Part shown: piece by piece, positions 1 to 64,000 of the stretch
Numbering within the stretch: the first letter of the stretch is position 1
How the letters are laid out: each line of letters opens with the position of its first letter
Assembly (NCBI GenBank): GCA_026398735.1
Contig: JAPLSH010000019.1
Coordinates: 25,304 to 89,303 of the forward strand
Reading direction: 5' to 3'
From: Pseudomonadota bacterium
Lineage (GTDB): Bacteria > Pseudomonadota > Gammaproteobacteria > Steroidobacterales > Steroidobacteraceae
DNA length: 64,000 nt
Notes under the pieces: model-generated
Seen by the model: the letters and a program-made list of their open reading frames with translations, nothing else
What the model was told of the DNA's origin: nothing
Database searches by the model: none
Position numbers and translations under genes: made by a program

Positions 1-1
1 T

Positions 2-760
2 CGCGGCCTTCACGATGGCGATGGCCTGTTCAAAACCATGTTGTTGCGACGCGGGCGCCTACGCTTTGGCGCTTTGCATGCCGCGCGCCTTGCCGAAGGT
101 TGCAAGCGACTACACATACACTGCGATGCCATAGCAGCGGTTGAGCAAGCCCAACAACTGCTCGGCGACGGCGATGCCATGGTCAAGCTGATCGTGACTC
201 GCGGCGTTGCCACCGAGCGTGGCTATGCGCCCAGCGGTAACGAGCGTGCGCGCGTGCTGCTGCTGCGCTACGCGCCGCCTACCACCGAAGGGCCCGGCGT
301 CGCTGACACAGCAATCGCTCTGCTGCAGGCACAGCTGGGTGAGAACCCGCTGCTCGCAGGCCTCAAGCACCTCAACCGGCTCGAGTTGGTGATGGCTCGA
401 GCGCAATTGCAGGGCAGCGGCTGCTTCGAAGGTATCCTGTGCAGCAGCACTGGCAACTTGGCCTGCGGCACCATGAGCAACCTGTTCATTGTTGAAAACG
501 ATCGCCTGCTAACACCACGCGTCGACCGCTGCGGTATCGCCGGTGTCATGCGGGCAGTGGTGATTCGTGAAGCTCAGCAGATGGGCCTGACAGTACAAGA
601 GTGCGACATGCCTGCGGCCGTGCTGCAACAGGCAGAACAGGCGTTTATCACTAATGTTCGACTGGGCGTTCGGCCTATCACACGTATAGGTACGCGCGCG
701 CTGCAAGCGGGCCATTTGACGCTGCAGCTGCGCCAAAGAGTGGCAGACCTTGAAGCCTAA
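2..760 (+). CDS. pabC: aminodeoxychorismate lyase (PabC), 5' truncated by window edge
   Basis: Frame is open from the window start: RGLHDGDGLFKTM... fold-type IV PLP enzyme motif; followed by mltG-tmk-holB as in the classic cluster. Confidence 0.9.
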   Translation, partial: RGLHDGDGLFKTMLLRRGRLRFGALHAARLAEGCKRLHIHCDAIAAVEQAQQLLGDGDAMVKLIVTRGVATERGYAPSGNERARVLLLRYAPPTTEGPGVADTAIALLQAQLGENPLLAGLKHLNRLELVMARAQLQGSGCFEGILCSSTGNLACGTMSNLFIVENDRLLTPRVDRCGIAGVMRAVVIREAQQMGLTVQECDMPAAVLQQAEQAFITNVRLGVRPITRIGTRALQAGHLTLQLRQRVADLEA

Positions 761-1793
761 ACGGGCCATCGTCCTCACTGTAGTGCTGCTGCTAGGCGTT
801 GCAACACTGGCTGGTGTGCTGCAGTTGCATCAACAGATGCTGGCGGCCGGACCTGCCACCACCACTCAAGATCTGCGCATCGCACCGGGCAGCAGCCTGC
901 GTGCGGCACTACGGGGCTTGCAGGACCATGGTCTGATCCGCCATCCGCGCCTGCTCGAGGTGTGGTTGCGCTGCTGCAATGAACCCACACGCCAGCAACT
1001 GCCGGACATACATGCAGGTCACTACCGCATCGAAGCAGGCCAACCTGCTCTAGCCGTACTGAATCAACTCTTCACCGGCCGAGTCATCCTCGAACAGCTG
1101 ACGTTTGTCGAGGGCTGGAACCTGCAGCAAGTGCGTAAGGCACTGGCACAACATCCGGCGATCGAACATCGCAGCAAGGACGTACCGGCCACGGAACTAC
1201 TGCAGCATCTTGGCTATGCCGCGGGCTCTGCAGAAGGGCGTTTTGCCCCCGACACCTATCGCTTTGAAGAAAACTCTACCGATACCCAGATACTGCGCAT
1301 GGCTTATGAAGCACAGCAAAAGCGCCTAAAGAGAGCGTGGGAGGGTAGGGCTGCCAATTTGCCACTGGCCACTGCCGACGAAGCACTGACTCTGGCATCG
1401 ATCGTCGAAAAGGAAACCGGTCTTGCCAGCGAGCGTGCGCAAATCGCCGGCGTGTTCATCAACCGCCTGCGCAAGGGCATGCGTCTGCAGTCTGATCCAA
1501 CGGTCATCTATGGATTGTTCGATCGCTATGATGGTGACATCCGCAAGCGCGATCTGATCGCTGACACGCCTTGGAACACCTATACACGTACCGGTCTGCC
1601 GCCCACCCCCATAGCTATGCCGGGCGAGGCTGCCATACAAGCCACCTTGACACCTGCGGTCACCGATGCGCTGTACTTTGTTGCACAGGGTGATGGCAGC
1701 GGTGCTCACCAATTCAGCGCTGGTATCGAGCAACACAACCAAGCCGTAGCCCGTTATCTGCAGCGGCTGCGACAAAGCAAGCAGGCTAAATGA
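750..1793 (+). CDS. mltG: endolytic murein transglycosylase MltG (YceG)
   Basis: LTLASIVEKETGLASERAQIAGVFINRLRKGMRLQSDPTVIYG motif; N-terminal TM segment. Confidence 0.95.
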   Translation: MKPKRAIVLTVVLLLGVATLAGVLQLHQQMLAAGPATTTQDLRIAPGSSLRAALRGLQDHGLIRHPRLLEVWLRCCNEPTRQQLPDIHAGHYRIEAGQPALAVLNQLFTGRVILEQLTFVEGWNLQQVRKALAQHPAIEHRSKDVPATELLQHLGYAAGSAEGRFAPDTYRFEENSTDTQILRMAYEAQQKRLKRAWEGRAANLPLATADEALTLASIVEKETGLASERAQIAGVFINRLRKGMRLQSDPTVIYGLFDRYDGDIRKRDLIADTPWNTYTRTGLPPTPIAMPGEAAIQATLTPAVTDALYFVAQGDGSGAHQFSAGIEQHNQAVARYLQRLRQSKQAK

Positions 1794-2428
1794 TGGCAAC
1801 GCGTGGCAGATTCATCACCCTTGAAGGCATTGAGGGCGCAGGCAAGTCGAGCGTCGCGCGGGCACTGCTGCAACATCTGCAGGCAACAGGCCAGCCGGTG
1901 ATTGCCAGCCGTGAGCCCGGTGGCACGCCGATGGCCGAGCGCATCCGTGAATTGGTGCTGACGCGCAGCGAAGAGCCGTTGCCAGCTGGCGGCGAGCTGC
2001 TCCTGATGTTTGCCGCGCGGGCGGTGCACGTCAGCAATCTATTGGAACCAGCGCTGGCACGCGGCGACTGGGTGTTGTGCGATCGCTTTACCGATGCCAC
2101 CTTGGCCTACCAAGGCGGTGGGCGCGGCGTGCCGCTGGACGACATCCTGTCACTAACCCAGTTTGCCCATCCCGGACTCTCACCTGACTTGACGTTGTTG
2201 CTGGACGTGCCCCCTGCCATAGGCCTGCAGCGCGCCCGGGGCAGGGGTGAGAACGGTGATCGCTTTGAGGACGAAACGGTCGCGTTTTTTGATCGCGTCC
2301 GCGCGGTCTATCTGCAATTGGCGCGTGCACAGCCGCAACGCTGGTGCGTTATCGATGCAACAGCGCCATTGCAGCAAGTGCTCGAGCAGGCAAAGGCAGC
2401 AGTGCAGGCTTTGCAAGGAACGTCATGA
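1790..2428 (+). CDS. tmk: thymidylate kinase
   Basis: GRFITLEGIEGAGKSS P-loop and DRFTDATLAYQGGGRG; ATGA overlap with mltG. Confidence 0.97.
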   Translation: MMATRGRFITLEGIEGAGKSSVARALLQHLQATGQPVIASREPGGTPMAERIRELVLTRSEEPLPAGGELLLMFAARAVHVSNLLEPALARGDWVLCDRFTDATLAYQGGGRGVPLDDILSLTQFAHPGLSPDLTLLLDVPPAIGLQRARGRGENGDRFEDETVAFFDRVRAVYLQLARAQPQRWCVIDATAPLQQVLEQAKAAVQALQGTS

Positions 2429-3426
2429 CCGCCACAACCGAGCCGCAGTTGCCATGGTTGGCCGATGCCTTTGCGAACCTGCACAGTGCGGCAGAGGCAG
2501 GCAGGCTGCCACAAGGCCTGTTGATACACGAAGCTCCCGGAGCAGGCGGTCTGCATCTGGTCAAATATGTCGCCCGCCTCGTGTTGTGTAAGGAAACGCC
2601 TCGGGCCTGCGGACACTGCTCAGCCTGTCGCCGTGTGGACAGTGGCGAACATCCCGACTTGCTGCGAATCGTGCCAGCGGAAGAGTCCAAACTTCAGCAG
2701 ATCGGCGTCGACGACGTCCGCGATGCCTGTGCACAGTTGGTGCTCAGCAGCTATGAGGGCCGTGGCAGTGTGGCCGTGGTACTGCCAGCCGATGCGATGA
2801 CGCATCAGGCTGCCAACAGTCTGCTCAAGACCCTAGAGGAACCACGTGCCGGCTTGCATATCGTATTGCTGACCAGCCGCCCGTCAGCGCTGCCTGCAAC
2901 GATCCACAGCCGCTGCCAACGCCTGCGCTTACGCGCACCCACCACAGCCGAGGCACAGCAGTGGCTGACGGCCCAACGACCTTCCGACGACTGGCCCGCG
3001 GCGCTGGAAGCCTGCGCAGGCAATGTGTTGATGGCGCTGGATCACGACCCGTCACAGCTGCGCCAGTTGCGCGACGACACGCATCGAGCGCTGGCGGAGG
3101 CTGTACGTGGCAGGCTTGATGTACTGCGTACTGCCGACCCCTGGGCCAAGGACGAATTGTCGCTGCGCCTCAACTGCATTGAGAGCTGGCTCACACAGCG
3201 GATCCTCCGCGACCCTTCGCTAGGTGGCGAATCTGGTCATTTGCGCACTGGTTCTCACTTGCCCGAGGGCGCTTCGGCCTTGAATATGGCCCAGACCTTC
3301 GGATTACTCGATCTCGTCCGTGAAGTGCGTGCCACGCTGGGCACCAGCCTCAACAAGACGCTGTCGATGGAGCGGCTGCTGTGGGCCTTCGTGGCTGCCG
3401 GCGCAAACTCAAACCCGCGAGGTTGA
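2425..3426 (+). CDS. holB: DNA polymerase III subunit delta'
   Basis: CGHCSACRRVDSGEHPDLL, NSLLKTLEEP; ATG at 2425 (ORF track gives 2344). Confidence 0.93.
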   Translation: MTATTEPQLPWLADAFANLHSAAEAGRLPQGLLIHEAPGAGGLHLVKYVARLVLCKETPRACGHCSACRRVDSGEHPDLLRIVPAEESKLQQIGVDDVRDACAQLVLSSYEGRGSVAVVLPADAMTHQAANSLLKTLEEPRAGLHIVLLTSRPSALPATIHSRCQRLRLRAPTTAEAQQWLTAQRPSDDWPAALEACAGNVLMALDHDPSQLRQLRDDTHRALAEAVRGRLDVLRTADPWAKDELSLRLNCIESWLTQRILRDPSLGGESGHLRTGSHLPEGASALNMAQTFGLLDLVREVRATLGTSLNKTLSMERLLWAFVAAGANSNPRG

Positions 3427-3464
3427 ACACGGTTTTCCATCTGCCAGCGGGGCACAGTGCGAGC

Positions 3465-3833
3465 ATGCTCAGTCCACCAATACCCCGACCGCAGAGCAGC
3501 AAACCCGGTTTGCTGACTCTCACCATCCGCGACAAGAGCGCCCTGTACCTGGCGTATATGCCGTTCGTGCGCAATGGTGGTCTGTTCATACCCACCAACA
3601 ACGGCTACCGCCTCGGCGATGAGGTGTTCATGCTGCTCAACGTGCTGGGGGGCGACGAGAAGTTGCCGGTTGCAGGCAAGGTCATCTGGCTCACACCCAA
3701 GGGTGCGCAGGGCAAACGTCTGACGGGCATTGGCGTGCAGTTCAGTGAGCAGGACCGAGGCCAAACGCAAAAGCGCATTGAAACTTATCTGGCCGGCGCA
3801 CTATCGGGCGAGAAAGCCACGCACACTATGTAA
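3465..3833 (+). CDS. pilZ: type IV pilus assembly PilZ-domain protein
   Basis: MLSPPIPRPQ...LTLTIRDKSALYLAYMPFVRNGGLFIPT; directly after holB; ATG at 3465. Confidence 0.9.
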   Translation: MLSPPIPRPQSSKPGLLTLTIRDKSALYLAYMPFVRNGGLFIPTNNGYRLGDEVFMLLNVLGGDEKLPVAGKVIWLTPKGAQGKRLTGIGVQFSEQDRGQTQKRIETYLAGALSGEKATHTM

Positions 3834-3868
3834 GCTGGCGCGCGCTGTACCGCGCCACACTGCTGCAC

Positions 3869-4945
3869 TCAGCCGTTGGCAACCTGCACAGCGCCAGGTT
3901 GGACGCTGCTCAAGCCATCACGCAACACACACGCCTCGATGCCACGCTCGGCCAGGATAAAGGCCGCAGCCGCGCTGCGCAGGCCAGTGTCGCAGTACAC
4001 GACATAGCGTGTATCAGGCTGCAGCACCGACATCTTCAGCCGCAGGAAATACAGCGGGATGTTCAACGACCCCTCGAAGGCGAAGCCCTGATACTCGGAC
4101 GGCAGACGCACATCGAGCCAGCGACCGCCATGGGCAACAATCTGCTGCGCCTGATCAAAATCAACCTTGACTGTAATGGCGTCGGTCAGCAATTCACGAA
4201 AGTCTGCCTTCGGCAGACGCATGACCATGCCATCGCTGATCATCCGCACGGTCGCATTGCGTCTTGCCTCGGCGATCAACGCCTCTTCGCCCAAGGTATC
4301 GCTGGGACCTAATTCGGCAAGGCGGATGCCTTTGTTGTTCAGCGGTGTCTCGCGGGTTACCAGAGCACGGCCGCTGACGATGGCATAGAAATAATCGCCC
4401 TCTGCACCTTGCTGAACGATGACGTCTCCGGCAGAGAGCCTGATGCGCTCAAAGCGCGTAAACAGCGCCTGCAGTTTTTCAGGCGGCAGGCGCTGCAGCA
4501 CGCGGTTCTGCAGCAAGGTGGTCATCCAGTCGTCTTCGGCCACACCGTTGAGCTGCTGCTGCAACTCTGCAACCTCATACGTACCGGTCTGATCCCAGGT
4601 GATCATCACATCCAGCAATTCGGTATCGATTGCCAGGTATTCAATGGCATCTAGCGCCCGAGCCGTGACCGACCGCGGATTGGTGGACGGCAGCGCTTGG
4701 GCAGCCTCTGCACTGCCGCCTTGGATGATCGCGGTGATTTGGTTATCTTGACGAATCTCAACCGTACCCGACACGACCCAGTAGGTGCGCTTGTCGATGT
4801 CCCCTTCCTTGAACAGCACGCGACCCGGCTCAAGCCGGCGCACAAACACCTTGCTCGCAAGAGATGCGAGATTGCGCTGCTTCATGCCGACCAGCGGCGT
4901 AAAGCGCTTAAGCAAGGTGATGTCTGCAGCCCGTTGGTCACTCAT
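3869..4945 (-). CDS. tandem cyclic-nucleotide-binding domains plus C-terminal rhodanese domain
   Basis: Two cNMP-like cupin segments (VLFKEGDIDKRTYWVVSG; VIVQQGAEGDYFYAIVSGRALV) and rhodanese YVVYCDTGLRSAAAAFIL with active-site Cys. Confidence 0.85.
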   Translation of the reverse strand: MSDQRAADITLLKRFTPLVGMKQRNLASLASKVFVRRLEPGRVLFKEGDIDKRTYWVVSGTVEIRQDNQITAIIQGGSAEAAQALPSTNPRSVTARALDAIEYLAIDTELLDVMITWDQTGTYEVAELQQQLNGVAEDDWMTTLLQNRVLQRLPPEKLQALFTRFERIRLSAGDVIVQQGAEGDYFYAIVSGRALVTRETPLNNKGIRLAELGPSDTLGEEALIAEARRNATVRMISDGMVMRLPKADFRELLTDAITVKVDFDQAQQIVAHGGRWLDVRLPSEYQGFAFEGSLNIPLYFLRLKMSVLQPDTRYVVYCDTGLRSAAAAFILAERGIEACVLRDGLSSVQPGAVQVANG

Positions 4946-5080
4946 CGACGCGGCGGTTCCTGTTCATTGAGTCCACGCCACCACGACAGGCAGCGCAACC
5001 ACCGAAAAGATTAGCACGCACCGACTTCACGGCCGCCTAGTGACCGGCGACCTGTGTCACAACTTAAGTAATAAACACCT

Positions 5081-7111
5081 TTATGCAGACCAACCGGCAT
5101 CTGGTGTGAAGCGTGCACCGTGTGTGAGCGCCAACTGCTCAAGACGCTGCGTGACTTGCGTCACACCTGTGTCGCGTGACCATGCCAACGGGCCACCGCG
5201 AAACGGCGCAAATCCGGCGCCAAACACCAACCCGGCATCGACCAGATCTGCATCGGCAACGATACCTTCACGTTCACAGGCTTTACTCTCATTGACCAAA
5301 GCCAGCACCAAGCGGTCCTGCAGGTCCGCAGGCACTTGGCTGCGATCCACACGAACTTTCACCGGCTTGCCATCAACCCAGGCGTAAAAGCCCTGACCCG
5401 TCTTACGGCCCAGCTTGCCGGCAGCAATCAGAGTTTGGATGCGCGTCAGCGGTAAGGGAGGTTCACGGCCACTGAGTTGGCCCACGGTTTCACCCACCTT
5501 GCTACAGACATCCAGACCGACCACATCGGCCAACTCGATGGGCCCCATTGGCATGCCCCAATCCGTTGCGGCCAGATCAATAAGCTCTGGCGCCACACCC
5601 TGCTCAAGGGCAATCAAGGCTTCCAGCAGATAGGGTGCAAGCACTCTGTTCACCAAAAACCCGGGATTGCTCTTGCAGGGCAGCGGTAATCGATCCAACT
5701 GACGTGCGAAGCGCACTGCCGCCTGACGAATTGCATCGCTGGTATTGGCAGATGAAACCACCTCTACCAACGGCATTTGGGACACTGGATTAAAGAAGTG
5801 CAACCCTACCAAGCGTTCGGGTGACTGCAGAACTGTGGTCAGAGACTCCAGCGTCAGACTGGAAGTGTTGGTCGCCAGTAGCGCCTCAGATTTCATGGCC
5901 TTTTCGAGACGCTGCAGCAACTCATGTTTAGCCTGCACGTTCTCGTAGATGGCTTCAATGACGACATCGGCCGTCGCAACACCGTTACCGGCAATATCCA
6001 TCTGCAGACGCGCTGCGGCAGCCGCGCGCTTTGCCGGATCACGCAAACGCTTGTCAAACAGCGCCGCTGCACGGCTCAACGCCGGCTGCACTTGTTCGGC
6101 AGTACGGTCTTGCAGGGTGACGTCGAGTCCACGCAGCGCACACCAGGCTGCAATTTCACCGCCCATCACACCGGCACCAACGACATGCACGCGGCGCAAC
6201 GGCGCAACGGCTGCGTCCTTGCCGACCAGCGCTTTCAAGCGATCCTGCAGCAGAAATACGCGCACCAGATGGCGCGCCGTACTGGTACGGAACAGCCGAC
6301 CCACAGACAGGGCTTCGACCTCAAAGGCCTGCGGCCCATGCGCACCGCTCTGGACCCAGCTGTCCACCAGTGCATAGGGGGCAGGGTAGTGATCTGGTTT
6401 GATCTTGGCACGCAGCTGAGCCTTCAACAGGCGGGCAATCTGACCCCGGACCAACGGCCACGAGAGCAAGCGCTCAAGCAGAGGTGGCTGATGACGCGGT
6501 GGCCGCTGGCGCAGCAGCTCAAGACAGACAGCCTCGCCTTGATCTGCATTGACCACACGGTCCACCAAGCCCATGCGCAGTGCTTTGTCGGCCCGGACCG
6601 TGCGACCGGTAAGCATCATGTCCATTGCCGGCCGCACGCCCAGCAGTCGCACAGCACGCACACTGCCGCCGAACCCAGGATGGATGCCCAGCTGCACCTC
6701 GGGCAGGCCCAGTGCCAGCGCACCGTCATCGACAGCCACGCGGTACGTGCACGCCATGGCCAGTTCCAAGCCACCACCAAGCGCAAAGCCACGCAGCAAT
6801 ACGGCAGTGGGGCAGGGCAGCGCCTCAATGCGATCAAACAGACGTTGGCCGCGCCGCACCATCTGCAGGGCCTCTTCCTCGCTGGCAACACGTGCAAATT
6901 CGTTGATATCAGCGCCGGCGATGAAGCCGCTGGGCTTGGTCGAGCGAATCAGCAGGCCCCGCGGTGGATCCGCCTCCAGCTGCTGCAGAACCTCGCCCAA
7001 CGCTTCGAGCACTGCAATGGCCAGTGTATTGGCAGAGCGCCCCGGCACGTTAAGGCTAAGTGTGCCGATGCCTTCGTCATTCTTTGAATACTGCCAAGCA
7101 GAGTCAGCCAT
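5081..7111 (-). CDS. 3-hydroxyacyl-CoA dehydrogenase / enoyl-CoA hydratase, FadB/FadJ type
   Basis: GFALGGGLELAMACTYRVA, VVGAGVMGGEIAAW, VGLHFFNPVSQMPLVEVV; ATG at 7111. Confidence 0.93.
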   Translation of the reverse strand: MADSAWQYSKNDEGIGTLSLNVPGRSANTLAIAVLEALGEVLQQLEADPPRGLLIRSTKPSGFIAGADINEFARVASEEEALQMVRRGQRLFDRIEALPCPTAVLLRGFALGGGLELAMACTYRVAVDDGALALGLPEVQLGIHPGFGGSVRAVRLLGVRPAMDMMLTGRTVRADKALRMGLVDRVVNADQGEAVCLELLRQRPPRHQPPLLERLLSWPLVRGQIARLLKAQLRAKIKPDHYPAPYALVDSWVQSGAHGPQAFEVEALSVGRLFRTSTARHLVRVFLLQDRLKALVGKDAAVAPLRRVHVVGAGVMGGEIAAWCALRGLDVTLQDRTAEQVQPALSRAAALFDKRLRDPAKRAAAAARLQMDIAGNGVATADVVIEAIYENVQAKHELLQRLEKAMKSEALLATNTSSLTLESLTTVLQSPERLVGLHFFNPVSQMPLVEVVSSANTSDAIRQAAVRFARQLDRLPLPCKSNPGFLVNRVLAPYLLEALIALEQGVAPELIDLAATDWGMPMGPIELADVVGLDVCSKVGETVGQLSGREPPLPLTRIQTLIAAGKLGRKTGQGFYAWVDGKPVKVRVDRSQVPADLQDRLVLALVNESKACEREGIVADADLVDAGLVFGAGFAPFRGGPLAWSRDTGVTQVTQRLEQLALTHGARFTPDAGWSA

Positions 7112-7115
7112 GGGA

Positions 7116-7859
7116 TCACTCCTTGGGTTTGATCGTGAAATCACAGACCAGCGGCCGATGGTCGGACATGCGCACATCGGGAATATCAAAACCTGTTACT
7201 TCAATGTCGCTGGTCACGAGGACAAAGTCGAGTTCGGCACGCGGCCGGTGTGCCGGGAACGACGGCAGACCAGCGACATTGGCACTGCGCAGACCGGTTG
7301 CCTGCTGGAACAGATACAACTCGTGCGAGCCCCACAACGTATTGAAGTCACCTGCCACGATGACTGGCTTGTTTGCCGTACTGACCAGCTGGTGCAGATG
7401 ACGCAGTTGATACTGGCGATGTCGATAGCGCAGTGACAGATGCACTAGAAAAATACACACGTCGTCTAATTCCAACTCAATGATCAGCCGCTTGATGCCC
7501 GCATCAAAATAATGAAAGCGTTCACCCACCACACGTGGCGCAGCTAGAAAAGCATTGGATTGCTTGCGCACGATCGGCAGGTAATTATTGATTGAACCTG
7601 TACCGTACTTACACTCATAGACTGAGTAGTGGCCCAGCGCCACAGCGATATGTTCGGCCTGATTAATCAGCCTACTGCGCACAGACCCCGTATCGACCTC
7701 TATGAGTCCGATAACATCGGCGTTCTGCTCTTTGAGGAATTGGGTGATTTGCGGCAACACACGCCGGTTGTTGCGCAAATAGCCTGCACCAGGCACCGGC
7801 AAATGGAATGACACCCCTGTGCCCGTCGCATAGCGGATGTTATAGACCACAAGTCGCAT
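7116..7859 (-). CDS. endonuclease/exonuclease/phosphatase family protein
   Basis: MRLVVYNIRYATG...VIGLIEVD...VIVAGDFNTLWGSHE...ELDFVLVTSD..DVRMSDHRPLVCDF. Confidence 0.9.
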   Translation of the reverse strand: MRLVVYNIRYATGTGVSFHLPVPGAGYLRNNRRVLPQITQFLKEQNADVIGLIEVDTGSVRSRLINQAEHIAVALGHYSVYECKYGTGSINNYLPIVRKQSNAFLAAPRVVGERFHYFDAGIKRLIIELELDDVCIFLVHLSLRYRHRQYQLRHLHQLVSTANKPVIVAGDFNTLWGSHELYLFQQATGLRSANVAGLPSFPAHRPRAELDFVLVTSDIEVTGFDIPDVRMSDHRPLVCDFTIKPKE

Positions 7860-7956
7860 GCCAGAGCACCTCGGCGTCCAGTGTAGCAAGAGCGGGCCCG
7901 AGACCCACTGCTGACACACGCGCAAAATCGCCGGGCAACATGCTCTACTGCCGACC

Positions 7957-9237
7957 ATGTCAGCTGCAAAAAAAGCCATCCCGCCCAGCCGCGAGAGCAA
8001 ATCTGCGGCCTTTGAGGCTGCGCGCAGCATCGGACCGGGTCTGATTACCGGCGCTGCCGATGATGATCCCAGCGGTATTGCCACCTATTCGCAAGCCGGT
8101 GCCCGCTTTGGCACAGGAATGCTATGGACCGTGGTACTGACCTTTCCGTTAATGGCTGCCATCCAGATGATCAGCGCACGAATCGGTCATGTGACAGGCA
8201 AAGGACTGACAGCCAACATCCGCCGCGTCTTCCCCGCTTGGGTCACGTTCAGCATCGCAGCGCTGCTGGTACTGGCCAACACCCTCAACATCGCTGCCGA
8301 CATCGCTGCGATGGGGGAGGCGCTACAGCTGCTCATCGGCGGTAACAACGGCCTTTACAGCGTGGGCTTTGGAGTGGCCTGTCTCTTGTTGCAAGTGTTC
8401 TTGCCGTATCGCAGCTACGTGCGCTGGCTCAAATGGCTCACGCTGTCGCTGTTCACCTATGTCGCCGTCGTGTTCAGCCTGCACATCGACTGGGGGACTG
8501 TAGCGTTGAGCGTGTTGTGGCCGCAGTTACTCTTCGACCATGGCGCATTACTGATGATCGTGGGCGTGTTTGGCACCACCATCAGCCCCTATCTTTTTTT
8601 CTGGCAAGCCGGCCAGGAGGTGGAAGATAGGACCGGTACAGAAACGCCTGCGCAGGTACGCCAGCAATTGCGCCGCATCAAAATCGACACGATCATCGGC
8701 ATGGCTTTCTCCAATCTGGTCGCCTTCTTCATCATCCTGTGCGCAGCCGTCACACTGCATGATGCGGGAATTACCGATATAGAGACCTCGGCGCATGCCG
8801 CCGAAGCCCTGCGCCCACTGGCAGGACGATTTACGTTTCTGCTCTTCACCTTGGGGATCATCGGTACTGGCCTGCTGGCAGTACCGGTACTTGCAGGTTC
8901 TGCCGCCTATGCTGCAGCAGAAGCACTGGGCCTACGCGGCAGCCTGTCGTTTCGCTTACAACTGGGCGAGGGCAAAGGCTTCTATAGCATCGTGGCACTG
9001 GCTACTTTGGGTGGTGTAGCGCTTTCGTTCTCGCCCACCAGCGCTGTGGCGGAGCTGTTCTGGGCCGCAGTTCTCAATGGCATCATCGCCGTCCCGATCA
9101 TGTTCGTGATGATGATTGTGGCGTCACGCACGGAAGTGATGGGCGAGCATCGCATCGGCGGCAGTCTGCGACTGCTAGGTTGGCTCAGTACGGCGGTAAT
9201 GACAGCCGCTGCGAGCGCGTTGCTGCTGACGTTTTAA
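7957..9237 (+). CDS. NRAMP-family divalent metal transporter
   Basis: GPGLITGAADDDPSGIATYSQAGARFG motif and multiple TM segments. Confidence 0.93.
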   Translation: MSAAKKAIPPSRESKSAAFEAARSIGPGLITGAADDDPSGIATYSQAGARFGTGMLWTVVLTFPLMAAIQMISARIGHVTGKGLTANIRRVFPAWVTFSIAALLVLANTLNIAADIAAMGEALQLLIGGNNGLYSVGFGVACLLLQVFLPYRSYVRWLKWLTLSLFTYVAVVFSLHIDWGTVALSVLWPQLLFDHGALLMIVGVFGTTISPYLFFWQAGQEVEDRTGTETPAQVRQQLRRIKIDTIIGMAFSNLVAFFIILCAAVTLHDAGITDIETSAHAAEALRPLAGRFTFLLFTLGIIGTGLLAVPVLAGSAAYAAAEALGLRGSLSFRLQLGEGKGFYSIVALATLGGVALSFSPTSAVAELFWAAVLNGIIAVPIMFVMMIVASRTEVMGEHRIGGSLRLLGWLSTAVMTAAASALLLTF

Positions 9238-10472
9238 AGCCAGCTGCCACGCTGTTGCAGCCACAGCGTCACCGCTGCTGCCAACACACCCAAGCCCAAG
9301 CCGCCACCAATGCGCAGTGCATAGGCACGGCCGCCAGTGACGCCCGCCAATACAACCTTGGCCAGTGAAGCGCAGGCCAATACAGCTATCAGCCCCCATT
9401 GAGACTGCACTGCTGACAAAGCCTGTGCGCCAAACAGCTGAGCTAAGCTGGCCACAGCGGCATGCACCTCGGCCAGAGCCACCACCATGGTGGCCAGCAG
9501 AGCACCGGAGACACCGAGCCATTGGCGCAACCAGGCAGCGAGCAACAACAACACTGCGATCGCTGCCGCCAGCCACAGCGCCTGACTCAGACGAAAACTG
9601 CGCCCTTGCACATCACCAGGCATGGCCGCATCTACAGCCGTCAATGCGATACCGGGCGAGGCGGCAAGTGCCAGCACCACGCCCATTGCCAGCAACGGCC
9701 AGGCACAGCCTGCCAGCAGTGCCGGAGAGGCTGTCCCCAAGACAGCCGCCATCAACAACAATGAGGCCAGATTAGCGAGGAGGGCGGCGGACACCGCCGG
9801 CAGGAGCAGAGCAGGGTAAAGACGTACGCGATGGCCGAAACCACCGACAACCGCCAGGGACGACGCAAACCCCGAGCAGAACCCCGCCACCGCATAGCCC
9901 CAGCGTGCCCCCACCGCGCGCCGTGCGACCTCGCCCATCATTCCAACCGCCATCACCAGCACCACCAATCGCCACAAACGCGCGGGCACCAGAACGCCCC
10001 AGGGATCTACGGGCATAGACGGCAACCAAGGCAGCACCACCAACGCAGAACCGGCCAACAACAAGGCATCCTCAACCTCGCGAGCGCTCAGCACATCGCG
10101 GGCAAACCGGTGCAGCGGCAACTTCGCATAAAGCAGACCTGCAGTAACCACAGCCAATGCAGCTGCCAGCAAAGGTTCGTGCTGCGCAAATCCAGCCAGC
10201 AACACCGTTCCCAGCACGGCGACTTCGCTGGTCAACCCACGGTCTTGGGGTGCAGAGCGCAAATACGCAGCAATGGCTAGTCCACCGACCAAGACCAACA
10301 CAGCAGTGAACACCGCAATGCCTAGGCTGATTGCCACACCGGCAACAAGCGCTAACAAACTGTGGGTACGAATACCCGCGATGCTGTTGCCCGAATCAGA
10401 GCGTGTGCGCTCGCGCACGACACCGATCATCAGACCGATGCCCAATGCAGTGAGCAGGCGTTGCGGCTCCAA
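9234..10472 (-). CDS. MgtC/SapB N-terminal plus DUF4010-type membrane protein; start codon uncertain
   Basis: LLTALGIGLMIGVVRER...IAGIRTHSLLALVAG; polytopic; ORF-track start is a TTG. Confidence 0.8.
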   Translation of the reverse strand: MEPQRLLTALGIGLMIGVVRERTRSDSGNSIAGIRTHSLLALVAGVAISLGIAVFTAVLVLVGGLAIAAYLRSAPQDRGLTSEVAVLGTVLLAGFAQHEPLLAAALAVVTAGLLYAKLPLHRFARDVLSAREVEDALLLAGSALVVLPWLPSMPVDPWGVLVPARLWRLVVLVMAVGMMGEVARRAVGARWGYAVAGFCSGFASSLAVVGGFGHRVRLYPALLLPAVSAALLANLASLLLMAAVLGTASPALLAGCAWPLLAMGVVLALAASPGIALTAVDAAMPGDVQGRSFRLSQALWLAAAIAVLLLLAAWLRQWLGVSGALLATMVVALAEVHAAVASLAQLFGAQALSAVQSQWGLIAVLACASLAKVVLAGVTGGRAYALRIGGGLGLGVLAAAVTLWLQQRGSWL

Positions 10473-10571
10473 ATCAGCAAACGCAGCAAAGTCCGGGGAA
10501 CTGGCGATGAAGAGCTCCTAGAGGTGTTGATTGGACCAGCCTAGCAAACACCAGCCATCCCCAATACTTCG

Positions 10572-10587
10572 CATAATGTATATTATG
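10572..10587. promoter_or_regulatory. AT-rich dyad CATAAT-GTAT-ATTATG, candidate operator
   Basis: 6-bp perfect inverted arms in an AT-rich gap between the DUF4010 gene and hslR. Confidence 0.4.
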
Positions 10588-10654
10588 TTAAATTATGAGT
10601 AGGTCTGGCTACGGGGACTGACCCTAACCGGCTACCGGCATACACTGCTGCCCC

Positions 10655-11059
10655 GTGGCACCCAACGACGCACCTGACGACCGCCAACGCCTAGACAAAT
10701 GGCTCTGGAACGTTCGACTGTTTAAAACCCGCTCACAGGCCGCCGCTGCCGTGGCTGGCGGCAAGGTCAAGGTCAATGGGGAACGCACCAAGCCTGCCCA
10801 TTCCCTGCGAGCTGGTGATTGTCTGACGCTGGCCATCAACGACGATCCGACAGAATTGCAGGTATTGGCGTTTGCGGCGCGCCGCGGACCGGCGGCTGAG
10901 GCGCGCGCCTGTTACATCGAGTCAATTAAGAGCCAAGAACGTAAACAGGCCAATCAGCAGCTACGGCAGCTGGCGGCTTTGAGCCGGCCACGGCCTGACA
11001 GCAAACCAGACAAGCGTGAACGTCGGCAGATGGAAAAACTATTGCGCGACATTGAATGA
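10655..11059 (+). CDS. hslR: ribosome-associated heat shock protein Hsp15 (S4 domain)
   Basis: RQRLDKWLWNVRLFKTRSQAAAAVAGGKVKVNG; GTG start. Confidence 0.92.
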   Translation: MAPNDAPDDRQRLDKWLWNVRLFKTRSQAAAAVAGGKVKVNGERTKPAHSLRAGDCLTLAINDDPTELQVLAFAARRGPAAEARACYIESIKSQERKQANQQLRQLAALSRPRPDSKPDKRERRQMEKLLRDIE

Positions 11060-11077
11060 CTCGCGCCGCAGGTGTTG

Positions 11078-11494
11078 TCAGTCAATTAGCCAGGTGAAAT
11101 AGCCGCTGGACTGATGAAACTGCTCGTGGCGCAGATGCCGGCGCGTTTCTGCTGCCAAGCCACGCACAATCAACAAATCAGCCCAACGTGTGACACCGAA
11201 CAGCCGCGTTTGGGGATGAGTCAGCACCTGGCCAACCTGACTGCGCCAAAACCGTACCGGATCGCCTTCAAGGGCGATCAGCTTGGCGCCGTTACCCGCA
11301 AGCCGGGCTGCAACCTCTGGGGGCAAATCAAATTGCGGATCGTGCAACACCACGGTGGCCGATGCGGCTGCTTCGGCTACCGATGCGGTCACGGCCGTGC
11401 CTGCGCTGGCCGCAGCGGCAATTGCGGCACCGGCAACACTTGCACCCGCCATAAAACGGCGGCGTGAAGTCAGGGGATTTAGTGGCTTTGACAT
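11078..11494 (-). CDS. Tat-signal hypothetical protein
   Basis: N-terminal TSRRRFMAGASVAGAAIAAAA twin-arginine signal. Confidence 0.7.
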   Translation of the reverse strand: MSKPLNPLTSRRRFMAGASVAGAAIAAAASAGTAVTASVAEAAASATVVLHDPQFDLPPEVAARLAGNGAKLIALEGDPVRFWRSQVGQVLTHPQTRLFGVTRWADLLIVRGLAAETRRHLRHEQFHQSSGYFTWLID

Positions 11495-11572
11495 AATGCA
11501 TCTGGTGTCAGAGTTGTTCTCGCAACCGATGTTAGACTGTTGGCGCGTCGAATGACACTGGGGACCTGCGCC

Positions 11573-12562
11573 ATGAAATCCATCGCCATTCTGGGTGGCA
11601 TCGCCGCCTTTCTACTGACGGTATCTTCGCCATTGATGGCAGCCAATGAAGAAGCCCGCTGGTTGCCGGACGCACGGCAGAACTCCGTGCTGCCAGCCAC
11701 AAATCGCGCAGAGCTCTACAAGGCACTCGACACGTATCTGGCCGCCCTGCGCTCGCGTGATCCGCTTAAGGTCAAGTGGGCTGCGCAGGTGCGCAATACC
11801 GAAAACAACGTGGCACTGATGGTCGGTGACGGCCTGTGGGCAACAGTCGGCGTTGTCGGCCCCTATGACCTGAGATTCGCAGACCCAGTCACAAGCCAGG
11901 TAGCGCTGTTCACGACAGTCACCGAAGGCGACGACACATCAGCAATGGCACTGCGTCTAAAAGTAGTCGCTGGACTAGTCTCGGAAGTCGAGACGCTGGT
12001 GGTTCGCCAGCAGGACTCCGGCATCAAATTCGAAGGCCAAAAGTTTGAGCACCAGGCCGCAATGAACGAGATTTTGCCGCCGGCGCAGCGTCTACCCAGA
12101 CCGCGCATGATCAGCTTCGCCAATGGTTATTTCGATACGCTGCAGCTCAATGACGGCACGCTTTTTACCCGCTTTCACGCCAACTGCAAGCGCATTGAAA
12201 ATGGCGTACAGACCACGCACAACCCCAGCTTTGCAGTGGTGCCAGTGGCACGCCTGGGCTGCGAGGAGCAGTTTCGCGCCGGCAACTATCGCTATGACGA
12301 TCGGCTGCGGGACCGGCGCTTTATGATGATTGATGAAGAGCGCGGTATCGTCTTGGCAGCTGGCTTCATTGACCATGCCGGCAAGCTGGCAGAGTACCGC
12401 CTGACAGACGGCACGCTGGTCAAGTCGCCGGTACGCCGGCCGCACAGCTTTTATTTGTTCGAGGCCTTCAAGCTCAAGGACAACAGCATCGAGCAGATCG
12501 AAGCCAACTTCATCACCGTGCCCTATGCCATGCCGTCCCCCTGGGACAGCTGGCAACCCTGA
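11573..12562 (+). CDS. secreted hypothetical protein
   Basis: Signal peptide MKSIAILGGIAAFLLTVSSPLMAA; ATG at 11573. Confidence 0.75.
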   Translation: MKSIAILGGIAAFLLTVSSPLMAANEEARWLPDARQNSVLPATNRAELYKALDTYLAALRSRDPLKVKWAAQVRNTENNVALMVGDGLWATVGVVGPYDLRFADPVTSQVALFTTVTEGDDTSAMALRLKVVAGLVSEVETLVVRQQDSGIKFEGQKFEHQAAMNEILPPAQRLPRPRMISFANGYFDTLQLNDGTLFTRFHANCKRIENGVQTTHNPSFAVVPVARLGCEEQFRAGNYRYDDRLRDRRFMMIDEERGIVLAAGFIDHAGKLAEYRLTDGTLVKSPVRRPHSFYLFEAFKLKDNSIEQIEANFITVPYAMPSPWDSWQP

Positions 12563-12633
12563 GCAGCTATCGGGCTTAAATTCGACCTTAGGACGGGCTG
12601 CGCATCGGCCCGTCCTTGTGCAAACTAGCGTGT

Positions 12634-13269
12634 ATGAACCGCCTGCACTATTTCTATGATCCGCAATGTGGTTGGTGCTATGCCGTGGCGCCGCTCATCA
12701 AAGCCGCCGCGGACCTGCCCGGTGTACAACTGACTCTGCACGGCGGCGGCTTGTGGCCACGGCCGACGCTGCTACCGCGCGAAACCCGTGAGCGCATCCG
12801 CATACTCGATGAAAAGGTATCGGAACTCACTGGCCAACCTTTGGGTCAGGCCTACCTCGAAGAGCTGCTGCCCAGCGACGGCATGCTGTTGGATTCAGCA
12901 CCCACCACAGCAGCGGTGCTGGCGGCAGGCAGTCTGCAGCCCGGCGCAGACCTGCGCATGCTGCGCGCACTGCAAACAGCCCACTACGTTGAAGGCGCAC
13001 ACACGACCGATCAGGCTGTGCAGCTACGACTGGCAGTTGGCCTGGGCCTGGATGCTAAAGCCTTCATGTCAGCGTTGGATCTGACACAAGCCAAAGCGCA
13101 CATTGCGCAATCGCAAACGCTCATGCAGCGTTTTGGCGTGCAGGGATTTCCCACCACATTAGTGGAGAGTCGTAAGGGCTTTACTCTGGTGCCAGCACAG
13201 GAATGGTTCGGTAAGCCGGAAGGCTTCGTCGCGGCCATTCAGTCGGCGCTTGGCGAGCGGTTGCACTAA
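12634..13269 (+). CDS. DsbA-family thioredoxin-like oxidoreductase
   Basis: YFYDPQCGWCYAVAPL CxxC motif and cis-Pro region GVQGFPTTLV. Confidence 0.88.
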   Translation: MNRLHYFYDPQCGWCYAVAPLIKAAADLPGVQLTLHGGGLWPRPTLLPRETRERIRILDEKVSELTGQPLGQAYLEELLPSDGMLLDSAPTTAAVLAAGSLQPGADLRMLRALQTAHYVEGAHTTDQAVQLRLAVGLGLDAKAFMSALDLTQAKAHIAQSQTLMQRFGVQGFPTTLVESRKGFTLVPAQEWFGKPEGFVAAIQSALGERLH

Positions 13270-13274
13270 ATTCC

Positions 13275-14510
13275 ATGGAGTCTCCCGTCACGCCAGAGCC
13301 GCGCCGAGCGGCTTTCATTTTCATCTTCATCACTGTGGTACTCGATCTGATCGCGGTCGGTATCATTGCGCCGGTCCTGCCCAAACTCGTCACCGGTTTT
13401 GAAGGTGGCAACATTGCCTCCGCAGCGTTGTGGACCGGCCTGCTGGCCACGCTATGGGCAGCCATGCAGTTCATTGCAGCGCCCATCATGGGCGCGCTGT
13501 CAGATCACTTCGGCCGGCGCCCGGTCATTCTTGCCTCCAATGTAGGACTGGGACTCGACTACGTACTGATGGCACTGGCGCCGTCGCTGGGTTGGCTACT
13601 GATAGGGCGAATATTGTCGGGCATTACCTCCGCCAGCTATCCGACAGCAGCCGCCTATATCGCTGACGTCACGCCTGCAGACAAACGCGCCGGTCGCTAC
13701 GGCATGTTGGGCGCAGCATTTGGATTGGGGTTCATCATTGGGCCGGCTGCAGGCGGCCTGCTGGGCAACATCGACCTTCGGCTGCCTTTCTGGGTCGCCG
13801 CCGGCTTGAGCCTTGCCAATGCGCTCTACGGTCTGTTCATCCTGCCCGAGTCGCTGCCCCCTGCCCTGCGGCGCCCCTTCAGCCTGCGACGTGCCAATGT
13901 CGTCGGCTCCATCAAATTGCTGCGCTCGCATCCGCAACTGGGTGGACTGGCGCTGGTGCTGTTTGTCATGGCACTGGCGCACGAAGCCTTGCCCAATCTG
14001 TTCGTGCTGTACACCGACCAGCGCTACGGCTGGAGTGCTGCCACCGTCGGCCTGGCCCTATCGGCCATAGGAGTAGGCAGCTCAATCGTGTCGATGTCGT
14101 TGGTACGGCCCGTTACCCGCCGTCTTGGCGAAAGCCGCACAGCACTCATCGGTTTGGCACTAGGTGTGGCAGCGTATCTGGTGTTTGGGCTGGCACCGAC
14201 TGGCAGCCTGTTTCTAGCCGGCATCGCTTTGGTAGCGCTGTACGGCATCGCGGGCCCTGCCATTGCGTCGCTCATGAGCCAGCGTGCAGACCCAACAGTA
14301 CAAGGCCATCTGCAAGGGGCTATCGGCAGCCTGCGTGCCATCACTGGCATGATCGGACCGCTGCTGTTCACGCAATTGTTTTCGGGCATCGTCAGCCGCG
14401 GCGGCCAAGGCCTGTGGCTGGGCGCACCCTATATGCTGGCTGCCTTGTTGCTGGCAGCCGGATTGCTGCTAGCGCTGCGCGTACTGCCGGCATCTGACCG
14501 GCAGCACTGA
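13275..14510 (+). CDS. MFS transporter, TetA-like
   Basis: 12-TM pattern; GALSDHFGRRPVIL and ADKRAGRYGMLGAAFGLGFIIGPAAGG. Confidence 0.88.
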   Translation: MESPVTPEPRRAAFIFIFITVVLDLIAVGIIAPVLPKLVTGFEGGNIASAALWTGLLATLWAAMQFIAAPIMGALSDHFGRRPVILASNVGLGLDYVLMALAPSLGWLLIGRILSGITSASYPTAAAYIADVTPADKRAGRYGMLGAAFGLGFIIGPAAGGLLGNIDLRLPFWVAAGLSLANALYGLFILPESLPPALRRPFSLRRANVVGSIKLLRSHPQLGGLALVLFVMALAHEALPNLFVLYTDQRYGWSAATVGLALSAIGVGSSIVSMSLVRPVTRRLGESRTALIGLALGVAAYLVFGLAPTGSLFLAGIALVALYGIAGPAIASLMSQRADPTVQGHLQGAIGSLRAITGMIGPLLFTQLFSGIVSRGGQGLWLGAPYMLAALLLAAGLLLALRVLPASDRQH

Positions 14511-14517
14511 TACGCCG

Positions 14518-14994
14518 TTATTTGGCTGCTGCAGCGCCCTTGTCTGCCTTGGGCTTCTTCTTGGGCTTGGCCGCCTCAATCAACCCCGCGGCCTCTTCCA
14601 CCGAAATGCGCTGCACCGAATGGATGTTGATGCGATCTGGAATGCCACGCGGGATAAGGATCGCATCGTTACCAAAGCCGCAAATGCGGCCATTGTTGTC
14701 GCCATCCTTTACACCAATAGCAAAGGCAAAAGGCAACTCGGTAGAGGGGAAGCCGAGCTTTACCAAATAGGGCTGCTTGCGGCTGATTCCGTAAATGATC
14801 AGTCGCTCGCTATCGAGCGCGCTCCAGTCACGTACTGTGACCGAGAAGATGCACTCTTCGCGAGCCTTGTCGTTTGCCGCTGCAGCCTCCGGTGACGCAG
14901 TTTGCACCGAGGCGCAACCAGTTAAAGCGGCACTGCAGGCCGCCGCAAGCACTGGCATCAACCTAGACACATAGCGTGAAAGAGGTGTGTTCAT
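14518..14994 (-). CDS. hypothetical lipoprotein
   Basis: MNTPLSRYVSRLMPVLAAACSAALTGCASVQ lipobox; ATG at 14994. Confidence 0.7.
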   Translation of the reverse strand: MNTPLSRYVSRLMPVLAAACSAALTGCASVQTASPEAAAANDKAREECIFSVTVRDWSALDSERLIIYGISRKQPYLVKLGFPSTELPFAFAIGVKDGDNNGRICGFGNDAILIPRGIPDRINIHSVQRISVEEAAGLIEAAKPKKKPKADKGAAAAK

Positions 14995-15028
14995 GACGCC
15001 TTCCTTGGGCTGGTAAGCCCAGTGAGTG

Positions 15029-15958
15029 TTACTTCTTACGACGCGCGCGGGCAACAGGCACAGGCTCTACAGCTGCAGTCTGAGTAGCGCCCAACAAATC
15101 CATGAGGTACTTGCGAAACGGACCACCCAAGGTCGAATGGTTCATACCGTACTCTACCTGCGCCTGCAGGTAACCAAGCTTACTGCCGCAGTCGTAACGC
15201 TTGCCCTCAAACCGATAGGCGTATACCGCCTGCTTTTTCATCAGCCGCGCGATGCCATCGGTCAGCTGTATCTCGCCGCCAGCGCCCTGACCGATCTTCT
15301 CCAGATGGGCAAAGATATCGGGCGTGAGAACGTAACGACCCACTACTGCCAGATTGGAAGGTGCATTGGCAGGCTTGGGCTTTTCGACGATGCCATGGAT
15401 GCGGCTGATCTTGGCAGGTGCGCCCCGCGTCTCGACAATGCCGTACTTGTCGGTATCGGTAGGCGGCACTTCCTCGACACCCAGCACACTACCGCCCTTC
15501 TGTGCATAGGCAGTGGCCATCTGCTTAAGGCAAGGCACACCCGCATCAATCAGATCATCTGCCAGATGTACAAAGAACGGCTCGTTACCAACCACCGGCT
15601 GCGCGCATAGCACCGCGTGACCCAAGCCCAGCGGTGCAGGCTGCCGGATGTAAATACAGCTGGCGTATTTGGGCAGCACCCGCAGCAGCGAAGCCAACTC
15701 TGATTTGCCCTGCTCTTCCAGCAGCTTTTCCAAGTCAGCATCGGTATCGAAATGATCTTCGATGGCGCGCTTGGATGCACCCGTCACGAACACCAGCTTG
15801 CGAGCACCGGCCATCAATGCCTCTTCGACCGCGTATTGGATAAGCGGCTTGTCGACGATGGGCAGCATTTCCTTGGGGCTGGCTTTGGTGGCCGGCAGAA
15901 AGCGCGTGCCTCGGCCGGCGACAGGGAAAACTGCAGTACGGATCTGGGGCTTGGCCAC
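15029..15958 (-). CDS. galU: UTP-glucose-1-phosphate uridylyltransferase
   Basis: [42 protein letters not shown] start at 15958 ([15 protein letters not shown]). Confidence 0.96.
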
Positions 15959-15981
15959 GGTATACCTTAATGCGTGAACGA

Positions 15982-16032
15982 CAGACCCCGGATAGTAGAC
16001 CAAACACCGTAACTGCCGGTATCCGGGGTCTG
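15982..16032. terminator. 13-bp perfect inverted repeat CAGACCCCGGATA...TATCCGGGGTCTG
   Basis: Arms 15982-15994 and 16020-16032, 25-nt spacer, between comEA and galU; no clear T-tract. Confidence 0.5.
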
Positions 16033-16038
16033 CGTTGC

Positions 16039-16398
16039 TCAGCGCTTGACGGGTGCAGTGGCCGGGGCAACCACGGCAGACCGTGCAGCCGGTGCGACGA
16101 CTGCGGCAGCACTACCGCTGACGCGGATATCAGCGCGGTTCTTCTGGATGACTTTAGTGCCGATACCCTTGATCAGCGACAGCTCATCGGCCGATTTAAA
16201 TGCGCCGTGCTTGGCACGGTAGTCGACGATGGCCTGGGCGCGCTTGAGACCAATGCCTTTAAGCTCTTGGGCAATAGTGGTCGCATCGGCAGTGTTGATA
16301 TTGACCGAGCCGGCCTGAGCCGCCGGCAACTGCGCAAGCAGCAGGCAAACTGGTGCCAGCACCCAACGCTTGGCGGTGTGCGTGTAAGAGGGAAGCAT
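16039..16398 (-). CDS. ComEA-like helix-hairpin-helix protein with signal peptide
   Basis: [32 protein letters not shown]. Confidence 0.9.
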
Positions 16399-16496
16399 GT
16401 GGAAGGCTCCTTGAGTTATCCCGGAATCGGGACGAGGAGCCTAAGGCGATGGGGCGGCACACCCAACGGCACTAATGTGCCTGTCTATGCCAAAAC

Positions 16497-16799
16497 TTAA
16501 TCGCGAATGGGTTTGTCAGCACCGACATTGACGCGCTCGCGCAGGTCCTTGCCAGGCTTGAAATGCGGTACGTACTTACCGTCCAGTGCAACGGTATCGC
16601 CAGTCTTGGGGTTGCGCCCTTGGCGCGGCGGACGAAAGTGCAACGAAAAGCTGCCAAACCCGCGGATCTCGATACGGTCACCTTGTGACAAGGCGTCGCT
16701 CATGATCTCGAGGATCTGCTTGAGGGCGAGTTCAACATCACGCGCAGGCAACTGTTTCTGCTTGGCGGTGATGAGTTCTATGAGTTCGGACTTCGTCAT
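16497..16799 (-). CDS. ihfB: integration host factor subunit beta
   Basis: [14 protein letters not shown]...[29 protein letters not shown]. Confidence 0.97.
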
Positions 16800-16831
16800 T
16801 GAACGATGCCTTTGCCCGCTGACCTGGTTGA

Positions 16832-16859
16832 CCGGGCGCCGCCTGACAGCGACGCCCGG
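16832..16859. terminator. hairpin between rpsA and ihfB
   Basis: CCGGGCG...CGCCCGG 7-bp stem. Confidence 0.4.
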
Positions 16860-16871
16860 ACAGGCACAGGA

Positions 16872-18557
16872 TCAATCCCTGTCGTTATTACCGATCTGCT
16901 CCTTGAGCAGATCACCCAAGCTGGTGCCACCAGCGCTGGAACCAGTCTCAGAGCGATAGCTCTGCACGGCCTCAGCCTCTTCATGCATTTCCTTGGCACG
17001 GATCGACAACGTGATCGAACGGGTCTTGCGGTCGACACCGACGAACTTCGCCTCGATCTCTTCGCCCACCTTGAGAACGGTGCGCGCATCTTCAATGCGA
17101 TCACGGCCCAGTTCGGCGGCACGCAACTGGCCTTCGATGCCATTGCCCAGATCCACGATGGCGCCACGGGCGTCCACTTCGCGAATCACGCCACGCACCA
17201 CCGCACCGCGGGGGTTGTCGGCGATGTAACCCGAGAACGGATCCTTGGCCATCTGCTTGATGCCCAGCGAGATACGCTCGCGCTCCGGATCGATGGCCAA
17301 CACCATCGCCTCGAGCAACTGACCCTTCTGGTAGCTGCGCACAGCCTCTTCGCCAGGGATGTCCCAGCTGATGTCCGACAGGTGGACCAGGCCGTCGATG
17401 TTGCCAGCCAGACCAATGAAGATACCGAAATCGGTGATCGACTTGATCTGACCCGACACGCGATCGCCACGGTTGAAGTTCTCGGCGAACTCGGCCCACG
17501 GGTTGGCCTTGCACTGCTTGAGGCCCAACGAAATGCGACGACGCTCTTCGTCAACGTCGAGCACCATGACTTCAACCTCTTCGCCGGTCTGCACGACCTT
17601 GGACGGGTTGACGTTCTTGTTGGTCCAATCCATCTCGGACACGTGCACCAAGCCCTCGACGCCGTCCTCGATTTCGACGAACGCGCCGTAGTCGGCAATG
17701 TTGGTGACCTTGCCGAACACATGCGTGTTGGGCGGGTAACGGCGGGCAATGTTCTCCCACGGATCGGCGCCCAGCTGCTTGAGGCCCAGCGAGACACGCG
17801 AACGCTCGCGGTCGAACTTGAGGATGCGCACGTCGATCTCGGTACCGACCTGCACGACCTCTGAAGGATGCTTGACGCGCTTCCAGGCCATATCGGTGAT
17901 GTGCAACAGACCGTCGATGCCGCCGAGGTCCACGAACGCACCGTAATCGGTGAGGTTCTTGACCACGCCGCGCACCACTGCGCCTTCCTGCAGATTGTCC
18001 ATGAGCGCACTGCGCTCGGCCGAGAACTCCTGCTCTACAACAGCGCGGCGCGATACCACTACGTTGTTGCGCTTCTGATCGAGCTTGATGACCTTGAACT
18101 CGAGCGGCTTGCCTTCGAGGTAGGCGGTGTCGCGCACGGGGCGCACATCGACCAGCGAACCCGGCAGGAACGCGCGGACATTTTCGAGCTCGACGGTGAA
18201 ACCACCCTTGACGCGGCCCGTGATGATGCCGGTGATGATTTCTTGGTCAGTGAAGGCTTTTTCCAGTCGCGTCCAGGTGCGGGCACGCTTGGCCTTCTCG
18301 CGCGACAGGCGGGTTTCACCGGTACCGTCTTCGACGGCATCCAGGGCAACCTCAACTTCGTCGCCAGCCTTAACTTCCAGTTCACCGCGCTCGTTGCGGA
18401 ACTGTTCGATGGGAATGACGGCTTCGGACTTTAGTCCCACGTTGACGATGACCATGTCGTCACCGACTTCGATCACCAATCCCATCAAGATCATGCCCGG
18501 CCGGATGCGTTGATTGGCCAGGCTGTTTTCAAACAGTTCGCTAAATGATTCGGTCAT
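16872..18557 (-). CDS. rpsA: 30S ribosomal protein S1
   Basis: Repeated S1 motifs; [25 protein letters not shown] at 18557. Confidence 0.98.
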
Positions 18558-18645
18558 TGCTCGCTCTCTTCGCGCATTTCTACCTTGAAACGCAACGGTT
18601 GCAGTGAATGGTTTCCGGTCCATCGGAAACCGATTTGAATAACAG

Positions 18646-19341
18646 TCAAGTGCTGTGCAGTCTCCGCAGATGCACCAAGTCGAGGACTTGTGCGACCACT
18701 TCGTTGATGCCCAGCGGCGTCGAATCGATGACGATGGCGTCTTGCGCAGCGACCAAGGGCGCCACAGCGCGGCTCATGTCACGCGCGTCCCTCTCGGCCA
18801 TGTCACGCAAAAGGGCCAGAAGGCTAACACCGGAGTCCTTGTCTTTCAACTGGTTATAGCGCCTGCGGGCCCGTTCCTCGACACTGGCCGTGAGGTAAAT
18901 CTTCAGAGGCGCATCGGGGAAAACCACGGTCCCCATATCGCGGCCGTCGGCAACCAATCCCGGGAGCCGCGCGAAATCGCGCTGGCGCTGAAACAGCGCA
19001 GTACGCACTGGCGGCCAGGCGGCCACCCTCGAGGCGCCCAGACCAGCCTCCTCGGTCCTGATGGCCGCTGTTACGTCGATCGGCGGGGTTCCCAGCAGAA
19101 TCTGCTCGCTGCCGTCAGCCTGCACGCCGAAGGTCACCTGCAGGTTGGCAGCAACCCCTGCATGACCCTCAATATCATCGGCGGCCAAGCTTTGCAGTTG
19201 CCCGGCCAATGCAACCAGACGGTACAAAGCGCCGCTATCGAGCAGATGCCAACCCAGCGCCGTGGCAACCCTTCGCGCAATCGTGCCTTTGCCCGAACCG
19301 CCGGGGCCGTCGATAGTCAGAACCGGTGCAGCGCGACTCAT
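18646..19341 (-). CDS. cmk: cytidylate kinase
   Basis: [20 protein letters not shown] and [13 protein letters not shown]. Confidence 0.97.
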
Positions 19342-20642
19342 GCGCCGCGCACCTGCAGCCCGGCAGCAGCAGCTACCTGCAGAAAGTCGGGGAATGACGT
19401 GGCCACGTTCTCCACGTCATCGATGTGGATATCGCCATCCGCACGCAGGCTGGCAACTGCAAAGGCCATCGCAATGCGATGGTCGCCATGACTGTCAATC
19501 TGACCACCAGAGAAGCGCTGCCCACCTTGAATGCGAATACCGTCGGGCAGCAATTCATTAACGATCCCCAGACGTGTGAGGCCTTCAGCCATCACTGCCA
19601 AGCGATCGCTTTCTTTGACACGCAGTTCTTCGGCGCCGGTAACCAGCGTCTCGCCACTTGCACAAGCCGCAGCGATAAACAGCACCGGAAACTCATCAAT
19701 AGCCAAAGGGACCAAGGCCTCGGGCACATGAATGCCGCGCAATTGCGAGGCACGCACAGAAATATCTGCAACGGGCTCGGCACCTGCGCCGACGCGCTCG
19801 TGCACACGAACGTCCGCACCCATCAGACGCAGGATGTCGAGCAGCCCGGTGCGTGTCGGATTGACGCCAACGTTCTCAATCACAAACTCTGTGCCACCAG
19901 CCAATGCCCCAGCAACCAGAAAGAACGCAGCAGAGGAAAAGTCGCCCGGTACGCTGACCGGCGCTGCGGTGAGCTTTTGCCCGCCGGCCAGCCATACGCT
20001 GCCGGCATCTCGCCCGATAAGCACGCCGAAGTCCTGGAACATACGCTCGGTATGATCGCGCGTGGGCGCCGGCTCGCTGACGCGGGTGATGCCGTCGGCC
20101 CGCAGAGCGGCTAGCAAAATAGCCGATTTAACCTGCGCGCTGGCCATCGGCAGGGCGTAATCGATGCCCTGCAAACGGGTCACTGGCGCAATGCGCACCG
20201 GCGGTTTGCCATCGAGCGTCTCGATATGAGCCCCCATCAAACGCAGCGGCTTGGCAACGCGCTCCATAGGACGCTTGCGCAGTGACTCGTCGCCGGTAAG
20301 CGTAGTGGCAAAATTCTGGCCACTGAGCAAACCCATGAACAAACGAATCGCAGTGCCAGCATTGCCCATATCCAACTGAGCTGAAGGTGCCTGCAGACCA
20401 CGCTCACCCACACCGTGCACACGCAACTGAGTCGGCGACAAACGCTCCACTTGCACACCCATCATCTGCTGGGCACGCAAAGTAGCCAAACAATCGGCAC
20501 TGGCCAGAAAACCATCAACCTCAGTGACACCATGGGCAATGCCACCGAGCATCACCGAACGATGTGATATGGATTTGTCTCCAGGGACGCGGATGCTGCC
20601 ATTGACCTGTGTCGCAGGCGTGGCGATAAAACGCTGGATCAT
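19338..20642 (-). CDS. aroA: 3-phosphoshikimate 1-carboxyvinyltransferase
   Basis: [35 protein letters not shown]. Confidence 0.97.
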
Positions 20643-20643
20643 G

Positions 20644-21792
20644 TCAGGCCTTTGAAGTCAGGCAGTGTTGCAGTGCAGCGATGACGCGCTGATTCTGTTC
20701 GATAGTCCCGATGGTGATGCGCACGCAGCGCGGCAGCCCATAGCCACCGACCGGTCGCACGATAACGCCATGACGCAACAGTGCCTCGTACACTTGCTGC
20801 CCGGTGCGACCGTCTACTGCCACATCGGCCAGCACAAAGTTGCCAGCAGACGGAAACAGTCGCACACCCAATTGCGGCAAAGCGGCTTGCAATTGCGCCA
20901 ACCCGGCCTCGACCATCGCCACCGCACGCGGTGCCTGCTCGGTATCGGTTAATGCAGCCTGGGCCGCCGCCAATGCCGGTATGGTGACATTGAACGGTGC
21001 GCGCACCCGGTTGAGCATGTTGGCCACGTCCGGATGCGAGAGCGCATAGCCGACACGCAACCCGGCCAGCGCGTGGGCTTTAGAGAAAGTACGCAGCACC
21101 ACAAGGTTGGGATGGCGTGACAGCAAGGTGCTGCCGTCAGTGCAGCCCATGCGCCGTGCGTATTCAAAATAAGCTTCGTCGAGCACCACCAGAGTGGTAT
21201 CCGGCACTGCATCGAGGAAGTGCCGAAGGGAAGCATCATCGACCCAACTGCCGGTGGGGTTATTGGGGTTGGCGATGAAAACCAAGCGCGTATCGGTATC
21301 GATGGCTGCCAGCATGGCTTGCAGATCGTGCCCGTTGGGCATTGCCGACCAGGTCGGCAATGCTGCGGTCACCTTGGCTGTGGCACCGGTGGCCTGCACC
21401 ACCAGACCATAGATGGCAAACGCATACTGCGACATGACCGCATTGCGCGTTGCATCGAGAAACGCTTCCGCCAACAGGATCAGCAAGTCGTTGGAGCCGT
21501 TGCCCAAAGTTACTTGGCTGGTACTAATGCCGTGATGACGCGCCAGCGCGTCCTTGAGATCAAAGCCATTACCGTCCGGATACAGCAACGTATCGGCCAG
21601 TGCCGCCTGTGCCGCAGCCAAGGCTAGTGGACTGGGTCCCAAAGGGTTTTCGTTGGAAGCCAGCTTGACGATGTCGGTAACGCCCAACTCGCGCGTTAAT
21701 TCACTGATCGGCTTGCCGATGACATAGGGCGAGATGCCCTGCACTGCGGCAACAGCCAAGGCCCCAGGACTGCGACTTACTGTGGCGCTCAC
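20644..21792 (-). CDS. hisC: histidinol-phosphate aminotransferase
   Basis: KLASNENPLGPSP; FIANPNNPTGSW; RTFSKAHALAGLRVGYA. Confidence 0.95.
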   Translation of the reverse strand: MSATVSRSPGALAVAAVQGISPYVIGKPISELTRELGVTDIVKLASNENPLGPSPLALAAAQAALADTLLYPDGNGFDLKDALARHHGISTSQVTLGNGSNDLLILLAEAFLDATRNAVMSQYAFAIYGLVVQATGATAKVTAALPTWSAMPNGHDLQAMLAAIDTDTRLVFIANPNNPTGSWVDDASLRHFLDAVPDTTLVVLDEAYFEYARRMGCTDGSTLLSRHPNLVVLRTFSKAHALAGLRVGYALSHPDVANMLNRVRAPFNVTIPALAAAQAALTDTEQAPRAVAMVEAGLAQLQAALPQLGVRLFPSAGNFVLADVAVDGRTGQQVYEALLRHGVIVRPVGGYGLPRCVRITIGTIEQNQRVIAALQHCLTSKA

Positions 21793-22907
21793 AGTATCGC
21801 CTTGGGATAAGAGCCCACTACTCTAAACAGCGATGCACGTTGCTTGAGTGAAGCCAACGCCTTTGCGATGTGCGCTTCTTCGGCATGACCTTCGATGTCG
21901 ATGAAGAACACGTAATGCCATTTGCGCTTGCGCGAAGGCCGCGACTCAATGCGCGTCATGCTGACGCCATGCTTGGCCAACGGCTCCAGCAAACGCAACA
22001 GAGCACCCGAACTATCATCGCCAGGTGACACCATCAATGTCGTGCGATCGTCGCCGCTGGGACGCAGCAAAGAGCGGCCGATGACCAGAAAGCGCGTGGT
22101 GTTGTCGTCTTGGTCTTCGATCTTGGGTGCGATCACGCCAAGCCCATAGATCTCAGCCGCAGTCTCCCCGGCAATGGCAGCGGTACCTCGCTCATCGCGG
22201 GCACGACGCGCTCCTTCAGCATTGCTGGACACAGCCACGCGCTCGGCGTTGGGCAAGTGTTCATCGAGCCAGCCGCGACATTGTCCCAGCGCCTGCGCAT
22301 GCGCACACACACGCTGCACCGAGCCGAGATCTTTCATGCTGCCCATCAAATAATGATGAATACGCAGCTCAACCTCGCCGCAGATGTGCAGCGTGGTGTG
22401 AATGAAACGGTCGAGCGTGTTGTTGACCGTGCCCTCGGTGGAGTTCTCGATGGGCACTACGCCAAAGTCGGCATTGCCCGCCTGCACCTCGGCAAACACT
22501 TCGTCGATGGAGGCCAACGGCAGCGCACGCACTGAATGACCGAAATGCTTGAGCACTGCCGTCTGCGTGAACGTACCCTCCGGACCCAGAAAGCCGATCT
22601 TGAGCGGCTTCTCCTGAGCCAGACAGGCCGACATGATCTCGCGAAACAGACGCAACACTTCTTCGTCTCGCAGTGGACCGTCGTTACGGGCCGCTGCCAT
22701 GCGCAGCACCTGCGCCTCGCGCTCGGGCCGATAGAAATCGACCGTATGACCATCCTTGTGTTTGGACAGCCCAACCTGCTGGGCCAATCGCGCGCGATCG
22801 TTAATGAGCGCATGAATCTGCGCATCAACCGCATCGATCCGGGCGCGGATTTGCCCGATCGCTTCGGTCTTGCCTTTGGCAGGGGTCTTCTTGCGGGTGG
22901 ATGCCAT
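21789..22907 (-). CDS. pheA: bifunctional chorismate mutase / prephenate dehydratase
   Basis: IGFLGPEGTFTQTAVLKHFG; FGVVPIENSTEGTVNNTLD; SMTRIESRPSRKRKWHYVFFIDIEGH. Confidence 0.96.
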   Translation of the reverse strand: MASTRKKTPAKGKTEAIGQIRARIDAVDAQIHALINDRARLAQQVGLSKHKDGHTVDFYRPEREAQVLRMAAARNDGPLRDEEVLRLFREIMSACLAQEKPLKIGFLGPEGTFTQTAVLKHFGHSVRALPLASIDEVFAEVQAGNADFGVVPIENSTEGTVNNTLDRFIHTTLHICGEVELRIHHYLMGSMKDLGSVQRVCAHAQALGQCRGWLDEHLPNAERVAVSSNAEGARRARDERGTAAIAGETAAEIYGLGVIAPKIEDQDDNTTRFLVIGRSLLRPSGDDRTTLMVSPGDDSSGALLRLLEPLAKHGVSMTRIESRPSRKRKWHYVFFIDIEGHAEEAHIAKALASLKQRASLFRVVGSYPKAIL

Positions 22908-22985
22908 AGCCTGTGCCGTGAGTGTGCTGCGGATTAGCGCGTGAGAATAACACTGCAGGGCGCTGCCGCAGCAGCGGCGAGGACA

Positions 22986-24068
22986 TCAGCCGTGGCGGCG
23001 TTCGAACTCGCGCATGAAATCGACCAGCGCATGGACACCAGCCTGCTCCAGCGGGTTGTACAGGCTGGCGCGCATCCCGCCAACTGCCGCATGGCCCTTG
23101 AGGTTAGCCAAGCCCGCTGCGCGCGCCTGGGACAGAAACTGTGCATCGAGCGCCGGATCGGTCAGAAAGAACGGCACGTTGATCCAAGACCGGCAGTCAG
23201 ACTGAACACGGTTGCTGTAGAAGCCGCTGGCATCGATAGCGGCATACAACGTGCGCGCTTTATGCTCGTTGCGCTGGCCCATTGCCGCAAGACCACCTTG
23301 ACGGTGCAACCATTTGAAGACCAGTCCAGACACATACCAGGCCAGCGTCGGCGGTGTATTGGCCATCGAATCGCTACCGGCCATGGTCTGCCAGTTCCAG
23401 ATAGCTGGCGTCGCGCTGCGTGCGCGACCCAACAGCGACTCATGCACGATCACCAAGCACAGACCCGCAGGGCCGATGTTCTTTTGGGTGCTGGCGTAAA
23501 TCACACCGAAACGACGCACATCCAGCGGCCGCGACAAGATGGATGACGAAAAATCGGCCACCAGCGGTACGCCACCGGTGTCGGGAATAAACGGGAACTC
23601 GACGCCGCCGATGGTTTCGTTGGGGCAGTAATGCACATAAGCGGCGTCGGGCCGCAGCTGCCACTGATCTTGAGCCGGCACGTGGGTATAGCCCCCGTCG
23701 CGGGCATCTGCCGCAACATGCACGTCACTGCAGAAGCTGCGTGCTTCACGCACTGCCTTGGCGGACCAGTGACCGGTCACCACGTAATCTACCGCGGCTT
23801 GCGGCGCGGTTAGATTCATCGGAATGCCAGCCCACAGGCCGGTGGCACCGCCTTGCAGAAACAAGACGCGATAGTCGGACGGAACATCGAGCAAAGACCG
23901 CAAATCGGCTTCAGCCTCAGCCGCAACCTCTATGAAATCGCGGCTGCGGTGACTGATCTCCATCACCGACATACCCAAGTTGTGCCAATCGGGCAGCTCA
24001 TCACGCAACTGCTCCAGCACCTCAAGCGGCAACGTGGCGGGCCCGGCAGAGAAGTTATGTACGCGCAA
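22986..24068 (-). CDS. serC: phosphoserine aminotransferase
   Basis: HNFSAGPATLPLEVLEQ; GVIYASTQKNIGPAGLCLVI. Confidence 0.97.
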   Translation of the reverse strand: MRVHNFSAGPATLPLEVLEQLRDELPDWHNLGMSVMEISHRSRDFIEVAAEAEADLRSLLDVPSDYRVLFLQGGATGLWAGIPMNLTAPQAAVDYVVTGHWSAKAVREARSFCSDVHVAADARDGGYTHVPAQDQWQLRPDAAYVHYCPNETIGGVEFPFIPDTGGVPLVADFSSSILSRPLDVRRFGVIYASTQKNIGPAGLCLVIVHESLLGRARSATPAIWNWQTMAGSDSMANTPPTLAWYVSGLVFKWLHRQGGLAAMGQRNEHKARTLYAAIDASGFYSNRVQSDCRSWINVPFFLTDPALDAQFLSQARAAGLANLKGHAAVGGMRASLYNPLEQAGVHALVDFMREFERRHG

Positions 24069-24122
24069 GACGGCTACCGTAGGGATTGGGCAGCCACCGC
24101 GCGCGCGGCAGCCGCAACTTGA

Positions 24123-26723
24123 TCAGGCGGTGGGCGACTCGCCGTCGACAGCGGCACCCTCGATGGTGCTGCCCTCGCCGGCCTCATCGGCCAATTGATC
24201 CACACGTTCAACACCAATGAGCTGATCGCCCTCGTCGAGCTTGATCAGTTTGACGCCCTGGGTATTGCGGCCCAGCACAGAGATGCTGGACACCGCAGTA
24301 CGCACCAGCGTGCCGTTGGAACTGATGAGCATGAGCTCGTGTTCCATATTGACTTGCAAGGCTGCCACCAACGCACCGGTGCGTTCGGTGGACTGCAGAG
24401 CGATGACACCCTGACCGCCTCGGCCATGTGCCGGGAATTCTTCAAGACGGGTGAGTTTGCCCAATCCATTGGCCGATGCCGTCAGCACCAAGCCTTCGCC
24501 CACTACAACCAAGGCAATCAGCGCATGACCTTCGCCCAAGCGGATACCGCGCACACCCGCAGTATCGCGGCCCATGGCGCGCACTTCTTCCTCGGGGAAG
24601 CGGATCACTTTGCCTTCGCTGCTGAACAACAGCACTTCGGCATGCCCGTCGGTGAGCGCAACACCCACCAGTCGGTCGTCATCCCGCAGATCCACGGCAA
24701 TGATGCCGGCAGCGCGCGGGCGCGAGAACGCCGCAAGCTCGGTCTTTTTGACCGTTCCATCGCGCGTGGCCATAAACACATAGCGATCGGCATCGTATTG
24801 CTTGATGGGCAACACTGCGTTGATCTGCTCACCCTCGCCCAACGGCAAGAGGTTGACGATGGGCTTGCCACGCGAGCCGCGACCGGCCAGGGGCAGTTTG
24901 TACACATCGAGCCAATAGACTTTGCCGCGATTGGAGAAACACAGCAGCGTGTCGTGGGTATTGGCCACAAACAGCTTCTCGATGAAGTCTTCGTCCTTGA
25001 CCGCCGTGGCCGCCTTGCCGCGACCGCCCCGACGCTGCGCCTGATAGTCGGACACTGGCTGCGACTTGGCATAGCCAGCGTGAGACAAAGTGACCACAAC
25101 GTCTTGAGGCTCGATCAGATCCTTGTCGGTCAGATCAAGCTGCGTGTGGACAATCTCGGTGCGCCGCGCGTCACCGAACTGATCACGAATCTCTAGCAAC
25201 TCCGTGCGCACAACCTCTGTGAGCCGCTCGGCACGAGCAAGGATGTCGCACAGATCTGCAATGACCACCAGCAACTGGCGGTACTCATCGATGATCTTGT
25301 CTTGCTCCAAGCCGGTGAGCCGGTTGAGGCGCATGTCCAAAATGGCCTGCGCCTGAGCGTCGCTAAGCTTGTAGCTGCCGTCGGACTGAAGACCAAATTC
25401 GCTTGGTAGTCCTGCTGGCCGGGAATCAACCGCACCGGCGCGTTCGAGCATGGCCGGCACTGCACCGCCATGCCAAGTGCGTGCTACCAGCGCCGCCTTG
25501 GCCTCTGCCGCAGCAGGCGAAGCCTTGATGAGCGCGATGACCTCATCGATATTGGCCAGCGCGACCGCCAGACCTTCGAGCAGATGGGCGCGTTCGCGCG
25601 CTTTGCGCAAATCGTAAATGGTGCGGCGCGTGACCACTTCGCGACGATGACGCAAAAACGCGTCGAGCATCTCGCGCAGTGACAGCAGACGCGGGCGACC
25701 GTCCTGCAAGGCCACCATATTGATACCGAACACGGTTTCAAGCGGCGTTTGCGAGTACAGATTGTTGAGGACGATGTCGGCCGACTCGCCGCGCTTCAAC
25801 TCGATGACGATGCGCATGCCGTCTTTGTCGGACTCGTCGCGCAGGCCATCTGAAGCGATGCCCTCGATTTGCTTGTCACGCACCAGATCGGCGATGCGCT
25901 CAATAAGGCGCGCCTTGTTGACCTGATAGGGCAACTCGGTAATGACAATGCTCTGGCGGCCGGCGCGCTCCATGTCTTCGAAATGGCAGCGACCGCGGAT
26001 CGACAGACGACCTCGACCGGTGCGATAGGCCGCAACGATCTCCTGCGCGCCATTGATGATGCCGGCGGTGGGAAAGTCGGGACCCGGCACGTGCTGCATC
26101 AACCCGGCCAGCGTAATGGCCGGATCGTCGAGCACGGCCAGCAGCGCGTTGACGATCTCGTTGAGATTGTGCGGCGGGATGTTGGTGGCCATACCCACGG
26201 CGATGCCAGAGGCACCGTTGACCAGCAGGTTGGGCACTCGCGCCGGCAATACCGCAGGCTCTTGTTCGGATTCGTCGTAGTTGGGGACGAAGTCGACGGT
26301 CTCTTTGTCGATGTCGGCCAGCAAGTCATGCGCCAGGCGCGACATGCGCACCTCGGTGTAGCGCATGGCGGCCGGCATGTCGCCATCGACCGAGCCGAAG
26401 TTGCCCTGGCCATCTACCAGCAAATAGCGCATCGAGAACGACTGCGCCATGCGCACGATGGCGTCGTATACCGCCTGATCGCCGTGCGGATGATATTTGC
26501 CGATGACATCGCCGACCACGCGGGCCGACTTTTTATAAGGTTTGTTGTAGTCATTGCCCAGTTCGCTCATGGCGAACAGCACACGTCGGTGCACGGGCTT
26601 GAGACCGTCGCGGACATCGGGAAGTGCACGTCCGACGATCACGCTCATGGCGTAATCCAGGTACGACTGCCGCATCTCGTCTTCGAGGTTTACGGGCAGG
26701 ATTTCTCGGGCGATTTCCGTCAT
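24123..26723 (-). CDS. gyrA: DNA gyrase subunit A
   Basis: [47 protein letters not shown]; GyrA box [11 protein letters not shown] at 26723. Confidence 0.98.
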
Positions 26724-26825
26724 TGCACTGCGGGTCCGGACAATTGACGAAGGGTAACACAACGACCGCTACAACCCTACTGTTGCAGGTGCCTTGCGCA
26801 GGGCACCTCAGGCTATACTTGGACC

Positions 26826-27545
26826 GTGACAAACCCAGCCCAATCCAGCGCCGATCCGGCCGAAATCGCCAAGTTCGACGCCCTCTCCCACCGCTTCTGG
26901 GACGAGAGCGGCGAGTTCAAACCGCTGCACCGCCTCAACCCGGTGCGTGCTGCATGGGTCGCGCAGCATTGCGCTCTCGATGGCAAGCGCGTCCTGGATG
27001 TGGGTTGCGGCGGAGGCCTGCTGGCCGAGGCACTGGCGCGCCGCGGCGCATCGGTAACGGCCATCGACCGCGCACCTGGAATGATCGATGTCGCGCGCCT
27101 GCACGCGGCAGAATCCGGCCTTGCTATCGACTACCGCGTACAAGATGCCGAAGTCTTGCTGGCAGATCCTGCACAGCGCTTTGACGTGGTCTGCTGCATG
27201 GAGATGCTTGAGCACGTAGCTGATCCGGCTTCAATGATCGCTACGCTGGGCGGCCTTCTGGCACCGGGCGGCCAGCTGTTTGTCTCCACCCTCAACCGTA
27301 CTGCCCGCGCCTTTGCCTTGGCCATTGTGGGCGCCGAGTATGTGCTGCGGCTCTTGCCGCGCGGCACTCACACCTACGAGCGCTTCATCAAACCTGCCGA
27401 GCTGGGCCACTGGGCACGCGCGGCAGGCTTGCGACTGGATGATCTAGCCGGCATTGATTACGAGCCGTTCTCGGGACGTGCAAGCCAAACCACCGACGTC
27501 GGCGTCAACTATATGGCCCGTCTGCTACCCCAGGCAGGCTCATGA
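26826..27545 (+). CDS. ubiG: ubiquinone biosynthesis O-methyltransferase
   Basis: KRVLDVGCGGGLLAEALARRGASVTAID; GTG start. Confidence 0.95.
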   Translation: MTNPAQSSADPAEIAKFDALSHRFWDESGEFKPLHRLNPVRAAWVAQHCALDGKRVLDVGCGGGLLAEALARRGASVTAIDRAPGMIDVARLHAAESGLAIDYRVQDAEVLLADPAQRFDVVCCMEMLEHVADPASMIATLGGLLAPGGQLFVSTLNRTARAFALAIVGAEYVLRLLPRGTHTYERFIKPAELGHWARAAGLRLDDLAGIDYEPFSGRASQTTDVGVNYMARLLPQAGS

Positions 27546-28219
27546 CTGCCAGCGCGATTGGCGCGGTGTTGTTTGATCTGGACGGCACGCTGCTCGACAC
27601 CGCGCCCGACATGATCATCTGCCTCAATCAGCTGCGTGCAGAGAACGGGCTTGAGGCCATCGCCTATGACATCGCCCGCACACAGGTTTCGCACGGCTCC
27701 AAGGGCTTGGTCCAGCTTGCCTTCCCGCAGCTTGAAGGTGAGCCGTTTGAGGTGCTGCGCAATCGGTTCCTCGATCTGTACAACGATCGGCTGGCGGTAG
27801 ACACCCGGCTGTTCGACGGCTGCGAGCAGCTACTGGCCACACTTGAAGCCCGCGGCATGCCGTGGGGCATCGTCACCAACAAGCCCGGCTTTCTAGCCAC
27901 GCCGCTGCTGGCCACGTTGGGGTTGGATGTACGGGCCGGTTGTGTTGTGGCCGGCGACACGCTGCCGCAGCGCAAGCCGCATCCGGCGCCGCTATTGCAT
28001 GCGGCAGCACAGCTGGGCATAGAAGCGCCGCGTTGCCTGTATGTGGGCGATGCCCAACGCGATATCCAATCAGCGCGCAGTGCCGGCATGCCGGTGCTGG
28101 TTGCGGCCTATGGCTATCTGGGCCCGGAAGACGACTCGCACAGCTGGGGCTCCGACGGCCACATCGAAACGCCGCTCGATATTCTCAGCTGGCTCAATAC
28201 AGCCAACGCCAACCTCTGA
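27542..28219 (+). CDS. HAD phosphatase, phosphoglycolate phosphatase / MupP type
   Basis: AVLFDLDGTLLDTAPDM; YVGDAQRDIQSARSAGM; downstream of ubiG. Confidence 0.9.
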   Translation: MTASAIGAVLFDLDGTLLDTAPDMIICLNQLRAENGLEAIAYDIARTQVSHGSKGLVQLAFPQLEGEPFEVLRNRFLDLYNDRLAVDTRLFDGCEQLLATLEARGMPWGIVTNKPGFLATPLLATLGLDVRAGCVVAGDTLPQRKPHPAPLLHAAAQLGIEAPRCLYVGDAQRDIQSARSAGMPVLVAAYGYLGPEDDSHSWGSDGHIETPLDILSWLNTANANL

Positions 28220-28229
28220 GTTCATTTGC

Positions 28230-28979
28230 ATGATTGATCAGCGTTTCAAGGCCCCTGCAGCCAACCTACTGGCAGGGCGCGTGATCGCCATCACCGGCGC
28301 AGGCGACGGCATCGGCCGTGCGGTAGCCATGGATGCCGCCGCACACGGCGCGCAGGTCATTCTGATCGGCCGCACGTCACGCAAATTAGAGGCAGTACGC
28401 TCCGACATTGTGGCGCTGCACGGCGAACGCGCGTTGATCGCAGTGCTCGACCTGGAAAAAGCACTGGCCGCCGACTACGACCAGTTGGCCGACGCTATTG
28501 CCAGCCAGTACGGACGACTCGACGGCTTGGTGCACTGCGCGGGTATCCTCGGCACGCTTACGCCCATCGAGCAGTACGACGTGCCCACGTGGTGCAAGGT
28601 CATGCATGTCAACGTGACTGCTGCCTTCGTGCTGACTCAAGTGTTATTGCCGCTGCTACGTCAGTCACCGTCAGCCTCGGTGCTCTTCACCTCCAGCGGC
28701 GTGGGCCGCACCGGGCGTGCCTACTGGGGCGCCTATAGCGTCTCGAAATTCGCGATCGAAGGGTTGAGTCAGGTACTGGCCGCAGAAACCAGCGGCAACA
28801 CCAACGTTCGCGTCAACGTGGTCAACCCCGGCGCCGTGCGCACACTGATGCGCCGTCAGGCGTTCCCGTCGGAAAAGCTCGAATCACTGACACTGCCTGC
28901 AGCGGTCACGCCAACTTTTTTGTGGCTGCTGGGCCCGGACTCGCTCGGCATTACCGGCGAGTCACTGGACGCCCAATAA
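28230..28979 (+). CDS. short-chain dehydrogenase, YciK-like
   Basis: VIAITGAGDGIGRAVAMDAAAHGA; YSVSKFAIEGL; ATG at 28230. Confidence 0.9.
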   Translation: MIDQRFKAPAANLLAGRVIAITGAGDGIGRAVAMDAAAHGAQVILIGRTSRKLEAVRSDIVALHGERALIAVLDLEKALAADYDQLADAIASQYGRLDGLVHCAGILGTLTPIEQYDVPTWCKVMHVNVTAAFVLTQVLLPLLRQSPSASVLFTSSGVGRTGRAYWGAYSVSKFAIEGLSQVLAAETSGNTNVRVNVVNPGAVRTLMRRQAFPSEKLESLTLPAAVTPTFLWLLGPDSLGITGESLDAQ

Positions 28980-28980
28980 C

Positions 28981-29808
28981 TTAAGTGGCAGCGGGCGTCT
29001 CAGGTGGCGCAGGCGGCGCCGGTGGCGGTGCATCAATCGCGTCGCGCAAAGACCGCAGTTCGTAATCTTCCAGCGCTCTGGCCTGACCGCGCGCCATGTT
29101 GCGCTCCAACTGCAGTGAACCAAAGCGCACCCGCAAGATGCGGCTAACGACAGCACCCTGACGCTCGAACAGCGAGCGCAGATCGCGGCCATTGGCACCA
29201 CGAGTCTCAACCAGATACCAACGATTGGCAGCCTCGCCGCCGGCAGGCTCACACGAGAGCAGCTGCAATCGTTCGCCGCTGTCGAGTTCACCCAGCATTG
29301 CCTGCTCGATCTGCTCCGGCATCAGTTCGCCACGTACGCGCAGACTAAAATCCATCTGCAGATTGCGCACGCCCCGTTGCAGAGCAGCAGCCAGTGCACC
29401 ATCAGAGGTCATGACCTCGATGCCGCCGTCCATGCGTGGCATAGGACTGACCGCAATAAATCGTTTGCCATCCCGCCGCGACAAGCGCTCTATCAAGGCG
29501 CCGCGCTCCTCGCCTTCGCGCGGTTCACTGAGCCCTTCACCCGGTGAGCGATTGCACAGAAACGTGGCGCTGCGCACTGTCGAAGCCTGTCTCACCAAGC
29601 GACCGTCAAGCTTGACTTGGTCGTTGCCAGCGGCACGACTGCCCAACTCGGCCACGTCGCCATTGATGGTGACTCTGCCCTGGCGGATCCACTCCTCGGC
29701 TTCGCGGCGCGAACCCAAGCCTGCTCGCGCCAGAATTTTCTGTACGCGCTCAGTCTCCGCAACTGGCGCAGCGGGCGGCGCACTGCGCCCAGTGTTGGAC
29801 CGCTTCAG
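28981..29808 (-). CDS. rluB: 23S rRNA pseudouridine synthase RluB (RsuA family); start proposed as CTG at 29808
   Basis: S4 motif ERVQKILARAGLGSRREAEEWI lies upstream of the ORF-track TTG (29718); frame has no ATG/GTG/TTG before the upstream in-frame stop; SD-like GGGGGAAGG precedes the CTG. Confidence 0.85.
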   Translation of the reverse strand: MKRSNTGRSAPPAAPVAETERVQKILARAGLGSRREAEEWIRQGRVTINGDVAELGSRAAGNDQVKLDGRLVRQASTVRSATFLCNRSPGEGLSEPREGEERGALIERLSRRDGKRFIAVSPMPRMDGGIEVMTSDGALAAALQRGVRNLQMDFSLRVRGELMPEQIEQAMLGELDSGERLQLLSCEPAGGEAANRWYLVETRGANGRDLRSLFERQGAVVSRILRVRFGSLQLERNMARGQARALEDYELRSLRDAIDAPPPAPPAPPETPAAT

Positions 29809-30554
29809 GTGCCTTCCCCCGCAACCACTGCGGGCGCAGGTTCTGCCTCTGAATCAAGCTCTGGCTCGACGGCCGGCTCAGCCGCGGCCTCAGCCGCAGC
29901 CTCAGCCATTGACTCGGCCGTTGCGTCGGGAGCAGCCAGCATGGGCACCGGCGTCGTGCCCACTGGAATCTCGGCAACTTCATGTTCACCGAGCGGTTCG
30001 GGCAGTGACAATTGCGGATCCAGTTCACTGAGCGCTTTGACCTCTGCCAACGGCGGCAACTGGCCGATGCTCTTGAGACCGAAGTAGTCGAGGAATTCGC
30101 GCGTCGTGCCCAGCAACTCCGGGTGGCCCGGCAGATCGCGATGACCCACTACTCGGATCCAACCGCGCTCCAGCAGCGTGCGAATGATGTTGGGATTGAC
30201 GGCCACGCCACGTACCGCCTCGATCTCGGCGCGAGTCAACGGCTGACGATAGGCAATCAGTGCCAGTGTCTCCAGCAGCGCACGCGAATACTTGACCGGC
30301 CGTTCGGGCCACAGGCGCGACACCTCGGCCGCCAACTCACGCCGCACCTGAATTCGAAAGCCCGACGCCGTCTCGCGCACCTCGATGCCACGCCCCTCAT
30401 AGTGCGTCGCAAGTTCGGCAAGCGTCTGTCGCAAAGCCTCGGGCGTCGGACGATCCAGTGCATCGAACACTGTCAGCAGCTCCTGCACCGTCAGGCTACG
30501 GCCGGCAGCAAGCAGCGCCGCTTCGACCAGGTTACGCGTATGGACCTCGCTCAT
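29805..30554 (-). CDS. scpB: segregation and condensation protein B, with Ala/Glu-rich C-terminal tail
   Basis: EAALLAAGRSLTVQELL...ALIAYRQPLTRAEIEAVRGV. Confidence 0.95.
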   Translation of the reverse strand: MSEVHTRNLVEAALLAAGRSLTVQELLTVFDALDRPTPEALRQTLAELATHYEGRGIEVRETASGFRIQVRRELAAEVSRLWPERPVKYSRALLETLALIAYRQPLTRAEIEAVRGVAVNPNIIRTLLERGWIRVVGHRDLPGHPELLGTTREFLDYFGLKSIGQLPPLAEVKALSELDPQLSLPEPLGEHEVAEIPVGTTPVPMLAAPDATAESMAEAAAEAAAEPAVEPELDSEAEPAPAVVAGEGT

Positions 30555-31594
30555 GGGGCAGTCTCCGGCGCCGTCTCGGCGCCCTCTGTGGCAGCAGGTG
30601 CCGACTCGGCACCGTCAATGTCTTCGGAATCATCTGTGTCGTCTTCAACCAAGGCCGGCTGCGATAGAGCCAGCATGGCTTCATCTTGCGCCAGCTGCGC
30701 GGACTGCTCGGGATCAAGCTCGCCCTCAATCGTGTGGGGCAATACAGCCCTGCCCTTGCGCACATGCAGGGAGGAGAACTGCTCGGCCTGCACAATGGCA
30801 ATCAGACCCTCACGCACCAGTTCCAGCAGCGCCATGAACGTAACCACCACGCCCATGCGACCTTCCTGCGGATGGAACAGCGCGCTGAACTCCACAAAGT
30901 GGGTGCCATCGAGCCGCGTGAGGATATGCGACATGCGCTCGCGCACCGACAAACGTTCCCGTCTGATGTGGTGATGGGCAAACAGCTCCGAGCGCACCAC
31001 CACTTCACGAAATGCCAAGAGCATTTCCAGCAACGTCACTTCCGGCAGCAAGCGACCGACGCGTCGCTCATCAAAGCCCGCATTGGCCACCCAATGGTCG
31101 CGATCCAATCGAGGCATCTCATCGATGCTCTCGGCAGCGCGTTTAAAGCGCTCGTATTCCTGCAGTCTGCGCACCAACTCGGCACGCGGATCTTCTTCGA
31201 TACCCTGCGCCGGATCGGTGGCGCGCGGCAGCAGCATGCGCGACTTGATCTCCGCCAAGGTCGCCGCCATCACCAGATACTCGCCTGCTAACTCCAACTG
31301 CATCTCCGTCATCACTTCGATATAACGCGTGTACTGACGCGTGATCTCGGCGATGGGAATGTCGAGAATATCCAGGTTCTGACGACGGATGAGATACAGC
31401 AGCAGATCAAGCGGTCCCTCGAAAGCATCAAGGAACACTTCCAATGCCTGCGGCGGGATGTACAGATCGCGCGGCATCTCGGTCAGCGGCTCGCCCAGCA
31501 CCATTGCAAAGGGCATTTCGACCTGACCTAAAGACGCCGCGGTTTCCGGCAGCGCCAACTCTGACTGCTGCGTATCGATAACTACCGTATTCAT
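30551..31594 (-). CDS. scpA: segregation and condensation protein A
   Basis: FEGPLDLLLYLIRRQNLDILDIPIAEITRQY. Confidence 0.95.
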   Translation of the reverse strand: MNTVVIDTQQSELALPETAASLGQVEMPFAMVLGEPLTEMPRDLYIPPQALEVFLDAFEGPLDLLLYLIRRQNLDILDIPIAEITRQYTRYIEVMTEMQLELAGEYLVMAATLAEIKSRMLLPRATDPAQGIEEDPRAELVRRLQEYERFKRAAESIDEMPRLDRDHWVANAGFDERRVGRLLPEVTLLEMLLAFREVVVRSELFAHHHIRRERLSVRERMSHILTRLDGTHFVEFSALFHPQEGRMGVVVTFMALLELVREGLIAIVQAEQFSSLHVRKGRAVLPHTIEGELDPEQSAQLAQDEAMLALSQPALVEDDTDDSEDIDGAESAPAATEGAETAPETAP

Positions 31595-32814
31595 GCCGGT
31601 GCCTGCAGATTCATGACTCGCCGCACCTCATCCATCGTTTGGGCAGCCGCTTCGCGGGCCCGCACTGCACCCTCGCGCAGCACTTCGGTAACCAGACCCG
31701 CATCCTGCTGAAACGGTTTGGCGCGCGCCTGCATGCCTTCAGCTTCAGCAACAACGCGATCGATCAGTGGCTGTTTGCACTCCAGACAGCCGATGCCAGC
31801 GGACCGGCAACCCTGCTGTACCCAATCGCGAGTGGCTTGATCCGAGTACACACCATGCAAGTCATAGACAGGACATTTGGCCGGATCGCCTGCATCGGTG
31901 CGGCGCTGACGCGCCGGATCGGTCTGCATGGTGCGCAGCTTCTTAGCAACCGAATCGGGGGCTTCGCGCAAACCAATGGTGTTGCCATAGGACTTGGACA
32001 TCTTGCGACCATCCAGACCAGGCACCTTAGGCGTAGGGGTCAGCAACACCTGCGGTTCAGGCAGAATGCTCGCGCACAAGCCATCGAGGTAACCCAACAG
32101 CACACGCCGCTCGGCATCGCCCAGCGTAGCCTGCTGCAACACCGCACGCGCCTGCTCGCCGGCCTGGCTGTCGCCCTCCTGCTGCCAACGCTTGCGCGCC
32201 TTGGCATACACGCCAGCATCAGAGCCTAGTAACCGTACTGCCACCTCTGCGCGCTTGGCAAAGTCAGGCGAACTGCCGAACAGGTGATTAAATCGACGCG
32301 CGATCTCACGAGTAATCTCAACGTGCGCCACCTGATCTTCACCGACAGGCACATAGTCCGGTCGGTACAGCAGGATATCGGCGCTTTGCAGCAGCGGATA
32401 ACCCAAGAAGCCATAGGTAGCCAAGTCGCGCTCTTTAAGCTGCGCCTGCTGATCTTTATAGGTGGGCACACGTTCCAACCAACCCAGCGGCGTGATCATC
32501 GACAGCAACAGATGCAACTCGGCGTGCTCGGGCACCTGAGACTGCACGAACACTGTCGACACCGCAGGATCGATCCCCGCAGCCAACCAATCGATCACCA
32601 TCTCGCGGATGTGTGTTTGCAGCTGCGAGGTGTCCTCATAGCCAGTAGTCAATGCATGCCAATCGGCTATGAAGAAGAACGCGTCATGGCTTTGCTGCAG
32701 CGCGACCCAGTTGCGCAGGGCACCGTGATAGTTGCCCAAGTGCAGTTGGCCGGTGGGCCGCATGCCGGACAGAACTCGCCGGCGCTGAGGGGTGGAATTC
32801 ATGGTGGGCGGCAT
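31591..32814 (-). CDS. trpS: tryptophanyl-tRNA synthetase
   Basis: GMRPTGQLHLGNYHGAL; GRKMSKSYGN. Confidence 0.96.
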   Translation of the reverse strand: MPPTMNSTPQRRRVLSGMRPTGQLHLGNYHGALRNWVALQQSHDAFFFIADWHALTTGYEDTSQLQTHIREMVIDWLAAGIDPAVSTVFVQSQVPEHAELHLLLSMITPLGWLERVPTYKDQQAQLKERDLATYGFLGYPLLQSADILLYRPDYVPVGEDQVAHVEITREIARRFNHLFGSSPDFAKRAEVAVRLLGSDAGVYAKARKRWQQEGDSQAGEQARAVLQQATLGDAERRVLLGYLDGLCASILPEPQVLLTPTPKVPGLDGRKMSKSYGNTIGLREAPDSVAKKLRTMQTDPARQRRTDAGDPAKCPVYDLHGVYSDQATRDWVQQGCRSAGIGCLECKQPLIDRVVAEAEGMQARAKPFQQDAGLVTEVLREGAVRAREAAAQTMDEVRRVMNLQAPA

Positions 32815-32822
32815 TATACGGG

Positions 32823-33476
32823 TCAGATGAAGGGCGCGAGGTCGCCGCGTCCCTCACGCACCACCACCGGCGGTGAAACACTAAGATCCACAACGGTAGT
32901 AGGTTGGATGCCACAGCTGCCGGCATCCAGCACCACGTCCAGCCGCCGGTCTAACCGCTCGCGAATCTCGGCGCCATCGTTGAGTGGCAAGTCGTCACCG
33001 GGCATCTGCAGCGTGGAGCTCATCAGCGGCTCGCCCAATTCCTGCAGCAGCAGGCGCGGCACGGGATGATCGGGCACGCGGATACCGATGGTGCGGCGCT
33101 TGGGGTGCTGCAGCATGCGCGGGGTTTCGCGCGTGGCTTCAAGCAAAAAGGTATAGGGGCCGGGTGTGCAGGCCTTGAGGAGGCGAAACTGCCAGGTGTC
33201 GACCCGTGCATACCGGGCAATCTCGCTCAGATCCCGACAGACCAACGTGAAGTGGTGGTTTTTGTCGGCCTGGCGGATGGTCCTCACCCGTTCCAAGGCC
33301 TCTTTGTCGCCCACCCGGCAGCCCAGCGCATAACAGGAGTCGGTCGGATAGGCGATCACGCCACCGTTGCGCACGCTATCCACTGCCAGTCGCACCAGCC
33401 GCGCCTGCGGGTTATCGGGGTGGATGTCGAGGTACTGAGTCACCGCGCTATGATACGCGACCGCCACGGCGCCCAC
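32823..33476 (-). CDS. YciO/YrdC/Sua5-family protein
   Basis: GGVIAYPTDSCYALGC; ADKNHHFTLVCRDL. Confidence 0.9.
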   Translation of the reverse strand: MGAVAVAYHSAVTQYLDIHPDNPQARLVRLAVDSVRNGGVIAYPTDSCYALGCRVGDKEALERVRTIRQADKNHHFTLVCRDLSEIARYARVDTWQFRLLKACTPGPYTFLLEATRETPRMLQHPKRRTIGIRVPDHPVPRLLLQELGEPLMSSTLQMPGDDLPLNDGAEIRERLDRRLDVVLDAGSCGIQPTTVVDLSVSPPVVVREGRGDLAPFI

Positions 33477-33487
33477 GGCACCTCACC

Positions 33488-34051
33488 ATGACTGCGTTGC
33501 TCGAACTTGTGCCGCTGCTGATCAGCATCGGCGCCTATTTTTACCAAGGCCGCGATATCTACGTCGCCACCGCCACCTTGATGGTCAGCATGACGTTGAT
33601 GCTGCCCGTGATCTGGGTGGCCGGGCGTAGCCTGCCCAAGATGTACCTGCTCAGCACGGTGCTGGTGCTGGTCTTCGGCACGGCCACACTGGTGCTGCAC
33701 GACCCGCTCTTCATCAAATGGAAACCGACCCTGTTTCTGTGGATGGTAGGCATCGCCTTTCTGATCAGCGGCTTCGTCGGCCAGCAGCCGCTGGCCCAGC
33801 GACTCATGCAACCTGCCCTGCCCGACTTGCAGCTGCCGCGCGCAGCCTGGCTGCGCGTCAATCACCTGTGGGTGGTGTTCTATGCGGTCTGCGGACTTGC
33901 CAACATCATTGCTGCGCTGCGGCTGCCAGAGGCACTGTGGTTCTCCTGGCATGGGTTGGCCTTGGGCCTGGCCAGTATGCTGTTTATTCTGGCTCAGGCT
34001 TACTGGCTAGGCAGGCGAGCTGGGCCACCCGCTGCGGCCAACGACCCATGA
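33488..34051 (+). CDS. yciB: inner-membrane septation protein YciB/IspZ
   Basis: LLELVPLLISIGAYFYQGRDIYVATATLMV; IKWKPTLFLWMVG. Confidence 0.92.
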   Translation: MTALLELVPLLISIGAYFYQGRDIYVATATLMVSMTLMLPVIWVAGRSLPKMYLLSTVLVLVFGTATLVLHDPLFIKWKPTLFLWMVGIAFLISGFVGQQPLAQRLMQPALPDLQLPRAAWLRVNHLWVVFYAVCGLANIIAALRLPEALWFSWHGLALGLASMLFILAQAYWLGRRAGPPAAANDP

Positions 34052-34323
34052 CCACCACTTCGGTCATAGAGCAGTTGCGAGGCCGACTGCAGCAGGCCCT
34101 GCAACCTACAGAGCTGATCATCGACGACGAAAGTGCAGCGCATCTGGGGCATGCCGGCGCCCGCGAAGGTGGGCACTATGCCGTGCGAGTGGTGTCAGAT
34201 CACTTTGCCGGACTGGCGCCACTAGCACGTCATCGCTTGGTCTATTCGGCTGCCGGCGACCTGCTGCACAATGGCATTCACGCGCTGCGCATAGACGCCG
34301 TAGTACCCATTAAATCACCTTAA
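34048..34323 (+). CDS. BolA-family protein
   Basis: LIIDDESAAHLGHAGAREGGHYAVRVVSDHFAGLAPLARHRLVY; ATGA overlap with yciB; embedded in the longer ORF 33718..34323. Confidence 0.93.
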   Translation: MTTTSVIEQLRGRLQQALQPTELIIDDESAAHLGHAGAREGGHYAVRVVSDHFAGLAPLARHRLVYSAAGDLLHNGIHALRIDAVVPIKSP

Positions 34324-34340
34324 TAAGTACCCATAAAGTC

Positions 34341-35159
34341 ATGAAAATAAAGATTTTAATTTCCGCACTAGTGCTCGCAGCGACCGTTAGCGCCTGCTCC
34401 AAGCAAGGCGCTGATAAGGCTGCAGATACCAGCGCCGAGCCGGTTGCCGTGGTCAATGGCAAGTCGATCACCCGCAATACCTTCGAGTACTACGTAAAGG
34501 GCGTCACCGGCAAACCCATTGCCGAGGCCACTGCCGAACAGCAGCAGCAACTGCTCGACACCTTGGTGCGCGGCATGCTGGTCGCGGACAAGGCCGAAAA
34601 AGACGGTCTGAACAAAGCCGGCGAAACGCAGGCCATGCTCGACCTGACCCGCCTCAATGTCCTGCAGCAGGCGGCCTCACAAGCCTTCCTTAAAGACCGC
34701 AAGACCACCGACGAAGAACTGCGGGCCGAATACGACTCGCAGCTGGCCAATGTGCCCAAGAGTGAATACCACGCGCGTCACATCCTGGTCGCCACTGAAG
34801 AGCGCGCCAAGAAACTGATCAGCGACCTGGAAAAAGGCGCTCGGTTTGAAGAGCTGGCCAAGAAAGAGTCCATGGATCCGTCTAAGACCAACGGCGGCGA
34901 TCTGGGCTGGTTCACGCCCGACCGCATGGTGCCGGCGTTTTCAGCAGCCGTAGAGGGCTTGACCAAAGGCACCTACACCAAGGCACCGGTTCAGACTCAA
35001 TACGGCTGGCACATCATTCGTCTGGATGAAACCCGCGCCGTTGCCGCACCGCCCTTCGACAGCGTCAAAGACCGCTTGGTACAAATTGTCGAGGCCAAGA
35101 AGTTCAAGGCCTACGCCGATGACTTGGTGAAGGGCGCCAAGGTAGAGAAGAAACTCTGA
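34341..35159 (+). CDS. parvulin-type peptidyl-prolyl isomerase, lipoprotein
   Basis: Lipobox LAATVSACSKQG; ARHILVATEERAKKL...NGGDLGWFTPDRMVPAF. Confidence 0.93.
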   Translation: MKIKILISALVLAATVSACSKQGADKAADTSAEPVAVVNGKSITRNTFEYYVKGVTGKPIAEATAEQQQQLLDTLVRGMLVADKAEKDGLNKAGETQAMLDLTRLNVLQQAASQAFLKDRKTTDEELRAEYDSQLANVPKSEYHARHILVATEERAKKLISDLEKGARFEELAKKESMDPSKTNGGDLGWFTPDRMVPAFSAAVEGLTKGTYTKAPVQTQYGWHIIRLDETRAVAAPPFDSVKDRLVQIVEAKKFKAYADDLVKGAKVEKKL

Positions 35160-35171
35160 TTGATTGCTCGT

Positions 35172-35209
35172 CCCAACCCGATGTAGGAAACCCCTTACAT
35201 CAGGTTGGG
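35172..35209. terminator. strong hairpin after ppiC-type gene
   Basis: CCCAACCcGATGTA...TACATCaGGTTGGG, AAAC loop region; no T-tract on + strand. Confidence 0.6.
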
Positions 35210-35289
35210 ATGATGTCTGATTAAGACAGGGCCTGACTGTCTTCACACTGCGTCGCTAGCCCAGCACCTCTGGGGCAACGGGACGCAGC

Positions 35290-35526
35290 ATGAACGACGG
35301 CGGAGATTCAGGCCAAGCAAAGCATGCTCTGGCACCCCTCGATGTGACCTCGGGCCAACTGCCCATACAGGTCGGGCAAACGCTCGCCGAAGCGCGCCGC
35401 ATCCTGATCATGGCCACGCTCAAGTCCTGCGGCAATCACAAGACTCGTGCTGCAGCCATGCTCGGCATCAGCCTCAAGACCCTCTACAACCACCTCAATA
35501 GCTACCACAACACGCCCGGTAGCTGA
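35290..35526 (+). CDS. small Fis-type helix-turn-helix protein
   Basis: C-terminal HTH NHKTRAAAMLGISLKTLYNHLNSY. Confidence 0.8.
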   Translation: MNDGGDSGQAKHALAPLDVTSGQLPIQVGQTLAEARRILIMATLKSCGNHKTRAAAMLGISLKTLYNHLNSYHNTPGS

Positions 35527-38314
<2,788 letters not shown>

Positions 38315-38318
<4 letters not shown>

Positions 38319-41300
38319 GCCGCCACCACCGTCTGCGCGGCCAGCCGCGCAGCCTCGTCCACGTCAACGGTGACCACTCGTGAAACACCCGGCTCTGTCA
38401 TGGTGATACCCAGCAGCTGAGACCCCAATTCCATGGTGGTCTTGTTGTGCGTGATAAAGATGAACTGCACGCGTTCAGACATCTCGCGAACGATGTCGCA
38501 GAAGCGATCGACGTTGCCTTCATCCAGCGGTGCGTCCACCTCGTCAAGCAGACAAAACGGCGCAGGATTGAGATCGAAGATAGAGAACACCAGAGCCACA
38601 GCGGTCAGCGCCTTCTCACCACCCGAGAGCTGAGAAATGCTGCTGATACGTTTGCCGGGCGGGCGGGCCATTACCGCCACGCCAGCTGTCAGCACATCGT
38701 CGCCGACCATTTCCAAATGCGCCTGTCCACCACCGAACAAACGCGGGAACTTCTCTTTGAGTCCGGTATTGATACGGTTGAAGGTGTCCTCAAAACGGGT
38801 GCGCGTTTCCTTGTCGATTCGACGCATGGCCGCCTCGAGCGTGTCGAGCGCGTCGGTGAGATCTTTGAACTGCGCATCCAGGTAAGTCTTGCGCTCGGTC
38901 TGCTCACGCAGCTCATCGATGGCCGCCAGATTGACTTGACCCAGGCGCTGCAGGTCAGCCACCACAGCCGTAATGCGATCCTCCCAATGCAAGACATCAG
39001 CCGCTTGCGGCAGTGCTTGCATGACCTCTTCGAGATCAAAGCGCAGTGCAGCAAATTGCTCCGCCAGTGACTCGCGCCGCAGGCGCGACTCTTGCGCTAT
39101 CAAACGAGCCCCTTCCAAGGCAGTCCGCGCGGCTTGCACACGCTGCTCGGACGACTGTCTCGTGTCATCGAGCTGGCGCAACTGGTACTCGGCCGCATCG
39201 AGCGTTGCACGCACCGCGGCCAACTCAGTCTCCACTTCAAGACGCCGCGCCAACACCTGATCAAGATGCTGCTGCAAGGTCTCGATGCCTGGCTCGGCTT
39301 CCTGCAGCTCCTGCTCCAATTGGGCAAGTCGCTGCGCCACTTGATCGCGCTGTTCCTGCATGCGCTGCAAGGCCTGACCCATCGACACTTCGGTCGAGCG
39401 ACGCCCTTCGAGCTGAATAAGCACTTCACGTGCACGGCCTTGGGCAAGCTGCGCCCGGCTGCGCGCATCGGTTGCAGACTGGCGACGCTCATCGCGCTCG
39501 GACTCCAGCTCGCGACGCTGCACATCCAGCGTTTCCAGCTCATTGGCAGCCACATCAAACGCAGCCCTGGCGCGCGCCAAGGCTTGTGTCGCCTTGTCCT
39601 GCTCGCCAGCGATTTCAGCGGTCTCGGCGGTGATCTTCTGCCGGCGCAGCATCGATTGCTGGCTGCGGGCACGGGCAGCTTCCAGCACGCCACGCGCATC
39701 TGATTGGGCACGATGTGCCTGCTGAATCTGTACCTGTAAGGCATCGCGGTCGCGTTCCAGCTGCAACGACTGCTGCCGCAACTGTGTGCGCTCTGCATCC
39801 TGCGCAACCACTGCCGCTTCATGATCGCTCAAACTCTGGCGCAGAGTTTTGAGGCGCTGCTCGCGCTCGATCACACCGGTGTGCACATCGGCGCCGCGTA
39901 CTGCACGCAGCCAATTACGCCCAACCCACTCGCCCTCACGAGTGACGAAAGACTCGCCCTCAGCCAAGCTGGCACGCCTTGCCAGCGCATCGGCCAACGA
40001 TTCGGCCACCCGGATACCCTGCAATCGCGACAAGATGGCGGACGGACCACGCAAGCGCGCGGCCAGCCACTGCGGGTCGGCGGCGCTTTCGCCCAAGCCA
40101 CCCTCAACGAGCATGACGTGGCCTTTTTCAAGACGCGATAGCGTTGCCGCAGCGCTGTCTAAGCCTTCGACGCAAACGGCCTCCAGGTAATCACCCAGCA
40201 CAGCCTCTACGCCACGCTCCCAGCCATCGCTCACACTAAGCTGCTCAGCAACACGCGGCCGCTTACCCAGACCCGAAGCATCCAGCCACCGCCCGGACTC
40301 GCGATCCCGCTCGCCAAGCGCAACGCGCTGCAGCGCATCCAACGACATCATCGCGGCGCGTGATTTGTCGCGCTCAACGCGCACCTGCTCCAAACGCTGA
40401 TCAGCCTGATGCTGACGCTCGCGCAAGGCCTGCAGTTCTGCCAATTTGGCGCGCAAGCCGCCAGCGAGTTCATCGTTGGCTTGGCGCGCACCAGCCTCAC
40501 GCTCTTCCAATGCAGCAAGTCCTGCTGTGACGTCAGCCGCCAGCAATTGCTCATGCTCTACGGCCAGACGATCCGCCTGAGTTCCAAGGCGACGCAACTG
40601 TTCCTCGAACTGTTCGATGCGCGCACGCTCAACCTGGTGCGTCTGGCTGACGCGTCCCAGATCACGATTGAAATGTTCCCACTGCTGCTGCCACAACTGC
40701 AGTGCCTGATCGACTTCGGCAAGCTCTGCGGCCCGCGCCTGCTCCGCCTGCTGCGCTTGCTCTGCACCTGGTATCAACTGTGCGATCTGTTCTTGCAGCG
40801 CTGCGCGAGCCGATTCGTCACGACTGATCTGCGCAGCCAACTCATCACGCATTGCCGCAGAGCGCGCACCCTCTGCACGCCGGCGTTCACGCAGCTCGCG
40901 CGCATGCCCCAGCGACTGCTCGGTTCGCGATACATCGGTTCCGACCTCATAGGCCCGGCCCTGCACAGCCGCCACGCGCTCGCTCTCTGCCAACTGATAT
41001 TCGCGCTGCTTCTCGACTGAAGCCTCGGCACTGCGCTGACCCGCCAACGCTTGTTGCAAGGCCAGATCACAGTCACGCAACTGCCGCGCATTGATCGCCG
41101 CACCGCCATCGATGTCGCGGATACGCAGCGCAAGCAACTCAGCGCCCAAACGGCGCTCGTCGTTCTTCAGATCCTGGTACTTGCGCGCACTGACGGCCTG
41201 GCGCTGCAGATGGCGAATCTGCTTTTCGATCTCATCGCGCAGATCTTGCAAACGCTCGAGGTTTTCACGCGTGCCACTGACACGTGCCTCTGTCTCTTTG

Positions 41301-41830
41301 CGACGTTCTTTGTAACGCGAGATGCCAGCGGCCTCTTCGACGAACGAACGCATGTCCTCGCTGCGCGCCTCAATGACGCGGGAAATCATGCCCTGCTCGA
41401 TGATCGCGTAACTGCGAGCGCCCAGACCAGTGCCTAGAAACAGCGTCGTGATGTCTTTGCGCCGGCACCGTGAGCCATTGATGAAATAGGCTGATGTACC
41501 GTCGCGAGCCACTACGCGCTTGAGTGAAATCTCGTTGTAGCTGGCATAAGCGCCGGTGACTTTGCCATCGCTGTTATCAAACACCAGTTCGACAGACGCG
41601 GTGCCAACCGGCTTGCGACCATTGGAGCCATTGAAGATGACATCTGTCATCGATTCACCGCGCAACTGCCGTGCCGACAGTTCGCCCATAACCCAGCGCA
41701 CGGCATCGATGATGTTGGACTTGCCGCAACCGTTGGGCCCCACCACGCCGGTGAGGTTCGAGGGGAAATTAACGGTGGTCGGGTCCACAAAGGACTTGAA
41801 TCCGGCCAGCTTTACCTTGGTAAGACGCAT
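38315..41830 (-). CDS. smc: chromosome segregation protein SMC
   Basis: MRLTKVKLAGFKSFVDPTTVNFPSNLTGVVGPNGCGKSNIIDAVRW; C-terminal LSGGEKALTA; ATG at 41830. Confidence 0.97.
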
Positions 41831-41896
41831 CGTGTTTTGAAATCCGTTGACCAGTACGCGGCCGCCAGCCACTAGTGTAGATTACGGACCCACACC

Positions 41897-42286
41897 ATGA
41901 GCACGAAACCTTCTGTGGCGCTTGACGCCTTCCCCAACCCATCCCCGACCACCGACTTCACCATCCGCATGACCATGCCGGAGTTCACCTGCCTGTGCCC
42001 CAAGACGGGCCAGCCGGACTTCGCCACGCTCAAGCTGGAATATGTGCCAGATCGGATGTGTATCGAACTTAAGTCACTCAAGCTGTATCTGTGGTCATTT
42101 CGCGACCGCGGCTGCTTCCACGAAGCGGTTACTAACGTGATCATGGCCCACATGGTAGAGACGGTGGCCCCACGGTTTTTACGCCTCACAGCAGAGTTCT
42201 ATGTGCGCGGTGGCATCTACACCACTGTTGTGACACAGCACCACGCGCCAGGCTGGGTACCGCCAGCAACCGTCACCCTGCCCTGA
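41897..42286 (+). CDS. queF: NADPH-dependent 7-cyano-7-deazaguanine reductase
   Basis: [40 protein letters not shown]. Confidence 0.95.
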
Positions 42287-42335
42287 CAGGTTCCATCGTC
42301 GCCGCAGCAGCGCTGTACAGCCCTGCCTGCGGCGG

Positions 42336-42341
42336 TATAAT
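42336..42341 (+). promoter_or_regulatory. candidate -10 TATAAT upstream of dksA
   Basis: Exact TATAAT within GGCGGTATAATCGGCCGCC, about 40 bp upstream of the likely start; weak -35. Confidence 0.4.
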
Positions 42342-42378
42342 CGGCCGCCCATTTTCAGGGGTGGTGTCTGAGGAGTGC

Positions 42379-43125
42379 ATGATGCCGGCCAAGAAACCAG
42401 CGCCCAGCAGTGGCAAGGCATCAAAGCCCGCAGCTAGCGCGGGCGTCACTAGCACGCCTGCCAAGGCCAAGCCTGCTGCAAAGCCGGTCGCCAAGCCCGC
42501 CGCCAAGCCCGCTGTCGCCGTAGCCGTCGCCAGCAAGGCAGCCAAGCGCCCATCCGACCCTGATACCGAGATCAAGCCAGCAGTGACCTCACAGCCCCCC
42601 AAGAAAACACGGCCGGTGCAAATGTCACCAGCCGATTCAGTCGTCGAACCGGCCTCCCCGGACGACAGCGATCCCAACGAACACGCCCTGCTCTCCGGCC
42701 CGCGCAACGTACAGCCGTACGTCGTAAAGCGTGGCGAGGAGTACATGAACAGGGAACAGCTGGATCACTTCCGGCAAATCCTTGGTGTCTGGAAACGCGA
42801 CTTGATGGTCGAAGTTGATCGCACCGTCTCGCACATGAAAGACGAAGCGGCCAACTTCCCAGATCCCAACGATCGCGCTACGCAGGAAGAAGAGTTCAGC
42901 CTCGAGCTACGTACTCGCGACCGTGAGCGCAAGCTCATCCGCAAAATCGAAGAAGCTCTCAAGCGCATCGAAGACGGCAGCTACGGCTACTGCCTCGAAA
43001 CTGGCGAGCAGATCGGCCTCAAGCGTCTGGAAGCTCGCCCGGTTGCCACCCTGTGCCTAGAAGCACAAGAGCGACGCGAGCGCCGTGAGAAGCAGTACGG
43101 CGACCGGGACGACCACTACCGCTGA
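42379..43125 (+). CDS. dksA: DksA/TraR-family RNA polymerase-binding protein with K/A/P-rich N-terminal extension
   Basis: REQLDHFRQILGVWKRDLMVEVDRTV...SYGYCLETGEQIGLKRLEARPVATLCLEAQERRERREKQY; start approximate (MMPAKKPAP). Confidence 0.93.
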   Translation: MMPAKKPAPSSGKASKPAASAGVTSTPAKAKPAAKPVAKPAAKPAVAVAVASKAAKRPSDPDTEIKPAVTSQPPKKTRPVQMSPADSVVEPASPDDSDPNEHALLSGPRNVQPYVVKRGEEYMNREQLDHFRQILGVWKRDLMVEVDRTVSHMKDEAANFPDPNDRATQEEEFSLELRTRDRERKLIRKIEEALKRIEDGSYGYCLETGEQIGLKRLEARPVATLCLEAQERRERREKQYGDRDDHYR

Positions 43126-44011
43126 GGCAGCGGCCGTCTATCGCGGCCGCTTTGCCCCCTCACCCTCCGGCCCCCTTCACATGGGGTCGCTGCTCACCGC
43201 ACTGGGCAGTTGGCTTGATGCGCGCAGCCGCCACGGTCGATGGCTGTTGCGCATCGAAGACCTCGATACACCACGTAGCCAACCTGGCATCGCCCAAGCG
43301 CTGCTGACCACGCTGGCGCGCTGTGGCCTCGAATCGGACGAGACAGTGCTGTGGCAATCCCAACGCCATGGCGCCTATGAGGGCGCTTTGCAGCAGTTGC
43401 AGCGTGCCGGTCTGCTCTACCCTTGCAGTTGTACGCGCCGCGATATCGCCCAAGGCGCCTATGACGGTCGCTGCCGCCAGGGTCCACAAGGACCAGGCCC
43501 TCACTCACTGCGCCTGCGCCTGCCTGACCGCGGTGGCTTTATCTTTGAAGATGCCCTGCAAGGTACACAGCGTGGCGACTGGGCCGCCTTGGGTGACCCG
43601 GTGCTGGTTCGGCGGGATGGGCTGTTTGCCTATCAGCTGGCTGTCGTGGTCGACGATGCATTTCAGCGCATCAGCGATGTCGTGCGCGGCGCAGATCTGC
43701 TATCAGCCACTGGGTGGCAACTGGCGTTAATCGACGCCCTGGGCCTGCCACAGCCCCGCTACGCCCATCTGCCTGTGCTGCTTGGCATGGATGGCCAAAA
43801 GCTCTCAAAGAGCCGTAGCGCAGCTGCACTCGACACGCTGGAGCCCGTGCCAGCGCTGTTGCAAGCCTTGCGGCTGTTGCAGCAACAGCCCCCGGCGCAA
43901 CTGGGCAACGCGAGCATCCAGCAAGTGCTGGAGTGGGCAATAGAGCAGTGGAATCCGTCGGCCCTATCAGGAATAGCCAACGTTAATGAACCGCCGACGC
44001 CGGCTGACTGA
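43085..44011 (+). CDS. gluQ: glutamyl-Q tRNA(Asp) synthetase; start uncertain
   Basis: YRGRFAPSPSGPLHMGSLLTALGSWLDA; KLSKS motif; lacks anticodon-binding domain. Confidence 0.93.
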   Translation: MRSSTATGTTTTAEAAAVYRGRFAPSPSGPLHMGSLLTALGSWLDARSRHGRWLLRIEDLDTPRSQPGIAQALLTTLARCGLESDETVLWQSQRHGAYEGALQQLQRAGLLYPCSCTRRDIAQGAYDGRCRQGPQGPGPHSLRLRLPDRGGFIFEDALQGTQRGDWAALGDPVLVRRDGLFAYQLAVVVDDAFQRISDVVRGADLLSATGWQLALIDALGLPQPRYAHLPVLLGMDGQKLSKSRSAAALDTLEPVPALLQALRLLQQQPPAQLGNASIQQVLEWAIEQWNPSALSGIANVNEPPTPAD

Positions 44012-44068
44012 CAGTCGGCGTCAGGGTAATGGCAGCGCAAGCCCTGACGGCTGCGCTGCCCACCGACT

Positions 44069-46165
44069 TCAGGCTTCGGTAGCGCCGACGTCGCGCATCG
44101 ACAGGCGCACGCGGCCCTGACGATCGACTTCGAGCACCTTGACGCGAACCAGATCGCCTTCCTTGAGCTTGTCGCCGACATGCTCCACACGCTCGTCAGA
44201 GATCTGCGAGATGTGCACCAGACCATCGCGGCCCGGCAGGATGGTGACAAAGGCGCCGAAGTCCATGAGGCGCGCAACGCGACCCTCGTAGATACGACCC
44301 ACTTCGACATCAGCGGTGATCATTTCAATGCGACGCTGGGCTTCGCGACCGGCAGTACCGTTGACCGAAGCGATCTTCACCGTGCCATCGTTCTCGATGT
44401 CGATGGTGGTGCCAGTCTCTTCGGTGATCTGACGGATGACCGCACCGCCCTTGCCGATGACGTCGCGGATCTTCTCCGGATCGATCTTGAGGGTGATGAT
44501 CGAAGGTGCCCACTCAGACATCTTAAGGCGCGGCTCGGTGATGACCTTGGCCATCTCGCCCAGGATGTGCTGGCGACCCTCAAGGGCCTGATCCAGCGCG
44601 ACCTTCATGATCTCAGGGGTGATGCCCTCGACCTTGATGTCCATCTGCAGTGCGGTGATGCCCGAGGCAGTACCGGCAACCTTGAAGTCCATGTCGCCCA
44701 GGTGATCTTCGTCACCCAGGATGTCGGTGATGACCTTGTAACGGCCGCCATCGAGCACCAGACCCATAGCCACACCGGCAACCGGTGCCTTGATGGGTAC
44801 TCCTGCGTCCATCAGCGCAAGGCTGGTGCCGCAAACCGAAGCCATCGAGCTGGAGCCGTTGGACTCGAGAATCTCGGAGACCACACGAATGACGTAGGGG
44901 AAGCCTTCCATCTGCGGCAGCACGGCGCTGATACCACGACGGGCCAGATTGCCGTGACCGATCTCGCGACGCTTGGGCGAACCCATCATGCCAGTCTCAC
45001 CCACCGAGAACGGAGGGAAGTTGTAGTGCAGCATGAAAGGTTCGCGACGCTCGCCTTCGAGGGCGTCGATGATCTGCGCATCGCGGTTAGTGCCCAGCGT
45101 GGTCGTAACCAGCGCCTGAGTCTCACCACGGGTGAACAGTGACGAACCATGGGTACGCGGCAGTACGCCCACCTTGACGGTGATCGGACGCACGGTCTTG
45201 TAGTCGCGACCATCAATGCGCGGTTCACCGGCCAGAATGCGGTCACGCACGATCTTGCTCTCGAGCTTGTGCATCTCGTTGCCGATCTGCTCGCCGTTCC
45301 AACGCGGCTTCTCACCGTCGACGGGAATGGCAGCCGTAACTTCTGCCTTGATGGCTCCAACGCGCTCATAGCGCTGCTGCTTCTCGATGATGCGATAGGC
45401 CTCGGCCAGTTTGTCGGCGGCGTGGCCGGTGACAAACTCGACCAACTCTGCATTGTCTGCGACCGGCTTCCAATCCCAGCGCGGCTTGCCTGCGGCAGCG
45501 ACCAACGCCTTGATGGCAGTGATGGCGACTTGCATCTGCTGATGGCCAAAGACCACCGCACCCAGCATGACGTCTTCGGAGAGGCAATCAGCCTCGGACT
45601 CAACCATCAGCACCGCATCGGCGGTGCCGGCGACAATCAGCTCGAGGCTCGAAGCCTTGAGCTGTTCACGCAGCGGGTTGAGCACATAAGCGCCGTCGAT
45701 GTAACCCACGCGGGCACCACCGATGGGACCGGCGAACGGCACGCCCGACAGCGCCAACGCTGCTGAAGCACCCAGCATCGACGGGATGTCAGCATCGATC
45801 TGCGGATCGAGCGAGACCACCGTGGCCACGACCTGCACTTCGTTGTAGAAGCCGTCGGGGAACAGCGGGCGCAGCGGACGATCGATCAGGCGCGACGTGA
45901 GCGTCTCTTTTTCGGTAGGGCGACCTTCACGACGGAAGAAGCCGCCGGGAATGCGGCCAGCTGCATAGGTCTTTTCTTGGTAGTTGACCGTCAGCGGGAA
46001 GAAGTCCTTGCCGGGCTGCGCTTGCTTGCGCGCGACGGCAGTGACGAGTACGACGGTATCACCCATCGACACCAGCACCGATCCGGTGGCCTGACGGGCC
46101 ATTTCGCCGGTTTCGATGGTGATGGTATGAGAACCAAAGGGAAAAGATTGCTTGGCGACGCTCAC
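44069..46165 (-). CDS. pnp: polyribonucleotide nucleotidyltransferase
   Basis: [44 protein letters not shown]-terminal S1. Confidence 0.98.
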
Positions 46166-46226
46166 GCTTTAGTGACCTCGGAGTTTGGGTCGCACACAAG
46201 CGCGCGCCGACCCGTAAAAACCAGAA

Positions 46227-46257
46227 GGCCGCGCAATCTTTGAAAGACAGCGCGGCC
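46227..46257 (-). terminator. rpsO-pnp intergenic hairpin (possible processing site or attenuator)
   Basis: GGCCGCGC...GCGCGGCC 8-bp perfect stem followed by T-rich TTCTGGTTTTTA on the - strand. Confidence 0.65.
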
Positions 46258-46268
46258 CGGGGAAGATG

Positions 46269-46538
46269 TCAGCGGCGCAGACCTAGCCGCTCGACCATTT
46301 CCTGATATTTCTGCGGCGCCGTGGCCTTCAGGTAATCCAGCAGCTTGCGACGCTGGTTGACCAGTTTTACCAGGCCGCGCCGCGAGGAGTGGTCGCCCTT
46401 GTGGGCAGCGAAATGGCCACCAAGACCGGTAATACGCTCGGAGAGCAGAGCGATCTGCACTTCGGGAGAACCAGTGTCGGAGGGTTCACGGCGGAATTGA
46501 GCAACAATCCCGGCCTTTTTTTCAATCGATAACGCCAT
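46269..46538 (-). CDS. rpsO: 30S ribosomal protein S15
   Basis: [49 protein letters not shown]. Confidence 0.98.
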
Positions 46539-46589
46539 GTAGGGGCCCTTTTGGAAAGCGCGGCATTCTAACCGCAGAGTGCTGCACCC

Positions 46590-47690
46590 TCAAGTCAATT
46601 GCGCAGCCAATTCGTTGAATATGCGGCGTGGTTGTACCACACCGTGCGGTCCGACTTCGCCCAAACCCAAAAATTGGCCTGCAGGCGTATATAAACGGGC
46701 GCGTGCGCAAGCTACTGCACCAGGCACCTGCACGGCCTGGCCGTGCAGCAACCGGGGCACATCGGCCGCGGCGACAATCAGTCCCACCAATTGCGGCAAG
46801 GCGGCATCGGCAGGTAGCAGCACTACCGAGCCCGGGTCCTCCAGGACCTGCTCCAGGCTCACCATGGGGTGCGCATCAAAGGGCTCTACGGCTTCACGCC
46901 GCAAGGCCACCAAGTGGGCCACCGTGCCAATACGAGCTGCCAAATCCTCGGCCAGCACCCGCACGTAGGTGCCCTTAGAACAATCGACGCGCCAATGAGT
47001 ATCGTGGCCGTCTACCCCGAGCAATTGCAGGGATCTGATATCGATCGGGCGAGCTGCCCGTTCCACTTCGATACCCTGCCGGGCCAACTGATACAGCGGC
47101 TGACCGTCACGCTTGAGTGCCGAATACATCGGCGGCACTTGCATGCTGGGGCCATGCATCTGCACCGCCACCTCTGCCAAGCGCGCCTGAGCGTCGTGCG
47201 GCACTGCAACGGTTTGCACCACCGGACCTTCTACGTCACCCGTGCTGGTGCGCAAGCCCAGCCGGGCAGTGAACGTGTAGGTCTTGCGGCCTTCGAGCAG
47301 ATCGCCCGCCACCTTGGTGGCCTCGCCCAGACACAACGGCAACATTCCTGTGGCCATCGGATCAAGCGAACCGGTGTGACCGCCTTTGATGCGGCCCAGC
47401 GCGTAGCGAACGCGCTGCAAGGCTGCGTTCGAGGACAATCCCTGAGGTTTGTCCAGCAGCAACCCTGCAGCGCGATTGAGACCCTCTAACAGACCAGGAT
47501 CCGGCTCAGTGACACCAAACGGCACCACCAGCACCTTGGCCTCGCTGAGGTCATTGGCACAGGTGACGGCAGTGACCGTCACAGGGCCAACACGCGGGTC
47601 CTTGACCTCGCGACTGATGAGCTCGGCCAACGTACGAAGCATCTCGGCTTCAATACGCTGGTGTCGCTGAGTGGGCCCGCTGCGTGCCAT
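46590..47690 (-). CDS. in-frame fusion: truncated RbfA (about aa 1-76) joined to TruB pseudouridine synthase
   Basis: N-term MARSGPTQRHQRIEAEMLRTLAELISREVKDPRVGPVTVTAV...LEGLNRAAG (RbfA) joined to LLLDKPQGLSSNAALQRVRYALGRIKGGHTGSLDPMATGML (TruB); one uninterrupted ORF. Confidence 0.9.
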   Translation of the reverse strand: MARSGPTQRHQRIEAEMLRTLAELISREVKDPRVGPVTVTAVTCANDLSEAKVLVVPFGVTEPDPGLLEGLNRAAGLLLDKPQGLSSNAALQRVRYALGRIKGGHTGSLDPMATGMLPLCLGEATKVAGDLLEGRKTYTFTARLGLRTSTGDVEGPVVQTVAVPHDAQARLAEVAVQMHGPSMQVPPMYSALKRDGQPLYQLARQGIEVERAARPIDIRSLQLLGVDGHDTHWRVDCSKGTYVRVLAEDLAARIGTVAHLVALRREAVEPFDAHPMVSLEQVLEDPGSVVLLPADAALPQLVGLIVAAADVPRLLHGQAVQVPGAVACARARLYTPAGQFLGLGEVGPHGVVQPRRIFNELAAQLT

Positions 47691-47696
47691 CGGGCG

Positions 47697-50249
47697 TCAG
47701 ATTGTCCGCGCCACTTCGACTCGCGAGAAGCACTCAATCTGATCACCCACGCGAACATCCTGATAGTTCTTCACGCCGATGCCGCATTCAGTACCTGCAC
47801 GTACTTCGTTGGACTCGTCCTTGAAGCGCCGCAGCGATTCCAAGGCACCCTCGAAGATAACCACGCTGTCACGCAGCACGCGGATCGGGTTGTTGCGCTT
47901 GACCGTGCCCTCGACCACCAAGCAGCCGGCCACAACACCGAACTTGCTGGAGCGGAACACTTCGCGCACCTGCGCGATGCCCACAATCTGCTCTTTGATT
48001 TCGGGAGCCAGCATGCCGCTCATCACCGACTTGATGTCGTCGATAGCTTCATAGATGACGCTGTAATAGCGCACGTCTATGCCGGTTTCCTTGATCGCAT
48101 CGCGGGCACCAGCATCAGCGCGCACATTAAAGCCGATGATGCGAGCCTTGGATGACGCAGCCTGCTGCACATCCGAGGCAGTGATGCCGCCGACGTTGGC
48201 GCCGAGCACCTTGATCTGCACTTCCTCGGTCGAGAGGTTAACCAATGCATCACGCAGCGCCTCGGCACTACCCTGCACATCGGTCTTGACCAGCACCGGA
48301 ATGACGCCAGCCTTGGCATCCTCCATCTGCTGGAACACATCCTCGATCTTGGCGCTGGCACGAGCTTGGCGCACATCACGCAACTTGCCCTGACGATGCA
48401 ATGCCACTTCACGCGCCTTGCGATCGCTCTCGACCACAATCAATTCGTCACCGGCATTGGGTGCGGCAGTAAGACCCAGCACCACCACCGGCATCGACGG
48501 CAACGCTGTGGTCACGGACTTGCCGTTCTCATCGAACATCGCACGCACACGGCCAAACTGCTGACCGGCGAGGATCGGATCACCCACCTTGAGGGTGCCG
48601 CGCTTGACCAGCACGGTGGCTACTGCGCCGCGACCCTTCTCGATAGTGGATTCCACCACGATGCCGAAGGCCAACCCTTCACGCGGCGCCTTGAGCTCAA
48701 GGACCTCCGCTTGCAGCAAAATCGCCTCGAGCAATGTATCGATACCCGTACCCATCTTGGCCGATACCGGCACGAAGATAGTCGAGCCGCCCCAGTCTTC
48801 CGAGATGATCTCGTACTGCGACAACTCAGTTCGAACGCGATCCATATCAGCGTCGGGCTTATCCATCTTGTTGACGGCCACCACGATGGGCACATTGGCC
48901 GCACGCGCATGCTTGATGGCTTCAATGGTCTGGGGCATGACGCCGTCATCGGCAGCCACAACCAACACCACCACGTCAGTGGCCTTAGCACCGCGCGCAC
49001 GCATCGCCGTAAAGGCAGCATGGCCCGGCGTATCCAGGAAAGTGATCATGCCGCGCGCAGTCTCAACGTGATACGCGCCGATGTGCTGCGTAATGCCGCC
49101 GGCCTCACCCGATGCAACCTTGGCGCGTCGGATGTAATCCAGCAACGAAGTCTTGCCGTGATCGACATGGCCCATGACCGTAACCACAGGAGGACGCGGC
49201 AATTGCTCGACCGTGGACGCTGCACCCTGCAGCCCTTCCTCGATCTCGTTGTCCTTGACCATCTTGGCGCTATGCCCCATCTCCTCAACCACCAGCACAG
49301 CGGTCTCTTGGTCGATGGGTTGGTTGATCGTCGCCATGATGCCCAGGTTCATGAGCATCTTGATGACTTCAGTGGCCTTAAGAGCCATGCGCTGAGCTAA
49401 CTCGGCAACCGTGATGGTCTCGCCGATGGCTACATCGCGCCTAACCGGCGCAGTGGGCATCTCAAAGCCATGCTTTGAATCAGCATCACCGGGCATGGGA
49501 CGACCGCGCATGCCACGACGCTGCGGCTTCTTCTTGAAGCGGGCGCTCGCATCACTTGAGACATGCAGTTCCTGACGGCCGTAACGCGTTCCCGGGGCTG
49601 CAGCGCCGGGACGTGCCGGTGTTGCCGCAGCAGCCGGCGATGAAGCCGGCGCACTGCGAGAGCGCTCGGTACGTGCCGACTCAGAAGCCCGCAGTTGACG
49701 TTGGCGATCCGCATCACGCTCAGCGTTTTCGCGAGCCTGCTGTTCGGCGGCACGGCGAGTTTCCTCAGCCTGACGGTTGCGGCTTTGCTCTTCCTCGAGA
49801 CGACGGCGATTCTCGGTTTCCAAGCGCTCGGCTTCACGCCGCTCTTGGTCGGCCTTCTCTTGGGCCAGACGTTCGGCCTCTTCGGCCTCCAGACGTTTCT
49901 GCTCTGCCAGATCGACCTGACCGCGTGACTGACCTTCAAGCACATCACGCTTAACGTAGGTGCGCTTGACACGCACCTCAACGTTGACTGTGCGAGCACG
50001 GCCCTGAGTGCTGGCCATCTTCAGCTCGCTCTGCGTTTTGCGCTTGAGCGTGATTTTGCCCGGCGCCGCCGCGGCCTCGTCGCTGCCGTGACTGCGACGC
50101 AGGTGCGTCAGCAGTTCCAGCTTGGCCTCATCGTTGATCACATCACTCGCACCGCTGGCGGGGATGCCAGCCTGCTCGAGTTGGACCAACAGTCGTTCAA
50201 CCGGGACCTTCAGGACCTCGGCAAATTGTGCAACAGTGACATCAGCCAT
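47697..50249 (-). CDS. infB: translation initiation factor IF-2
   Basis: [39 protein letters not shown]. Confidence 0.98.
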
Positions 50250-50268
50250 ATTTTCCCGCCCTCAAGAC

Positions 50269-51765
50269 CTACTTGTCGGCCTCGAACCAGATTTCGCGTG
50301 CTTTCATGATCAGCACGCCAGCGCGCTGCTCATCCAGTCCGTCAATGCCCTCTAGGTCGTCGATTGACTGCTCGGCCAGCTGCTCGCGCGTACGGATGCC
50401 GCGCTGCGCCAGACCCAGCGCCAGGTCAGGGTTCATTCCAGTCAAAGCAAGCAAGTCGTCGGCCGGCATCTGATGCTCGAGGCCTTCTTCGCTCGCAATG
50501 GCCTGCGTCAGCAGAACATCACGCGCGCGATTGCGAAGTTCCTTGACCATCTCTTCATCGAACTCGGCAATGGATGCCAGTTCGCTGACCGGCACATAAG
50601 CCAGCTCTTCGATGGATGAGAAGCCTTCCTGCGCAAGAATGCCCGCGACGTCCTGATCGACGTCGAGCTGCTTCATAAACATCTGCACCAGCTTCGAAGA
50701 CTCCGACTCGCTCTTGGCCTCGGCGTCAGACTCGGTCATGACGTTGAGATCCCAGCCGGTCAACTGGCTGGCAAGACGGATATTCTGGCCCCCGCGGCCA
50801 ATGGCCTGCGAGAGCTTATCTTCGGAGACGGCGATATCCATGCTGTGCGAGTCTTCGTCGACAACGATCGACAGCACTTCAGCAGGCGACATCGCATTAA
50901 TGACGAACTGCGCAGGATTCTCGTCGAAAGGAATAATGTCGACGCGCTCGCCGGCAATCTCGTTCGACACAGCCTGCACACGCGACCCACGCATGCCGAC
51001 GCACGCGCCAACCGGGTCGATGCGCGGCTCATTACTGCGCACGGCAATCTTTGCGCGCATGCCCGCGTCACGGGCAGCGGCCAGAATTTCGATCGTGCCC
51101 ATACCCACTTCCGGCACTTCGAGCTTGAACAACTCGATGAGGAACTCGGGGCAAGTGCGCGACAGGAACAACTGCGGGCCGCGCGGCTCAGAACGCACTT
51201 CCTTCAGGAAGGACTTGACCCGATCCTGCGGCTTGAGAGCTTCGCGCGGAATCATGTCGCTACGCGAGATGAATCCTTCAGCGTTGCCGCCCAGGTCCAC
51301 AAACGTGCCGTTGCGATCCACGCGCTTAACCACACCGCTGATCAGCTGACCAATACGGCTCTCGTACTGCTCAACAACCTGGGCACGCTCGGCCTCGCGG
51401 ACCTTCTGCACCATGACCTGCTTGGCCTGCTGGGCAGCAATACGGCCGAAGGCTACCGACTCCATCGGCTCCTCCACCATGCCACCCGCCTCGGCGTCAG
51501 CACTGACATCCAGCGCATCTTCCAGGCGCAGCTCGGCCTCGGGATTCATCAACTCGTTGGAGGCGTCAGCGAACACCTTCCAGCGACGGAATGTCTCGTA
51601 GTCGCCCGTCTTGCGATTGATAGCGACACGTATGTCCCACTCTTCGCCATGACGCTTGCGAGTTGCTGCGGCCAGCGCTGCCTCCAGCGCATCAAAAATG
51701 ATTTCCTTCTCGACGCCCTTCTCGTTGGAGACAGCATCGACGACAGTCAGGATTTCCTTGTTCAT
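50269..51765 (-). CDS. nusA: transcription termination/antitermination factor NusA
   Basis: MNKEILTVVDAVSNEKGVEKEIIFDALEAALA; VGACVGMRGSRVQAVSNEIAGERVDII. Confidence 0.98.
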   Translation of the reverse strand: MNKEILTVVDAVSNEKGVEKEIIFDALEAALAAATRKRHGEEWDIRVAINRKTGDYETFRRWKVFADASNELMNPEAELRLEDALDVSADAEAGGMVEEPMESVAFGRIAAQQAKQVMVQKVREAERAQVVEQYESRIGQLISGVVKRVDRNGTFVDLGGNAEGFISRSDMIPREALKPQDRVKSFLKEVRSEPRGPQLFLSRTCPEFLIELFKLEVPEVGMGTIEILAAARDAGMRAKIAVRSNEPRIDPVGACVGMRGSRVQAVSNEIAGERVDIIPFDENPAQFVINAMSPAEVLSIVVDEDSHSMDIAVSEDKLSQAIGRGGQNIRLASQLTGWDLNVMTESDAEAKSESESSKLVQMFMKQLDVDQDVAGILAQEGFSSIEELAYVPVSELASIAEFDEEMVKELRNRARDVLLTQAIASEEGLEHQMPADDLLALTGMNPDLALGLAQRGIRTREQLAEQSIDDLEGIDGLDEQRAGVLIMKAREIWFEADK

Positions 51766-52307
51766 CCCTTCTTCTCCTTACGCGGCGGGCTGCGGGACCA
51801 ATCTGGCGAAACCCGCGCCTTCGCGATCTCGTCCAGCTTGATAGTCACCGGCTCGCCGTCCACGTTCAGTTCGATACCCTTTTCATTCAGCACCGACATC
51901 TGGCCGGTGTAGCGCTTGCGGCCGTCACGCGGCCATGCCAACTCCACATGCACCCTCTCGCCCGCAAAGCGCACAAAGTGCGCCGGCGTTCGCAGGATGC
52001 GATCAACTCCAGGGGACGACACCTCAAGGGTGTAGGCCTCCGGAATGGGATCTTCCACGTCCATCAGATCCGAGAACGCGCGGCTGACTCGCTCGCAGTC
52101 CTCGACACCGATCCCCTCGTATGAGCGGTCTTCATCCGCCTCGTGCCCAACGCCTACCGGTGCGATACCGCCCGGCCAGTCGATGTACACGCGCAGCATG
52201 GCTTGCGATCGCCCTGGTGCGTACTCAATGTCGACCAGCTCGTAACCCAGGCCTTGCACCAGGGGTTCGACTAGACCAATCAAGCGCTCACGCAGGCTAT
52301 CTGCCAT
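51762..52307 (-). CDS. rimP: ribosome maturation factor RimP
   Basis: LIGLVEPLVQGLGYELVDIEYAPGRSQAMLRVYID; LEVSSPGVDRILRTPAHFVRFAGE. Confidence 0.96.
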   Translation of the reverse strand: MADSLRERLIGLVEPLVQGLGYELVDIEYAPGRSQAMLRVYIDWPGGIAPVGVGHEADEDRSYEGIGVEDCERVSRAFSDLMDVEDPIPEAYTLEVSSPGVDRILRTPAHFVRFAGERVHVELAWPRDGRKRYTGQMSVLNEKGIELNVDGEPVTIKLDEIAKARVSPDWSRSPPRKEKKG

Positions 52308-52324
52308 GCACCACCCAATAACGA

Positions 52325-52347
52325 AAAAGGGCCCGAATGGGCCCTCC
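52325..52347 (-). terminator. terminator-like hairpin in rimP leader, proximal
   Basis: - strand AGGGCCCATTCGGGCCCTTTTT: perfect stem plus T5. Confidence 0.75.
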
Positions 52348-52371
52348 TGCTGCGGCTTTTAGTGTTACCGC

Positions 52372-52395
52372 AAAAGAAAAGCCCCTCACGGGGGC
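52372..52395 (-). terminator. terminator-like hairpin in rimP leader, distal
   Basis: - strand GCCCCCGTGAGGGGCTTTTCTTTT. Confidence 0.7.
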
Positions 52396-52401
52396 CTCAC
52401 A

Positions 52402-52416
52402 GGCTCCCGGGGAGCC
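52402..52416. other. inverted repeat GGCTCCC-C-GGGAGCC in rimP leader
   Basis: Perfect 7-bp arms. Confidence 0.5.
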
Positions 52417-52426
52417 AATGCCGCGG

Positions 52427-52455
52427 AGTGTATCGGACAGCGGGGATAAGGTAAA
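52427..52455 (-). promoter_or_regulatory. sigma70-like promoter for rimP-nusA-infB
   Basis: - strand TTTACC (52455-52450), 17-nt spacer, TACACT (52432-52427). Confidence 0.55.
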
Positions 52456-52479
52456 CCCCGATGCCGATGCAATAGCAAG

Positions 52480-53283
52480 TCAGCGCGGGTTGGTATGGTA
52501 GGTCTCGTCGACCATATGCTGAAGGTCCTGCTCGATGCAGGGCGCCGGCTCGCCAAACTCAATGTCGGTGCGCGTCAACTGTCGTGCCCGCATGACCCAT
52601 GGCTCGGCGAGCATCACTGGATCGACCACTGTGGCCTGATACTCGATCACATCGCCCACGCGCCTCAGTCGCTCCGTCACCTGCAATTGCTTACTGTGAA
52701 TCGCGCCATCGTCCGTCAGCCAACTCTCGTCATTGAAGTTGCGCGAATCCACCACGAGGGTATCGCCTTCCCAACGGCCCAAGGCATTACCCAACCAGGT
52801 CTCGCTGTCATCGTTGCGAGTGGCTTTAGGATCCAGCGGCACAACCCGGTAAAACGGTCCCGAGACATCTTCATACAGGAAGACCACCTCGCGGTTGGAC
52901 TGTACGATTTTGTCGGGCGGACCGATGCGCGGTAGGCCCGGCGGCCGGCAACGCAGCACTGGATCAAACTGCACTTGCTTGGCAGCCAGCTCGGCGACCC
53001 GCGCCTGGAACTGCGGCTTGTAACGCGGCCGATCCGGTGGCAAACGGGGCCGCACCGCCCCCGGCGCGGAAGCAGGATCAGCGCCCGCACAGCCGGCTAT
53101 GCACACCGAGCCGTTGGCCAATTGCTGCGGTTTAAGAAAATCGATGCCACCACCGTTTTCCCAGATACCGCTTAGATCCGGGTGGCCGTTGGCCAGCCGG
53201 GGCGTGCTGACAGGCGCAGCCGACCAGGAAAGCGTAGCCATGCACAAGAACAACAATCCCGACAATGCGGCTTTGGACTTCAT
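52480..53283 (-). CDS. secreted hypothetical protein, GRWEGDTLVV-type paralog 1
   Basis: Signal peptide MKSKAALSGLLFLCMATLSWSAA; LGRWEGDTLVVDSRNF. Confidence 0.8.
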   Translation of the reverse strand: MKSKAALSGLLFLCMATLSWSAAPVSTPRLANGHPDLSGIWENGGGIDFLKPQQLANGSVCIAGCAGADPASAPGAVRPRLPPDRPRYKPQFQARVAELAAKQVQFDPVLRCRPPGLPRIGPPDKIVQSNREVVFLYEDVSGPFYRVVPLDPKATRNDDSETWLGNALGRWEGDTLVVDSRNFNDESWLTDDGAIHSKQLQVTERLRRVGDVIEYQATVVDPVMLAEPWVMRARQLTRTDIEFGEPAPCIEQDLQHMVDETYHTNPR

Positions 53284-53306
53284 GGGGGTTCTCCGTGACT
53301 CGAGGT

Positions 53307-53723
53307 TCACTCGGTTGCCGCAGACTTATCGCTGGGATCCCGACCGAACTGAAAATTGCGCCCATCTGCATAGCGCAAGTTGACGATATAGCCGAGCCCA
53401 GCAGTGCCGTTGCGCGCCGGATTGGCAATTACTTCAACAGGCTTACCGTCGCCTTGGATGTCCTGCCGGGACAAACCTGCCTTGCGCATCATCGCCACCG
53501 GCAGCGACTCCAACTTCCAAACAGTGACCTTGCCCTCTGCATCAGTCACATCCACATAGATGTAGGTGTGCGGATTGATCCAGTCGACGCGGCTCACAGT
53601 GCCAGAGAACTTGACGCTGCGAGTGACGTCAAACTGGCCCGCCACAGAATGATGCGCAGCAGCTGGCAATGCCAGCAACGCCAACAGTGCTGCAGCGCGC
53701 AACCCGGACAGCAGAGTACTCAT
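53307..53723 (-). CDS. small secreted HHS protein (DUF6152-like) paralog 1
   Basis: LALPAAA-HHSVAGQFDVTRSVKFSGTVSRVDWINPHTYIYVDVTD; ATG at 53723. Confidence 0.8.
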   Translation of the reverse strand: MSTLLSGLRAAALLALLALPAAAHHSVAGQFDVTRSVKFSGTVSRVDWINPHTYIYVDVTDAEGKVTVWKLESLPVAMMRKAGLSRQDIQGDGKPVEVIANPARNGTAGLGYIVNLRYADGRNFQFGRDPSDKSAATE

Positions 53724-53733
53724 GGTGAGATCC

Positions 53734-54522
53734 TCATTTGAGCGTACTAAGACCGGCCTCATTGACCGGATTGCGATCGTTCTCGGCGCAGATGAATTCC
53801 ATCAGGCTCCAGTCACGCTGGCGCTTGAAGGTATGCGTGACGTGATAAGGCTGCGCCAGTGCATCGGGGTCTTCCATAGTGACCTCGATGCGCAACGTAT
53901 CAGCGTCTTTGGCGTCTTGCTGGATGCGCTCGGTGATACGCAGCTTGCTGCTGTGCTTCATGCCGGCACCCAACTCGGTGATCGTCTTTATGCCAATGGT
54001 ATCGACGACCAGCGTACCGCCTTCCCACCGGCCGACAGAATGACCGAAGATGCCGGGCTCCAAATCCGCCGGATGATCACGACCATCGGTATAGATGGAA
54101 CGCCACTGCATCCAGGCTTCGTGGTGGGCGGTGACGCGCCCGGGTGTAAACAGAAACTCAATGGGGTACTGCGCCGTGGCCAGCATGTTGGGCATGCCTG
54201 GCGGCATGCAGTTGGAGGTCTCGCGAGGCACCACGCCGTTGTTGTTCTTGACCTGCGCAGCCCAAGCCTCATATCGCGCAAGGTACTCGCCCTTGAACAC
54301 CGGCCGCTCCCGCGGCGGCTGACCCGCAGCAGGCGCCGCAGGGCGGGCCAACACCCAGACACCACCCCAATCCGGCAGCGAATTTAACTGCGCATAGGCA
54401 CCCTTAGGGAACGCTGCACTGACCTTACCGCCCTTGGCAGACTCAGCGGCACCACCCACACCAGCAGACGCCGCACAGGCCACGGCCAGCATACCAATGC
54501 GCAAGGCCCTTGAAATTTCCAT
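53734..54522 (-). CDS. secreted hypothetical protein, GRWEGDTLVV-type paralog 2
   Basis: MEISRALRIGMLAVACAASAGVGGAAE signal; VGRWEGGTLVVDTIGIK; ATG at 54522. Confidence 0.8.
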   Translation of the reverse strand: MEISRALRIGMLAVACAASAGVGGAAESAKGGKVSAAFPKGAYAQLNSLPDWGGVWVLARPAAPAAGQPPRERPVFKGEYLARYEAWAAQVKNNNGVVPRETSNCMPPGMPNMLATAQYPIEFLFTPGRVTAHHEAWMQWRSIYTDGRDHPADLEPGIFGHSVGRWEGGTLVVDTIGIKTITELGAGMKHSSKLRITERIQQDAKDADTLRIEVTMEDPDALAQPYHVTHTFKRQRDWSLMEFICAENDRNPVNEAGLSTLK

Positions 54523-54607
54523 GATCCACCCCCACTGCAATTGCACTGAGCATATAATGCCGGTAGTAAAAACTGAACGCATACCGCACTGCTTGCCTGG
54601 GGGTATC

Positions 54608-55027
54608 ATGAATTCTCGTCCGACGGTCATTGCTGCATTGCTGGGCTGCGCAGCCCTCGCACCGGTTGCCTTGGCACACCACTCTTTCGCCATGTTTGAT
54701 CAGGCCAAACAGGTATCGCTCAAGGGCACGGTCACAGAGTTCCAGTGGACCAACCCGCACGCGTTCATCCACGTCGAAATCACCACCGATGCCGGCGCCA
54801 AAGAAACTTGGGACATCGAGCTCAACAGCCCGAACAACCTCAAGCGCCAGGGCTGGAGCAGTACCAGCGTGAAGCCCGGCGATAAGGTCACCATGATCGC
54901 CAACCCACTGCGCGATCTCAGCCACAAAGGCGGCCTGTTTGTTGCCGTCACCCTGGCCGACGGCAAAGTGCTGGGTGACGCCACGCGTGCTGGCGGCGGC
55001 CCTGTAAACGTTCCCGTTGTGCCCTGA
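54608..55027 (+). CDS. small secreted HHS protein (DUF6152-like) paralog 2
   Basis: APVALA-HHSFAMFDQAKQVSLKGTVTEFQWTNPHAFIHVEI; ATG at 54608. Confidence 0.85.
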   Translation: MNSRPTVIAALLGCAALAPVALAHHSFAMFDQAKQVSLKGTVTEFQWTNPHAFIHVEITTDAGAKETWDIELNSPNNLKRQGWSSTSVKPGDKVTMIANPLRDLSHKGGLFVAVTLADGKVLGDATRAGGGPVNVPVVP

Positions 55028-55044
55028 ACTTGCGGAGATACACC

Positions 55045-55455
55045 ATGAAGCATAGCCACGTCATAGTTGCCGGCGCCGCACTGCTGGCCTTTTCCACTCC
55101 TGCCTTCGTGCATCACTCCGGCGCCATGTTCGATGGGGCTCGTGAGCAGACCATCGCAGGCACGGTCACAGAGTTCAACTGGACCAACCCGCACTCGTCC
55201 TTCAAGGTCGAAGTCACCGATGCGGCAGGCAAGAGTGCAATCTGGGCCATCGAAATGAACGGCCCTCAGAACCTTATGCATGACGGCTGGAAGCGCTCCA
55301 GCATCAAGCCGGGCGACAAAATCACCGCTGTGGTGCATCCGCTGCGTGATGGCAAGCCAGGCGGCTCGTACGTGTCGGTAACCCTGGCCGATGGCACCGT
55401 GCTCAAGGGCGTGGGTCCAGGTCAGTCGAGCTACGACGCGCCTGCTGCCAAGTAA
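55045..55455 (+). CDS. small secreted HHS protein (DUF6152-like) paralog 3
   Basis: STPAFV-HHSGAMFDGAREQTIAGTVTEFNWTNPHSSFKVEV; ATG at 55045. Confidence 0.85.
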   Translation: MKHSHVIVAGAALLAFSTPAFVHHSGAMFDGAREQTIAGTVTEFNWTNPHSSFKVEVTDAAGKSAIWAIEMNGPQNLMHDGWKRSSIKPGDKITAVVHPLRDGKPGGSYVSVTLADGTVLKGVGPGQSSYDAPAAK

Positions 55456-55500
55456 GGTCAGTAGTTCAAGTCAGTCGAACTACGACGCACCTGCTGCCAA
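55422..55500 (+). repeat. 30-bp direct repeat straddling the stop codon
   Basis: TCAGTCGAGCTACGACGCGCCTGCTGCCAA (55422-55451) and TCAGTCGAACTACGACGCACCTGCTGCCAA (55471-55500), 2 mismatches. Confidence 0.9.
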
Positions 55501-55519
55501 AAAAGAAGGCAGCAGGTCA

Positions 55520-55542
55520 GGCGGCCCCGATCCGGGGCCGCC
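55520..55542. terminator. perfect hairpin between convergent genes
   Basis: GGCGGCCCC(G)ATC(C)GGGGCCGCC; preceded by a second hairpin CTGCTGCC...GGCAGCAG (55491-55515). Confidence 0.7.
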
Positions 55543-55555
55543 CCGCCCTAACAGG

Positions 55556-56449
55556 CTACTTACTGGCTCGATCGTCCAGCGCCTTCTGACCCGCACCCGT
55601 GCTGGGCAGGTTCTGGTTCAGGTTGGGCAAGCACTCCACTTCGGGAATGTCGCTGTAATCCTGGCGCAAGAAGTCTTTGCTGCTCTTCCATTCACCGGGC
55701 CACATCTTCGGATCGGTCATCGTGTAATCGATGTGTATCTTCATGCCTTTATCGAGCATGGTGATGCGCTCCACGATCTGGAACTCATCGCTAATCGGAA
55801 TACCCGAGTCAATGTAATGCTCATTGGGCTCGATGTATTTGGTGGTCACCACCAGCGCATCTTTTTCCCACTTACCGATCGACTCACCGTTATAGGTGGG
55901 AACGGCGTAGTCAGAGTCCGAGTGCTCGCGACCATCCAGATAGATAAAGCGCATGCTATTGGTGAACGCAAACAGCATGTAAATGATAGTCGGCTTTTGA
56001 ATCATGCTGATCGGCCACACCCGCGTCATGATCATCGGCATGCCGATGGGGTAGCACTGGCCACTCACATCCCGGTAGGGCACGCCCTTCTTACGGGCTT
56101 CCTCGGCCTCACGCAGCGCTGTTTGCCCAGGTTCCTTGAAGGCCGGATAGTTGGGCCCGAAGCGAAAATCATTGAACGAGCGCCGCAGGTCCACAAACCA
56201 AGTGCCGGTCACATCAAATGGCGGCTTAGGACGCTTCTTGTTGAGGTTCTCGGGTGCTAACGCACCGTAGTATTTGGGGTGCTTATGTGCCAACTCGTCC
56301 ATGCGCTGCTGCGTAATACCACCGCCGGCAGTACGGCCCGCAGGCGGCGACGCCGGCGCTGCAGCTTGAGCAGCTGCCAGCGAGGGCACAGAACCGATGA
56401 CACAGGCTGCGACGACCGCAGTTAGAAAACGCGAAGCATTACGACTCAT
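55556..56449 (-). CDS. secreted hypothetical protein, GRWEGDTLVV-type paralog 3
   Basis: MSRNASRFLTAVVAACVIGSVPSLAAAQA signal; IGKWEKDALVVTTKYIEPNEHYIDSG. Confidence 0.8.
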   Translation of the reverse strand: MSRNASRFLTAVVAACVIGSVPSLAAAQAAAPASPPAGRTAGGGITQQRMDELAHKHPKYYGALAPENLNKKRPKPPFDVTGTWFVDLRRSFNDFRFGPNYPAFKEPGQTALREAEEARKKGVPYRDVSGQCYPIGMPMIMTRVWPISMIQKPTIIYMLFAFTNSMRFIYLDGREHSDSDYAVPTYNGESIGKWEKDALVVTTKYIEPNEHYIDSGIPISDEFQIVERITMLDKGMKIHIDYTMTDPKMWPGEWKSSKDFLRQDYSDIPEVECLPNLNQNLPSTGAGQKALDDRASK

Positions 56450-56481
56450 GGGATCCACTTCTCCGGACGATTAAATAGGAT

Positions 56482-58608
56482 TCAACGGGCAACCGGCGCA
56501 GCAGGCAAAGGATAGCGCAGCAATTGCTCAGCTACAGGCTGCAGTGGCGGCAAGGCGGTGCGCCCTGTTACCGGGTTGGCATAGTGATAGGGAATCTCGT
56601 AGACGATCGGGTACATCGCGATGAACTGCGTGGGCGGTGTATCGGGTGGGAACTCGGGGCTGATGCCGGGCATGCCACGACTGGAGCCCTTAGCCCAGCC
56701 GCCCTCGTAGTTGGCGTTCCATGTATTGAAGGTGTGTACCACTCTAAAGCGCCACAAACCCTCTTCTTTGACCGCCTGGTTCTCGTAAACCGAGCCGCCC
56801 ATCGTGGCGCGACCACCCAGGCTCATTTGCTGCTGCATACGCAAGCGGATACGCGCACTGAGACCATCATCGGACACATGAATGACCGGCTGCATCTGGA
56901 TGTGATTGCCCAAGCGTCCCTGCACCGGACCCTCTGCGCCACGGCCGAACACCGTGACCAGAAACGGACGCAGGCGAGCTCCCTGGTACACACCGCGCTG
57001 GGCAAGCTCGATGCTGCCATCGCGTGTGAACAGATTGGCCAGATCGTTCCACAGGTTCTTGTCCAGGTAGTAGCCATAGGCACTCTCTAGATTCTCAAGC
57101 TCGTGAAAGTCCCGCGCGCGCTCCACGATGCGCGCCGCATCGGTCAATGCAGCCTGAACATCGCGAACCGGCTGCGCCACCGCCGCTGGCGGTTTAAACA
57201 AAGCTGAAGAGGCAAGCTTGGCACCCGGACCGCCCACTGCCGGATAGGTCGCCACCTTGCCCGTTACCGGATTGGCGTAGTGATACGGCGGCACATGTGC
57301 ATTGGGATAGATTGCATAGACCTGAGTAGGCAAGCGATCCGGAGGCAATGACAAAAAAGGCCCGGGTGCAGGCTGCGCATCTTTGCCCCAACCTTGCTCG
57401 TAATCGGTGACGAAGGTCGGGAAGTAATGCACCGACTTGAACTTCCACGTGCCGTTGTCGTTGACGTAGCTGTTCTCGTAGAGGCCTTCACTCCACTGGC
57501 CGCCCTGACCATAAGTGCCAGTCATCGACAGTTCGCGGCTACGGGCACGGGCTGTCTTGCCATCGGGCGCCACAGTGACCACCGTCTGCAATTGCATATG
57601 ATCGTTGAGCCAACCGGGCACCAAGCCATGAGGACCCAACGTGCCGAGAAACGCACGCACCCGCGTTTTGCCGACATACACACCCTGTTGTCCGAACTCC
57701 AGAGTGGCGTCATTGGCAAACAGGTCAGCCACCTGATCCCATTGCGCGCGATCCAAGTAGTACCCATAGATGCGCTGCAGGTTTTCTATGTCCTGCTCGT
57801 CACGCAAACGTTGCGCGCGTCGCAACAAGTCTGCTGCCACGCGTCGTGCATCACCGGCAGGAGCCTGTTGAGGCAGCGCTGCACTGGCCCATGCCCTGCC
57901 ACCCGTCAGCGTAGTACCGGGGTTGGTGTAATGGAAAGTAGCAATGCACGCGGCAGGAAAGCCCTCACAGCTACCGTCTCGCGGCTCATCGGCCGGGTGC
58001 GCCAAGGTACGCGGTGCGCCGTTTGCCGCATCTGCGGATGGGACCACCCATCCCTTGGCATAGGGCGCGCTGAAGCCGCTGAAATAATTAAGGCGTGAGA
58101 TTTTCCAGACACCGCCGCGCTTGGCGTAGTCCATCTCATAGACACCCTCTGCCCAAGTAGCGCCCTTACCTACACCGCCAAAGTACGCATAGGCACGCCA
58201 GCGGCCCTTGGCGGTTTGCCCACCAGACTCCAGGTGCACCACCGGCTGAATGTTCATGTGGTTGTAAAGGCGGTTGTCGCCCAGCCCCACCTGTCCGACC
58301 GGCACATTGCCCACATTGCGAAACAGATGTTCGCGAATACTGGCCTTACCGACGAACACGCCAGCCGGATAATTGGCACGTGCGTCGTCAGTGAATAGTT
58401 CAGCCACATCGGCCCACAGGCCCTTGTCAACGTAATAGCCATAGACGCGCTGCAGCCGCTTGACCGATGCCAAGTCTTCGCCGGCTTGCACCTCTGCTGC
58501 CACACGCGCCAACTGTTCGTTCAGCGGCGCAGTAGACGTGGCACTGGCCGCCAACGCCGGTCCCGTCAGGACAGTTAGGAGCAGCGCAATAGCAACGGAT
58601 TTATGCAT
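56482..58608 (-). CDS. secreted protein with three SnoaL/NTF2-like domains
   Basis: Signal peptide MHKSVAIALLLTVLTGPALAA; three internal repeats each containing YGYY(V/L)D, NH(M/I), WxxGxYE/SVYEN and a terminal HYxNPxT motif. Confidence 0.85.
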   Translation of the reverse strand: MHKSVAIALLLTVLTGPALAASATSTAPLNEQLARVAAEVQAGEDLASVKRLQRVYGYYVDKGLWADVAELFTDDARANYPAGVFVGKASIREHLFRNVGNVPVGQVGLGDNRLYNHMNIQPVVHLESGGQTAKGRWRAYAYFGGVGKGATWAEGVYEMDYAKRGGVWKISRLNYFSGFSAPYAKGWVVPSADAANGAPRTLAHPADEPRDGSCEGFPAACIATFHYTNPGTTLTGGRAWASAALPQQAPAGDARRVAADLLRRAQRLRDEQDIENLQRIYGYYLDRAQWDQVADLFANDATLEFGQQGVYVGKTRVRAFLGTLGPHGLVPGWLNDHMQLQTVVTVAPDGKTARARSRELSMTGTYGQGGQWSEGLYENSYVNDNGTWKFKSVHYFPTFVTDYEQGWGKDAQPAPGPFLSLPPDRLPTQVYAIYPNAHVPPYHYANPVTGKVATYPAVGGPGAKLASSALFKPPAAVAQPVRDVQAALTDAARIVERARDFHELENLESAYGYYLDKNLWNDLANLFTRDGSIELAQRGVYQGARLRPFLVTVFGRGAEGPVQGRLGNHIQMQPVIHVSDDGLSARIRLRMQQQMSLGGRATMGGSVYENQAVKEEGLWRFRVVHTFNTWNANYEGGWAKGSSRGMPGISPEFPPDTPPTQFIAMYPIVYEIPYHYANPVTGRTALPPLQPVAEQLLRYPLPAAPVAR

Positions 58609-58614
58609 TGTTAA

Positions 58615-58905
58615 TCAGCCTTGAACCCAAGCTGCATCGGCCGGATGCATTTGCACCTGCAGCGGAACATTGCAGGATGCAGCAACGTCTCTGCTAAACG
58701 CATACGGCGGATAGGCGTTGCACATGTCGTCGAGTGTCCAGTCACCACAAGGATCGGTGTAGCCACAACTACTCCGGGTTAAGCCGGCAGGCGTAGCCGC
58801 CAACAGCGAACCCGGCAGCGCCGCAGCGACCAATGTGCCGCCGGCCACCAACGTGACTTGACCGAGGAATCCTCGGCGTGTGCTGACGAATCGAGCGTTA
58901 GCCAT
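58615..58905 (-). CDS. small Tat-signal Cys-rich protein
   Basis: MANARFVSTRRGFLGQVTLVAGGTLVAAALPGSLLAA then CGYTDPCGDWTLDDMCNAYPPYAFSRDVAASC; ATG at 58905. Confidence 0.75.
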   Translation of the reverse strand: MANARFVSTRRGFLGQVTLVAGGTLVAAALPGSLLAATPAGLTRSSCGYTDPCGDWTLDDMCNAYPPYAFSRDVAASCNVPLQVQMHPADAAWVQG

Positions 58906-58915
58906 TTGCATAACC

Positions 58916-60352
58916 TCAGGCCTGTACCAGCGACGGCAACTCGTCGGCACCAAACCAATTGGTGTGAGTACCGCCGCGCAACCGGAACGGCAACTTGACC
59001 GTGGCGATGGCGCCCTCCTCCAGTCGCTGTGCGTCGACGATCACCAGATCGCTCGACATCGATTCGTAATTGTTAGCAATGCCCATCAGGTAGCCATCAC
59101 CCTCGGCACGACCGCCTTTGCGCGGCATGAAACAGCTTTCCTGCAGGCTCTGCACAGGGCCCACAAAATAGCTGCTCGTCGCGCCGGTGTTGACGTCCAC
59201 ACGTTGGTACTGATTGGTGACAAAGCCGCCCATACCACCGGCTCGCGCCTTGTCAAACGGCAGGTTGGGATCGCGGTTGCCCACATAGCAATACTTGTAG
59301 GGCAAGGACAGAAATCGATCGTCCATGCGGGCCAGCACACCGTTGGCGGTGCTGACGACTTCTTCATCGAACGTATCTTTCTTGGAGTTCATGTTGAACG
59401 TCCAGCGACGGATCTGCGATGCATCGCGTTCACCACTGGAGGTGGGCAGTTCCATGGTGATACGCCCGTCCTTGTGGTCCCGCGCATTGAGGAAATGCAG
59501 CGTGTTGCGGGCAGGGCCCTTGAACCAGCGCACGTCTTTGCTTGTACCACCGCGCGGCACCACGGCAACCATCGTCGATAGGTTGCCATCCCATGCCCAC
59601 ATCGGCTCGCCGGTCTTGAGCCGCGCATCGCTGGTGGTACGCGCCACCAGCGGGATCAACACGTAATTCTGCGTGATGGCGCAGTCATGCATGATTCCCA
59701 CATACGGTGCCTTGAACCACACTTCATGGGTGATGTCGCCATGACGGTTCATGGTGTACACGGCTACGTCATTGGTCAGGTCACCCTTGGCTTGGTAACC
59801 ATAGGCGATCATCTCCCCGGTTACCGGATCGATCTTGGGGTGAGCCGACATGCTGGTGGCTGTATAGCGGCCGTTGAAGGTCCAGATGCCGCGCGTCTCG
59901 AGCGTGTGAGGATCGATGTGCCACGGCAGCGAGTCCTCCTTGAGGACCAGCAGTTTTCCGCCATGCCAATACAGGTGCGTATTGGCCGCCGAGCGCTCGA
60001 GCTTGGCAACGCTCGGATCGTCGGTGTAGTGGTTGCGATACACGCCATACAGACGCCGATGCGCCTCACGCTCCGCCTGCAGACGCGCTGTTTGCACATA
60101 CCGGCTACGAAAATTGACGTTGCCGTCCTTGAAGCGAAAGCGACTGACATGGCCATCACCATTAAAGCCTGTCGGCCATTCGTTCTGTGGCGGGCGGTAC
60201 TGGAAATCGCACTGAATCCGGTAGAACGTACCGTCGATGTCGGAGGGTATTTTTCCCCAAACCTCGCAGTCGTAGATGTCGGCCTCAAAGCGCGTGGGCG
60301 CATTAAAGCCGGTCGACGGGAACATCGGGTGTCCACGAAAATCCACTGCCAT
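58916..60352 (-). CDS. carotenoid cleavage oxygenase / lignostilbene dioxygenase family protein
   Basis: Candidate Fe-ligand His in SMSAHPK, GIMHDCAIT, NTLHFLNA, RGGTHTNW; GDGHVSRFRFKDG. Confidence 0.92.
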   Translation of the reverse strand: MAVDFRGHPMFPSTGFNAPTRFEADIYDCEVWGKIPSDIDGTFYRIQCDFQYRPPQNEWPTGFNGDGHVSRFRFKDGNVNFRSRYVQTARLQAEREAHRRLYGVYRNHYTDDPSVAKLERSAANTHLYWHGGKLLVLKEDSLPWHIDPHTLETRGIWTFNGRYTATSMSAHPKIDPVTGEMIAYGYQAKGDLTNDVAVYTMNRHGDITHEVWFKAPYVGIMHDCAITQNYVLIPLVARTTSDARLKTGEPMWAWDGNLSTMVAVVPRGGTSKDVRWFKGPARNTLHFLNARDHKDGRITMELPTSSGERDASQIRRWTFNMNSKKDTFDEEVVSTANGVLARMDDRFLSLPYKYCYVGNRDPNLPFDKARAGGMGGFVTNQYQRVDVNTGATSSYFVGPVQSLQESCFMPRKGGRAEGDGYLMGIANNYESMSSDLVIVDAQRLEEGAIATVKLPFRLRGGTHTNWFGADELPSLVQA

Positions 60353-60358
60353 GATCTA

Positions 60359-60374
60359 CCCCCCTCCCCCACCC
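60359..60374 (-). promoter_or_regulatory. G-rich (G-quadruplex-capable) Shine-Dalgarno region
   Basis: - strand GGGTGGGGGAGGGGGG ends 6 nt before the ATG of the carotenoid oxygenase. Confidence 0.5.
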
Positions 60375-60473
60375 TGGATGTCTTTGCACTTTGCACCGCT
60401 GGGCAAACAGGGGCAAGCGCCGAATCATTGAAAGTACAACGACTGCCGCCATAACGCGGCGCGCATGACAACC

Positions 60474-62558
60474 TTATGGCTTGCGCGAAGGCAGGCGCTG
60501 CAGAATGTAAGCCCCGATATCGGCAATCTGCTCAGGCGAATAGATATCGCGAAACACCGGCATGTTGTTGCGCCCTTGCAGGGTCACCATGGCGATCTGC
60601 GCGACATCCAGATTGCCCTGCACCAGCGTAGGTCCACCACCGTGACCACCCGTGCCGCTCTCCCCATGGCAAGCCACGCACGCGGCCTTGTAAAGCGCTT
60701 CGCCTTGATCGGCGACACCGGCGCGTGAAGAAACAGGCAACGCGGCCGCACGCTGCGGTCCTGCCGCAGCAGCTACCGGCACAGGGCCGATTTTGCCATC
60801 CAGCGAGAACATCCAGATGCCGTCGCCACGTTTGCCGTTGGCAAATGCCCCGCCACCGGCATGCACAGTGACGTACTGCTTACCCTTATGCTCAAAGGTA
60901 GTCACTGTGGTGTTGACGCCCGCATCGGTCTGGAACTCCCACAGCTTCACACCAGTGGTTTTGTCGAGCGCAGTCAGACGGCCATCGGCGCGCCCGACAA
61001 ACAACAAACCACCACCGGTGACTACGGCACCGCTGTAGCAGATCTCGCGCCACTGCTGACGCCACACCAGCCGGTTGGTGCGAACATCCAGCGCCGCCAG
61101 CACACCGCCATCGTGCACTTGCGACTGCGTGAAATTGCCACCCATATAGACCTTGTTCGGACCAGGTGTTTCCAGCGGCAGACGCACAACAAAGTTGCTG
61201 ATGCGATCCGACGCACACACATACAGCAAATAGCTGCCGGGGTCATAGGCACTGGGTGGCCAGTTCGCGCCACCCATCGTGCCGGGCTTCATCATCGTCG
61301 GCTGATCCCAGAACGGTGTGAAAATGCGCCCGCCGTTGGGGATCTCGCTGCTGCCGGTCAAACGCCGGGCATCCTCGGGAACGATATCGATCTGTTGCGG
61401 CACGATCGCATCGCCCACCGGATAAGGCTGCGTCGCCGCCGTGTGTTGGCGAGGCTCCTGCGGCACAGGCTTTTCGGTAATGCCCAGCAGCGGCTTGCCA
61501 GTCACGCGATCTAGAATGTAGGCCCAGCCGGTCTTGCCCACCTGTACCAAAGCCTTGCGCGACTTGCCGCCGTAGGGCGCATCGAACAGCACCACAGGAT
61601 TGGGCGAGTCATAGTCCCAAATGTCGTGATGCACTTGCTGAAAATGCCAGCGATAGGTTCCGTTGCGCACATCCAGTGCAACAATGGAATTGGCGAACAG
61701 GTTGTCGCCCTTGCGCACACTGCCGTTTAGATCAGGCCCCGGATTTGCCGTAGAGAAATAGATCATCCCCAACTCAGGGTCGATGGCGGGCGTTTGCCAA
61801 ATCGAAGCACCACCGCGCTGCCAGGCATCGCTGTCTTGTGGCCAAGTCTCATGACCTTTCTCACCTGGGCCGGGCACCGTAAAGAACGTCCACACCAGCT
61901 TGCCGGTCTTGGCGTCGTAGGCGCGCAGCTTGCCGCGCGTACCCATCTCGCCACCATTTACACCGGCAATCACCAGCCCATCGAAATAGAGCGGCGCTGC
62001 GGTAATCGCATAGCCGTCTTCCCAGCGTTCGACCAACGAGGTCCACAACACTGCACCCGTGCGCTGATCCAACGCAGTGAGCTTCGCATCGGCCTGCGTC
62101 AGATAGACCTTGCCATCACCCAAGGCTACGCCGCGATTGCCCCGACCAATGGGACTGCCTGCGCGCAGATCCGGATTGCCGTGATAGGTCCACAGGATCC
62201 GACCTGACTCGACATCCATGGCAAAGACATCGTTGGCGCCGTTGCTGACGTACAGCACGCCTTCAAAAGACAGTATCTGGGTCTGACCCGAGTGCCCAGG
62301 CGTGGTGCCGCTGTTCATGCTGGTGCGCCACAACGCACGCAGACCCGACACGTTGTCGCGATTGAGCAGCTTGAGGGGAGACCAGCGCTGGTTGTACAGC
62401 GTGCCGCCGTTGGTGATCCAACTCTGCGTCGGTGGACTCAAGAGCTGACTGGCTGAGAAGGCCGGAGCCAGCGTCACCTGTGCAGGTGTCTGAGCTAGCC
62501 CAGCAGTGGCCGTCAAAGACAGCACGACCAAGCAGACCAAAGAGGTAATACGGCGCAT
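60474..62558 (-). CDS. PQQ-dependent dehydrogenase with C-terminal cytochrome c motif (quinohemoprotein)
   Basis: SWITNGGTLYNQRWSPL; HHDIWDYDSPNPVVLFD; C-terminal AACVACHGESGTGGHGG; ATG at 62558. Confidence 0.92.
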   Translation of the reverse strand: MRRITSLVCLVVLSLTATAGLAQTPAQVTLAPAFSASQLLSPPTQSWITNGGTLYNQRWSPLKLLNRDNVSGLRALWRTSMNSGTTPGHSGQTQILSFEGVLYVSNGANDVFAMDVESGRILWTYHGNPDLRAGSPIGRGNRGVALGDGKVYLTQADAKLTALDQRTGAVLWTSLVERWEDGYAITAAPLYFDGLVIAGVNGGEMGTRGKLRAYDAKTGKLVWTFFTVPGPGEKGHETWPQDSDAWQRGGASIWQTPAIDPELGMIYFSTANPGPDLNGSVRKGDNLFANSIVALDVRNGTYRWHFQQVHHDIWDYDSPNPVVLFDAPYGGKSRKALVQVGKTGWAYILDRVTGKPLLGITEKPVPQEPRQHTAATQPYPVGDAIVPQQIDIVPEDARRLTGSSEIPNGGRIFTPFWDQPTMMKPGTMGGANWPPSAYDPGSYLLYVCASDRISNFVVRLPLETPGPNKVYMGGNFTQSQVHDGGVLAALDVRTNRLVWRQQWREICYSGAVVTGGGLLFVGRADGRLTALDKTTGVKLWEFQTDAGVNTTVTTFEHKGKQYVTVHAGGGAFANGKRGDGIWMFSLDGKIGPVPVAAAAGPQRAAALPVSSRAGVADQGEALYKAACVACHGESGTGGHGGGPTLVQGNLDVAQIAMVTLQGRNNMPVFRDIYSPEQIADIGAYILQRLPSRKP

Positions 62559-62635
62559 GTTTCCCCCGCCACCAACTGTTTTTCTGCAGGGACTATAGCC
62601 CAAGCGCTTTGATTCCAACGCCAGCAAGCTGGAAA

Positions 62636-64000
62636 TCAATTTCCTGCAGCGTTACCGAGTTTGCGCAGTAGCGCTGCGGTGTCGGGGTGCACCTCGGCAC
62701 CGGCCACGCCCGCACGGCCCGTACCACCTGCCTTGCCCTGCGCCACATCCAATGCTGTGGCACCGGCTTGGTCGCGAAGATCCAGCCACGCACCGACCTG
62801 CGCCAGATAGCTGACAAACTCGTTCCAGCCCCATAAGGCGGCGCCATGCAATGCTGCTTGACCGTTGTCGCGCACCGCATTGGGGTTAGCCCCGGCTGCA
62901 CGCAACAGTTTGGCGGTCTCGATGCTGCGCTGCTCATTGCGAAAACGCGCGCGGATGTCGATGGTGGTGGATCCAATTCCTGCCGCTGCCATGAACGGCG
63001 TAATACCCAACGAGTTGGGAAAATCAGCCTGGGCTTTGTAGCGGAGCAGTAGCGTTACTGCCTCCACGTCGCCGGCCTTGGCAGCGCGGATCAACGGCGT
63101 GGTGCCCACAGTCAGCATGCTGTCGCCACCACGGTCCTGTCCCAACGATCGATACGGGGGAAACAGCTTGAGCTGCATGTTGGGGTTGGCGCCCTTGTCC
63201 AGCAGCAGGCGCATCACATCCAGCGCCGTAGTGGCATCCCCAGAGGGTCGATCCGGACGCCCACCGCGCGGCGTGGTGTTGTAGTCCACAGCCGAATACA
63301 GCGGCGCTCTGCCCCATGTATCCCAGCGATTCACATCAGCGCCGGCCTTGATGAGGTAGGCCGCCGTGTCAAAGCGCGCGTTGAGCACCGCCATCAACAA
63401 AGGCGTGATGTTGTCTGGATCGGCCAGGTTGATTGCAGCGCCCCGCTCCACCAACGCCTTAGCGCAGTCGGTGCATCCCTCACGTGCTGCCAGCAGCAGC
63501 GCAGTAAAGCCACCGTTGGGACGATTCTGCGGCCGAGGCTCTGCAGACACTTTGCGCGGCCACTGCCGCACTGCCGAGCGCGCATCCACTTGTGCGCCGG
63601 CCTTGAGCAGCAAACGGACCATGTCGGGGTGACCCTGTGCAGAGGCCCACATAAGTGCGGTTTGCCCCCGCCACTGCTCCACTGCATTGACCTTGGCACC
63701 GGCAGCCAGCAACACTTTGGCGGCTTCTACACTGCCGGTCCGGGCCACCGTCATGAGCGCTGTTTGGCCCTCTGGGTTGGCCGACTCGACGTCCGCGCCA
63801 GCCTTGAGCAGGACGCGGATCAGCGTCGCATCACCGCGTTCGGCGGCCTCTGACAGCGGCGTGGCGCCGTAATCGTTGACGGCCTTCGGATCGGCACCGG
63901 CCTTGAGCAACTGCGTGACGCGCGCCATATCACCGTCGTGCACGGCCCAGTGCAACGGCGTCGTACCATCACCAGTGTCTGCAGGTGCAGCGCCGGGCAC
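62636..64000 (-). CDS. ankyrin-repeat protein, 5' end outside window
   Basis: Repeated GxTPLxxAxxxGxxxxVxxLLxAGAD units; ORF continues past 64000. Confidence 0.9.
   Translation of the reverse strand: MPGAAPADTGDGTTPLHWAVHDGDMARVTQLLKAGADPKAVNDYGATPLSEAAERGDATLIRVLLKAGADVESANPEGQTALMTVARTGSVEAAKVLLAAGAKVNAVEQWRGQTALMWASAQGHPDMVRLLLKAGAQVDARSAVRQWPRKVSAEPRPQNRPNGGFTALLLAAREGCTDCAKALVERGAAINLADPDNITPLLMAVLNARFDTAAYLIKAGADVNRWDTWGRAPLYSAVDYNTTPRGGRPDRPSGDATTALDVMRLLLDKGANPNMQLKLFPPYRSLGQDRGGDSMLTVGTTPLIRAAKAGDVEAVTLLLRYKAQADFPNSLGITPFMAAAGIGSTTIDIRARFRNEQRSIETAKLLRAAGANPNAVRDNGQAALHGAALWGWNEFVSYLAQVGAWLDLRDQAGATALDVAQGKAGGTGRAGVAGAEVHPDTAALLRKLGNAAGN

Follow-up and report, generated by a model that had tools for sequence, protein, structure and literature searches.

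Does the single open reading frame (ORF) that stands in place of rbfA and truB in our 64-kb window (the whole stretch of DNA analyzed, 64,000 nucleotides) encode a new bifunctional protein, or does it record the loss of rbfA or an error of assembly? Adjacent rbfA and truB genes form a standard cassette (PMC9514032), and the operon around the fused ORF is otherwise ordinary, reading rimP, nusA, infB, the fusion, rpsO, and pnp, with only six bases between the end of infB and the start of the fused frame (Table 1). The nearest named records to the window are proteobacterial MAGs (e.g., CANFSB010000021). On present evidence, the fused ORF is less likely to be a new enzyme with two functions than to represent either a loss of function in one genome or a slip of assembly.

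Translation of the ORF from its ATG start meets no internal stop, and family models divide it into RbfA (residues 1 to 76) and TruB (residues 77 to 366) with neither linker nor stop between them, confirming the preliminary description of a 366-aa frame that begins as RbfA and becomes TruB at about position 47463. Pfam RBFA matches residues 9 to 78, equivalent to positions 1 to 71 of the 105-position profile (49.8 bits; gathering cutoff, 34.7), and the RbfA motif is present in the form of the AxG interhelical kink, A74-A75-G76, which makes up the final residues of the RbfA remnant. The ORF fails the RbfA equivalog model TIGR00082 (47.1 bits; cutoff, 51.15) and passes the TruB equivalog model TIGR00431 over residues 77 to 281 (208.8 bits; cutoff, 151.45). 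Pfam TruB_N, TruB_C_2, and TruB-C_2 (PF16198 and PF09157 among the matches) cover residues 98 to 357, and both the TruB motif and the C-terminal domain are present; the catalytic aspartate, also noticed earlier, is D110 within GHTGSLDP. The losses are smaller than first described: the C terminus of RbfA is indeed missing, but it amounts to 44 of 120 residues (37%) and not to half of the protein, and the TruB N-terminal leader, likewise absent, is only five residues long (MTSGI) in this genus, such that TruB is nearly whole.

Table 1. Features of the operon containing the fused rbfA-truB ORF (positions within the window)
Feature	Position	Strand	Basis
Fused ORF RbfA(1-76)-TruB, 366 aa	46590..47690	-	Translation, Pfam, NCBIfam
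RbfA remnant, residues 1-76: alpha1, beta1, beta2, alpha2, AxG kink	47463..47690	-	Pfam, G005 protein identity, control model
Deletion junction, junction word GCTGCAGGGTTGCTGCTGGA	47463..47464	.	146 bp of G005 missing
TruB, LLLDKP through stop; G005 TruB minus first five residues	46590..47462	-	TIGR00431, alignment to 1k8w
rpsO (S15), intact	46269..46538	-	TIGR00952
pnp, intact ORF, 698 aa	44069..46165	-	Reading of ORF and operon position
infB (IF-2), intact ORF, 850 aa	47697..50249	-	Reading of ORF
nusA, intact ORF, 498 aa	50269..51765	-	Reading of ORF

We compared the locus with its nearest relative, G005, which is 94 to 96% identical across the window. There, rbfA (120 aa) and truB (295 aa) are distinct genes, and the rbfA stop and the GTG start of truB overlap by 4 nt. 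The fused ORF resembles the separate pair of the rimP-nusA-infB-rbfA-truB-rpsO-pnp operon in G005 and its congeners in position, order, strand, and sequence, whereas it differs from the G005 pair in being one ORF, with 146 bp fewer and the C-terminal part of RbfA absent. Those 146 bp form a single gap in the pairwise alignment, with colinear DNA on both sides, and the deletion proposed in the preliminary description is thereby shown relative to relatives. The gap runs from the third base of rbfA codon 76, which the junction splits as GG/G (plus strand 47464/47463), up to the LLLDKP of TruB; it holds RbfA codons 77 to 120, the rbfA stop, and the TruB start codons MTSGI, and one base is mismatched exactly at the junction. 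Because rbfA and truB overlap by those 4 nt in different frames, a loss of 146 bp (3n + 2) joins the two frames. All other indels relative to G005 in the 64-kb window are 9 bp or shorter. Where they fall within ORFs, their length is divisible by three, they are located at the edge of the frame, or they offset each other, such that the 146-bp deletion alone is seen to disrupt a gene clearly. Over 177 kb aligned on this contig, the second-largest indel contained within the alignment, leaving out differences that break it, is 79 bp. This segment of G005 is missing at L163:11052 (G000:C13), close to where a short ORF ends at its 3′ side (155 versus 160 aa).

At the breakpoints, the exact overlap is just 3 bp, the longest exact word common to both breakpoint regions is 8 bp, and each 15-mer near the junction is found only once in the 64-kb window. 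Imperfect repeats 147 bp apart and alike at 17 of 24 positions flank the breakpoints; this score, for a repeat noticed post hoc, is equalled by 1.2% of random 25-mer pairs from the region. Because the breakpoint repeats are so short, collapse by a k-mer assembler is unsupported and replication slippage is compatible, and slippage between the imperfect repeats is suggested as a possible route to the deletion. The assembly collapse raised in the preliminary description is therefore not supported in its repeat-driven form, though assembly errors of other kinds may account for the fusion.

The fusion is alone among its relatives. In all eight of the other congeners, RbfA and TruB give separate matches and RbfA is full-length; the genes abut or overlap in the seven congeners inspected at base level, and in G002 (L008) a gap of about 0.9 kb separates them, as judged by model ends. 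The junction itself, which the preliminary description proposed to seek in close relatives, was not found in any of these eight, and separate genes in all relatives were part of what it had listed as counting against its reading. More broadly, within the order RBFA is present in 226 of 233 good genomes, and a truncated RbfA-TruB fusion comparable to that in the window was not seen among the 356 genomes with detectable RbfA; papers on an RbfA-TruB fusion were likewise not found in the literature searched. The truncated arrangement would be new only in the sense of not being found elsewhere, and would not be a real feature if it proved to be an error. Residues 1 to 76 of RbfA are identical to the G005 protein and TruB is 98% identical; the corresponding coding differences are 0 nonsynonymous and 4 synonymous in the RbfA remnant and 5 nonsynonymous and 18 synonymous in TruB. 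The remnant thus shows no relaxed selection, and therefore the event is either very recent or an assembly error.

What the truncation means for function can be gauged from known structures. In Staphylococcus aureus RbfA, the AxG kink (Ala70-Lys71-Gly72) touches the 3′ end of 16S rRNA, alpha3 and beta3 span residues 71 to 81 and 89 to 94, and the C-terminal helix reaches S7 (PMC9917171). An AlphaFold model of intact G005 RbfA places, with high confidence, helices at residues 8 to 28, 67 to 73, 75 to 86, and 101 to 118 and strands at 37 to 44, 50 to 57, and 93 to 98. Compared with RbfA, a type II KH 30S assembly factor (6ye5, 7afl), the fusion has alpha1, beta1, beta2, alpha2, and AxG in common but is cut directly after AxG and has lost helix 3, strand 3, and the C-terminal helix; alpha3 and beta3 are missing in both sequence and model, in line with the earlier observation that the last RbfA helix and strand are gone. 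The invariant RbfA residues R89, P92, F96, and D99 all lie within the lost segment. Modeling of the RbfA part, suggested earlier as a check, gave reduced fold confidence, with pLDDT values for residues 11 to 70 of 55 to 77 in the fusion versus 87 to 97 in the intact protein. Because the alignments differ in RbfA depth (about 11 rows for the fusion versus 35 for the control), and shallower depth may itself lower pLDDT, this fall is supporting but not decisive. In the same model the RbfA chain passes straight into the first TruB strand (75 to 81), and TruB is predicted at pLDDT 90 to 98 except for its last six residues. Fusion residues 75 to 360 align along the chain to the structure of E. coli TruB, the tRNA Psi55 synthase (1k8w), with motifs kept, though in the fusion the short leader is replaced by the 76-residue remnant of RbfA. 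Together, sequence and model suggest that the fusion has probably retained the activity of TruB and probably lost that of RbfA.

The explanation we favor, with somewhat better than even confidence, is a recent 146-bp deletion in this single genome. It would have taken away the final 44 codons of rbfA together with the stop, as well as the five codons that open truB, and its product would be a TruB, most likely active, tailed by a partly folded 76-residue RbfA, with RbfA function gone. An in-frame outcome would be favored by selection on truB, because a frameshifting deletion would silence that gene. Cells can survive the loss of RbfA: deletion of rbfA leads to slow growth with unprocessed 16S rRNA (PMC9032327), and its absence costs viability in the cold (PMC9917171). 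We also considered loss of RsgA as a reason for tolerance and rejected it, as RsgA is present and full-length. Against this explanation, one assembly alone carries the fusion, in an order whose good genomes otherwise nearly all keep RbfA, and the remnant's unchanged protein sequence gives no sign of decay as yet. The same facts (a singleton among congeners, a near-universal RbfA in the order, a remnant without relaxed selection), along with the one-base mismatch right at the junction, suit an artefact, in which the assembler followed the wrong strain or took up a molecule that was chimeric or in the minority, hiding normal separate rbfA and truB genes. We hold this to be a credible but distinctly less probable account, since there is no exact repeat for a k-mer assembler to collapse, the lesion lies well within a 362-kb contig, the remaining small indels of the window look biological, and the frame is kept at the junction, which chance would achieve one time in three. 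Should the deletion prove genuine and widespread in the wild population, nature would here provide a bacterium that lives without the full RbfA that nearly all relatives keep.

Two further accounts are very improbable. Full-length RbfA could be supplied by a second copy in the same cell, making the fusion harmless, and in a draft genome of 36 contigs that is 98.4% complete such a copy may sit in the unassembled part; however, searches with the RBFA family, the RbfA protein, and the missing-segment DNA each match this locus alone, with no second rbfA, rbfA fragment, or truB in the rest of the genome, and the second full-length rbfA sought at the suggestion of the preliminary description was thus not found. 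Equally doubtful is the bifunctional polypeptide that it proposed as one option, here read as a selected protein whose truncated RbfA still binds pre-30S RNA and acts in tandem with TruB. The open frame across the junction, the unchanged protein sequence of RbfA residues 1 to 76 with its AxG, and a full-length RbfA-TruB read-through ORF in another member of the family (G091, L054) fit such a protein, but the KH fold is cut after AxG and lacks alpha3, beta3, and the C-terminal helix, its predicted confidence is reduced, the truncated form is absent from every other genome examined, and the G091 ORF retains the whole RbfA and an in-frame ATG just before TruB. Least probable of all is a fixed RbfA(1-76)-TruB whose TruB-tethered helix and kink would contact the 16S 3′ end and couple 30S maturation to tRNA modification.

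Among the long RbfA open frames inspected in the family, only that of G091 has TruB in frame. This 477-aa ORF (C60; L054:1302-2735) joins both domains at the same operon site as in the window; unlike the window's fusion, it has full-length RbfA, a low-complexity, Gly/Gln-rich linker, and an ATG inside the frame directly before TruB. Listed siblings of its genus have shorter frames. It shows that the rbfA and truB frames can become one with RbfA left whole, and the fusion in the window is a different event. Two other genomes of the order, G240 and G267 (92 to 94% complete), have no RBFA match, for which assembly gaps or real losses are both possible. Weak RBFA matches in G071, G136, G173, G345, G410, G403, and G253 were considered as similar fusions and rejected, being mostly contig ends or split matches with none in a TruB-sized frame. 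In G345 (C96, C291) and G253 (C75) the matches are split or partial, the two pieces in G345 lying on different contigs.

What the first reader, a model, noticed from the sequence alone, without database searches (positions are those of the whole stretch)
52480..64000. Accessory periplasmic oxidation cluster resembling a stilbene / diarylpropane (lignin-dimer) pathway
Seen: ankyrin protein, PQQ dehydrogenase with cytochrome c motif, carotenoid/lignostilbene oxygenase, small Tat protein, triple NTF2-like protein and a GRWEG-type protein are consecutive on the - strand with short gaps. Next to them are three HHS proteins and two more GRWEG-type proteins. Established: in sphingomonads an NTF2-fold diarylpropane lyase (LdpA/LsdE type) makes lignostilbene, which a carotenoid-oxygenase-family enzyme then cleaves to aromatic aldehydes. 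PQQ dehydrogenases oxidise alcohols in the periplasm. Inference: this cluster may carry out an analogous, largely exported route, with the HHS and GRWEG families as unknown components.
Basis: partly seen in the sequence, partly recalled or inferred. Interest (0 to 1): 0.75.

Follow-up and report, generated by a model that had tools for sequence, protein, structure and literature searches.

The report
Exported stilbene-making and stilbene-cutting gene cluster
A group of humic-lake and bog bacteria related to Steroidobacteraceae carries a conserved gene cluster that appears to move a pathway for breaking plant phenolic dimers (make a stilbene, then cut it) out of the cell interior into the periplasm, with the cutting enzyme probably carried out by a small export partner; this layout is not described for the known lignin-dimer pathways.

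Summary
The genes are real, and the core of the interpretation survives in a sharper form. The oxygenase is a lignostilbene-dioxygenase-type enzyme: all four Fe ligands and the phenol-binding Phe/Tyr/Lys are present. The NTF2-like protein is three tandem, exported domains whose closest solved relatives are the 8ABT/8ABV SnoaL proteins, which I take to be LdpA (no other PDB hit below E 0.03). All three domains keep the conserved His that is Gln in 8ABU. Across 296 genomes of the order, every genome with the oxygenase orthologue (11) also has the tandem lyase (13 in all). They are neighbours in 14 assemblies. In most relatives the lyase is fused to a BD-FAE esterase, and a TonB receptor often joins. 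The oxygenase has no signal peptide, but all 17 orthologues checked are followed within about 50 nt by a ~90-aa twin-arginine protein; 11 of 12 other oxygenases are not. I infer Tat 'hitchhiker' export and a periplasmic stilbene pathway. Corrections: HHS = DUF6152 (22 copies in the genome), pairing or fusing with GRWEG genome-wide, so not cluster-specific; the genus lacks pqqC, so the PQQ step needs scavenged cofactor or may be inactive. Substrate and Tat export are untested. New variant of a known kind.

The parts
62636..64000 (-). Ankyrin-repeat protein, cut by window end (480 aa in the genome, Sec-like signal peptide)
   Evidence: Pfam Ank_2 E 1.8e-62; L053:1940-3382; conserved upstream of PQQ-DH in L008, L012 and next to DUF1552 in L016/L099
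60474..62558 (-). Quinohaemoprotein alcohol-dehydrogenase-like protein with C-terminal cytochrome c (CVACH); signal peptide
   Evidence: PF01011 E 3e-108, Cytochrome_CBB3; closest PDB PedH-type 6zcv; vicinal Cys pair replaced by Gly-Ser; HDIWDYD motif present
58916..60352 (-). Lignostilbene-dioxygenase-type carotenoid oxygenase family protein, no signal peptide
   Evidence: PF03055 E 2.9e-111; NCBIfam LigStilDioxAlpha E 4.6e-144, below its 800-bit cut-off; LSD residues F59/Y101/K134 and four His conserved against LSD4
58615..58911 (-). Small twin-arginine (Tat) signal protein, proposed export partner of the oxygenase
   Evidence: STRRGFLGQ motif plus hydrophobic stretch; equivalent ORF after the LSD stop in 17 of 17 cluster LSDs
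56482..58608 (-). Exported protein of three tandem LdpA-like SnoaL_4 (NTF2-fold) domains; relatives carry an extra C-terminal BD-FAE esterase that this gene lacks
   Evidence: SnoaL_4 x3; 8abt/8abv E 1.8e-29 and 3.9e-28; residue table; esterase in relatives
55556..56449 (-). GRWEG-family protein 1 (signal peptide; no Pfam family)
   Evidence: Follows SnoaL3 in L008-L012, L095, L096; model pLDDT 78, best fold matches FABP/CRABP-like barrels, weak
55045..55455 (+). DUF6152 (HHS) protein a
   Evidence: PF19649 E 1.3e-31
54608..55027 (+). DUF6152 (HHS) protein b
   Evidence: PF19649 E 2e-37; OB-fold-like model
53734..54522 (-). GRWEG-family protein 2 (start chosen before the signal peptide)
   Evidence: Alignment A1; conserved position
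53307..53723 (-). DUF6152 (HHS) protein c
   Evidence: PF19649 E 3.7e-24
52480..53283 (-). GRWEG-family protein 3; next gene downstream is rimP
   Evidence: Alignment A1; conserved next to rimP-nusA only within the genus

Best explanation
The core (oxygenase, Tat partner, tandem lyase) is a periplasmic pathway for phenolic plant dimers of lignin/stilbenoid type. Proposed steps: (1) dimers cross the outer membrane, through a cluster TonB receptor in relatives; (2) where present, the fused BD-FAE-type esterase frees an esterified phenol; (3) the tandem LdpA-like SnoaL domains, exported by Sec or as a lipoprotein, dehydrate and deformylate the side chain to a 4-hydroxystilbene plus formaldehyde; (4) the lignostilbene-type dioxygenase folds and loads Fe in the cytoplasm, binds the small Tat-signal protein encoded directly after it and is carried across the membrane as a hitchhiker, then cleaves the stilbene with O2 to two aromatic aldehydes; (5) c-type-cytochrome dehydrogenases (PQQ-type and PSCyt/DUF1592) may oxidise alcohols, aldehydes or formaldehyde; GRWEG and DUF6152 proteins are accessory periplasmic proteins, possibly hydrophobic-ligand binding. 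Shown: gene content, co-occurrence, adjacency, active-site residues, export signals judged by sequence. Inferred: substrate, reaction order, Tat hitchhiking, roles in steps 1, 2 and 5.
For: LSD active site complete: four His, F59, Y101, K134 (residue roles from PMC8191317). Lyase domains: only LdpA-type structures match in the PDB (E 1.8e-29; next hit 0.03), including the C-terminal extension outside the Pfam domain; Y35, Y37, Y38, D40, H97, Q101, R116, R118, Y147, E148 kept in all three domains; H97 is Gln in 8abu. A deformylating NTF2 lyase followed by an LSD is an established pair (PMC11323797, PMC12997858). Co-occurrence: 11 of 11 genomes with the LSD orthologue have the tandem lyase, 13 of 296 overall; hypergeometric P 2e-18, uncorrected for relatedness. 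Adjacent, same strand, in 14 assemblies. Tat partner in 17 of 17 cluster LSDs, often with a 4-nt start/stop overlap, against 1 of 12 other LSD-type genes (Fisher 3e-7); two paralogues in the same genome carry a fused Tat signal, so Tat export of LSD-type enzymes is plausible here. TatC present. Lyase has a signal peptide, or a lipobox in L015/L018. Active-site esterase and TBDR in relatives.
Against: No activity, expression or localisation data. The SnoaL domains form three clades of their own outside the LdpA clade, so the substrate may differ. The LSD has Leu at Ser283 and Val where LSD4 has the second-shell Glu353. This genus lacks pqqC. The window species lacks the esterase and the TBDR at this locus. 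The Tat partner could be an independent small protein. No signal-peptide predictor or complex model was available.
Confidence: 0.5

Rival explanations
1. Same stilbene chemistry, but split between compartments: the tandem lyase works in the periplasm, the stilbene is imported and the oxygenase stays in the cytoplasm; the small Tat protein is a separate periplasmic component.
For: The oxygenase has no signal peptide in any orthologue (conserved start MAVDFR.HP); known LSDs have not been reported as exported in the papers read; Tat mature parts vary strongly in sequence.
Against: Strict 17 of 17 pairing with a Tat ORF and frequent 4-nt overlap; fused Tat-LSD paralogues in the same genome.
Confidence: 0.22
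2. The cluster processes another hydrophobic substrate (stilbenoid glycosides or esters, lignans, apocarotenoids, terpenoid or steroid side chains), with SnoaL domains acting as dehydratases or isomerases and the oxygenase cutting a different conjugated double bond.
For: SnoaL_4 folds include scytalone and bile-acid dehydratases (weak PDB hits); the lyase clades are distinct from LdpA; an LSD from P. brassicacearum showed weak carotenoid activity (PMC6097328); fused esterase in relatives.
Against: Phenol-binding Tyr101/Lys134/Phe59 kept in every cluster orthologue; LdpA-type is the only close structure.
Confidence: 0.2
3. The genes are a loose accessory island of generally expanded periplasmic families that happen to sit together; only the LSD-Tat-SnoaL3 trio is a unit.
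For: 22 DUF6152, 7 LSD-type genes and a second SnoaL array in this genome; DUF6152-GRWEG pairs occur genome-wide; ankyrin, PQQ and TBDR vary between relatives.
Against: GRWEG1, DUF6152a/b and GRWEG2 keep place and order in three genera besides the window's (L094, L095, L096).
Confidence: 0.3

Closest known systems
Sphingomonad beta-1 pathway: LdpA (formerly LsdE) plus LsdA
   Same: NTF2-fold cofactorless lyase makes lignostilbene, lignostilbene dioxygenase cleaves it (PMC12997858); closest solved structures to the window lyase
   Different: LdpA is a single-domain protein; here three tandem exported domains, often fused to an esterase; own clades in the tree; dioxygenase paired with a Tat protein
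PcfL plus LsdD of Novosphingobium aromaticivorans (beta-5 pathway)
   Same: Same logic of formaldehyde lyase followed by LSD (PMC11323797)
   Different: Different domain architecture, export signals and host lineage; substrate here unknown
Tat hitchhiker pairs: FAD-glucose dehydrogenase gamma subunit, PaoABC
   Same: A Tat-signal subunit escorts signal-less partner subunits (PMC6719666, PMC4273604)
   Different: Partner here is a lignostilbene-type Fe dioxygenase; small protein not shown to be homologous; export untested
Quinohaemoprotein alcohol dehydrogenases (PedH type, type II ADH)
   Same: PQQ beta-propeller domain plus cytochrome c
   Different: Vicinal Cys pair absent; genus without pqqC
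DUF6152 (PF19649), PSCyt/DUF1592 and DUF1552 families
   Same: Direct family members
   Different: No function known for these families; PMC5615132 notes PSCyt3 genes next to unknown-family genes in freshwater Verrucomicrobia

Membership tests
Lignostilbene (stilbene-cleaving) dioxygenase, LSD/SCO | Four Fe-binding His (167, 218, 284, 476 in LSD4) | tested here: met
   H171, H222, H286, H463
Lignostilbene (stilbene-cleaving) dioxygenase, LSD/SCO | Phenol-binding Phe59, Tyr101, Lys134 | tested here: met
   F63, Y105, K138, kept in all cluster orthologues
Lignostilbene (stilbene-cleaving) dioxygenase, LSD/SCO | Second-shell acidic residues at 135, 353, 418 | tested here: inconclusive
   E135 and E418 kept; 353 is Val in the window, Val/Leu/Phe/Pro in orthologues. 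Also variable in other paralogues
Lignostilbene (stilbene-cleaving) dioxygenase, LSD/SCO | Score over NCBIfam equivalog cut-off | tested here: not met
   480.6 bits against 800 for LigStilDioxAlpha: a family relative, not that equivalog
Lignostilbene (stilbene-cleaving) dioxygenase, LSD/SCO | Cleaves a 4-hydroxystilbene | not testable with these tools
   needs enzyme assay
LdpA/PcfL gamma-formaldehyde lyase | Sequence homology over the whole domain incl. C-terminal extension | tested here: met
   8abt 10-229 aligned to domain 2, E 1.8e-29; that 8abt is LdpA rests on my own knowledge
LdpA/PcfL gamma-formaldehyde lyase | Candidate catalytic His (His97 of chain 8abt, Gln in 8abu) and surrounding conserved residues | tested here: met
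   present in all three window domains; that it is catalytic is inferred, the LdpA paper was not available
LdpA/PcfL gamma-formaldehyde lyase | Groups inside the LdpA clade | tested here: not met
   d1, d2, d3 form separate clades; LdpA groups with single-domain proteins
LdpA/PcfL gamma-formaldehyde lyase | Releases formaldehyde and a stilbene | not testable with these tools
   needs assay
Tat hitchhiker pair | Signal-less enzyme encoded beside a small twin-arginine protein, conserved | tested here: met
   17 of 17
Tat hitchhiker pair | Physical complex and Tat-dependent co-export | not testable with these tools
   complex modelling and fractionation not available
PQQ-dependent alcohol dehydrogenase | PQQ domain family and catalytic Asp motif | tested here: met
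   PF01011 3e-108; HDIWDYD
PQQ-dependent alcohol dehydrogenase | Vicinal Cys pair | tested here: not met
   Gly-Ser at the position aligned to CC of PedH
PQQ-dependent alcohol dehydrogenase | Host makes PQQ | tested here: not met
   pqqC absent in 4 of 4 genomes of the genus; found in G199, G227, G245, G136
DUF6152 | Pfam score over cut-off | tested here: met
   85-128 bits against 27

The most novel reading that the evidence does not exclude
A complete stilbene-forming and stilbene-cleaving pathway works in the periplasm of Steroidobacteraceae-type bacteria, with the first known lignostilbene dioxygenase that is exported by riding on a separate small Tat-signal protein, and with a three-domain exported formaldehyde lyase that in most relatives is fused to an esterase.
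Probability: 0.42. Interest if true: 0.72.

Novelty: new variant of a known kind. Interest (0 to 1): 0.6.

Why it matters
In the published lignin-dimer pathways, as far as I could read, the lyase and dioxygenase are not described as exported. A conserved periplasmic version in bacteria from humic lakes and bogs would show how such cells handle toxic aldehydes and formaldehyde outside the cytoplasm, would add a dioxygenase class to Tat hitchhikers, would give a ready lyase-esterase fusion for lignin conversion, and would offer a first handle on DUF6152, GRWEG and PSCyt/DUF1552 families that have no known role.

Tried and rejected
Carotenoid cleavage as the primary role of the oxygenase: less likely, because LSD-type structures match at E 1e-98 to 1e-108 and carotenoid enzymes only at 1e-31 or weaker, with phenol-binding residues kept. 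HHS and GRWEG as pathway-specific parts: rejected, because they pair throughout the genome, with three fused ORFs. PQQ dehydrogenase as an assured step: not accepted, pqqC absent; the first negative was uninformative until the order-wide search gave positives. NCBIfam T4SS effector names on the ankyrin protein: rejected, far below cut-off. First reading of the ~1010-aa relatives as four SnoaL domains: wrong; the C-terminus is an esterase. One apparent Tat-negative cluster LSD (L098) was a start-codon artefact and has the Tat ORF. Papers on DUF6152, Steroidobacter with lignostilbene, and freshwater MAGs with lignostilbene: none found. The LdpA structure paper was not held, so its catalytic residues could not be checked directly. 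GRWEG and DUF6152 fold matches are weak (TMq 0.3-0.5) and only suggest a calycin-like barrel and an OB-fold.

Full report
OBSERVATION. The window is G000:C13:25304-89303 of a 2.77-Mb genome, 98% complete. Several other relatives are boreal-lake, pond, bog and fen MAGs judging by isolate names. Pfam gives ankyrin, PQQ plus cytochrome c, RPE65/CCO, nothing for the Tat protein, three SnoaL_4 domains, nothing for GRWEG and DUF6152 for the three HHS proteins. The operon continues past the window into DUF1552 (L053:3386-4705) and a DUF1592/PSCyt cytochrome protein (L053:4736-7333).

THE OXYGENASE. PDB relatives are lignostilbene-type dioxygenases (E 1e-98 to 1e-108); carotenoid enzymes come far behind. 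On the LSD4 numbering, whose roles are given in PMC8191317, the window protein keeps His167/218/284/476, Phe59, Tyr101, Lys134, Asn120, Thr121, Glu135 and Glu418; Ser283 is Leu and Glu353 is Val. All seven LSD-type genes of the genome keep Tyr101 and Lys134. The protein starts MAVDFRGHPMF in most orthologues, with no signal peptide.

THE LYASE. The SnoaL3 protein has a signal peptide; L015 and L018 have a lipobox. Its only close PDB relatives are 8abt, 8abu and 8abv (E 1.8e-29 to 3.9e-28; next 0.03). These are titled only SnoaL-like; that they are LdpA rests on my own knowledge, since the structure paper was not held. Tyr35, Tyr37, Tyr38, Asp40, His97, Gln101, Arg116, Arg118, Tyr147, Glu148 and Trp158 occur in all three window domains. 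His97 is Gln in 8abu, which I read as a catalytic-residue variant (inference). In the f6 genomes L068/L069 domain 2 has Arg at this site. A tree puts d1, d2 and d3 in three clades, each with nearly all orthologues, and 8abt/8abv with single-domain homologues: an old triplication beside LdpA, not within it. In relatives of about 1010 aa a C-terminal BD-FAE-type hydrolase with HGGG, GHSAG and the His is fused; window and L008 lack it.

CO-OCCURRENCE AND ORDER. Of 296 genomes of the order, 13 have the tandem lyase at E below 1e-180 and 11 have the oxygenase orthologue (70% identity or more); all 11 are among the 13. The hypergeometric P is 2e-18, ignoring relatedness. The two lyase-only genomes are 82% and 85% complete. 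LSD then SnoaL3 on one strand is seen in window, L008/L091, L009, L010/L093, L012/L092, L011/L094, L013, L014, L015, L018, L095, L096, L097 and L098. GRWEG1, DUF6152a/b and GRWEG2 follow in L008-L012, L095 and L096 (L011 is cut by the contig end); a TonB receptor lies upstream of LSD in L009, L010, L012, L095 and L096. In the f6 family (L097, L098) only PQQ, LSD, Tat and SnoaL3 remain. Outside the order, single LdpA-like proteins and more distant tandem arrays occur in one other family, without a neighbouring oxygenase of this type.

THE TAT PARTNER. Between LSD and SnoaL3 there is an ORF of roughly 85-110 aa with a twin-arginine motif and a hydrophobic stretch. A systematic look finds it, 4 nt before to about 44 nt after the LSD stop, in 16 of 17 cluster LSDs, and in the 17th on inspection. 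Many start on a 4-nt overlap. Of 12 other LSD-type genes, one (L121, 50% identical paralogue) has it; two own-genome paralogues carry a fused Tat signal instead. TatC is present. A Tat hitchhiker mechanism is established for FAD-glucose dehydrogenase and PaoABC (PMC6719666, PMC4273604). Export of this oxygenase is therefore inferred, not shown.

OTHER GENES. The PQQ protein matches PedH-type enzymes, keeps HDIWDYD, but lacks the vicinal Cys pair. pqqC is absent from all four genomes of the genus but present in G199, G227, G245 and G136, which also have the cluster. So oxidation here needs imported PQQ or does not happen. DUF6152 occurs 22 times in the genome; 19 sites have a GRWEG gene within about 1.5 kb and three ORFs fuse both. 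AlphaFold models suggest a FABP/calycin-like barrel for GRWEG1 and an OB-fold for DUF6152, both with weak matches. Five LigB-type extradiol dioxygenase genes suggest the cell can open aromatic rings.

CONCLUSION. The established logic of deformylating lyase followed by lignostilbene dioxygenase (PMC11323797, PMC12997858) fits, but the parts are rearranged for the periplasm. Best reading: periplasmic pathway for phenolic plant dimers (0.5). It works like LdpA-LsdA; the lyase is not filed as LdpA because the clade test was not met. Filed as a new variant of a known kind.

Noticed in passing
46590-47690 (-): One 366-aa ORF joins the first ~78 residues of RbfA to TruB; three genomes of the same genus keep about 140 more bases between the two matches, so the window genome has a deletion joining the genes in frame, or an assembly error.
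   Followed up: partly
L045:1465-2640, L049:757-1836, L051:676-1812: Three single ORFs fuse a DUF6152 domain to a GRWEG domain, evidence that the two unknown families work together; 19 of 22 DUF6152 sites in the genome have a GRWEG gene close by.
   Followed up: partly
L055:3275-7387 (G000:C13:188-192 kb): A second array of six exported LdpA-like domains in three genes beside glcDEF-like genes; several domains have lost the conserved His.
   Followed up: partly
L053:3386-7333 and L056:15660-19928: DUF1592/PSCyt cytochrome - DUF1552 (Tat) - ankyrin gene order repeated at two sites of the genome, one directly upstream of this cluster.
   Followed up: no
L058:16558-18156 and L060:5264-6841: Two lignostilbene-type oxygenases with their own fused twin-arginine signal peptides, so LSD-type enzymes built for export exist in this genome.
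   Followed up: partly
whole genome: PQQ-dehydrogenase-like genes in a genus with no pqqC in four genomes, suggesting PQQ scavenging or empty quinoproteins.
   Followed up: partly
L133:8450-10573, L135:8872-10908: Three-domain LdpA-like arrays in another family of the phylum, one beside a TonB receptor, without a neighbouring lignostilbene oxygenase.
   Followed up: no
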